DNA from: a virus
DNA: 36,422 nt
Virus record (IMG/VR): IMGVR_UViG_3300034106_005874
Coordinates: 1 to 36,422 of that record
Direction: 5' to 3' (one strand)
Of this stretch, positions 1 through 36,422 are shown piece after piece (position 1 is the first letter of the stretch; the number at the start of each line of letters is the position of its first letter). Made by a program: the position numbers and the translations under genes. A model generated the notes under the pieces. That model searched no databases, was not told the origin of the DNA, and worked only from the letters and a program-made list of their open reading frames with translations.

Positions 1-6445: not shown

Positions 6446-6456
6446 GGGCCGTGGGG

Positions 6457-6651
6457 TTAGGCGGTAAAGCCGCTGTGAATTCTTTGACTCCAGGTAGCTG
6501 ACAAGCGAAAAGCTGCTTTCCTTGTTTCCAGTTCTCCGGAAATGTTGATGCTTGGATCAAGAGAGCGGAAGCGAGCATCGGCGCACATTCCAATGTTGCG
6601 CCAAAGGTTCATGGCGGCAACTTCACGAGTGGGGCAAGTGTGAACGTTCAT
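6457..6651 (-). CDS. Small protein of unknown function, first gene of the array
   Basis: A 64-residue protein (MNVHTCPTREVAAMNLWRNI…SQRIHSGFTA). No motif recognised. It is the first gene behind the promoter at 6697-6725 and has the same 20-nt leader as the gene starting at 3749. Confidence 0.6.
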   Translation of the reverse strand: MNVHTCPTREVAAMNLWRNIGMCADARFRSLDPSINISGELETRKAAFRLSATWSQRIHSGFTA

Positions 6652-6668
6652 GGCTTGGTCGTGGGTGG
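6649..6668 (-). repeat. Shared leader/start-codon repeat, copy 2
   Basis: Identical to 3747-3766; ends in the start codon at 6651. The coding sequences that follow are unrelated. Confidence 0.8.
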
Positions 6669-6696
6669 CCGGGGTCGTCTCCGCCCCGTTGAATCA

Positions 6697-6725
6697 ACCC
6701 TAACACGTGGTTACCGGATGCGCAA
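6697..6725 (-). promoter_or_regulatory. Promoter of the small-gene array
   Basis: Minus strand -35 TTGCGC (6725-6720), 17-nt spacer, -10 TAGGGT (6702-6697). The palindrome ATTGCGCAAT lies just upstream at 6746-6755. The rest of the 6669-6865 gap shows only this and a weak hairpin. Confidence 0.55.
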
Positions 6726-6847
6726 CCATCATCCCTGCTGTTCACATTGCGCAATGGGACGCCCGGCCTTCGATACCGTTTCAAGCTGGCCCCAACGAAA
6801 ACCAGCCACGGCGCCCCCCTTGCGGATGATGGGCCGACCGGACGCTA

Positions 6848-6863
6848 GGGGCAGGGTAGCCCC
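6848..6863 (-). terminator. Weak hairpin after the 6866-7381 gene
   Basis: Minus strand GGGGC, 6-nt loop, GCCCC directly after the stop codon at 6866. No T tract follows, so terminator activity is doubtful. Confidence 0.3.
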
Positions 6864-6865
6864 CC

Positions 6866-7381
6866 TCAGCTCCTGACCAGGGTCATCCCCCCGCCAGTAG
6901 GGGAGGCAGGCTCCAGGCCCAGGGTCTGCAGGATCCTCCCCCGGAGCTGGGCGATTCGCGCAGCCAGTACCCCGCCAGCGGTGGAGTCAGCACGACCGCC
7001 GGACTCGAACTTCACCTGCAGGAGGCTGGTGTCCCACTCCAGAACATCGGCCTTGCGCTTGATGTCGTCCCGGGTGAGCGTGGTGCCAGGCGCTGGCCCC
7101 TGGTAGCTCTGCACATTGCCCAGGTGAGCCGTGCCATCGCTCACCTGATCCGCCCAGGTCAGCTCCAGCTCCTCCGCTTCATCGAGCCAGGCTTGCACCT
7201 TCCTCACCGTGGCGGGGCTGGTGTCGGCAGCCCGGTTCATCGCCACGCTGATCTGGATCAGGTTGTGGTTTGCGATCGGCCAGCCGAGGTAGCTCCGGAT
7301 CAGTTCGCGGTCCTCAACGTCGCTGTCGTCGTTGGGTCGCCATAGGGCGTTGAGATCCGGGACAGGGGATAGGAGGGGCAT
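6866..7381 (-). CDS. Phage protein of unknown function, structural neighbourhood
   Basis: A 171-residue protein (MPLLSPVPDLNALWRPND…GGGMTLVRS). Acidic N-terminal half with DVEDRELIRSYLGW, a helix VRKVQAWLDEAEELELTWAD, and a C-terminal helix AARIAQLRGRILQTLGL. By length and position it could be a head-tail adaptor, but no motif proves this. It follows the J-domain protein and precedes the accessory array. Confidence 0.6.
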   Translation of the reverse strand: MPLLSPVPDLNALWRPNDDSDVEDRELIRSYLGWPIANHNLIQISVAMNRAADTSPATVRKVQAWLDEAEELELTWADQVSDGTAHLGNVQSYQGPAPGTTLTRDDIKRKADVLEWDTSLLQVKFESGGRADSTAGGVLAARIAQLRGRILQTLGLEPASPTGGGMTLVRS

Positions 7382-7414
7382 CGGTGGGGTGGGGCTGCTG
7401 AAGGTTGCCGTGGA

Positions 7415-8515
7415 CTAGGAACGCTTGCGGGGCTTGCGGCGGGGCTTGGGCGCCGCCCCCTTCGCCCCCTTCGCCGCCGGCAACAGCAACGGCCCACGGG
7501 GCTTAGCCGGAGCCTCCGCTTTCGCCTTACCCCTGCCGCCCTTGGCACCCTTGGCGGGTTTCGGCTTCGGGAGCTGAGCAAGCAAGCTGTCGCGCATCTG
7601 GGTCAGCCGGGCTAGATCCTTGGCGCGGCCGCCTGCATCTGGGTGGGCCCGCTTGGCGAGCTTGCGATAGGCCTGATTGATCTCGTCGCGGCTGGCACCG
7701 GGCTTCAGGTCAAATACATATCGTGCGCGAGAATTAGTGTGAATATCAATCCCGCGAAAAATACCAGGACCATTCCGCCGGTTGCGCTCCGATAGAGGCA
7801 CGCCCACCGTGTCCTTGTAGATCCTCTCCCAGTCACTGCGGGTTCGAGGTTGACGCCCTGATTCGGTTCCACCCTTGCCCTTGGTGGTAACCCCAGAACC
7901 CAATGCGTACAGGAGCTCAAACTCTTTCTTGCTCCTGATACCCCGCTCCCGCGCGTGCTTGCGCACCGCAGAACGCAACTCAGCCATGCTCATCGTCTCC
8001 ACCGCCTTGCCGTCCTGGAATCGCTTCCCGGCCACGGTGCCGCGGCGCTGAACCGCCGCTTTGATCCGCCGGGCTTTCTCCGCCCTGGTGGGCTTCGCGG
8101 GAGGCTTCGCTGGAGCTGGCGCAGGCTTGCCGGTCTTGCCCCGCTTGAATGCCACATCGAGGCGCTTGAGCTTCACCCTGCCGGTCTTCGTTGCTTCGCG
8201 CAGCTTGTTCCGCGCCTTGGTCACCGCACCCTTGCGGGCCCCCTTGGATCGCGTGCTTGCTGTGGTGTCCACCTCGGCTGCGGCGAGCTTGGCCCTGGCC
8301 GCCGATACCGCCCGCCGCTGCGGCACGAGACCACGGCGCTTAGGTGGCGGTGATCCCTTGCGCCTGGTGGGCGCCGAGGGCTTGGAGGTCGCCGAGGGCT
8401 TGGCTGGCCCCGAGGCCTTCGCGGTCCTCGCGGTCTTGGCCTTGCCGCCGCCAGAGCGAATCGTCCCACCAGAGGCGAAGCGTCCGCTGTTGTCTCGCTT
8501 GTAAGTGCGGGCCAT
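7415..8515 (-). CDS. MARTYKRD-family basic protein with DnaJ J-domain
   Basis: A 366-residue protein from the ATG at 8515. Residues 1-17 are MARTYKRDNSGRFASGG. Residues about 65-125 carry the module shared with the 1474-2211 protein (QRRAVSAARAKLAAAE, KGAVTKARNKL, VKLKRLDVAFKRGK). Residues about 264-315 form a J-domain: RYVFDLKPGASRDEINQAY, then KLAKRAHPDAGG with the invariant HPD at 291-293, then a helix-III-like segment KDLARLTQMRDSLLAQL. J-domains stimulate the ATPase of DnaK/Hsp70. The C-terminus is K/A/G/P-rich. It may recruit a host chaperone during assembly or after entry (inference). The DNA around 7705-7760 is locally AT-rich. Confidence 0.8.
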   Translation of the reverse strand: MARTYKRDNSGRFASGGTIRSGGGKAKTARTAKASGPAKPSATSKPSAPTRRKGSPPPKRRGLVPQRRAVSAARAKLAAAEVDTTASTRSKGARKGAVTKARNKLREATKTGRVKLKRLDVAFKRGKTGKPAPAPAKPPAKPTRAEKARRIKAAVQRRGTVAGKRFQDGKAVETMSMAELRSAVRKHARERGIRSKKEFELLYALGSGVTTKGKGGTESGRQPRTRSDWERIYKDTVGVPLSERNRRNGPGIFRGIDIHTNSRARYVFDLKPGASRDEINQAYRKLAKRAHPDAGGRAKDLARLTQMRDSLLAQLPKPKPAKGAKGGRGKAKAEAPAKPRGPLLLPAAKGAKGAAPKPRRKPRKRS

Positions 8516-8535
8516 TCACCACGCGCCTGGTATCG

Positions 8536-8553
8536 CAGTTTTCCGGAAAACTG
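8536..8553. promoter_or_regulatory. 18-bp perfect palindrome between divergent family members
   Basis: CAGTTTTCCGGAAAACTG is a perfect palindrome midway between the divergent ATGs at 8515 (minus) and 8579 (plus). Each arm holds the CCGGAAA core found once before other late gene starts, so this is the same element doubled to serve two genes. Confidence 0.6.
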
Positions 8554-8578
8554 AGGCATTTGACGCAACCCCCTCCCT

Positions 8579-9037
8579 ATGGCCACCCGCACCTACAAGC
8601 GCGATGCGAACGGTCGCTTTGCCGGTGGCGGTGGTGGCAGTAGCGGCAAGGGTCGCGGCGGAGCGAAGCCAGCCAAAGCGGCCAAGGCGAGCAAGCCGGC
8701 CAAGGCGAGCAAGGGCCGCCCCAAAGGTGCCAGCGGCGGCAAGACAGGCAGCAGCGTGAAGCAGAAGAAGGCAGCAGCTGAACAGGCCGCGCGGTCTGCG
8801 CAGTTCAAGGGCAAGGCGCCCGTCAGCAAGGCAAAGGCTGCTTACAAGGCGGCAAAGTCAAAGATGCGCGAGATCGCCATGCTCGCAGGTGGCAACCCCA
8901 GCGCCAAGGGCGTGAAGGGCCGGACGGATGCCTACGCTCAACGCAAGCGGGAGGAAGCAAAGGCTTATTCCGCTGCGAAGGCACGGGTGAAGCAGCTGGA
9001 GAAAACGCGAGGCGCGAAGGGCAGGAAGAAGCGCTGA
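8579..9037 (+). CDS. MARTYKRD-family small basic protein
   Basis: A 152-residue protein starting MATRTYKRDANGRFAGGGG, then low-complexity lysine/alanine/glycine (histone-tail-like KPAKAAKASKPAKASKG), then a helical part (VSKAKAAYKAAKSKMREIA, EAKAYSAAKARVKQLEK) and a basic end KGRKKR. Extremely basic, so DNA or RNA binding is likely. It is the only visible family member on the plus strand and is divergent from the J-domain member across the 8536-8553 palindrome. It converges with the small minus-strand gene that ends at 9038. Confidence 0.75.
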   Translation: MATRTYKRDANGRFAGGGGGSSGKGRGGAKPAKAAKASKPAKASKGRPKGASGGKTGSSVKQKKAAAEQAARSAQFKGKAPVSKAKAAYKAAKSKMREIAMLAGGNPSAKGVKGRTDAYAQRKREEAKAYSAAKARVKQLEKTRGAKGRKKR

Positions 9038-9247
9038 TCACCCCGCCAGGCGAGAAAGCCACAGCCTCCCGGGGCCGCTGATCGTGGTGCTCAGCAGGCT
9101 GGCGACCTTGTGGCTTTCGGACTGCGGCAGGTTCAGGGCCGCATCGCGCAGCACCTGCCTGGTGGCATCCTCATCCCGAGCGGAGACGCAGGCATGGGCC
9201 ATCAGGTAGGAGATCAGGCTTTCGGGCAAACGATTGTCGTTGCTCAT
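9038..9247 (-). CDS. Small protein of unknown function
   Basis: A 69-residue protein from the ATG at 9247 (MSNDNRLPESLISYLMAHA…LSRLAG). Predicted helical, no motif. It is divergent from the AbrB-like gene at 9290 across a 42-bp gap that carries a TGCGCAA element, so it may share its control. Confidence 0.55.
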   Translation of the reverse strand: MSNDNRLPESLISYLMAHACVSARDEDATRQVLRDAALNLPQSESHKVASLLSTTISGPGRLWLSRLAG

Positions 9248-9261
9248 GCGCAAGCTAGAAT
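9234..9261 (+). promoter_or_regulatory. Promoter of the AbrB-like gene
   Basis: -35 TTGTCG (9234-9239), 16-nt spacer containing TGCGCAA, -10 TAGAAT (9256-9261), 28 nt before the ATG at 9290. Confidence 0.5.
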
Positions 9262-9289
9262 AACGGCTTAGGCCAGTTTTCCAAGCCTG

Positions 9290-9784
9290 ATGACCGCAAC
9301 GCCAACCGCTCCAGCTCCAACCACGCCCCTTGTCGGCGCCGAACTGCTCGCCAAGATCAAGCAAATCGGCCAAGCGCCGAAGGATCACGTTGTCATCGCC
9401 TGCGGCTACGTCCGCAAGGACGGCAAGCCTGCGTACACCGCCTTCTACGAGGCACACATGGCCGCCCATGGCCTCGCGCTGCAACCACCCACCAAGCCCG
9501 CGAAAGCCGGCAAGCCCCTGAGCTTCCGCGCCAAGGTCACGAAGGCCGGCATGGTGCCGATCGGTGCGGCCTACTGCAGCCTGATCAGTGCTGGCGAGGG
9601 CGACACCATCACCATTGAGCACCTTGGCGACACGTTGGTGTTGCGCAAGGAAGTAAATGAAGTAGTGGAGACCACCGAGCCCGCCGCCTGCCCCGCTCCC
9701 GTGCCAGCCGCCCCGGCATCGGTGGATCCTGGTGAGGAGTCCGATGACGACGACGGGGAACCGGAGATCACCGCGCCGTTCTGA
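9290..9784 (+). CDS. AbrB-family (CalA-like) DNA-binding protein
   Basis: A 164-residue protein. Residues about 14-60 (LVGAELLAKIKQIGQAPK, VVIACGYVRKDGKPAYTAFY) and about 75-115 (LSFRAKVTKAGMVPIGAAY, GDTITIEHLGDTLVLRK) match, from memory, the layout of cyanobacterial AbrB/CalA regulators, which bind DNA and control redox, nitrogen and other genes. The C-terminus adds an acidic tail (GEESDDDDGEPE). A phage copy could act on host promoters or on phage promoters. It has its own promoter and a hairpin terminator behind it, so it is an independent unit inside the late arm. Confidence 0.75.
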   Translation: MTATPTAPAPTTPLVGAELLAKIKQIGQAPKDHVVIACGYVRKDGKPAYTAFYEAHMAAHGLALQPPTKPAKAGKPLSFRAKVTKAGMVPIGAAYCSLISAGEGDTITIEHLGDTLVLRKEVNEVVETTEPAACPAPVPAAPASVDPGEESDDDDGEPEITAPF

Positions 9785-9794
9785 TCAGCACATC

Positions 9795-9818
9795 GGCCGG
9801 GGGCTGCGGCCCCTGGCC
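9795..9818 (+). terminator. Hairpin after the AbrB-like gene
   Basis: GGCCGGGGGC, loop TGCG, GCCCCTGGCC: ten pairs with one G-T. It is followed only by TTGAAT, so the T tract is weak. It starts 11 nt after the stop codon region. Confidence 0.5.
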
Positions 9819-9825
9819 TTGAATC

Positions 9826-9847
9826 CACTTTGCCACGCATCGCCATG
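9826..9847 (+). repeat. Start-codon direct repeat A, copy 1
   Basis: A 22-bp sequence beginning CACTTTGCCACGCATC and ending in the ATG at 9845. It is identical to 10227-10248, which ends in the ATG at 10246. The two genes behind the copies are unrelated, so the repeat is not a coding duplication. Confidence 0.85.
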
Positions 9848-10225
9848 AAAAAGATTGATTTACGTGACTCCATTGGGCAAACCTTGACAGGATTTGCTTT
9901 TTCAGCCCGCGATCACATTTTTGTACTGGTCTTCAACCGTTGCCAGTGGCTTGCCTTGCGAGCCGTTGAGCCAGAAGCACGAGGTAGTGAGCTAGTGGAA
10001 GATATTGAACTGATACGCGAAGATCTTCCCGGCATGTTTCGCAATAAAGACCTGATCGATACTGGCCTTTTCTCAAGCGAAGAACTTCTGCAGATTCGGA
10101 GAAATGTCGCAGATAAACGGATTGCGATGACTGAGTATCGCGATCGAATGGAATATGAACGGCTTAAAGAGAAGTTTGACCGCAAGCGTCACCAAGCAAG
10201 TCCAGCTGACCAGTTCCACTCTTAA
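9845..10225 (+). CDS. Protein of unknown function between direct repeats
   Basis: A 126-residue protein. A TTG 15 nt upstream would add MPRIA, but those codons lie in the repeat shared with the next gene, so the ATG is chosen. N-terminal strands (LTGFAFSARDHIFVLVFNR) are followed by a long charged helix (YRDRMEYERLKEKFDRKRH). No family recognised. More AT-rich than the late genes. It appears to be a one-gene insert flanked by 22-bp repeats. Confidence 0.65.
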   Translation: MKKIDLRDSIGQTLTGFAFSARDHIFVLVFNRCQWLALRAVEPEARGSELVEDIELIREDLPGMFRNKDLIDTGLFSSEELLQIRRNVADKRIAMTEYRDRMEYERLKEKFDRKRHQASPADQFHS

Positions 10226-10226
10226 G

Positions 10227-10248
10227 CACTTTGCCACGCATCGCCATG
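10227..10248 (+). repeat. Start-codon direct repeat A, copy 2
   Basis: Identical to 9826-9847, 401 bp away; ends in the ATG at 10246 and begins right after the stop codon of the previous gene. Confidence 0.85.
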
Positions 10249-10785
10249 TCACCAAGCCCATTTCATGTCATCCACATCACGTCGGATAGCGCAACGATCC
10301 AACAAGATCCAGATTGGAAAGAAAACATCTTTAAGCTTTTAGATTCTGGTGTAGAGTGCCCGTTGATAATCAGAGACTCGCCTATTGATCAAAAATTTCT
10401 CAATCAACTACTTTCCCTTAAGGAAAGCCCCAAGTTCTGGAAAAAAGATTGGAAGGAGGGCTCTCCTGTCTACGCCTATCTTGAAGGCGGATGGAATCGC
10501 TTCACTGGGCGCGATACGTCTTACAAGCAAAACGCTGTCTACCTAGCAATAGACCCCATAGTTGATATTCTCCTTAAGCTTCACTACGGCAACGAGTTAT
10601 GGATGGCTGAAACCGAACTCAGAAAAGAAGCAAAACGAGCAAAGGAGGTAACCACTGAACTCGAAACAGCAAAAACCCGCATCGCAGAGCTCGAAGCCGA
10701 TCTAGCGGCAGCGCTGCGAAGCCTGAGGATGCTTGGGCAGGGCGGGGATCACTCAAACAACGGCACCGATTCCCCTAGCGACTGA
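10246..10785 (+). CDS. Protein of unknown function with C-terminal coiled coil
   Basis: A 179-residue protein (MSPSPFHVIHITSDSATIQ…NNGTDSPSD). The first 120 residues look globular. Residues about 125-165 (AETELRKEAKRAKEVTTEL, AKTRIAELEADLAAALRSL) form a clear heptad pattern, so it probably oligomerises. AT-rich relative to the late genes. Its 3' end overlaps the convergent MuF gene by 37 bp. Function unknown; an accessory (moron) gene by position. Confidence 0.65.
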   Translation: MSPSPFHVIHITSDSATIQQDPDWKENIFKLLDSGVECPLIIRDSPIDQKFLNQLLSLKESPKFWKKDWKEGSPVYAYLEGGWNRFTGRDTSYKQNAVYLAIDPIVDILLKLHYGNELWMAETELRKEAKRAKEVTTELETAKTRIAELEADLAAALRSLRMLGQGGDHSNNGTDSPSD

Positions 10786-11942
10786 GTCCGCCCCGGGAAC
10801 AGGCGCCGTTCTGATGCGGTAGGTGTGCGCAAGGCCCGCGCCAGCTCCATGTGGGCCTTCACCATGTCTGGCCCGCGTTCCTGCAGCTTCAGGATCTTCG
10901 CGTCCATCGCGTCAATCAGATCGGGATCCTTGAGCCGGTCGCGTTGGCGCTGCAGTCCGTCAAGCCGCGCTGTGTGCTGCCCTTCGGCGTAGGCTTCCAC
11001 ACCCCGCTCATGCTCCGCCTGCCAGCGTTCGGAGTCGAGCAGCACGCCGCGCAGGGTCTTATCGCGCTCCTGCACCGCTTCATCGGGAGCGGGCACCACC
11101 ACGCACCGGCAGCGAGGATGCCAGGGCACCGGAACCCGATCAATCGGGTAGATCCTGCCGTTCCGGCTGGCGCAAGTCGGGCACACCCGTTCGTCGTTGC
11201 TCGCCAGGACCCGGACGTAGCTGTAGCCCTGTTCGCGGGAGCGCATCAGGGTGCCCTGGGTGTAGGCGTTGGCCAGCTCCGACCGGGCGATGTTCGCGGC
11301 CCGTTGCTCCAGCCCCAGCCGCTGGGTGATGCCATTGGGATCCTTGGCGCCGCGCAGGGCCCGCCTGATCTGGGTCTCCAGCTGGCTGGGCCCCCAGCCC
11401 CGCGTTGCACCCTCACCCACGATGTTCACCAGGGCATCGCGGAACCGGGCCGTTTCGCCCTGGATCAGGGCTGAGGTCGTCAGTGCCGCGGCGCGGATCG
11501 CGAAGGGGTCGGCGCCGGTGAAGGGCACATCTTCTTCAGGGCGCCGCACCATGGCCACCAGCTGGGCGCCAAGGTTCCCGCCAAGGCGAGCTGCTTCCTT
11601 CAGGTCCTGCTCGTAGCGTGCGGTCCACTGCTGCAGCTCAGCCTCTCCGAAGAAGCCTTGAGCGTCCTGAAGGATCGCCCGAAACTTCGCGGTTGCCTCT
11701 GCTGCTGAGTAGGCCCCGGGCCGCCGGATGGCATTGCGGTTGGGGTCGTAACCCTGAGGGCCGAGCGCGTCGATGTATTGGCTGTAGTGGCGCCGGAGAT
11801 CAAGAAGAACCCGTTGCATCGACCGGCGGATCAATGCAACGGTGTTTTTTGCGGCGCGTTTCTCCAGCTCATCTAGGGCCTTGGCGAAGTCATCGACGAC
11901 GCCAACGATTCGCCTCGGCTCTGGCAGCTGGGAGTCAGCCAT
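10749..11942 (-). CDS. MuF/SPP1 gp7-type phage head morphogenesis protein
   Basis: A 397-residue protein. Residues about 219-285 are the MuF core: ARSELANAYTQGTLMRSRE, then DERVCPTCASRNGRIYPID, then PWHPRCRCVVVP. Cys254, Cys257, His275, Cys278 and Cys280 fit the conserved metal-binding set. In SPP1 and Mu this protein enters the procapsid and helps capsid assembly and DNA ejection. The C-terminal 110 residues are helical (EGQHTARLDGLQRQRDRL) with no toxin domain that I recognise. It lies downstream of the portal gene, the usual order. Confidence 0.85.
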   Translation of the reverse strand: MADSQLPEPRRIVGVVDDFAKALDELEKRAAKNTVALIRRSMQRVLLDLRRHYSQYIDALGPQGYDPNRNAIRRPGAYSAAEATAKFRAILQDAQGFFGEAELQQWTARYEQDLKEAARLGGNLGAQLVAMVRRPEEDVPFTGADPFAIRAAALTTSALIQGETARFRDALVNIVGEGATRGWGPSQLETQIRRALRGAKDPNGITQRLGLEQRAANIARSELANAYTQGTLMRSREQGYSYVRVLASNDERVCPTCASRNGRIYPIDRVPVPWHPRCRCVVVPAPDEAVQERDKTLRGVLLDSERWQAEHERGVEAYAEGQHTARLDGLQRQRDRLKDPDLIDAMDAKILKLQERGPDMVKAHMELARALRTPTASERRLFPGRTQSLGESVPLFE

Positions 11943-11947
11943 TCAGA

Positions 11948-12145
11948 TCAGGACTCGAAATCGGGCTCGGTCCCGTCCTCATCATCGCCTTCATCGTCTT
12001 CATCAACGGCGACACTGAGGTGCAGGTCGTGCTTGATTTTGTCGAGCACATAGACGACCTCAGGCAGGCTGGCGCCGGCTTCGTTGTCTTCAAACTCGGC
12101 AGTGACTTCCGCAAGGATCGCGGCTTCCAGGGTTTCGAGGCTCAT
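11948..12145 (-). CDS. Small acidic protein between portal and MuF genes
   Basis: A 65-residue protein (MSLETLEAAILAEVTAEF…DGTEPDFES) with a helical start and a strongly acidic tail (DEDDEGDDEDGTEPD). The ATG at 12145 lies about 20 nt after a CCGGAAAGCTAAG motif that contains the portal stop codon. Unknown; acidic small proteins here can be scaffold-like, but that is only a guess. Confidence 0.6.
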   Translation of the reverse strand: MSLETLEAAILAEVTAEFEDNEAGASLPEVVYVLDKIKHDLHLSVAVDEDDEGDDEDGTEPDFES

Positions 12146-12163
12146 GGATGGAGTGAGCGGGAC

Positions 12164-12178
12164 GGCTTAGCTTTCCGG
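12164..12178 (-). promoter_or_regulatory. CCGGAAAGCT late-gene motif
   Basis: Minus strand CCGGAAAGCTAAGCC overlaps the end of the portal gene and lies 18 nt before the ATG at 12145. Confidence 0.4.
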
Positions 12179-13630
12179 AGGGAGGCCTCCATCTGCATTC
12201 ACGTCCGGCAGGTCAGCCGGCAGCGGCTCCTCGTCCTGGATCCGCTGCAGCTCGTCCTCCGCCGTGGTGTTCAGGCGCAACCGGCCACGGCGCATCAGCT
12301 CCTCAATAGCCGACTGCTTGCTCAGCAGGGTGGCCCCGCCGGTCAGCTTCTGGATTTCGTCGGTGTCAGCTGCTGTCATCGGCGGCTCGAACAGCGTCGC
12401 GCTCATCTGAATGCCAGCATCAGGCGACAGGGTTTCGCCGGTGAACATGCACCAGAGCTTCATCAGGCTCTGCACCATCGACGCCTTCTGTTGGGCCACG
12501 CTTTCCACCGTGGCTTCGGTCTGGGCCCCCTCCAGGCCGGCCTGTGTGGCCGTCTTGGTGGCGCCAGGGTCGCCATAGAGGAAGCCGAGGGTTTGGCGGC
12601 TGATCAGCTTCTCCACCTCAGCGATCTGCGCCCGCTGCTCGACCAGACTGCTGGCCGATGGCTCGGCGAAGTTGAAGGATCCGCCAGGCTGGAGCTCCAC
12701 GACACTGTTGGGTCCCAGGACCAGCTGACGCGGCGGCTCGCCAGGGGCGGACGGTGTCAGGCCCATGGCCACAGGGACTGGCATCGCGCATTTGTGGGTT
12801 TTCTCCCGAAGGTCTGAGCGCTGCTGGAAGTGCTCGACAGAGTGCTCCACAACCTGGCGCAGCAGCATCGCGCCATTGCCGAACAGGTCGCCATCTGGCG
12901 AGTACCAGATGACTGGCGCTACAGCCAGCGGCTCACCGCGGGGGCCCAGATAGGAGCCCTGGTCATCGGGATCTGGGACGGCCTGCAGGTTGTCGCCAAC
13001 CCGCTTGATTTCGTAGACCTGCCAACCCTCGCGGTCGATCACGCGATACCTGGGCTCGGTCTTCACGCCGAAAGGGGGATCCCTGATTTCCTTGAGCTCC
13101 AGAATCGTCACCTGATCCAAGGTCTCAACCCCGTTCACGATCGTTGTAAACCAGTTCAACACCCTGGCCCGTTCGCGCAGGATGAAGTAGGGGCTGACGC
13201 CGTTGGCGATCTCTGCGGCTCTGTTGACCGACTGGTTCTGCGGCATGTCCACCTGAATCACCACAGCGCCATCGCGCAGCGCGTAGGTATCGGCCTTAAG
13301 CAGCGCTGCGGCAAGGCTGTTTCCGGCCCGATCAATGTTGTTCTGCGCGTCCAACAACGTCTGTGGTGCGTCCACAAGTTCGTACTTGGACAGCACGCCA
13401 GCGAATGCCGTAATCGAACCACGGAAGAAGTCAGCGAAGACCGAGCGATCCAGGCGGGCTTTATAGGCTTCAGGCGGCTCCTTTGGTTCCTGCGGCAGGT
13501 ATCTCTCCTTCACCCCGCGCATCATGTTGAACGCGTCGTAGGCGCGTTGCAAATCACCTGCAACCTCACGCAACACCGGATGCTGATAGCTCGGCAGCTT
13601 GGGATCATCTATTGGGTGCTGAAGCTCCAC
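12167..13630 (-). CDS. Phage portal protein (DUF4055-like)
   Basis: A 487-residue protein starting GTG at 13630. Features that fit DUF4055-type portals: RDLQRAYDAFNMMRG-like N-terminal helix (residues about 25-40), KERYLPQEPKEPPEAYKARL (about 41-60), FFRGSITAFAGVLSKYEL (about 68-86), then a strand-rich wing, and RQTLGFLYGDPGATKTATQ in the C-terminal helical part. The portal forms the dodecameric ring at the head vertex through which DNA enters. It sits between the terminase cluster and the MuF gene, as expected. Confidence 0.8.
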   Translation of the reverse strand: MELQHPIDDPKLPSYQHPVLREVAGDLQRAYDAFNMMRGVKERYLPQEPKEPPEAYKARLDRSVFADFFRGSITAFAGVLSKYELVDAPQTLLDAQNNIDRAGNSLAAALLKADTYALRDGAVVIQVDMPQNQSVNRAAEIANGVSPYFILRERARVLNWFTTIVNGVETLDQVTILELKEIRDPPFGVKTEPRYRVIDREGWQVYEIKRVGDNLQAVPDPDDQGSYLGPRGEPLAVAPVIWYSPDGDLFGNGAMLLRQVVEHSVEHFQQRSDLREKTHKCAMPVPVAMGLTPSAPGEPPRQLVLGPNSVVELQPGGSFNFAEPSASSLVEQRAQIAEVEKLISRQTLGFLYGDPGATKTATQAGLEGAQTEATVESVAQQKASMVQSLMKLWCMFTGETLSPDAGIQMSATLFEPPMTAADTDEIQKLTGGATLLSKQSAIEELMRRGRLRLNTTAEDELQRIQDEEPLPADLPDVNADGGLPPES

Positions 13631-13650
13631 CAGGCCGCAATGGCTGCTGA

Positions 13651-13663
13651 TGGAGCTTTCCGG
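13651..13663 (-). promoter_or_regulatory. CCGGAAAGCT late-gene motif
   Basis: Minus strand CCGGAAAGCTCCA, 20 nt before the GTG of the portal gene at 13630. Confidence 0.45.
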
Positions 13664-13669
13664 GTCTCA

Positions 13670-13837
13670 TCAGATTCCGGCACCAGCCTGCAAGGTGCGG
13701 GCTGCCTGGTTTGAGAGGCTGCGGCCCTCGTGCTCGCATTGCTCAGCGAGCCACACGTAGATCGACCACGGAACTGTGATCGTGATCCGTCGCGGGGTCC
13801 GCAGGTGAGGGGGGATGGCGGGAGCTGGGTTGTGCAT
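13670..13837 (-). CDS. Small ribbon-helix-helix protein
   Basis: A 55-residue protein from the ATG at 13837; the longer frame adds an unlikely leader. RRITITVPWSIYVWLAEQC is a typical ribbon strand plus first helix, and EGRSLSNQAARTLQ gives turn and second helix, as in Arc/CopG repressors. It probably binds DNA as a dimer. It lies directly upstream of the portal gene and could regulate the late arm (inference). Confidence 0.65.
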   Translation of the reverse strand: MHNPAPAIPPHLRTPRRITITVPWSIYVWLAEQCEHEGRSLSNQAARTLQAGAGI

Positions 13838-13929
13838 GGCGGTGATGCGGTGGAGAAGGGCCAATGGATCGGCCCACACCATGGCTATCAGAGCGGTTGC
13901 TCAACAACAACCGATGCAGCCGATTTGCA

Positions 13930-14073
13930 TCATCTCTGCAGCACGGCCGGCGGTGGCGGTGCTGTTGGGGTAGTGAGCGTTTGCAGCGCCCAGAGACCGA
14001 CGACACCGGCCAGCACCGTGAGGGCCAGCGCGTTGAGCAGTCCCCGGTAAACGGGGGGCATGGTGGGATTCAT
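13930..14073 (-). CDS. Small single-pass membrane protein
   Basis: A 47-residue protein from the ATG at 14073. Residues about 11-30 (GLLNALALTVLAGVVGLWAL) form one membrane segment, followed by a short T/P-rich tail. Role unknown; it could be a superinfection or lysis accessory, but nothing proves it. A GTGCGCAACC element lies in the 64-bp gap upstream. Confidence 0.5.
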   Translation of the reverse strand: MNPTMPPVYRGLLNALALTVLAGVVGLWALQTLTTPTAPPPPAVLQR

Positions 14074-14137
14074 GGCTTCCACGAGGGTAGGAGGGTTGTG
14101 GTTGCGCACCGCGCTGGGTGCGCGTTGTGCTGCGAAA

Positions 14138-14869
14138 TCAGCAGATCGGCCGCCAGCCGTATTCAGTGGAGGCAGGCAGGGCCAAGGGGTCACCAGGGCG
14201 ATGCTGAAGCCCCAGCTGGTGGGCAATCGCCCGGGTCGAGGCGCTGAGCACCGCGTCACGCCAGAGGATCGCGGCTTCTTCGCGGCTCCTGGCGTAGACC
14301 ACGATGCCACCCCAGGGCGCTACCCCCTGCGCTGCTGGGCTGAAGGCCTGATGTGGCTGCAGCGGAGCCTGCAGGGACTCCAGGAACCAGCCATCCATCC
14401 AGACGGCGAACGCTGGGGAGATCCAACGGGCAAGGTCCACAGCAAGGCGCGGGTGGATCCAGGTGCCACGGGCATGATTCGGGCCAGTCGTTACGGTGCT
14501 CACAAGGTCACCGCAGATCTGCGGTGACGCCTGCAGGGCTGCGATGTACTCCTTTGTGCGCTCCGCTCTGATGTAGGTGAACCACTCGCGGCCATTGGCC
14601 TGGCAGATCGCCGTGGCGTTGACGAACCCGTCAGCCTGCCGGCGCTCGATCGCGGTCCCGTTCCAGGTGCGGGCGTCGACGCCGAGCCCGCGACCGTCCA
14701 GCTGCTCCGGCGTGGTGGGCACGCCCGCCAGGGGAGTGGACTGGGTCAGGCGCTGGCGGTAGGCCTCTTGCTTGCAAGCGCTGCTGCAATAGCGGGCATT
14801 GGAGCCACGAGCGGCAAATGGCAGGCCGCAGGTGCTGCAGCTGAGCTGGTAGCGTTGTGTGCGCTTCAT
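14138..14869 (-). CDS. KilA-N domain protein with N-terminal zinc knuckle
   Basis: A 243-residue protein. Residues about 10-35 hold CSTCGLPFAARG…YCSSACKQ, a four-cysteine zinc site. Residues about 68-165 are a KilA-N domain: WNGTAIERRQADGFVNATA, ANGREWFTYIRAERTKEYI, then GTWIHPRLAVDLARWISPA and FAVWMDGWFLES. KilA-N is a DNA-binding fold in phage and viral regulatory proteins. The C-terminal 70 residues are unassigned. The gene overlaps its upstream neighbour by ATGA and probably belongs to the same transcript. Confidence 0.8.
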   Translation of the reverse strand: MKRTQRYQLSCSTCGLPFAARGSNARYCSSACKQEAYRQRLTQSTPLAGVPTTPEQLDGRGLGVDARTWNGTAIERRQADGFVNATAICQANGREWFTYIRAERTKEYIAALQASPQICGDLVSTVTTGPNHARGTWIHPRLAVDLARWISPAFAVWMDGWFLESLQAPLQPHQAFSPAAQGVAPWGGIVVYARSREEAAILWRDAVLSASTRAIAHQLGLQHRPGDPLALPASTEYGWRPIC

Positions 14870-15057
14870 TGGATGTGCGAGTAGCGGAGGGGGAGGATGC
14901 GAAGTTCTGGCCGTTCACGCAAGACGTGCTCGACAGCGGCCTTGGCTTCGCTGATGTTTGCGAAGTCGTTGGGATAGCCCAGCTCCCACAACGCGCGTTC
15001 CATCGCGTCGGCGAACGGGCTCCGGTCCCCAGGAGGGGACGGAAGGCAGGTTTTCAT
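14866..15057 (-). CDS. Small protein of unknown function, coupled to the KilA-N gene
   Basis: A 63-residue protein from the ATG at 15057 (MKTCLPSPPGDRSPFADAM…LPLRYSHIQ), mostly helical (AKAAVEHVLRERPEL). Four-base overlap with the KilA-N gene suggests coupled translation. No family recognised. Confidence 0.55.
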   Translation of the reverse strand: MKTCLPSPPGDRSPFADAMERALWELGYPNDFANISEAKAAVEHVLRERPELRILPLRYSHIQ

Positions 15058-15113
15058 TAATCTGTACCAGGAAATGGCGCTCAGCATCCCTGCTGAACAT
15101 CCGCACCATACAC

Positions 15114-15144
15114 CAACAGGAAAGGGGCTGGCAACGCCAACCCC
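15114..15144 (-). terminator. Terminator after the sigma-factor gene
   Basis: Minus strand GGGGTTGGC, loop GTT, GCCAGCCCC, then TTTCCTGTT. Nine pairs including one G-U in RNA. It lies in the 210-bp gap between the sigma factor (stop 15268) and the gene starting at 15057. The rest of this gap shows no gene. Confidence 0.6.
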
Positions 15145-15267
15145 TCACCAGTGAAACCGGGCCCTGGATACGGTTACAGAACGAGCTCCTGGAAACCCGC
15201 TCACCGCGCCCTCCTTACGGTTCAGGCGGACCCGGCAGGGGCAGGCTACCGCCCTCCGCTCACCGGA

Positions 15268-16119
15268 TCATAGAGCCTGCGGTTGCGGATCCGCAACGGG
15301 AGACGCAACGGGCTCCCAGGTCAGCAACCCCAGCTGAGCCACCCGATCATCGAGCTCCCGCCGCACTCGCCGCTGACGCTTCACCTTCTCCACCTCAACC
15401 GCTTGCACATCGATGGCAAGGGCCAGCTGCAGCACCTCGATAGGCCGCCGGCCCTGCAGCAGGGTCTTGAGTCGCCGGTGGAACTGCTGCATGGGCCCCG
15501 ATGGGAACGCCAGCCGCCGCGGCTTCTCCCACCAGAGAAGGAGCTGATCGCGATCGCCGGGGTACAGCAGGGCCAAGGCCCGCAGCACCAAATCCCGCAG
15601 CGGCTGCAGCCGATCCAGTTCGGGCTCAGCGTCGCTCACCCCATCGGCGCCGATGTGGTCGTCCAGGTTGCTGGTGCCGGTCATCGCCCCCAGCATCTCC
15701 CGTAGTTCATCGAGGGTCATCCCGGCCCGTTCGGCGACCTCTTCGGCGGGCACGTCCGGATCGGCCATCAGGCGCTGGATCCTGCCCCACTGCTCGCGCC
15801 ACTTCGATGGGTATTTGATCATGTGCCCGTGATCCCGAAACCAGTGAAGGACCTCACCCATCACAAACGGCACCACTGCTGTTGAGAGCTTGTAAGGCTC
15901 ACCGGTCCCGGGGTTGATTCGTTCCGGGTTGTACTTGCGGCAACCACGGATCAACCCCAGATAAGCAACAGCCTCCAGTTCGTCGTACGGCTGGCCGGTT
16001 CTGTTCGCGTACCGGGTCGCCACCATCCGCGCCAGGCCAAGATTCTCGGTGATCAGCTCTTCACTGGTTGTAGTGGGCCGCGGGAACGGGGCCGCCGCCT
16101 GGCGCTTGGGGTTGGTCAT
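15268..16119 (-). CDS. Phage-encoded sigma-70-family factor (group 3-like)
   Basis: A 283-residue protein from the ATG at 16119. Residues about 20-95 are region 2: ITENLGLARMVATRYANR, YDELEAVAYLGLIRGCRKY and a MGEVLHWFRDHGHMIKYPS block that holds the -10 recognition part. Region 3 follows (VPAEEVAERAGMTLDELRE). A region-4 helix-turn-helix is not obvious; the C-terminus has QLALAIDVQAVEVEKVKRQ and a basic helix. The arrangement resembles cyanobacterial SigF/G-type factors. It probably directs polymerase to phage late promoters (inference). The gene has a terminator behind it. Confidence 0.8.
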   Translation of the reverse strand: MTNPKRQAAAPFPRPTTTSEELITENLGLARMVATRYANRTGQPYDELEAVAYLGLIRGCRKYNPERINPGTGEPYKLSTAVVPFVMGEVLHWFRDHGHMIKYPSKWREQWGRIQRLMADPDVPAEEVAERAGMTLDELREMLGAMTGTSNLDDHIGADGVSDAEPELDRLQPLRDLVLRALALLYPGDRDQLLLWWEKPRRLAFPSGPMQQFHRRLKTLLQGRRPIEVLQLALAIDVQAVEVEKVKRQRRVRRELDDRVAQLGLLTWEPVASPVADPQPQAL

Positions 16120-16180
16120 GGCGGGGAGGGCTCCAACCAAGCAGCGCCATCAGGCGCGGGGCAGCCGGGAGTTGCGGTGG

Positions 16181-16519
16181 TCACGGCTTGCCCTCCTCGC
16201 CAGACTGGCGCTGCACCAGTCCGTAAGTGCGGCGCTGAATGCCTTCGACGCGATACCACTCGCTCAGCGCGTCAATCTCATCGGCGCCAACAGACCATGT
16301 AACGGTCATTGTCGCGACTTGTCCCGCAGGCATTCTGATGGTGATGTTTTTAATATGTTTCGGGAGTCCCAGTGTTTTAACAAATCGCTCTACAGGACTA
16401 CCTGGACATAAATGCATCCTCGGCAACCAGTCGCCATTGCGTAGGCAACGGCGACCAGGACCCGCAAGCCACAGCTGCAAGGCAACAAGTAGAGGGGCGG
16501 TGATGGCTAGGACAATCAT
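16181..16519 (-). CDS. Membrane-anchored protein of unknown function
   Basis: A 112-residue protein from the ATG at 16519, chosen because it overlaps the upstream stop by ATGA. Residues about 1-19 (MIVLAITAPLLVALQLWLA) form a membrane segment; the rest is soluble, with strands (ITIRMPAGQVATMTVTWSV). In phages a short membrane protein overlapping a coiled-coil partner can be a spanin-like or entry-exclusion pair, but no motif confirms this. Confidence 0.55.
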   Translation of the reverse strand: MIVLAITAPLLVALQLWLAGPGRRCLRNGDWLPRMHLCPGSPVERFVKTLGLPKHIKNITIRMPAGQVATMTVTWSVGADEIDALSEWYRVEGIQRRTYGLVQRQSGEEGKP

Positions 16520-16830
16520 GGCTTCACCCCAGTCACAGGGCTGTCCCAGCCATTCCGCCACTGGACCTCTTTAATGAAACTCATATTGGCTGCAAATGAC
16601 GCAAATATATGATCAAGAGCCGCTCCAAGTCCCTGGACTCTGCGCTTGAGAATCTGATTATCGTTAATCAACTTCTCCCGCTCGGCTTCAAGCTCCAAAC
16701 GCCGCCGCGCCTGTGCGGTTGCGCCGCGAATCGCGTAGAGCTTCTGGGACTTGGTGTACTTGCGCCGCCAACGCTTGGCGGGGGGTTGAGGCTGGGGGTC
16801 TGGGGAGAGCCAGGGGAAGAGGTTGAGCAT
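16516..16830 (-). CDS. Coiled-coil protein of unknown function
   Basis: A 104-residue protein. Basic N-terminal part (KRWRRKYTKSQKLYAIRG) followed by a helix with heptad character (LELEAEREKLINDNQILKR). It begins at the ATG at 16830 inside a CACCACCACCATG junction. Coupled by ATGA to the membrane protein that follows. Confidence 0.6.
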   Translation of the reverse strand: MLNLFPWLSPDPQPQPPAKRWRRKYTKSQKLYAIRGATAQARRRLELEAEREKLINDNQILKRRVQGLGAALDHIFASFAANMSFIKEVQWRNGWDSPVTGVKP

Positions 16831-16841
16831 GGTGGTGGTGA
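16827..16841 (-). repeat. Start-codon direct repeat B, copy 1
   Basis: Minus strand TCACCACCACCATGC, spanning the ATG at 16830; identical to 17124-17138, 297 bp away, which spans the ATG at 17127. Confidence 0.65.
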
Positions 16842-16866
16842 TGGTGTAAAGGTGATGGGATCGGTG

Positions 16867-17127
16867 TCACCCAGCAAGAGCGATGTGGCTATTTGGCCAA
16901 ACGACGCCAATAACCTTGTCGCGAAAGACTTCCGCTTCTCTAAGCACAGGGCCACCTTCCCACTTAATAGCGGAATTATCCCAAAGATACACACTAAACA
17001 CGTAGCAACTTCTTACACCGCCGAGGCTCAGCACCTCACTATAGCCAGAAATTGGCGATACAGAGATAACATCGCAAGCGGCGAATGTGTGGCCGGTGAG
17101 CTCAATGAGTGGTTGCTGGTCTTGCAT
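16867..17127 (-). CDS. Small strand-rich protein of unknown function
   Basis: An 86-residue protein (MQDQQPLIELTGHTFAACDV…PNSHIALAG) with many beta-type segments (CYVFSVYLWDNSAIKW). AT-rich relative to the terminase gene before it. It sits between two copies of the CACCACCACCATG junction, so it looks like a one-gene insert between terminase and the coiled-coil gene. Confidence 0.6.
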   Translation of the reverse strand: MQDQQPLIELTGHTFAACDVISVSPISGYSEVLSLGGVRSCYVFSVYLWDNSAIKWEGGPVLREAEVFRDKVIGVVWPNSHIALAG

Positions 17128-17138
17128 GGTGGTGGTGA
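17124..17138 (-). repeat. Start-codon direct repeat B, copy 2
   Basis: Identical to 16827-16841; spans the ATG at 17127. Confidence 0.65.
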
Positions 17139-17147
17139 GGGCGTGAA

Positions 17148-18710
17148 CTACCGAAAGTCGACAGCGTTCCGGCGACGGGCCGGCGCAGGGGGATCCGCGC
17201 GGGCGCCGTGGCCGTAGTGGACTGTCGAGACGCGCATGGGGCCCGTGCCTTGCATGAAGTTGATCGCCTGGCTAAGCGCATCGACCTGGTCGTCGTAGGT
17301 GTCGCCGGGAAACTTCAGCAGCTGGCTGGTGAGCAGTGGCGTCAGCGGGTGGTGGCGCGGAAAGAACACACGCCCCTGGTTGAACTCAGGCGTTGCCGCG
17401 TTGGCCCTGGCTGTTTTCCCGCCAACGGGGTCAATCGCATGCACGATGAAGCCCGCGGCGGCACGCTGGAGGGTGCTGATCACGGCGCTGCCGTTCGCCT
17501 TGTCCTCCACCAGTAACTCCCCAAAGCCCCAAGTGGGCCAGAGCGTGGCGATCTGATCAGTCGTCGCGGCGAAGTCCAGCCGCGTGTTCGTCAGGTTCAG
17601 CAACCAGGCGCCGGCCGAGTCCTGACCCCAGAGCTGCATGGCCACCATGTCGGCGCCAGGGGAATCCTTGAAGCTGCAATCCAGGCTTGCGAGCTTGCGC
17701 ACGAACCGATCGGGCAGCACAGCGTCACCCTTCAGGCCAGGGCGCTCCCGGGTGCCGTAGAACCGGAACATTCCGGCGTTGAACACCGTGCCGCCATCGG
17801 GCTGGGGCCGCTGCTGGTAGAGGGCCGCCCAGTCACGCTCGGGGGTGTTGAGGCGCTGAATCCGAGCCCATTTTTCGTCGTAGCGGGTCGGATCGAGTGC
17901 TTCGCCCGGTTGCCGATCGTCAATCTCCCGGGTCACCAATGCCGGCAGGGGCTTAATGATCGGCTCGGCGATGATCGGCAGGCTGATCACATGCCAAGGC
18001 TCGGCTGCATCGCCGTTACCCTCGCGCTCGAGCTCCTCGACGGTCTTGAGCAACCAGCCGATCAGGTCGGCATCAACCCAGCGGGTGTGGGTGATGATCT
18101 TGATTGCCCCGGGTTCGACCCTGGTGTTGAGCACGTTGGACCACCAGCTATGAAGCTGTCGCCGGTAGGCCGCTGATTCGGCCTGCTCCCTGTTTTTGAT
18201 CGGGTCGTCGACGTTGATCACGTGAGCCGGCAGACCCGTGCCTTTGCCGACGCCAGCCCCCCACCAGCCGCCGATGCCCTGGGCTGTCTTCCACCTGCCC
18301 TTGCCCTGGCTGGAAGGCGACAGCACCCCACCAGAGGCGACGTAGTAATCACGGGCCGCTTCGCCGAACTCTTCTGCCAGTGCCTGAGTGTTGGCGCCCT
18401 GGCCCCAGGTGCGATCCGGGAACCGCCGGAGGAACCAACCGGACAGCAGCCGGGTGAAGATCGTGGTCTTGAAGTGCCGCGGCGGCAGCTCGATCATCAG
18501 CCGCGGCGGCAGATCGCCATCGATGACCCGCTGCCCGATGCTCACCAGTCGGGTGGTGTGCCGCGTCCAGGGGAACGCCGGACAGGCGTCGGTGATGTAG
18601 TCGCCGAACGACTTGGCGTAGAGCTCCTGGGCGGCTGGCGTGTTGTTCAACCGCTCCAGCTGTGCCCTCGCCAGGGCGGTAGCGATGGGGTTGGCGAGGG
18701 TGTGGGTCAT
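17148..18710 (-). CDS. terL: Terminase large subunit
   Basis: A 520-residue packaging motor. ATPase part: PPRHFKTT at 76-83 (variant Walker A), HVINVDDPIKN at about 163-173 (Walker B), and THTRWVDADLIGWLL as coupling motif. Nuclease part (RNase H fold): SLDCSFKD with Asp344, LLVEDKANG with Glu402/Asp403, and DTYDDQVDALSQA with Asp473/Asp474. It cuts concatemeric DNA and pumps it into the head. The ATG overlaps the stop of the methyltransferase gene by four bases. The order small subunit, two DNA-modifying or binding genes, large subunit is slightly unusual. Confidence 0.93.
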   Translation of the reverse strand: MTHTLANPIATALARAQLERLNNTPAAQELYAKSFGDYITDACPAFPWTRHTTRLVSIGQRVIDGDLPPRLMIELPPRHFKTTIFTRLLSGWFLRRFPDRTWGQGANTQALAEEFGEAARDYYVASGGVLSPSSQGKGRWKTAQGIGGWWGAGVGKGTGLPAHVINVDDPIKNREQAESAAYRRQLHSWWSNVLNTRVEPGAIKIITHTRWVDADLIGWLLKTVEELEREGNGDAAEPWHVISLPIIAEPIIKPLPALVTREIDDRQPGEALDPTRYDEKWARIQRLNTPERDWAALYQQRPQPDGGTVFNAGMFRFYGTRERPGLKGDAVLPDRFVRKLASLDCSFKDSPGADMVAMQLWGQDSAGAWLLNLTNTRLDFAATTDQIATLWPTWGFGELLVEDKANGSAVISTLQRAAAGFIVHAIDPVGGKTARANAATPEFNQGRVFFPRHHPLTPLLTSQLLKFPGDTYDDQVDALSQAINFMQGTGPMRVSTVHYGHGARADPPAPARRRNAVDFR

Positions 18711-18718
18711 GCGGCCCC
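18700..18718 (-). repeat. Start-codon direct repeat C, copy 1
   Basis: Minus strand GGGGCCGCATGACCCACAC, spanning the terL ATG. Identical to 19875-19893, which spans the methyltransferase ATG; offset 1175 bp. Both proteins therefore start MTHTL and both upstream proteins end in GAA. Confidence 0.85.
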
Positions 18719-19885
18719 CAGCGCCAGGCCGAGCTGGGCACCGTTGAGCCGGTGTTCAGCCATGGCGAAGTAAGCCGGATCGCGCTCAATGCCGATGGCC
18801 TGGAAGCCCTCGGACACGGCGGCTTTGATCGTGGTGCCGCTGCCCATGAACGGATCCAGCACGATCCCGCCAGGAGGGGTGACAAGGCGGCAGAGATAGG
18901 CCATCAGATCAAGGGGCTTGACGGTGGGATGGGTGACGCCTTGGCGCTCGGCGCGGGTGGCCTTGGTCGTATAAAAGAAGCGGGCGGCGCTGCCGGAGTC
19001 GCTGTAGCCAGGCTGCGCAGGTAGCACTGAGCCAGCGGCTACGCCATAGCGGATGTTCGTGGCTGGTTGAATTGTGTCTTTCTTGAATCCGTTAAATCCA
19101 GGCCGATCAGCCGGAAACAACCCCAGCACCTCGTCGCTGCCGTCGTGGATCAGGTTGGCGGGCCAGCGGCCGGAGGGGTGCTCAGGGTTGCGAACGTCTC
19201 CCATGCCTTGCCCGTAAATGGCATGGCTGTCTTGGTTCTGCTCGCTGACTGTCCCATCTTTCTTTTTCCAGGTTGACCACTGCCCCTCCACCCTGCACCC
19301 ATCCACATTCAGCGCCCCAGTGCCGTGCTCCAGCACGTTCGCGGCCACGGTGCCGGCCAGTGGCTTGCGGGCCATGGTGATCGGCTCCAGGGCGGGCTTT
19401 AGAGCTGTGCCCCAGCCTTGCCACTGGCGGCCTGCATCGGTGGCCGGTTCATCGAAGCGTGGCCTGCTGCTGCTGCTGCCGGTGTCCCAGTCGTCGCCGT
19501 ATCCGTTGCGCTGCACTTCACCCTGTCGCGTGCATTCGCGGCCCACTCCCGCGGCTTTGTCGATCGCCTTCGAGGCATCCAACGACTTCGGGAATCCCGA
19601 CCCGTAGACCCAAGCGATCATGTCCCGGATCTCGAAGCCCGCATCCTCAATCCGCACCGCCATCCGATGCTGCGTCCGCGTGCCAGCGAACGCCAGCAGA
19701 TGCCCGCCAGGCTTGAGCACCCGCAGGCACTCGGCCCAGATCTCCACGCTGGGCACGTCGTAATCCCACCGCTTGCCCATGAAGGCCAGCCCATAAGGCG
19801 GATCGGTCACTACCGAGTCCACACTGCAGTCCGGCATGGTGCGGAGGACGTCGAGGCAATCACCTAGGTGCAGTGTGTGGGTCAT
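18707..19885 (-). CDS. DNA adenine/cytosine-N4 methyltransferase (DPPY type)
   Basis: A 392-residue protein. Catalytic motif DPPY is at 28-31, near the N-terminus, and the AdoMet-binding motif LDPFMGSGTT is at about 343-352, preceded by HPTVKPLDLMAYL. This order (catalytic before cofactor motif) is the beta class. It transfers a methyl group from AdoMet to N6 of adenine or N4 of cytosine at a site that cannot be read from sequence. About 200 residues lie between the motifs, including the probable target-recognition part. No restriction enzyme is adjacent, so it probably protects phage DNA. It is bracketed by 19-bp start-junction repeats. Confidence 0.9.
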   Translation of the reverse strand: MTHTLHLGDCLDVLRTMPDCSVDSVVTDPPYGLAFMGKRWDYDVPSVEIWAECLRVLKPGGHLLAFAGTRTQHRMAVRIEDAGFEIRDMIAWVYGSGFPKSLDASKAIDKAAGVGRECTRQGEVQRNGYGDDWDTGSSSSRPRFDEPATDAGRQWQGWGTALKPALEPITMARKPLAGTVAANVLEHGTGALNVDGCRVEGQWSTWKKKDGTVSEQNQDSHAIYGQGMGDVRNPEHPSGRWPANLIHDGSDEVLGLFPADRPGFNGFKKDTIQPATNIRYGVAAGSVLPAQPGYSDSGSAARFFYTTKATRAERQGVTHPTVKPLDLMAYLCRLVTPPGGIVLDPFMGSGTTIKAAVSEGFQAIGIERDPAYFAMAEHRLNGAQLGLALGAA

Positions 19886-19893
19886 GCGGCCCC
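19875..19893 (-). repeat. Start-codon direct repeat C, copy 2
   Basis: Identical to 18700-18718; spans the methyltransferase ATG and the stop of the preceding gene. Confidence 0.85.
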
Positions 19894-20517
19894 TCGCAAC
19901 CGCTCGAACCGCAACCCCAGCGCTGCTACTGGGCGCTGCTCAAGGATCGCCAGGCAGATGGCTGATCGGCTGACGAATAGCTCATTGGCGGCTTGGCGAG
20001 CATTGGGCCAGGTCTGGCCGGTTTCAATGCATCGAATCCTGTAGTCGCCTCGCTGGTAGGGGTGGGCTGCAGCGACGGCATCAGCCAACTCGCGATCCTC
20101 CAGCAGCTGAAACAAGCGATCAGCGCCAAACCCACCAAGCACATCAGGGCGTTCGTGTGCCAGCCGACGCCAACCACGGCGAGACACATAGCGCCTACAG
20201 CCCCCCAGGACTGGCCTGAGCAGTTTCTGGAGCTGCGGCTCATAAAGCCAGCGAACGATGCGTGGGACTGGGCAACCGAGGATTAACGCAGCACCACCGG
20301 GGCTGAGCAGATCGTCGATGCGGATCCTGCTGCTCCCGCTGGTGAAGCCAAGCTTCCCGAGCTTGAGGCGAATAGCTTTCTCGCTCCGATCCGGCCAACC
20401 CTCAGCCTTGGCCTGACGTTGAAACCGCCTTATCAGGATCGCAGGCGGAAGCGAATCGCCCATGTCACTGAGGAGCTCAACCTCAGTGGCGCTCCAGTTG
20501 GGAGGCTTGATCCCCAT
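19882..20517 (-). CDS. DNA-binding protein with SANT-like and NUMOD-like parts
   Basis: A 211-residue protein. N-terminus: PPNWSATEVELLSDMGDSL and SEKAIRLKLGKLGF, a Myb/SANT-like helix set. Middle: LSPGGAALILGCPVPRIVR and CRRYVSRRGWRRLAHERPD, probably a winged or MerR-like helix-turn-helix. C-terminus: IRCIETGQTWPNARQAANE followed by VSRSAICLAILEQRP, which resembles NUMOD1-type modules of homing nucleases. No nuclease motif (HNH or GIY-YIG) is seen. It could be a regulator or a remnant of a homing element. ATGA-type overlap with the methyltransferase. Confidence 0.6.
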   Translation of the reverse strand: MGIKPPNWSATEVELLSDMGDSLPPAILIRRFQRQAKAEGWPDRSEKAIRLKLGKLGFTSGSSRIRIDDLLSPGGAALILGCPVPRIVRWLYEPQLQKLLRPVLGGCRRYVSRRGWRRLAHERPDVLGGFGADRLFQLLEDRELADAVAAAHPYQRGDYRIRCIETGQTWPNARQAANELFVSRSAICLAILEQRPVAALGLRFERLRGAA

Positions 20518-20579
20518 GGCTCACCGCCAGCGGTCCAACCCGCCAGGGGGGGAGGCGTGGGGCTGGGCGGTGTGGAACA

Positions 20580-21038
20580 TCACCCAGCCCCCTCAACCTG
20601 CACCCCAATGCCCTGCGCCTGGATCCCCAGCAGCAGGCGCATGCGCTGGTCGTCGCTGAGACCCGCCCCATCGATGGCGGTGACCACCCCGGTCATTGCA
20701 CGCTGCACGGCGCGACGTTCGGCAGCGGCATCGCTCCAGTCTTCTCGGAAGAACGGCGAATGGGTCAGCAGCCAGGCGGCATCCCTGGGCTCACCGGTAG
20801 AGATTTTCTGGGTAAGAGCAATTTCCGCTTCATTCAGTGCACGATGAATGGCTTCCGAAAACCGTCGGAACAATAGCGGCGCGTCTTCTTGGTCGCCTTT
20901 CTTAAGCCAATCGCTGACGGTGGCTGGACGGACGCCGATGGCCCTAGCGATCGCCCGATAGGAAGCGCAGTTCCTGGCCACCTCTTCAACGACGGGGATC
21001 ATCTCCTCGGTCAGGGATGTCGGGCGGCCACCTGGCAC
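20580..21038 (-). CDS. Terminase small subunit-like DNA-binding protein
   Basis: A 152-residue protein starting GTG at 21038. Residues about 4-50 hold GRPTSLTEEMIPVVEEVAR and YRAIARAIGVRPATVSDWL, a helix-turn-helix; then FRRFSEAIHRALNEAEIAL and DAAWLLTHSPFFREDW, which recall small terminase proteins. It would bind the packaging site and load the large subunit. It is the first gene of the late arm, behind a promoter at 21065-21094. Confidence 0.7.
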   Translation of the reverse strand: MPGGRPTSLTEEMIPVVEEVARNCASYRAIARAIGVRPATVSDWLKKGDQEDAPLLFRRFSEAIHRALNEAEIALTQKISTGEPRDAAWLLTHSPFFREDWSDAAAERRAVQRAMTGVVTAIDGAGLSDDQRMRLLLGIQAQGIGVQVEGAG

Positions 21039-21064
21039 AGGACAACACGATGCGCAATGCCAAC

Positions 21065-21094
21065 AGCTTAGCCGGATTCCTGCCGGTTGCGCAA
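21065..21094 (-). promoter_or_regulatory. Promoter of the packaging genes
   Basis: Minus strand -35 TTGCGC (21094-21089), 18-nt spacer, -10 TAAGCT (21070-21065). The -10 block GGCTAAGCTGTTGG is identical to that of the plus-strand promoter at 24344-24372. A further TTGCGCA lies downstream of the -10. Confidence 0.6.
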
Positions 21095-21119
21095 GCCCAA
21101 GGGCGACCCATGGCAGGGC

Positions 21120-21376
21120 GTTACAAGCGAAACAGGCGGTAACGCCAAGCGTAACGCCGGGATCCCTTGCGCTGCAGCTGATCTCACCCTCTTGTTACCA
21201 TGTTACATCTATAAAGAGAGAAATATATATATAGGGAGAAGGGGAAAACCGTTACTTCACGCGCGCGCACGCATATGGGTCTCCAAACCTGCGACCGTTA
21301 CAAAAAGCGAAACAACCCAGTCCCTGCAAGGGATCTGGGCTGTTACCACCGGTTACCTTGTAACAAAAACCGTAAC
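21120..21376. repeat. Cluster of 11 GTTAC/GTAAC elements (candidate origin or control site)
   Basis: GTTAC or GTAAC starts at 21120, 21139, 21151, 21194, 21202, 21251, 21297, 21342, 21352, 21360 and 21372; GTAACGCC occurs three times. One inverted pair is GTTAC-CTT-GTAAC (21352-21364). An AT-rich run lies at 21210-21232. The stretch 21095-21379 has no credible gene; the plus-strand frame through it is built of these repeats. Iteron-like repeats plus an AT-rich segment next to a primase-helicase gene fit a replication origin, but a regulator site is also possible. Confidence 0.6.
21302..21339 (-). terminator. Terminator of the primase operon
   Basis: Minus strand CCCAG-A-TCCCT, loop TGC, AGGGA-CTGGG, then TTGTTTCGCTTTTTG. 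A ten-pair stem with one bulge and a T-rich tail, 40 nt after the primase-helicase stop. Confidence 0.7.
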
Positions 21377-21379
21377 GCC

Positions 21380-24103
21380 TTATTCCCCGAAAACCCTGAT
21401 GGAGACTGACCTGCTCACTCCGGCGATGCCTTGAAACCGGGTTGGCCCCGCCTTCTCCGCCCCATCCAATCGCCCCAGCACGGTGCTCCAGCTGGCGCCC
21501 CAAGGCGTGTCGCGCAGGATGCCGCGGACGCCCTCTGCAGTGTTGGAGACCAGCAAGCGATCCCCGTCTACGCGGAACCCTAGCCGCCCCAGGTGGGCCA
21601 CGGCAGCGTCTGCCGGCACATCAGCCCGCTCGTTGCCGTTGCGCACGGCTTCCGCGAGCTCCCAGACCGATCTGGTGATGATCGTGCTGCGTGCGTTGAC
21701 CCTGGCCCCATCGACCACGATGCGCTCGACCTCGACGCGGGCCTGGTGCTGCAGCAGCTTCTGGAGGCAGCGCTGCTCATCGGACTGCTCAGCAGCTTCC
21801 CGATACGGCTCCCAGTCCTGCTCATTGATGAGCTGGAGGGCTTCGGCTTCGCTCGGCACGCGATCGTGCATCAGGCACCACGCGCCCGCCAGCAGGGTGC
21901 CGTACTGATCACCCTGCCGCTGGCTGCCGAGCCGCTTGGCCGCTGCGGAGCGAAACACGGCGACCGCATCGCGCACCACGGGGATGAGCCGCACCATGCG
22001 GGCCGCCAGAGCGTGGCCGATGCCTGGGGTGATCTCAGCCGTCAGCCGCTGATCCAGATCCCGCCAGTGGGCTTCCCGCTGCCCTGGCGGGAGAGTGGAA
22101 GGGTTCCGCATGGTGAGCTGGGCGAAGCGGCTTTCGTCGGCGCCGTGCTTCAGGGCTGGGTTGATGGAACAGAGCAGGAACATGGACCGGACCATGAACC
22201 GCTGCGCGATGCCATCGGCGCCGCCGCGCCCCACGAACCCACGGCTGGAGCTGGAGCTGACGCGGGCTAGCGCCAGGATTGACTGCATCCGCGTCCGGTC
22301 GCTCTGCTCATTGGACTCGGCTTCATCCATCACCACGGGCAGGGCATCGCAGCGCAGTTCCTGCCGCAAGCTGGCCTCGGTGCTGCTGCCCTCGGGCCAG
22401 AGCGCCAGATCCTCCAGCAGGGTGCCCAGAAACCGATCGAGGAGGGTGCTCTTGCCGCTCCCCTTCCCCGCGGTGAGCCACAGATGGGGCCTCCACATCA
22501 GCGCCCCACCGATCGGCGCCAATGCTGTCCAGCCCGCCAGGAGCAGGCCACTGGCCGGCACGTCCCAGAGGAACCCGCCAGCGATGGTGATGATCTCCGC
22601 GCCTTGCTCGGAGCTGAGCGGCACCACATCCGCCGGGAGCTCGATCGCTGCCAACCGCTGATATTTGAACCGCGACCCCGGCAGCTGGAGGGGCTGCTCA
22701 ACGCCATCGACCAACAGCCGATCGCCCAGGTGAAGGATCGACCGACCGTTGTCCCACCAGGCCCCGCGACCGCGGATCCGCCCCGGGTCGAAGATGCCGA
22801 CCTGATGCTGCAGGTGATAGAGGTGCGACGCGGCTTCGACGTAGTTGGGCCCCGATCGCCCACCCGGGAACTCCGCCTCCCACCACTGCAGGGGCGCGAG
22901 CATGTTCAGGTGAGCGGCGTTGTGGCTGGCCGCCGTGAGCCGCATCACCTGCCCGGTGTTGTGCGGCTGGTAGAAATACGACCCGTTGTCGAACCCCAGC
23001 AGATCGAAGGGGTATCGGGGTCGCTCCGGTCGCCCCGGCTCGCTGGCGGGGGGTTCCGGGGGCTTCGGCGGCTCTGGCGCCCCACCGCTCAGCACAGGCT
23101 GCGCCAACCGCCCCAGCTCCGCAGCGGCACGCTCCGGAGTCCAGCCGTCGCCGGCCGCATCGCCCAGATCCCATTTCGCGGGCACCCCCTCGGGAGGGAT
23201 GACCACCGCCACGGTGCAGCCCAGGCCCTGCAGGTGCTCCGCCAGCCACGCCATCACCGCGCGGCCGTCGCGGTCGTTGTCGGGCCAGAGGGTGCAGCTG
23301 CGGCCCGCCATGGCTGCCCAGTCGGTGTGTTGCTTGCCCTCTTTGCCGTGACACCAGGACACCACCACGTGATCGGGGAACAGGAGGGCCGCCCGGTTCG
23401 CGGTGCGCTCCCCCTCGACCACCAGCACCGGCGCATCAAGCGCTGCCAGCAGCTGGGGTAGCCGGTAGATCGGCCGTGGCGCGGGCCACTCGCTCGTGAA
23501 GTCGTCCCGCTTGCTGGGCCTGTGCCAGCGGCCATCGAGCCAGGTGCGATGGACGAAGATCTTGTCCGGCTTGCCCCCGGCCACCTTCGGCGGTCGTGAG
23601 ATCCGCTGGATCCAGAAGCTGGGGTTTTCCAGATCGGCGCCGTAGGGGTACTGCTCCTCAGCTCCCTCCAGCTCTGGCGGCGGAGTGCCAGCGGGTGGTG
23701 CTGTCGGGACCCGCGCGGGCTTGCGGGTGCGCTTGGCGGGAGCTGGAGCGCTGGGCCCTGGTGTCACCGGCTGAGCCGTGGCGACCAGCCCGCAGTAGGC
23801 CTCAGCTTTGGCCGCCGCCTCGGGGAACTCGCAGCCCAGCATCCGCATGAGCAGATCGGGGCCGTTGCCGCCGCCACCGGCGTTGTGCTTGCCGCCGCAC
23901 TGGTTGCAGTACCAGGCGCCCATGCCGTCGCTCTGGTCCCAGCGGAACCGATCAACGTTGCGGCCCTTGCCCTGAGCGATTCCGTTGCGGGTGCAGGCCG
24001 GGCATCCCTGCGCCTGGCCATTGAAAGCATGCGGCGGCAGGCCCGCCAGGGCGCTGAGGATCTCCGGCCATCGTCCGGCCGTGATCCGCTCCAGATTGCC
24101 CAC
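21380..24103 (-). CDS. Phage primase-helicase (zinc finger, TOPRIM, P-loop ATPase)
   Basis: A 907-residue protein. N-terminal zinc site CPAC (34-37) and CNQC (66-69) with GGGGNGPDLLMRM, as in primase zinc domains. TOPRIM part: VLVVEGERTANR (about 226-237, catalytic Glu) and LWPDNDRDG (272-280, metal-binding DxD). Residues about 360-430 (FDNGSYFYQPHNTGQVMRL, AAHLNMLAPLQWWEAEFPG) resemble DUF927. ATPase: GKGSGKST (546-553) and VVMDEAE (590-596). It should unwind the fork and make primers for lagging-strand synthesis. It follows a small DNA-binding gene and is transcribed toward the GTTAC cluster. Confidence 0.85.
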   Translation of the reverse strand: MGNLERITAGRWPEILSALAGLPPHAFNGQAQGCPACTRNGIAQGKGRNVDRFRWDQSDGMGAWYCNQCGGKHNAGGGGNGPDLLMRMLGCEFPEAAAKAEAYCGLVATAQPVTPGPSAPAPAKRTRKPARVPTAPPAGTPPPELEGAEEQYPYGADLENPSFWIQRISRPPKVAGGKPDKIFVHRTWLDGRWHRPSKRDDFTSEWPAPRPIYRLPQLLAALDAPVLVVEGERTANRAALLFPDHVVVSWCHGKEGKQHTDWAAMAGRSCTLWPDNDRDGRAVMAWLAEHLQGLGCTVAVVIPPEGVPAKWDLGDAAGDGWTPERAAAELGRLAQPVLSGGAPEPPKPPEPPASEPGRPERPRYPFDLLGFDNGSYFYQPHNTGQVMRLTAASHNAAHLNMLAPLQWWEAEFPGGRSGPNYVEAASHLYHLQHQVGIFDPGRIRGRGAWWDNGRSILHLGDRLLVDGVEQPLQLPGSRFKYQRLAAIELPADVVPLSSEQGAEIITIAGGFLWDVPASGLLLAGWTALAPIGGALMWRPHLWLTAGKGSGKSTLLDRFLGTLLEDLALWPEGSSTEASLRQELRCDALPVVMDEAESNEQSDRTRMQSILALARVSSSSSRGFVGRGGADGIAQRFMVRSMFLLCSINPALKHGADESRFAQLTMRNPSTLPPGQREAHWRDLDQRLTAEITPGIGHALAARMVRLIPVVRDAVAVFRSAAAKRLGSQRQGDQYGTLLAGAWCLMHDRVPSEAEALQLINEQDWEPYREAAEQSDEQRCLQKLLQHQARVEVERIVVDGARVNARSTIITRSVWELAEAVRNGNERADVPADAAVAHLGRLGFRVDGDRLLVSNTAEGVRGILRDTPWGASWSTVLGRLDGAEKAGPTRFQGIAGVSRSVSIRVFGE

Positions 24104-24107
24104 GGCT

Positions 24108-24302
24108 TCAGGCCGTGATCGGGTTGTAGGGGGCTGCGCTGTTCTCCATGTGCTTCTCGATCAGCAGCCGGAGGTAGACCGACTTCGGGACCCCCCGCTT
24201 CCTTGCTACGCGATTCAGGAACTCGTCCTGATCAACTGTGACGCGCAGGCCTAGGACCCGCATTTTCTGGCGGGAGAGGCTGTCTGGACTACCGGGCGGC
24301 AT
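24108..24302 (-). CDS. Small ribbon-helix-helix-like protein
   Basis: A 64-residue protein. MRVLGLRVTVDQDEFLNRV gives a ribbon strand and a helix, and RGVPKSVYLRLLIEKHM gives turn and second helix. Position four bases upstream of the primase-helicase and directly behind a divergent promoter with the perfect inverted repeat CGTTGCGC-AA-GCGCAACG suggests an autoregulator that binds it (inference). Confidence 0.65.
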   Translation of the reverse strand: MPPGSPDSLSRQKMRVLGLRVTVDQDEFLNRVARKRGVPKSVYLRLLIEKHMENSAAPYNPITA

Positions 24303-24326
24303 GTTGCTGAGGGCGCTTCGCTTTGC

Positions 24327-24356
24327 ACACTAGCGGTTGCCTCTTGCGTTGCGCAA
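24327..24356 (-). promoter_or_regulatory. Leftward early promoter
   Basis: Minus strand -35 TTGCGC (24356-24351), 18-nt spacer, -10 TAGTGT (24332-24327). It overlaps the rightward promoter; both share the inverted repeat at 24347-24364. Confidence 0.5.
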
Positions 24357-24372
24357 GCGCAACGGCTAAGCT
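24344..24372 (+). promoter_or_regulatory. Rightward early promoter with operator palindrome
   Basis: -35 TTGCGT (24344-24349), 17-nt spacer, -10 TAAGCT (24367-24372). The palindrome CGTTGCGCAAGCGCAACG (24347-24364) fills the spacer, so a bound protein would block both divergent promoters. Confidence 0.6.
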
Positions 24373-24402
24373 GTTGGGGCCACCCAGCAAGCGCCCGCTC
24401 CC

Positions 24403-24510
24403 ATGCGCACGCCAGCCACTGCCCGGATCAAGCGGTGGTCGTCGGTTCCCCAATGGACCCGACCTGGCCTCTGCGCAACCACAACGGGACCCATCGAGGT
24501 TCGCCGGTGA
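24403..24510 (+). CDS. Possible 35-residue leader peptide
   Basis: ATG at 24403, about 24 nt after the expected transcription start, open to TGA 24508-24510 (MRTPATARIKRW…). Its stop overlaps a GTG that opens an 18-codon frame ending at 24563. Nothing else fits in 24373-24585. Coding status is uncertain; basic composition and position are the only support. Confidence 0.25.
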   Translation: MRTPATARIKRWSSVPQWTRPGLCATTTGPIEVRR

Positions 24511-24585
24511 CCCCAGGCCGTGCGGCAGACATGGCCGGCGATAAGCGGGGGGGTGGCATCTAATCCCACGGCATCGATCCACGTC

Positions 24586-26019
24586 ATGACCACAACCGCA
24601 ATGCAGGGTTTGCAGCTGATATTTGATCAGCAAGAAGCGATTGGCGGAATCATCGCCGACATCAAAGCGGGATCGGCTCGCGTTGTGTTGTGCGGCTATG
24701 CGGGCACTGGTAAGACGGTCACGACGGCAGCGTTGGTAAATGAATTGACTGAAATTGGAATGAATGTCGTCGTTGCAACGCCAACACATAAGGCGAGGGC
24801 GCAGGTGGAGCGAGCGCTTCGAGAGCGCGGTGCTTACGGCTTTGATTGCGTGACAATACATCGTTTGCTTGGCTTGAAGATGAATCGAGACTTTAAGACT
24901 GGAAAAGAGTCATTTCAGCCAGACAGCAAAGGACGAAACATGATCAAAGAAGGGATTTGGGAAGAAGAGTATAACGCAAAACGAAAGGTTGATGTCGTTA
25001 TTGTTGACGAAACATCAATGGTTAGCAGCGAACTATACGCGATATTGCTCGGTGAATTGAGACTGACACATGGTCAATCACTGCCAGTTGTTTTTGTTGG
25101 CGATGATCGCCAGCTTTTACCTGTTGGCGAGGAGACTGTAAGTCCTGCTTTTGTGGAAGCCAGATCTATTTATAGGCTCACCAAAGTGTTGCGCCATGAC
25201 GGAGCGATTCTTAACTTAGCCACCGCAACACGAGAACTTTCTGTTGGTCGTGCCTCATTTGCAAGCGCCGTCGGCGGCGGGACGCGTGTAATCGCCTACA
25301 AAAGCCGCCACGAGTGGCGTGAGGCGCTACTTGATATGGCTGACACCGAAGAGGCAATGGAGGATCCCGACTATTGCCGTGCATTGGCGTGGACAAACTC
25401 TTCAGTTGAAGAGCTGAATACATGTATTCATGAACGCCGGTTTGGTTTGAATGCGCCTCAATTCAAGACGGGCATGGTTTGCGTAACTTGCGATGCAATC
25501 CCTGATCCGATTGGTGGATCGCCACTTTTGCATAGCACTGTAGACGTACTAATCGACTACGCGGCGCTAGATGAATGGAGTGCGCCGTGTGAGTCACCTG
25601 GTCAGCTGCCATTGATTCCAGATATGACACAGGAAGATCCGTTCAAGGTTTGGGAGCTAGAGCTGAAGGTTTACGAGGATGACGGGCCTGCGGTTCATGT
25701 TCGTGTGCTGGCGCGAGAAGAAGAAAATCGTTGGAAGGAATCTCAAAAGCGCATTGCAGAAGCAGCTAAGTCTGCTAACAGTTCCGCGGATTCAAAATAC
25801 TTGTGGCGTTTGTTCTATCAGCGCAAAGATCAAATAGGTAGGATTGAACCCGCAAGTGCTCTCACTATTCACAAAAGCCAAGGCAGCACTTTCCGCCATG
25901 TGTTTCTTCACTGGAGCATTGACGGCTGGGGATCAGCTCCAACCGCCCAGCAGAACCAGCTTGCCTACGTGGGTATCACCAGAGCGGCGGAGAGTCTGCA
26001 CGTGGTCGCAGATAGGTGA
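24586..26019 (+). CDS. RecD/UvrD-like SF1 helicase
   Basis: A 477-residue protein from the ATG at 24586. Motif I: CGYAGTGKT (residues about 38-46). Motif II: VDVVIVDETSM. Motif III: VVFVGDDRQLLPVGE. Motif V: ALTIHKSQGSTF. Motif VI: AYVGITRAAESLHVV. These are the signatures of RecD2/Dda-type 5'-3' DNA helicases. It would act in replication restart or recombination. The DNA is clearly more AT-rich than the helicase gene behind it, so the two have different histories. Its TGA overlaps a GTG that is the duplicated start of the next helicase gene. Confidence 0.9.
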   Translation: MTTTAMQGLQLIFDQQEAIGGIIADIKAGSARVVLCGYAGTGKTVTTAALVNELTEIGMNVVVATPTHKARAQVERALRERGAYGFDCVTIHRLLGLKMNRDFKTGKESFQPDSKGRNMIKEGIWEEEYNAKRKVDVVIVDETSMVSSELYAILLGELRLTHGQSLPVVFVGDDRQLLPVGEETVSPAFVEARSIYRLTKVLRHDGAILNLATATRELSVGRASFASAVGGGTRVIAYKSRHEWREALLDMADTEEAMEDPDYCRALAWTNSSVEELNTCIHERRFGLNAPQFKTGMVCVTCDAIPDPIGGSPLLHSTVDVLIDYAALDEWSAPCESPGQLPLIPDMTQEDPFKVWELELKVYEDDGPAVHVRVLAREEENRWKESQKRIAEAAKSANSSADSKYLWRLFYQRKDQIGRIEPASALTIHKSQGSTFRHVFLHWSIDGWGSAPTAQQNQLAYVGITRAAESLHVVADR

Positions 26020-26033
26020 TCACCCTCCACCCC
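26009..26033 (+). repeat. Start-codon direct repeat D, copy 1
   Basis: A 25-bp block containing AGGTGATCACCCTCCACC. It holds the SF1 helicase stop and a GTG (26016) whose frame closes after 14 codons. Identical to 26232-26256. Confidence 0.88.
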
Positions 26034-26053
26034 ACCAACCCCACTAAATCAGC

Positions 26054-26227
26054 ATGATCCTGATTCAACTCAAGCTTTCCACCATCCTTAAGCAGGTAAA
26101 GGAGGCAAACGACAGCGAAAACGCTGAGCAGGTCGAAGCGTTGCTCAAGTTGCTTATCGATGCTGTTGAGAGCTCCGAGGAAAAAACCAAAGAGCACACA
26201 GTATTAACTCCCAAAAGTCAGGTTTAA
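26054..26227 (+). CDS. Small acidic helical protein between direct repeats
   Basis: A 57-residue protein (MILIQLKLSTILKQVKEAND…LTPKSQV), helical and rich in Glu/Lys, AT-richer than the flanking SF2 helicase gene. It has no recognised family. It sits inside a 223-bp segment flanked by 25-bp direct repeats and separates two helicase genes that probably once overlapped by GTGA. Confidence 0.55.
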   Translation: MILIQLKLSTILKQVKEANDSENAEQVEALLKLLIDAVESSEEKTKEHTVLTPKSQV

Positions 26228-26231
26228 TGCA

Positions 26232-26256
26232 CAGATAGGTGATCACCCTCCACCCC
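26232..26256 (+). repeat. Start-codon direct repeat D, copy 2
   Basis: Identical to 26009-26033; contains the functional GTG (26239) of the SF2 helicase. Confidence 0.88.
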
Positions 26257-27708
26257 TACCAGTCCGACCTAATCCACCGCACCCGCGTTAACGGGTTCCA
26301 TGCCGGCCATCGCCGCGTGCTCAGCCAGTCACCCACGGGTTCAGGTAAGGGCACAATGCTGGCCTTCCAGGTTCACCGGCTGGCCAGCCATGGCGCCCGG
26401 GTCCTGGCCTTGGCTCACCGCAAGGAGCTGGTGGCTGACCTGTCGGGTCGGATTACCCGGGCTGGCGTGGAACATGGCCTGATCGTGCCCAAGGGCTGGG
26501 CACCGTTTCAGCCGGAGCTGCGGGTCCAAGTTGGCAGCGTCGACACCATCGGCCGGCGCCTGGACTCCATCCCGCCGCCGGACTGGCTGATCATCGATGA
26601 AGCCCACCACCTGGTGGAGGGCAACAAGTGGGGCCGGGTCGTTGACGCCTGGCCTGATGCCTACCTCTGGGGGTTGACCGCAACACCGGAGCGCCTCGAT
26701 GGTCGCGGGCTCGGCGTCGGCTACGGCGGCTACTTCCAGCATCTGGAGATCGGGCCATCGGTGGAGTGGCTGGTGGATCAGGGCTTCCTGGCCAGGCCGC
26801 ACTGCTACTCGATCCCCAGTGCCGATCTGGACGACATCCGCAACCCCGACACGCTGGCGGGCCAGCGATTGCAGTCCGAGATGCTGGCCACTCGCCAGGT
26901 GATGGGCGACGTGGTGAGCCAGTACCGCAAGCGGGTCGCGAATCACTTCAACGGCACCTGCATCACCTTCGCGGCCAGTGTTGAGCGTGCGGAGGCCTAT
27001 GCGATCGCCTTTCGGGATGCCGGGATCCCCGCCGCCGCGGTGCACGGGAAGACCCATCCCGATGAGCGGGCCATGATGTTCAGGGACCTGGGCGACGCGA
27101 GCCTGAAGGTGCTGGTGAACTACGAAATCGTTGGTGAGGGTGTTGACGTTCCCGGCGTTGCGGCAGTTCAGCTGGTACGGCGCACTGCCAGCCTGTCGTT
27201 CTATCTCCAGATGATGGGGAGGGGTATGCGTGCGGCTGATGGCAAAACCCACATGGTTGGCCTCGATCAATGCGGCAACATGCGCCAGCCCGGTTTCGGT
27301 TCACCGCTGCGGGAGCGCGAATGGAGCCTGCAGGGCCGATGCGCACGCCCCCGTGAAACCCTGCCAGCCGGCAAGGAGTGCCCCCGCTGCGATGCGTTTC
27401 TGCCGGGTCAGCCAAGGGTGTGCACCGAATGCGGGCATGAGTTCAGGATCTGGAGCCGCCCCACCGAAGAAATTGATGGTGATCTGGTGTTCGTCGACCC
27501 GAGGATGGAAAAGCTGCGTGAACAGGAGCGCCGCCGCGCAGAGCGCCGTGAGTTGATTCGCGCTTGCGATGGCTCGATAACAGGCTTGTTGGATCTGGCG
27601 AAGATTCTCGGCCATAGGCCCGGCTGGGCTCGGATTCAGCACGACTTGCCGTGTTGGCAGCGCAAACGAGCCGCCAACGGGCACCGTGCTGTTTCCATTG
27701 CTCAGTGA
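26239..27708 (+). CDS. SF2 DEAH-type helicase
   Basis: A 489-residue protein starting GTG. Motif I: SPTGSGKGTM. Motif Ia: VLALAHRKEL. Motif II: LIIDEAHH (DEAH). Motif III: GLTATPERLDG. Motifs V and VI: YEIVGEGVDVP and QMMGRGMR. A zinc ribbon (CPRCDAFLPGQPRVCTECGHEF pattern, four cysteines) lies near residues 375-400. Such helicases are frequent in phage replication modules. It is followed two bases later by the VRR-NUC gene. Its N-terminal coding sequence is duplicated upstream (repeat D). Confidence 0.9.
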   Translation: MITLHPYQSDLIHRTRVNGFHAGHRRVLSQSPTGSGKGTMLAFQVHRLASHGARVLALAHRKELVADLSGRITRAGVEHGLIVPKGWAPFQPELRVQVGSVDTIGRRLDSIPPPDWLIIDEAHHLVEGNKWGRVVDAWPDAYLWGLTATPERLDGRGLGVGYGGYFQHLEIGPSVEWLVDQGFLARPHCYSIPSADLDDIRNPDTLAGQRLQSEMLATRQVMGDVVSQYRKRVANHFNGTCITFAASVERAEAYAIAFRDAGIPAAAVHGKTHPDERAMMFRDLGDASLKVLVNYEIVGEGVDVPGVAAVQLVRRTASLSFYLQMMGRGMRAADGKTHMVGLDQCGNMRQPGFGSPLREREWSLQGRCARPRETLPAGKECPRCDAFLPGQPRVCTECGHEFRIWSRPTEEIDGDLVFVDPRMEKLREQERRRAERRELIRACDGSITGLLDLAKILGHRPGWARIQHDLPCWQRKRAANGHRAVSIAQ

Positions 27709-27710
27709 CC

Positions 27711-28151
27711 ATGACCACCGCCCCGAAATCTGAAGCTCGCGTCAGCCGCGAGATCATCGCCACGATCAACGCACCGAACAGCGGGGCCCGGGTCTACCGG
27801 AACCACGTCGGCGGCAGCTGGCATGGCGAAAGCACCCGGGTCACGCCTCAGAACCTGAACTCAGCCCGCGCCAGCCTTCGCCCTGGTGACGTGATCGTGC
27901 GCCAGGGCCGTTTCTACACCACTGGCCTGAAGCCCGGCAGCGGCGACTGGATCGGCCTGGTGTCGGTGCCGGTGACCCCCGAGATGGTGGGCCAGACCGT
28001 AGGCCTGTTCCTGAGCATCGAGACCAAGCGCCCAAAGAACGCCGAAGAACGCCAGGCGCAGCAGGACTGGGCGGCCAATGTCATCCGCGCTGGTGGCCGG
28101 GCTGGCTTTGCCCGCAGCGCTGAGGACGCCGCGGCGATCACTTGGCCCTGA
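27711..28151 (+). CDS. VRR-NUC domain nuclease
   Basis: A 146-residue protein from the ATG at 27711. Residues about 75-140 fit VRR-NUC: a GSGDWIG block with the metal-binding Asp, LFLSIETKRPK with the Glu-x-Lys pair, then QAQQDWAANVIRAGG with the conserved Gln, and a final helix. VRR-NUC enzymes cut branched DNA. The N-terminus (about 70 residues) is the usual phage extension that contains GDVIVRQG. Behind the SF2 helicase, the common phage pairing. Confidence 0.85.
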   Translation: MTTAPKSEARVSREIIATINAPNSGARVYRNHVGGSWHGESTRVTPQNLNSARASLRPGDVIVRQGRFYTTGLKPGSGDWIGLVSVPVTPEMVGQTVGLFLSIETKRPKNAEERQAQQDWAANVIRAGGRAGFARSAEDAAAITWP

Positions 28152-28210
28152 CCTGCTGCGTTGCGCAGCAGCAGCAAAAGCGACAACGGGAACCGGCTTA
28201 CGATCCGGGC

Positions 28211-29047
28211 ATGGAAATCCACATCGGGGCCCACCCGGACCTCACACCGTTCTCCAATGCTCCCGTCATGCCCAAGCCTGAACCCCGCGGTTTGCCCTAC
28301 CGCCCCCGTCTGGTCACCCAGCAGATGGAGCAGGGTGCCAGGCACACCAGGGCGATGCTGGCCTACTGGATCGACCGTTGCGGGCTGACTCTGGGCCAGC
28401 TCCAGGCCATCGCGAACTGGGGGTTGGGGGAGCGAGCCACCTTTGACCCCAGCTTCGTGAGCCGAGCAAAGAAGGGAACCATGGGGATCTCGATCCCGAA
28501 CCTGCTGGCCTTTGACGCGCTGAACCGCGCGATCTGGACCTGGCAAACAAAGGGGCCGGATGAAGCGTGGGCGGTGTTCGGCCCGCCAGGAGCGTGGAAA
28601 GTGGAGGACGCCTGGCTGGATCGGGCCCACTGGTTGCCGCTGCCAGAGGACGCCAAGCTGCCGATGGAGCTCCCGGACTATCTGTTTGTCCTGGTGGGGC
28701 GGCTCGACCTGCCGTACATCTCCGACCGCCACCTGCTGCCAGCGAACCCGCGCCGCACATCCGAGCAGTTGAGCCAGCTGCTGAACCGCGTGATTCAAGA
28801 TGCTGGCCTGCTTCCGCGCGATGGCATCCGCCAGCTGTTGGCGGCCTACCCGGTCGCCGATGAGACCCGCCGCGACCGGTTCAGGAGCGTGATCCTGGGC
28901 GAGGAGCTGCTGACCGCGGCGGAGCTGGAGTCCGAGCTCCTGGCCGTGGCGGAGGCTATCCGAGCTGTTCGAGGCCTGGAGGTGGGCAGCTATGGCCCGT
29001 CCGAGCTGGCCATGGAACTTGACCAGGAGGCGCCGGCGCAGGACTGA
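28211..29047 (+). CDS. Protein of unknown function with HTH-like segment
   Basis: A 278-residue protein from the ATG at 28211; an in-frame start further upstream would overlap the nuclease gene. Residues about 45-100 (LAYWIDRCGLTLGQLQAIA, FVSRAKKGTMGISIPNLLA) have the spacing of a helix-turn-helix that recognises DNA, but the match is loose. The rest is rich in Leu/Pro/Trp with no motif. The 59-bp gap before it holds a TTGCGC (28161) but no good promoter. Confidence 0.6.
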   Translation: MEIHIGAHPDLTPFSNAPVMPKPEPRGLPYRPRLVTQQMEQGARHTRAMLAYWIDRCGLTLGQLQAIANWGLGERATFDPSFVSRAKKGTMGISIPNLLAFDALNRAIWTWQTKGPDEAWAVFGPPGAWKVEDAWLDRAHWLPLPEDAKLPMELPDYLFVLVGRLDLPYISDRHLLPANPRRTSEQLSQLLNRVIQDAGLLPRDGIRQLLAAYPVADETRRDRFRSVILGEELLTAAELESELLAVAEAIRAVRGLEVGSYGPSELAMELDQEAPAQD

Positions 29048-29204
29048 TGCCATGGGCGACCCACCCGGCGATGAGGGTGGCCTTGGAATCTGAGCCGGGT
29101 TTCCCGACCAGGAACCGGCGGTCGAACGCGGTGAGCGCTCCACCCGCGAGGCAGCGCCATGCCGCGTCTGCCTCCTCCATGGTGTCGCAGTAGATCCGAA
29201 TCAT
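28956..29204 (-). CDS. Small protein of unknown function on the opposite strand
   Basis: An 82-residue frame from the ATG at 29204. The first 50 residues look protein-like (MIRIYCDTMEEADAAWRCL, TAFDRRFLVGKPGSDSKAT); the last 30 overlap the plus-strand gene and are proline-rich. Only minus-strand candidate in the early arm. A shadow frame cannot be excluded. Confidence 0.4.
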   Translation of the reverse strand: MIRIYCDTMEEADAAWRCLAGGALTAFDRRFLVGKPGSDSKATLIAGWVAHGISPAPAPPGQVPWPARTGHSCPPPGLEQLG

Positions 29205-29245
29205 CGATCAGGGGAGCTGAAAGCACCCCGATCCTCGCCCATCGG

Positions 29246-29274
29246 TTGCTAGTGCGCAACCGTCGCGCTATGCT
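29246..29274 (+). promoter_or_regulatory. Promoter of the recombination genes
   Basis: -35 TTGCTA (29246-29251), 17-nt spacer with GTGCGCAACC, -10 TATGCT (29269-29274), 29 nt before the ATG at 29304. Confidence 0.6.
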
Positions 29275-29303
29275 GTGCACAACCACCGCACGGCACAGCA
29301 CCG

Positions 29304-30194
29304 ATGTCACCCAGCCCACCAGGATCAGCCCTGGCAACCGTTGATAGCCCAGCTTTTGCGCTGCAGGTCCGCAACGTTGACGACCTAGCCCGCCTGGCGC
29401 GGGTGTTCGCAGCGTCCGGGTTGTTTGGCCGCAACGGCAACCAGGAAACCCAGATCGCTGAGTGCGCCATCCGGCTAATGGCCGGCATGGAAGCCGGGTT
29501 CTCGCCGTTTGCCAGCGCCACCGGCGTGCACATCATCGAAGGCAAGCCAGCTTTCAGCTCGAATCTCCTGGCGCAGGCTGTGCGGCGCCACCCGGTTTAC
29601 GACTACCAAGTGCTGGAGCACAGCGCAACAGTTTGCCGCATCCAGTTCACCGCCTACGGCCAACCCATTGGCGTGAGCGAGTTCACGATTGAGATGGCCA
29701 AGCGGGCTGGCCTTGCTAGTAAGTCAATCTGGCAAAAGTATCCGGAAAACCTTCTTTTCGCACGTGCGCTCACCAGCGGCATGCGGACCCATTGCCCCGA
29801 CGCGTTGGGAGGCGCCACTGCCTACACCAAAGAGGAACTGGGCGGAGATGCTGAACCGGTTCCGGTCACTGTGACCGAGGTCACACCCCCTCAGCCGCAA
29901 CCCCAAGAGCCAACCCCCAGCCTGGCCGAGCTTCGCGCTCAGGCATCCATCGCCTGCGGCAGTGCCGGGCTGACCGCAGAAGGCCTGGAGGCCTTCTGCT
30001 CCGAGCTCAGCAGCGGCTATGGAGTGACTCTGGCGGCCGTCTCGTCGGAGCTCCTGGCCAAGATCGTCCGCAGCGGAATCAGCGCCGAAACCGTCGCCCG
30101 CTGCAACGCGGCCGGAAAAGCCCTGACCGTCGCTGTCGACAACGAACCCCCTGCCACCTGGCAGGCCACCGAATCCACTGCATCCCATGAATAG
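29304..30194 (+). CDS. RecT-like single-strand annealing protein
   Basis: A 296-residue protein. The conserved core is residues about 45-175: AIRLMAGMEAGFSPFASAT, VHIIEGKPAFSSNLLAQAV, SEFTIEMAKRAGLASKSIW, YPENLLFARALTSGMRTHC and ALGGATAYTKEELG. This order (repeat-rich helix, GxxxVxGKP, K-x-x-W, P-x-x-M/L-x-xRA) is that of RecT/Redbeta-type annealing proteins in phages. It pairs complementary single strands during recombination. The C-terminal 90 residues after a P/Q linker are variable. It overlaps ssb by eight bases, the usual partner. Confidence 0.7.
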   Translation: MSPSPPGSALATVDSPAFALQVRNVDDLARLARVFAASGLFGRNGNQETQIAECAIRLMAGMEAGFSPFASATGVHIIEGKPAFSSNLLAQAVRRHPVYDYQVLEHSATVCRIQFTAYGQPIGVSEFTIEMAKRAGLASKSIWQKYPENLLFARALTSGMRTHCPDALGGATAYTKEELGGDAEPVPVTVTEVTPPQPQPQEPTPSLAELRAQASIACGSAGLTAEGLEAFCSELSSGYGVTLAAVSSELLAKIVRSGISAETVARCNAAGKALTVAVDNEPPATWQATESTASHE

Positions 30195-30630
30195 CATCAC
30201 CCTTGTCGGTCGCGCTGGTCGCGATCCCGAAGTCCGCTACTTCGAGTCCGGCAGCTGCGTCGCCAACCTCACGCTTGCGGTGAACCGCCCAGTCAAGAAC
30301 GAGGAACCGGACTGGTTCAATCTTGAGATCTGGGGGAAACAGGCCCAGGTTGCTGCTGACTACGTCAAGAAAGGATCCTTGATTAGCATCACCGGATCCA
30401 TGCAGTTCCAGAAATGGACCGACCGGGCTACGGGAGAAGAGCGCTCCAAGCCCGTTGTCCGCGTCGATCGCCTGCAGCTCCTCGGCAGCAAGCGGGATAG
30501 CTCTGGCGATGCCGCGCCACAGGCCGATCCCCCCGCAGCCGCGCCCCGACCACGCGCCACCGCTCCAGCTGCCCCGCCAGCGTGGGATGGAAGCGGCGGG
30601 GTTTCTGGTGACGAAGACATTCCGTTTTGA
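30187..30630 (+). CDS. ssb: Single-stranded DNA-binding protein
   Basis: A 147-residue SSB. The OB fold spans residues about 1-105: SITLVGRAGRDPEVRYF, VANLTLAVNR, WFNLEIWGKQAQVAADYVK, KGSLISITGSMQFQKWTD. A P/A-rich linker leads to the acidic tip GDEDIPF, the signal that binds partner proteins in bacterial SSBs. It coats single strands at the fork and loads recombination enzymes. The ATG lies inside the end of the RecT-like gene. Confidence 0.95.
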   Translation: MNSITLVGRAGRDPEVRYFESGSCVANLTLAVNRPVKNEEPDWFNLEIWGKQAQVAADYVKKGSLISITGSMQFQKWTDRATGEERSKPVVRVDRLQLLGSKRDSSGDAAPQADPPAAAPRPRATAPAAPPAWDGSGGVSGDEDIPF

Positions 30631-30640
30631 GGTGCCGACC

Positions 30641-31006
30641 ATGCCAGCCCCGGATTTTCATGCAATGGCCGCCAGAAAAGCGGAACACCTACCGCCAGAT
30701 TGGACGCCGCGCATTTACCGGACGTGCGGGACTATTGGGTTTGAGTTGATCGGAGCAGTTCCGATTGGCTTTGTCAGCCGCGGGATTCACAAAGGAAAGC
30801 CCAAGTTTCCGCCGCTTCGGGAGATGCTGTGTGTCTACGTCAGCCGTGAACAGCTGGAAAAAACCAAGGCCGCCTGGCAGCAGGTAACTGGCCTCTGCAT
30901 CCACTGCGGTGGCGATGGACAAGAGATCGCAATGATCAACAGATCCGGCACCACGTACCGCCCTTGCGGTATCTGCCACGGCAGTGGTAAGGGGGTGGCG
31001 ACATGA
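30641..31006 (+). CDS. Zinc-binding protein of unknown function
   Basis: A 121-residue protein from the ATG at 30641. The C-terminal part has two CxxC pairs, CIHCGGDG and CGICHGSGKG, like a zinc centre of DnaJ (CxxCxGxG). The N-terminal 80 residues (RIYRTCGTIGFELIGAVP, FPPLREMLCVYVSREQLEK) are unassigned. Overlaps the next ATG by four bases. Confidence 0.65.
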   Translation: MPAPDFHAMAARKAEHLPPDWTPRIYRTCGTIGFELIGAVPIGFVSRGIHKGKPKFPPLREMLCVYVSREQLEKTKAAWQQVTGLCIHCGGDGQEIAMINRSGTTYRPCGICHGSGKGVAT

Positions 31007-31155
31007 CCCACACCTACCGCGCTCTGTCCTGCATCGTGCCGTTCCTCGTGGTAATCGGCGCCACGGCCGCCTTTGCCTGGCAGCTCCACCACCCCAACCC
31101 CTGCGCCGCAGCTCCGGAGACCTGCCGGCCGGCCTGGCGGGAGGTGCAGTCGTGA
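31003..31155 (+). CDS. Small membrane or secreted protein
   Basis: A 50-residue protein (ATG 31003). Residues about 7-24 (LSCIVPFLVVIGATAAFAW) form a hydrophobic segment, a membrane anchor or signal peptide; the short rest has two cysteines. ATGA overlap upstream and GTGA overlap downstream. Its C-terminus EVQS is the read-through of a GGAGGTGC junction. Confidence 0.55.
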   Translation: MTHTYRALSCIVPFLVVIGATAAFAWQLHHPNPCAAAPETCRPAWREVQS

Positions 31156-31349
31156 TCACCTGCAGCAGCTGTTCCAGCGCCATCCCAGATCCCGCTGAGC
31201 GGTGGCCCGACGATCACGACGGCACCCTGTGCCAAGAGTGCTGGGAGCGGGCTTGCTCGCGGTCCTGGTGGGTGATGGTGCGAGCCCTGGGGAACGCCGG
31301 CCTGCTCGATCCGCGCATGGATTTGCCAGCAGCGGAGGTGCAGTCGTGA
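31152..31349 (+). CDS. Small zinc-ribbon protein
   Basis: A 65-residue protein starting GTG at 31152 (VITCSSCSSAIPDP…AAEVQS). CSSC and CQEC, about 23 residues apart, are a likely zinc site. GGAGG stands 7 bases before the GTG and decides this start. Ends in the same EVQS as the previous gene. Confidence 0.6.
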   Translation: MITCSSCSSAIPDPAERWPDDHDGTLCQECWERACSRSWWVMVRALGNAGLLDPRMDLPAAEVQS

Positions 31350-31627
31350 GCTCCATCCCCTGGCGGCCTCACCACGAATCCGCTGACGCGTGGGCTGTTT
31401 ACGATCAGTGGGGCCAGTGCATCGCCACTGTTGCCCCTCAGCCTGACTCTGACGTCTTTTGGCAAGGCGTCGTCAGGTCGCGACCTGATGGCCCCTACCG
31501 AGGGATCAGAATCGATCGCTGCCCCAGCCGGGAAAAGGCCATGGGCGTTGTTGGCTATGAGCTCCGGCGCCACTGGCCGGAGGTTGTCGCATCGGAGCTC
31601 CCGCCAGGGGATGGAGGTGCGGCGTGA
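31346..31627 (+). CDS. Small protein of unknown function
   Basis: A 93-residue protein starting GTG at 31346 behind GGAGG (VSSIPWRPHHESADAWAVYD…PPGDGGAA). Strand-rich (DQWGQCIATVAP, FWQGVVRSRPDGPYRGIR). No family recognised. Four-base overlaps on both sides. Confidence 0.6.
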   Translation: MSSIPWRPHHESADAWAVYDQWGQCIATVAPQPDSDVFWQGVVRSRPDGPYRGIRIDRCPSREKAMGVVGYELRRHWPEVVASELPPGDGGAA

Positions 31628-31959
31628 TGATCTCCATCGCCGCCTTGCGGCAGCCCGGCTCCACTGGCTTCTCCCGGGACCGGGCGATCCTTGATCTGTT
31701 GCAGCTGGCTGAGCTGAATCACGCCCCTGGGCAAGTTAGAACACGGGAGCTTCGGCTCCTGTGGCGCTGCAGCCAGTCCCAGGTTTCCCGCCGTCTGGCC
31801 GCTATCAATGAACTGCCGGGCTGGCGGGTTCAGTGGCAGCTGGGTCGCGGCGCAGAGGCCTGGATCGGATCGGTCATTCCGCCGACAAAACCTCTCCCGC
31901 CACCCCCTCGGGAGCGGTGGGAGAGGCTGCGCATTGCGTGGGCAGGAGGTGCGGCGTGA
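31624..31959 (+). CDS. Winged-helix/HTH-like small protein
   Basis: A 111-residue protein starting GTG at 31624. RAILDLLQLAELNHAPGQV and RELRLLWRCSQSQVSRRLA fit a helix-turn-helix (RCSQSQVSRRLAAINEL as turn and recognition helix), then a WRVQWQLGRG wing. Probable DNA-binding regulator; target unknown. Confidence 0.6.
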   Translation: MMISIAALRQPGSTGFSRDRAILDLLQLAELNHAPGQVRTRELRLLWRCSQSQVSRRLAAINELPGWRVQWQLGRGAEAWIGSVIPPTKPLPPPPRERWERLRIAWAGGAA

Positions 31960-32249
31960 GCAACCCACCCGAGCACGGCGGTTTCAGTGAACCCGCCACT
32001 GGATCTACTGATCCCGTCAACCACCCTGCTCACTACACCGCTGGAGCGGTTGAGGTGATAGACATTCTGGAGCAGACAGCAGCCAGCGCCCCGGATACGG
32101 TAAGCGCTGGGTTGCAGTGGCAAGCACTCAAGTATCTGTTACGGATGTGGCTAAAGAGCAACCCACTTGAGGATGCTCTCAAGGCTCAATGGTACCTAAA
32201 TAGGTTAATTCTCAGAATTAGGACCACCACCACCAAGGAGACCCCATGA
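31956..32249 (+). CDS. DUF3310-family protein
   Basis: A 97-residue protein starting GTG at 31956. DPVNHPAHYTAGAVEVIDI, QWQALKYLLRMWLKSNPLE and DALKAQWYLNRLI match the phage DUF3310 signature (NHPxHY, K-Y-x-x-R, K-A-x-W-Y-L). Function is not established; the domain is frequent near nucleotide metabolism genes of phages. Its tail TTTTKETP is the translated leader of the next gene. Confidence 0.85.
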   Translation: MSNPPEHGGFSEPATGSTDPVNHPAHYTAGAVEVIDILEQTAASAPDTVSAGLQWQALKYLLRMWLKSNPLEDALKAQWYLNRLILRIRTTTTKETP

Positions 32250-32479
32250 CCACCCCAACCCCAACCCCCGCCGACCGCCTGGCGCTTGCGGTGTGCAGGG
32301 CTAGTTTGCTCTATCGCATACCAACCTGCCCTAGCCCTTGTCGCCACTGCAGCCGCATCAGCCAGGGCGTCACCCGCGAACTGGCCGCCATCCTCCGGGA
32401 GCGGCATGGCAGCTCAGCAACCGCCGATTGGCTGGAGGCGATCGGCAGTTATGCATCCACCGCGACAGAAACCCTATGA
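32246..32479 (+). CDS. Small protein of unknown function with Cys motif
   Basis: A 77-residue protein (MTTPTPTPADRLALAVCRAS…ASTATETL). A CPSPCRHC block gives three close cysteines; the rest is helical. Starts in the first CACCACCAAGGAGACCCC junction by ATGA overlap; GGAG lies 7 bases before the ATG. Confidence 0.6.
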   Translation: MTTPTPTPADRLALAVCRASLLYRIPTCPSPCRHCSRISQGVTRELAAILRERHGSSATADWLEAIGSYASTATETL

Positions 32480-32922
32480 CCCGTCTCTACTACGACGACG
32501 ACGACTCAGACCCCTCACAGGAGGGATTAGCGGCTGGCGCATTGTGCTCGGCAATCCGGGGCAAGCGAGGCCAGCAATTCCTGCGCGATCTAGTGCAGGC
32601 TTTAGATGCTTTGCCGTCGCCTGAGCTGGCGGCTGGTGCCCTGGAGGACGAGGAGACCGGATGTTGCTGTGCATTCGGCGCTGTCCGTCGGTTTCGTGGC
32701 GCTGATGCGGTGCCGTTGTGGTTTCACCCGATGGAAGAAGATATGACTCCAGATAATTTGGCTAAGCCATTCAATGTAAGCGAAACACTTGCCTGGGCTG
32801 TAGTTCAGGCTAACGAAGACGGGATGACCGGCAATGACGAATCAACGCGCCGTCGTCGGTGGAAAATAGTTAGAGACTGGGCTGTTAAACGGCTTATTCC
32901 CACCACCACCAACACCCCATGA
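32476..32922 (+). CDS. Protein of unknown function
   Basis: A 148-residue protein (MTRLYYDDDDSDPSQEGL…IPTTTNTP). Centre: IRGKRGQQFLRDLVQALDA and ETGCCCAFGAVRRFRGA; later NLAKPFNVSETLAWAVVQA, a pattern I associate with phage proteins of unknown function. The 3' third is AT-richer. It ends in the conserved TTTNTP tail of the next junction. Confidence 0.65.
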   Translation: MTRLYYDDDDSDPSQEGLAAGALCSAIRGKRGQQFLRDLVQALDALPSPELAAGALEDEETGCCCAFGAVRRFRGADAVPLWFHPMEEDMTPDNLAKPFNVSETLAWAVVQANEDGMTGNDESTRRRRWKIVRDWAVKRLIPTTTNTP

Positions 32923-33374
32923 ACACCAACCTCAATGCTCTGCCCCCGCAGCGCCCAGATTGCTTTGAGTCGGCCATGGAGTTTCTCGACGAACCTGAGG
33001 CGCCAGTGCTTCTGGCTTATGTGGAAGCCTTGGAGGCCCGCGTTGCCCTGGCCCAGCCCGAGCCGCAGGGGCCGACCCGCGACGAGCTTCGAGCCATGGC
33101 CGCCGAGTTTGCCGTTCGCACGCCGGAGGAGTTTGCCCTGGCCGTCCTCGCCCGCTGGGGCCGGCCTGCCATCACCCCCACCCCGGTGAGCGAGCGGCCA
33201 TGGGAGCGCGAAGGGTGGTGCGATGCGCAGGGGCGGTGCTGGCGGGCCGGCCCTTGCGAAAATGGCTGGTGGTCGTATGGCTACCCGCTCGATCTGATGC
33301 GCAGCCCTAGCCCGTGGACGCACATGCTCCCCCACTGGGCGCTCCCGGTGCCCACCACCAAGGAGACCCCATGA
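32919..33374 (+). CDS. Phage protein of unknown function (GWCDAQGRCW type)
   Basis: A 151-residue protein. Residues about 1-50 are helical (LLAYVEALEARVALAQPEP); about 95-150 hold RPWEREGWCDAQGRCWRAG and LPHWALPVP, blocks I recall from cyanophage and other phage proteins with no known function. Ends PTTKETP, read through from the next start junction. Confidence 0.7.
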   Translation: MNTNLNALPPQRPDCFESAMEFLDEPEAPVLLAYVEALEARVALAQPEPQGPTRDELRAMAAEFAVRTPEEFALAVLARWGRPAITPTPVSERPWEREGWCDAQGRCWRAGPCENGWWSYGYPLDLMRSPSPWTHMLPHWALPVPTTKETP

Positions 33375-33979
33375 ACACCGACAACAACTATGCTGCCTAC
33401 CTGCGCTGGTGGGTAAACGAAGGCAGTGGAATGCCGCCACTGGCCAACGAAGATGCAGAGGAGCATGTTCGCCGAATTACTGAGATTGCATGGCTGAACG
33501 GCGCCTATTGCGCCCGCGCCGAGCTGGCCAAGTCGGAGGCGGCCGGCCCAAGTATTGAAGACCTCGGGCCCCTGATTTCCTGGCTTGCCGAAAGCGCCAC
33601 CCAATCCGCAGATGCAGGCAGATCAAGGGATGCCGGCATGTTGACGTGGGCGGCGCAGGTGGTTGGCGAGCGCGTTGACGAGGATGCGCCTGAGTCCGCG
33701 CCGGTGGGGCCGAGCCTCCAATGGTCTGAAAACAAGCCGCCCAGCGAGGAATGTAGGTACGACCATTGCATAGCCGAAACGCCATTCGGTCGATTCCTTA
33801 TTACGTGGAAGAGTTGGAAGCAATTTGATAGCCCAACCGTTGACGAGGCGCCATGGGGGATCTGGTGCGTTGCCTTTGATTCCGTGGATGCAGCCAAAGC
33901 TGCCTGCCAGCGGGAGCTAGACGAACGCCTCGCCCGCTGGGTTAACCCTCTGTCCACCACCACCGCGGAGACCCCATGA
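33371..33979 (+). CDS. Protein of unknown function
   Basis: A 202-residue protein (MNTDNNYAAYLRWWVNEG…NPLSTTTAETP). N-terminal half helical (ANEDAEEHVRRITEIAWLN); C-terminal half strand-rich with many tryptophans (ETPFGRFLITWKSWKQFD, EAPWGIWCVAFDSVDAA). No family recognised. Starts and ends in copies of the CACCACC…GAGACCCC junction. Confidence 0.65.
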   Translation: MNTDNNYAAYLRWWVNEGSGMPPLANEDAEEHVRRITEIAWLNGAYCARAELAKSEAAGPSIEDLGPLISWLAESATQSADAGRSRDAGMLTWAAQVVGERVDEDAPESAPVGPSLQWSENKPPSEECRYDHCIAETPFGRFLITWKSWKQFDSPTVDEAPWGIWCVAFDSVDAAKAACQRELDERLARWVNPLSTTTAETP

Positions 33980-34473
33980 GCACCCCCAGCTGGCCCCAGT
34001 TCGCCCGGATCCCATTCGACAGCACCGTTGCCGCAGTGGTTCGGGCCCTGGGCGTGGAGATCCCGCCAGAGGGGCGACCGCGGTCATTCATGGGACCCGC
34101 GGGGTTCATCGCACACCACACCAGCGACGGCCGCTGGCTGGTGCGAGACGGTCGCGCGGCCCGCTACGTCGACGACGGTCCCGACGAAGTGCTGCGAGCC
34201 GCCAGGCTCACAGTCGGCACCCCCAGCGGCGACGCCCTCCGGCAATGGCTCTCCTGGTGGGGTGGGAGCCCAAGAAGCGGGAGGTGCCCCATGCCTGACC
34301 ATTTGATCATCGACGCCAGCCGCCAGCCGAATCAGATCCGCTGCCTGTATTGCGGGTTTGCCGAGGATCTGCGGCTGCCCATGGCTATCCCCGAGCTGGT
34401 GGCCTTGGAGCGGCGGATCAACGCCGAGCATCGGGGCTGCAAACCGCAACGAGCGGGGGAGGTGCGGTCGTGA
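33976..34473 (+). CDS. Possible fusion: primase-like N-terminus plus small zinc protein
   Basis: A 165-residue protein. Residues 1-104 (MSTPSWPQFARIPFDST, GPAGFIAHHTSDGRWLV, AARYVDDGPDEVLRAARL) look like one small protein. Residue 105 is an internal Met that opens a typical small-gene start (MPDHLIIDASRQPNQIRCLY, with CLYC and a later Cys). An upstream ribosome-binding-like GGGAGGTG precedes this Met, so two genes may have been fused in frame, or the second is also translated alone. The tail EVRS is the GGAGGTGC junction. Confidence 0.6.
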   Translation: MSTPSWPQFARIPFDSTVAAVVRALGVEIPPEGRPRSFMGPAGFIAHHTSDGRWLVRDGRAARYVDDGPDEVLRAARLTVGTPSGDALRQWLSWWGGSPRSGRCPMPDHLIIDASRQPNQIRCLYCGFAEDLRLPMAIPELVALERRINAEHRGCKPQRAGEVRS

Positions 34474-35060
34474 GCAACACCACCAACCGCCTACCGCTTG
34501 CCGCAGCCGAGCACATCGCTGTGGGCGTGATGCTGCAGCTGGAGCCCGACTGCGAGGTGATCAGCCTGGCGGGCTCCCTGCGCCGCCAGCGGCCCACGAT
34601 CGGCGACATTGAGATCGTGTGCGTGCCCAAGGCCTACGACGCCTCGCCGCTGTTCTGCAGCGGCATTGCCAGGGTGGTGAACCAGTGGCCGAAGGTGAAG
34701 GGGGAGCTCCCCTGTCGCTACACCCAGCGGATCCTGTCGGAGGGGATCCGGCTCGATCTGTTCATGGTCCATCTCGACGGCTACGGCCTGCAGCGGGCGA
34801 TCCGCACCGGCTCAGCTGACTGGTGCCGCACGGTGCTGGCGCCGGCCTGGGTGCGGGCTGGCTACCACTCTGAGGGTGGCCTGCTGCGCCGTGCGGATGG
34901 CTCGCTGGTGCCCTGCCGCACAGAGCCAGAGCTGTTCACCCTGATCGGCCTCCGGTGGGTAGATCCGCAGGATCGGGAGGTGCCCCACGCCTCAGCACCT
35001 GATCATCGACAGCACCCTGCGGCCCGCCGGAGCCGCACTCATCTCACCCCCACCCAATGA
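34470..35060 (+). CDS. DNA polymerase X/beta-like nucleotidyltransferase
   Basis: A 196-residue protein starting GTG at 34470 behind GGAGG. Signature of the fold: VISLAGSLRRQRPTIGDIE (GS, then G-D-I-E with two acidic residues) and about 55 residues later GIRLDLFMVH (third acidic residue). Then RTGSADWCRTVLAPAWVRA and TEPELFTLIGLRWVDPQDR, as in pol-beta-type palm/thumb proteins. It lacks an N-terminal 8-kDa domain, so it is short. Probable gap filling or end joining of phage DNA. The last 25 residues derive from a diverged copy of a start region (34975-35010). Confidence 0.75.
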   Translation: MSNTTNRLPLAAAEHIAVGVMLQLEPDCEVISLAGSLRRQRPTIGDIEIVCVPKAYDASPLFCSGIARVVNQWPKVKGELPCRYTQRILSEGIRLDLFMVHLDGYGLQRAIRTGSADWCRTVLAPAWVRAGYHSEGGLLRRADGSLVPCRTEPELFTLIGLRWVDPQDREVPHASAPDHRQHPAARRSRTHLTPTQ

Positions 35061-35076
35061 AACTCACCTGCTCCCA
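35052..35076 (+). repeat. Start-codon direct repeat E, copy 1
   Basis: A 25-bp block with ATGAAACTCACCTGCTCC at its centre, starting five bases before the ATG at 35057. Identical to 35309-35333; the next 13 bases match at 10 positions. Confidence 0.85.
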
Positions 35077-35317
35077 ATCCGACCTCAACGATGACAACCG
35101 AAGCACCGACATCAAAGATGGTGCTGCTTTTGAGCGGAAGCGCATCTGCGCAGTCATAGATTACTCAGCCGACCATCTTCACGAAATCAAAGAAATCGGC
35201 GAAGTCAATCCCGCTCTTCTTGTATTTGGCCGCATTGTTTTACGGCTGCTTTCCAAGACTGTAAAAGATCTTCCTGATTTCGAGATCTCCTTTGACGAAT
35301 CCGAGTCAACCCAATGA
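35057..35317 (+). CDS. Small protein with DnaN-derived N-terminus
   Basis: An 86-residue protein. Its first residues MKLTCSQSDLN copy the first residues of the DnaN that follows (MKLTCSQAELN), then it becomes unrelated: acidic and charged (DGAAFERKRICAVIDYSAD, VNPALLVFGRIVLRLLSKT). It is AT-richer than its neighbours. It lies between 25-bp repeats and looks like a one-gene insert that uses the duplicated dnaN start. It ends four bases into dnaN (ATGA). Confidence 0.7.
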   Translation: MKLTCSQSDLNDDNRSTDIKDGAAFERKRICAVIDYSADHLHEIKEIGEVNPALLVFGRIVLRLLSKTVKDLPDFEISFDESESTQ

Positions 35318-35333
35318 AACTCACCTGCTCCCA
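35309..35333 (+). repeat. Start-codon direct repeat E, copy 2
   Basis: Identical to 35052-35076, 257 bp away; contains the dnaN ATG at 35314. Confidence 0.85.
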
Positions 35334-36422
35334 GGCCGAGCTCAACCAGGCCCTCGCCCTGGTGGGCCGCGCCATTTCCAACCGTCCCAGCCACCCGATC
35401 CTGGCGGCGGTTCTGGTGGAGGCCAACGCCGGCACCGGCCGTCTGAGCCTCACCGGGTATGACCTGGCCTTGGGGATCCAGACCCAAATCCCCGCCAGCG
35501 TCGAGACCAGTGGTACCGCCGCCCTGCCGGCTCGGCTACTCGCTGACCTCGTTGCTAGGTTGCCCAGCTCCAGCCCGGTCACCCTGCAGGTGGAGGACCA
35601 GCAGGTGACGATCACCAGCCTGTCGAGCGCGTGCGAGCTGCGGGCCGCCGATCCCAGCGACTACCCCGACATCCCCTCCCCAGCCGGTGAACCGCTGCGC
35701 CTCGACCCCGAAGCCATCAGCCGGGCAATCCGGGCCACAGTGTTTGCCGCCGGCACTGATGAATCGAAGCAGATCCTGATGGGCGTGCACCTGCAGCTCG
35801 ATGGCGCTGGCCTCGAATGCGCCACCACCGATGGCCATCGGTTGGCGGTGCTGCGCGTTGGCGACGACGGCGCCGCGGGTGCCGAGAAGTTCGCGGTCAC
35901 CATCCCGGCCAGATCCTGCCGGGAGCTGGAGCGGCTGCTGGGGAACCAGCCCGGAACACCGCTAACCCTGTGCCGCCAGGGTGGGCAGCTGATGGCCATC
36001 TGCGGCGATCAGGTGCTGATCAGCCGCACCCTGGATGGCACCTATCCCAACTACCGCCAGCTGATCCCGCCCTCATTCAGCCGCAGCCTCACCTTCGACC
36101 GCCGGGCCTTTGCCCAGTCGCTCGAGCGGGCTGCTGTGCTGGCCGACCAGCAGAGCAATGTCGTGAAGCTGAGCAGCGACCCCGAGGCCGGCACCGTGAC
36201 GATCCTGGCCGATGCCCAGGACGTGGGCCGAGGCAGCGAATCCCTGCCGGCGGTCGCCGAAGGCGAGCCCATCGAGATCGCCTTCAATGTGCGTTACCTG
36301 CTCGATGGCCTCAAGGCGATGACCTCGGACCAGGTGCTGCTGCGCTGCAACGCCCCCACCACCCCCGCCGTGCTCTCCCCCAGCGGCGACGAGAACGACT
36401 TCACCTACCTGGTGATGCCGAT
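35314..36422 (+). CDS. dnaN: DNA polymerase III beta subunit (sliding clamp), 3' end cut
   Basis: 369 residues are visible and the frame runs off the window close to the expected end (NDFTYLVMP is near the C-terminus of bacterial clamps). Three clamp domains are seen: residues about 1-120 (ELNQALALVGRAISNRPSH, LSLTGYDLALGIQTQ), about 125-245 (RATVFAAGTDESKQILMGV, CATTDGHRLAVLRV) and about 250-369 (LDGTYPNYRQLIPPSF, NVRYLLDGLKAM). The ring tethers the polymerase to DNA. It is very cyanobacterial in type. Overlap with an inserted phage cassette and its place behind phage genes suggest a phage copy, though a chromosomal edge cannot be excluded. Confidence 0.93.
   Translation, partial: MKLTCSQAELNQALALVGRAISNRPSHPILAAVLVEANAGTGRLSLTGYDLALGIQTQIPASVETSGTAALPARLLADLVARLPSSSPVTLQVEDQQVTITSLSSACELRAADPSDYPDIPSPAGEPLRLDPEAISRAIRATVFAAGTDESKQILMGVHLQLDGAGLECATTDGHRLAVLRVGDDGAAGAEKFAVTIPARSCRELERLLGNQPGTPLTLCRQGGQLMAICGDQVLISRTLDGTYPNYRQLIPPSFSRSLTFDRRAFAQSLERAAVLADQQSNVVKLSSDPEAGTVTILADAQDVGRGSESLPAVAEGEPIEIAFNVRYLLDGLKAMTSDQVLLRCNAPTTPAVLSPSGDENDFTYLVMP

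Follow-up and report, generated by a model that had tools for sequence, protein, structure and literature searches.

The region directly 3' of a phage primase-helicase gene carries an array of short repeated words that very probably functions as a replication origin, with the words serving as iterons that would be read by the C-terminal domain of the adjoining primase-helicase. The array is located in the window, that is, the whole stretch of DNA analyzed here (IMG/VR virus record IMGVR_UViG_3300034106_005874; 36,422 bases). Given that the word co-varies with residue 889 of the primase-helicase, this protein is the likely reader, and most likely the protein and its repeats evolve together as a pair. 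The origin function itself is suggested by the layout of the array and by analogy with SaPI Rep and SCC Cch2. Replication origin iterons were among the readings offered in the original prediction for this region, and this reading is well supported by the position and layout of the array, its AT-rich core, the co-variation with the primase-helicase and the parallel with the SaPI and SCC initiators. It has long been puzzling how the specificity of an initiator can shift in concert with that of a dozen dispersed sites, and the present family provides many natural states along with a near pair of relatives that differ by a single switch. The analysis also supplies a candidate origin for phages of picocyanobacteria and other hosts, a large group with poor annotation that includes the isolate S-H1, and suggests that phage origins can be found, and the word partly predicted, from the protein tail alone.

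The word array and its gene neighborhood

The window contains 28 copies of the pentamer GTTAC/GTAAC, against a shuffle mean of 16.5; 11 of these fall within positions 21120-21376, and the 17 copies elsewhere in the window are at background level. Resampling of positions 21100-21400 with a local first-order Markov model gave 0.75 copies on average and never more than 6 in 20,000 draws, so that the predicted excess over chance is real, and no 257-bp stretch of the window holds any other 5-mer at the density of GTAAC. The 11 intact words are the visible part of an array of approximately 280 bp that starts 3 bases past the primase stop codon. This place is kept in most relatives, which assigns the array to the primase side.

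Within the array (21120..21376, no strand assigned), two groups of words surround an AT-rich core, as in the relatives. The outer group, far from the primase gene (21120..21155), consists of GTTAC at 21120 and GTAAC at 21139 and 21151; the group adjoining the primase stop codon (21342..21376) has words at 21342, 21352, 21360 and 21372. The three copies of GTAACGCC that had been noted are located at 21139, 21151 and 21372, and the inverted word pairs are real as well. Two degenerate words, GAAAC at 21129..21133 and at 21309..21313, correspond to GTTAC in the relative L018, the former at the same aligned place; thus, the ancestral set probably comprised 13 words, with GTTTC (GAAAC) now in the window where the aligned L018 has GTTAC. 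A tandem word pair (GTAACATGGTAAC on the primase strand; 21194..21206, minus strand) lies beside the core and recurs in most relatives, for example, as GTAACAACGTAAC, GGGACAAACGGGAC or GTAAGAACGTAAG. The AT-rich core (21199..21240) is a candidate unwinding element of low GC content, and the AT-rich run of the original prediction is borne out by the 50-mer at 21184, which contains 28% GC, a lower value being found in only 11 of the 36,373 windows of this size. The remaining sub-elements are an alternating purine-pyrimidine run, CGCGCGCGCACGCATATG (21258..21279), which is recurrent in many relatives, and a hairpin-prone inverted repeat located between words, CCCAGTCCCTGCAAGGGATCTGGG (21316..21339), which recurs in relatives with changed sequence. 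The inter-word hairpin folds well in many although not all loci, and an array often has two of them; it may act as a signal for priming or termination.

The array sits between two genes that are both encoded on the minus strand, namely, the gene for the 907-aa primase-helicase, the proposed initiator (21380..24103; phrog_35358, E=5e-123, and phrog_510), and a terS-like gene (20580-21038; phrog_4102, E=2.4e-11) that begins about 80 bp from the array. Other genes in the window encode a regulator with a match to the KilA-N domain (14138-14869), a phage-encoded RNA polymerase sigma factor-like protein (15268-16140, minus strand; phrog_351, E=1.2e-25), an N6/N4 methyltransferase (18707-19885) and, near the array, a 64-aa protein which has no match in the library searched and, from its sequence, looks like a ribbon-helix-helix protein. 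Three otherwise different basic proteins (1474-2211 and 7415-8515 on the minus strand, and 8579-9037 on the plus strand) start with the same tag, (R)TYKRDxxGRFAxGG, which was found in only these three places in the six frames of the window and is possibly a shared targeting or packaging tag; the 7415-8515 protein also shows a weak DnaJ match. Two ORF starts, at 9821-9850 and 10222-10251, both beginning with LPRIAM, have a near-identical upstream stretch (CACTTTGCCACGCATCGCCATG), perhaps a duplicated regulatory element.

Conserved layout and diverse words in relatives

When the primase protein or its alignment was used as the query, 24, 80 and 64 loci were obtained, in overlapping sets, the 80 loci being drawn from 553 relatives in viral contigs; a search with L136 as the query yielded no new loci. 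The relatives that carry an array come from viral contigs, from Cyanobium and Synechococcus prophages, and from betaproteobacterial and other loci. Genomes of Cyanobium, Synechococcus and Vulcanococcus hold relatives with about 50% protein identity, which suggests that the window comes from a picocyanobacterial phage.

The conservation in related phages on which the original prediction had been staked was found, with words that are specific to each locus. The common layout consists of two word groups around an AT-rich stretch. Counted from the primase stop codon, the order is 3-5 words, a hairpin-prone stretch, 2 words, an alternating purine-pyrimidine or similar run, the AT-rich core, the tandem word pair, a second hairpin-prone stretch and another 3-5 words. 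An array has about 8-14 words. Most sites within one locus carry the same word. When oriented on the tandem pair, the words include GTAAC, GTTAC, GTCAC, GTGAC, GTAAG, GTCAG, GTTAG and GTGAG, as well as GGAAC, GGGAC, GGTAC, GCAAC, GTAGAC and GGTAAC; GTAAT and GTATG were found in loci fetched later. The isolate S-H1 (MK105819) has its array at about 17.68-17.97 kb, and its counterpart of the primase-helicase is filed as a hypothetical protein.

An array after the gene is absent from all four distant phage records (one from Bordetella, two from Pseudomonas and one from Serratia) and from 13 distant genome loci (L122, L126, L131-L134, L139-L143, L145, L146). Similarly, L035 and L036 have no array directly after the primase. 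These two loci contain 13 and 12 copies of GGGAC, respectively, in 300 bp about 1.2 kb past the primase gene, in agreement with their wing tail, KVRF; approximately 1.2 kb of other DNA (about 3325-4480 in L035, and likewise in L036) intervenes. Thus, gene and array need not be adjacent.

Co-variation of the protein tail with the word

The primase-helicase consists of an N-terminal half with a Zn-ribbon and a TOPRIM-like domain, an AAA+ helicase and a C-terminal domain; its matches to Zn_Ribbon_Prim and Toprim_3 are weak, under the Pfam cut-offs. The predicted structure of residues 355-907 has a pLDDT of 87.6. The best structural neighbor of this fragment is SCCmec Cch (5dgk_B; Z 14.2, rmsd 7.3, 418 aligned residues), with alignment ranges (6..553 and 4..549) that span nearly the whole fragment; MCM chains score up to Z 13.6, which amounts to a tie with Cch, and SaPI5 (7ola) reaches Z 12.4. 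The AAA+ helicase core accordingly shows the fold of Cch and SaPI Rep, with MCM close behind, and Foldseek, given the long fragment, listed viral and SaPI5 primase-helicases. The Pfam model DUF927 had no match at E<=1 in the window protein and the five relatives scanned, and the protein is therefore not filed under that family. The C-terminal domain, the proposed iteron-binding domain (residues 770-907; 21383..21796, minus strand), was also predicted alone (pLDDT 92.2). It has weak matches to the C-terminal part of SaPIbov1 Rep (8tch_A; Z 4.5 over 90 residues), Cch (5dgk_A; Z 3.9) and the winged helices of heat-shock factors (Z about 4), and Foldseek returned no match for the domain alone at E<=0.001. 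The domain ends in a beta-hairpin, or 'wing' (residues about 883-903; 21395..21457, minus strand; strands 529-535 and 542-549 of the fragment model). In the predicted model, the first strand of this hairpin ends with Arg889 (codon 21437..21439, minus strand).

The association between the tail and the word initially emerged from visual comparison of the first set of loci, where tails of the form '..RF.G..' accompany words ending in C, and '..HF' or '..YF' tails accompany words ending in G. Automated motif finding scored poorly and confused the registers of the words, so manual assignment was used; it covered 114 of 139 entries, namely, the window and 113 loci, and these were aligned and then reduced to 62 representatives. 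The 25 entries left out are L025, L033, L035, L036, L074, L092, L093, L094, L098, L122, L123, L126, L127, L131-L134, L139-L143 and L145-L147; nine loci in which the match lacks the end of the protein (L023, L024, L071, L114, L118, L124, L138, L144, L148) were never used. For prophage arrays that mix GTCAC and GTTAC and are weak by the automatic count (L069, L070, L076, L077, L095, L096, L100, L106, L107, L109, L116), the word was assigned by eye.

The rule that emerges is that words end in C where residue 889 is R or K, and in G or T where it is H, Y or W. Among the 62 representatives, column 889 has an MI/H of 1.00 with the last base, the best of 671 well-filled columns (the next one reaches 0.67), and it is the only column that fully explains this base, with 48 R and one K for C, and five H, seven Y and one W for G. 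For the second base of the word, the best column is 887 (MI/H 0.65), with K in 10 of the 14 GG-type cases, and columns 896 and 894 are also among the top seven. Among words ending in G, W goes with a following G (5 of 7 sites in L064, 4 of 7 in L191 and 6 of 7 in L164), and H or Y mostly with a following A, as in L165 (9 of 11 sites), which has the same GTATG word as L164. On a quick tree of 81 rows with some long branches, built from residues 355-860 so that the tail is left out, there are at least 29 word changes, at least six changes of the last base and six changes of the residue class; the independent last-base changes were matched by residue 889 in six of six pairs (p=0.031).

An automatic recount of the first set classified 103 of 137 usable entries as strong and 34 as weak. 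The strong arrays comprised 79 with R/K and C, 18 with H/Y/W and a base other than C, five with R/K and a base other than C (L040, L047, L054, L057, L147), in which the register is shifted and a longer word reaches a C, and one with H/Y/W and C (L067). The rule was then scored by script on a held-out set of 40 loci fetched afterwards, including S-H1. All 35 strong arrays, 23 with H/Y/W and G or T and 12 with R/K and C, followed the rule, a count that amounts to fewer than 35 independent tests since many of these loci are close to each other or to the first set (e.g., L155-L159, L179, L188), and that was obtained with the word alphabet widened from GNNA[CG] to GNN[AT]N after GTAAT and GTATG arrays had been seen. 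Of the five weak arrays, three agree with the rule, and L153 and L154 show no real array. In the narrow first pass, five loci had been against the rule: L153 and L154, L176 and L177 with weak words, and L161, which, like the calls for L173-L175 and L186, was due to the simple repeat GAGAG. Reading of the arrays identified GTAAT words in L173, L176 and L177, and GTATG words in L164 and L165.

Proposed origin function, alternative readings and the switching of words

The primase-helicase would work like an initiator of the SaPI Rep/Cch type that is equipped with a DnaG-type primase half. The C-terminal domains would bind both word groups, the AAA+ ring would load itself at the array, the AT-rich core would be opened, and the same protein would then prime. 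Specificity would reside largely in the last hairpin. Guanine is commonly contacted by arginine in protein-DNA complexes; R889 would contact the G that lies across from the final C of the word, and H, Y or W at this position would accept G or T instead. The GC-skew check that had been proposed gave no clear inflection at the array: the maximum in the window is at 19190 and the minimum at the end, and in S-H1, with the array at about 17.7-17.95 kb, they are at 8280 and 32945, respectively. The skew is thus uninformative for the origin reading in both.

The terS-like gene next to the array is compatible with a packaging (pac or cos) site read by the terminase small subunit, and terL is found within the examined flanks of 51 of 113 loci, so that packaging genes often are near. 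However, the word follows a residue of the primase, this type of terS is present within the examined flanks of only 19 of the 113 loci (a diverged terS would be missed), and in L035 and L036, where the array is parted from the primase, the word still fits the primase. We therefore consider this part of the original prediction highly improbable, although the array may have a secondary role in packaging. That the words are read by another phage protein, such as the 64-aa protein, the KilA-N protein or a partition protein, appears extremely unlikely: small DNA-binding proteins are indeed encoded nearby, but the 64-aa protein is present in only six of 113 loci (five of the 90 with more than 900 bp upstream), and a single primase column fully explains the last base. 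The partition-like site that had also been suggested is unsupported, no small binding protein being seen to travel with the array.

The co-variation reveals a reader, not what the reading does, and in the operon direction the array precedes the next gene; the C-terminal domain might act at the array chiefly as a transcriptional regulator of this next gene rather than in starting replication. This possibility seems very unlikely given the AT-rich core between the word groups, the presence of about a dozen sites, the helicase-primase nature of the reader and the differences among relatives in the sequence behind the array. The chance that the words are sites for a DnaA-like host factor or recognition sites of the nearby methyltransferase is close to negligible, considering that the methyltransferase is present in five of 113 loci and that a host-factor word is not expected to differ between near relatives such as L018 and L004.

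The origin reading is strengthened by comparison with the SaPI and SCC initiators. In SaPI origins, repeats flank an AT-rich stretch. As in the SaPI Rep/Cch type, a set of short repeats in the window follows immediately on the gene for the proposed initiator, and these repeats flank an AT-rich stretch. According to PMC7581432, the C-terminal domain of SaPI Rep acts on an origin with iterons that adjoins the downstream end of the rep gene, and that of SCC Cch2 binds AAGTG iterons after its gene. The SaPI proteins (SaPIbov1, SaPI5) would resemble the window protein as self-contained initiator helicases with a C-terminal domain and short downstream iterons, and SaPI5 Rep/PriRep1 and SaPIbov1 Rep turn up in the fold searches. 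Unlike SaPI Rep, which has an AEP primase, the window protein has a DnaG-type Zn-ribbon/TOPRIM-like primase half, and its family, found in phages and prophages of cyanobacteria and others, shows many natural words and a single-residue switch. For the helicase and C-terminal half, SCCmec Cch (DUF927) is the structure that matches best, although the proteins scanned here do not match DUF927, and the Cch2 site as described has three iterons (PMC7581432) compared with the 8-14 or so words here. In PLE satellites of Vibrio, the DNA-binding domain of the initiator RepA also co-varies with the origin and modules are swapped (PMC8263062, PMC7145576), and altered origins seem to be favored by the action of an origin-directed nuclease (PMC8263062); as described there, RepA belongs to the RepA_N family, with no predicted helicase or primase activity, and there are two origin types exchanged by module swap, in contrast to the many words reached here by single-base switching. 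In geminiviruses, short repeats in conserved places have diverse sequences matched to Rep (PMC12548392), but Rep is an unrelated rolling-circle protein, the iterons are upstream of the gene, and their identity was argued not to be essential for replication of the geminivirus tested (PMC12548392). The archaeal plasmid pRN1 encodes a replication protein, ORF904, with an essential sequence just downstream of its gene (PMC4234260), a resemblance drawn from the described arrangement.

With regard to how words change, it is possible, if somewhat less than an even chance, that the last hairpin is an evolvable reading head, such that single substitutions at residue 889, along with others at 887 and 894-896, retarget the protein, iterons convert singly by point mutation rather than by cassette swap, and related phages split into many private replication specificities. 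Private specificity among co-infecting phages would fit as the cause of word switching, the pressure perhaps coming from competing phages, satellites or origin-directed nucleases. An example of word change is the pair of near relatives L018 (GTAAC, R) and L004 (GTAAG, H), whose arrays can be aligned with four gap columns. Of the 13 words, 11 have a different last base (10 changed to G and one to A), compared with none of 52 at the other four word positions and 29 of 218 in the spacers (Fisher 7e-8 for the switched base versus spacer), which looks like site-by-site conversion by point mutation; for more distant word pairs, poor alignment between words makes such counts weaker. L067 has a chimeric array: to the left of the core, on the primase side, the words (+17 to +84) are GTGAG, and to the right (+172 to +256) they are GTTAC. 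The primase-side half fits the Y residue of this protein, and L067 was scored by that half, the right half making it an exception to the rule. L067 is apparently a recombinant origin, so that L004 and L067 would be snapshots of two routes, mutation and recombination.
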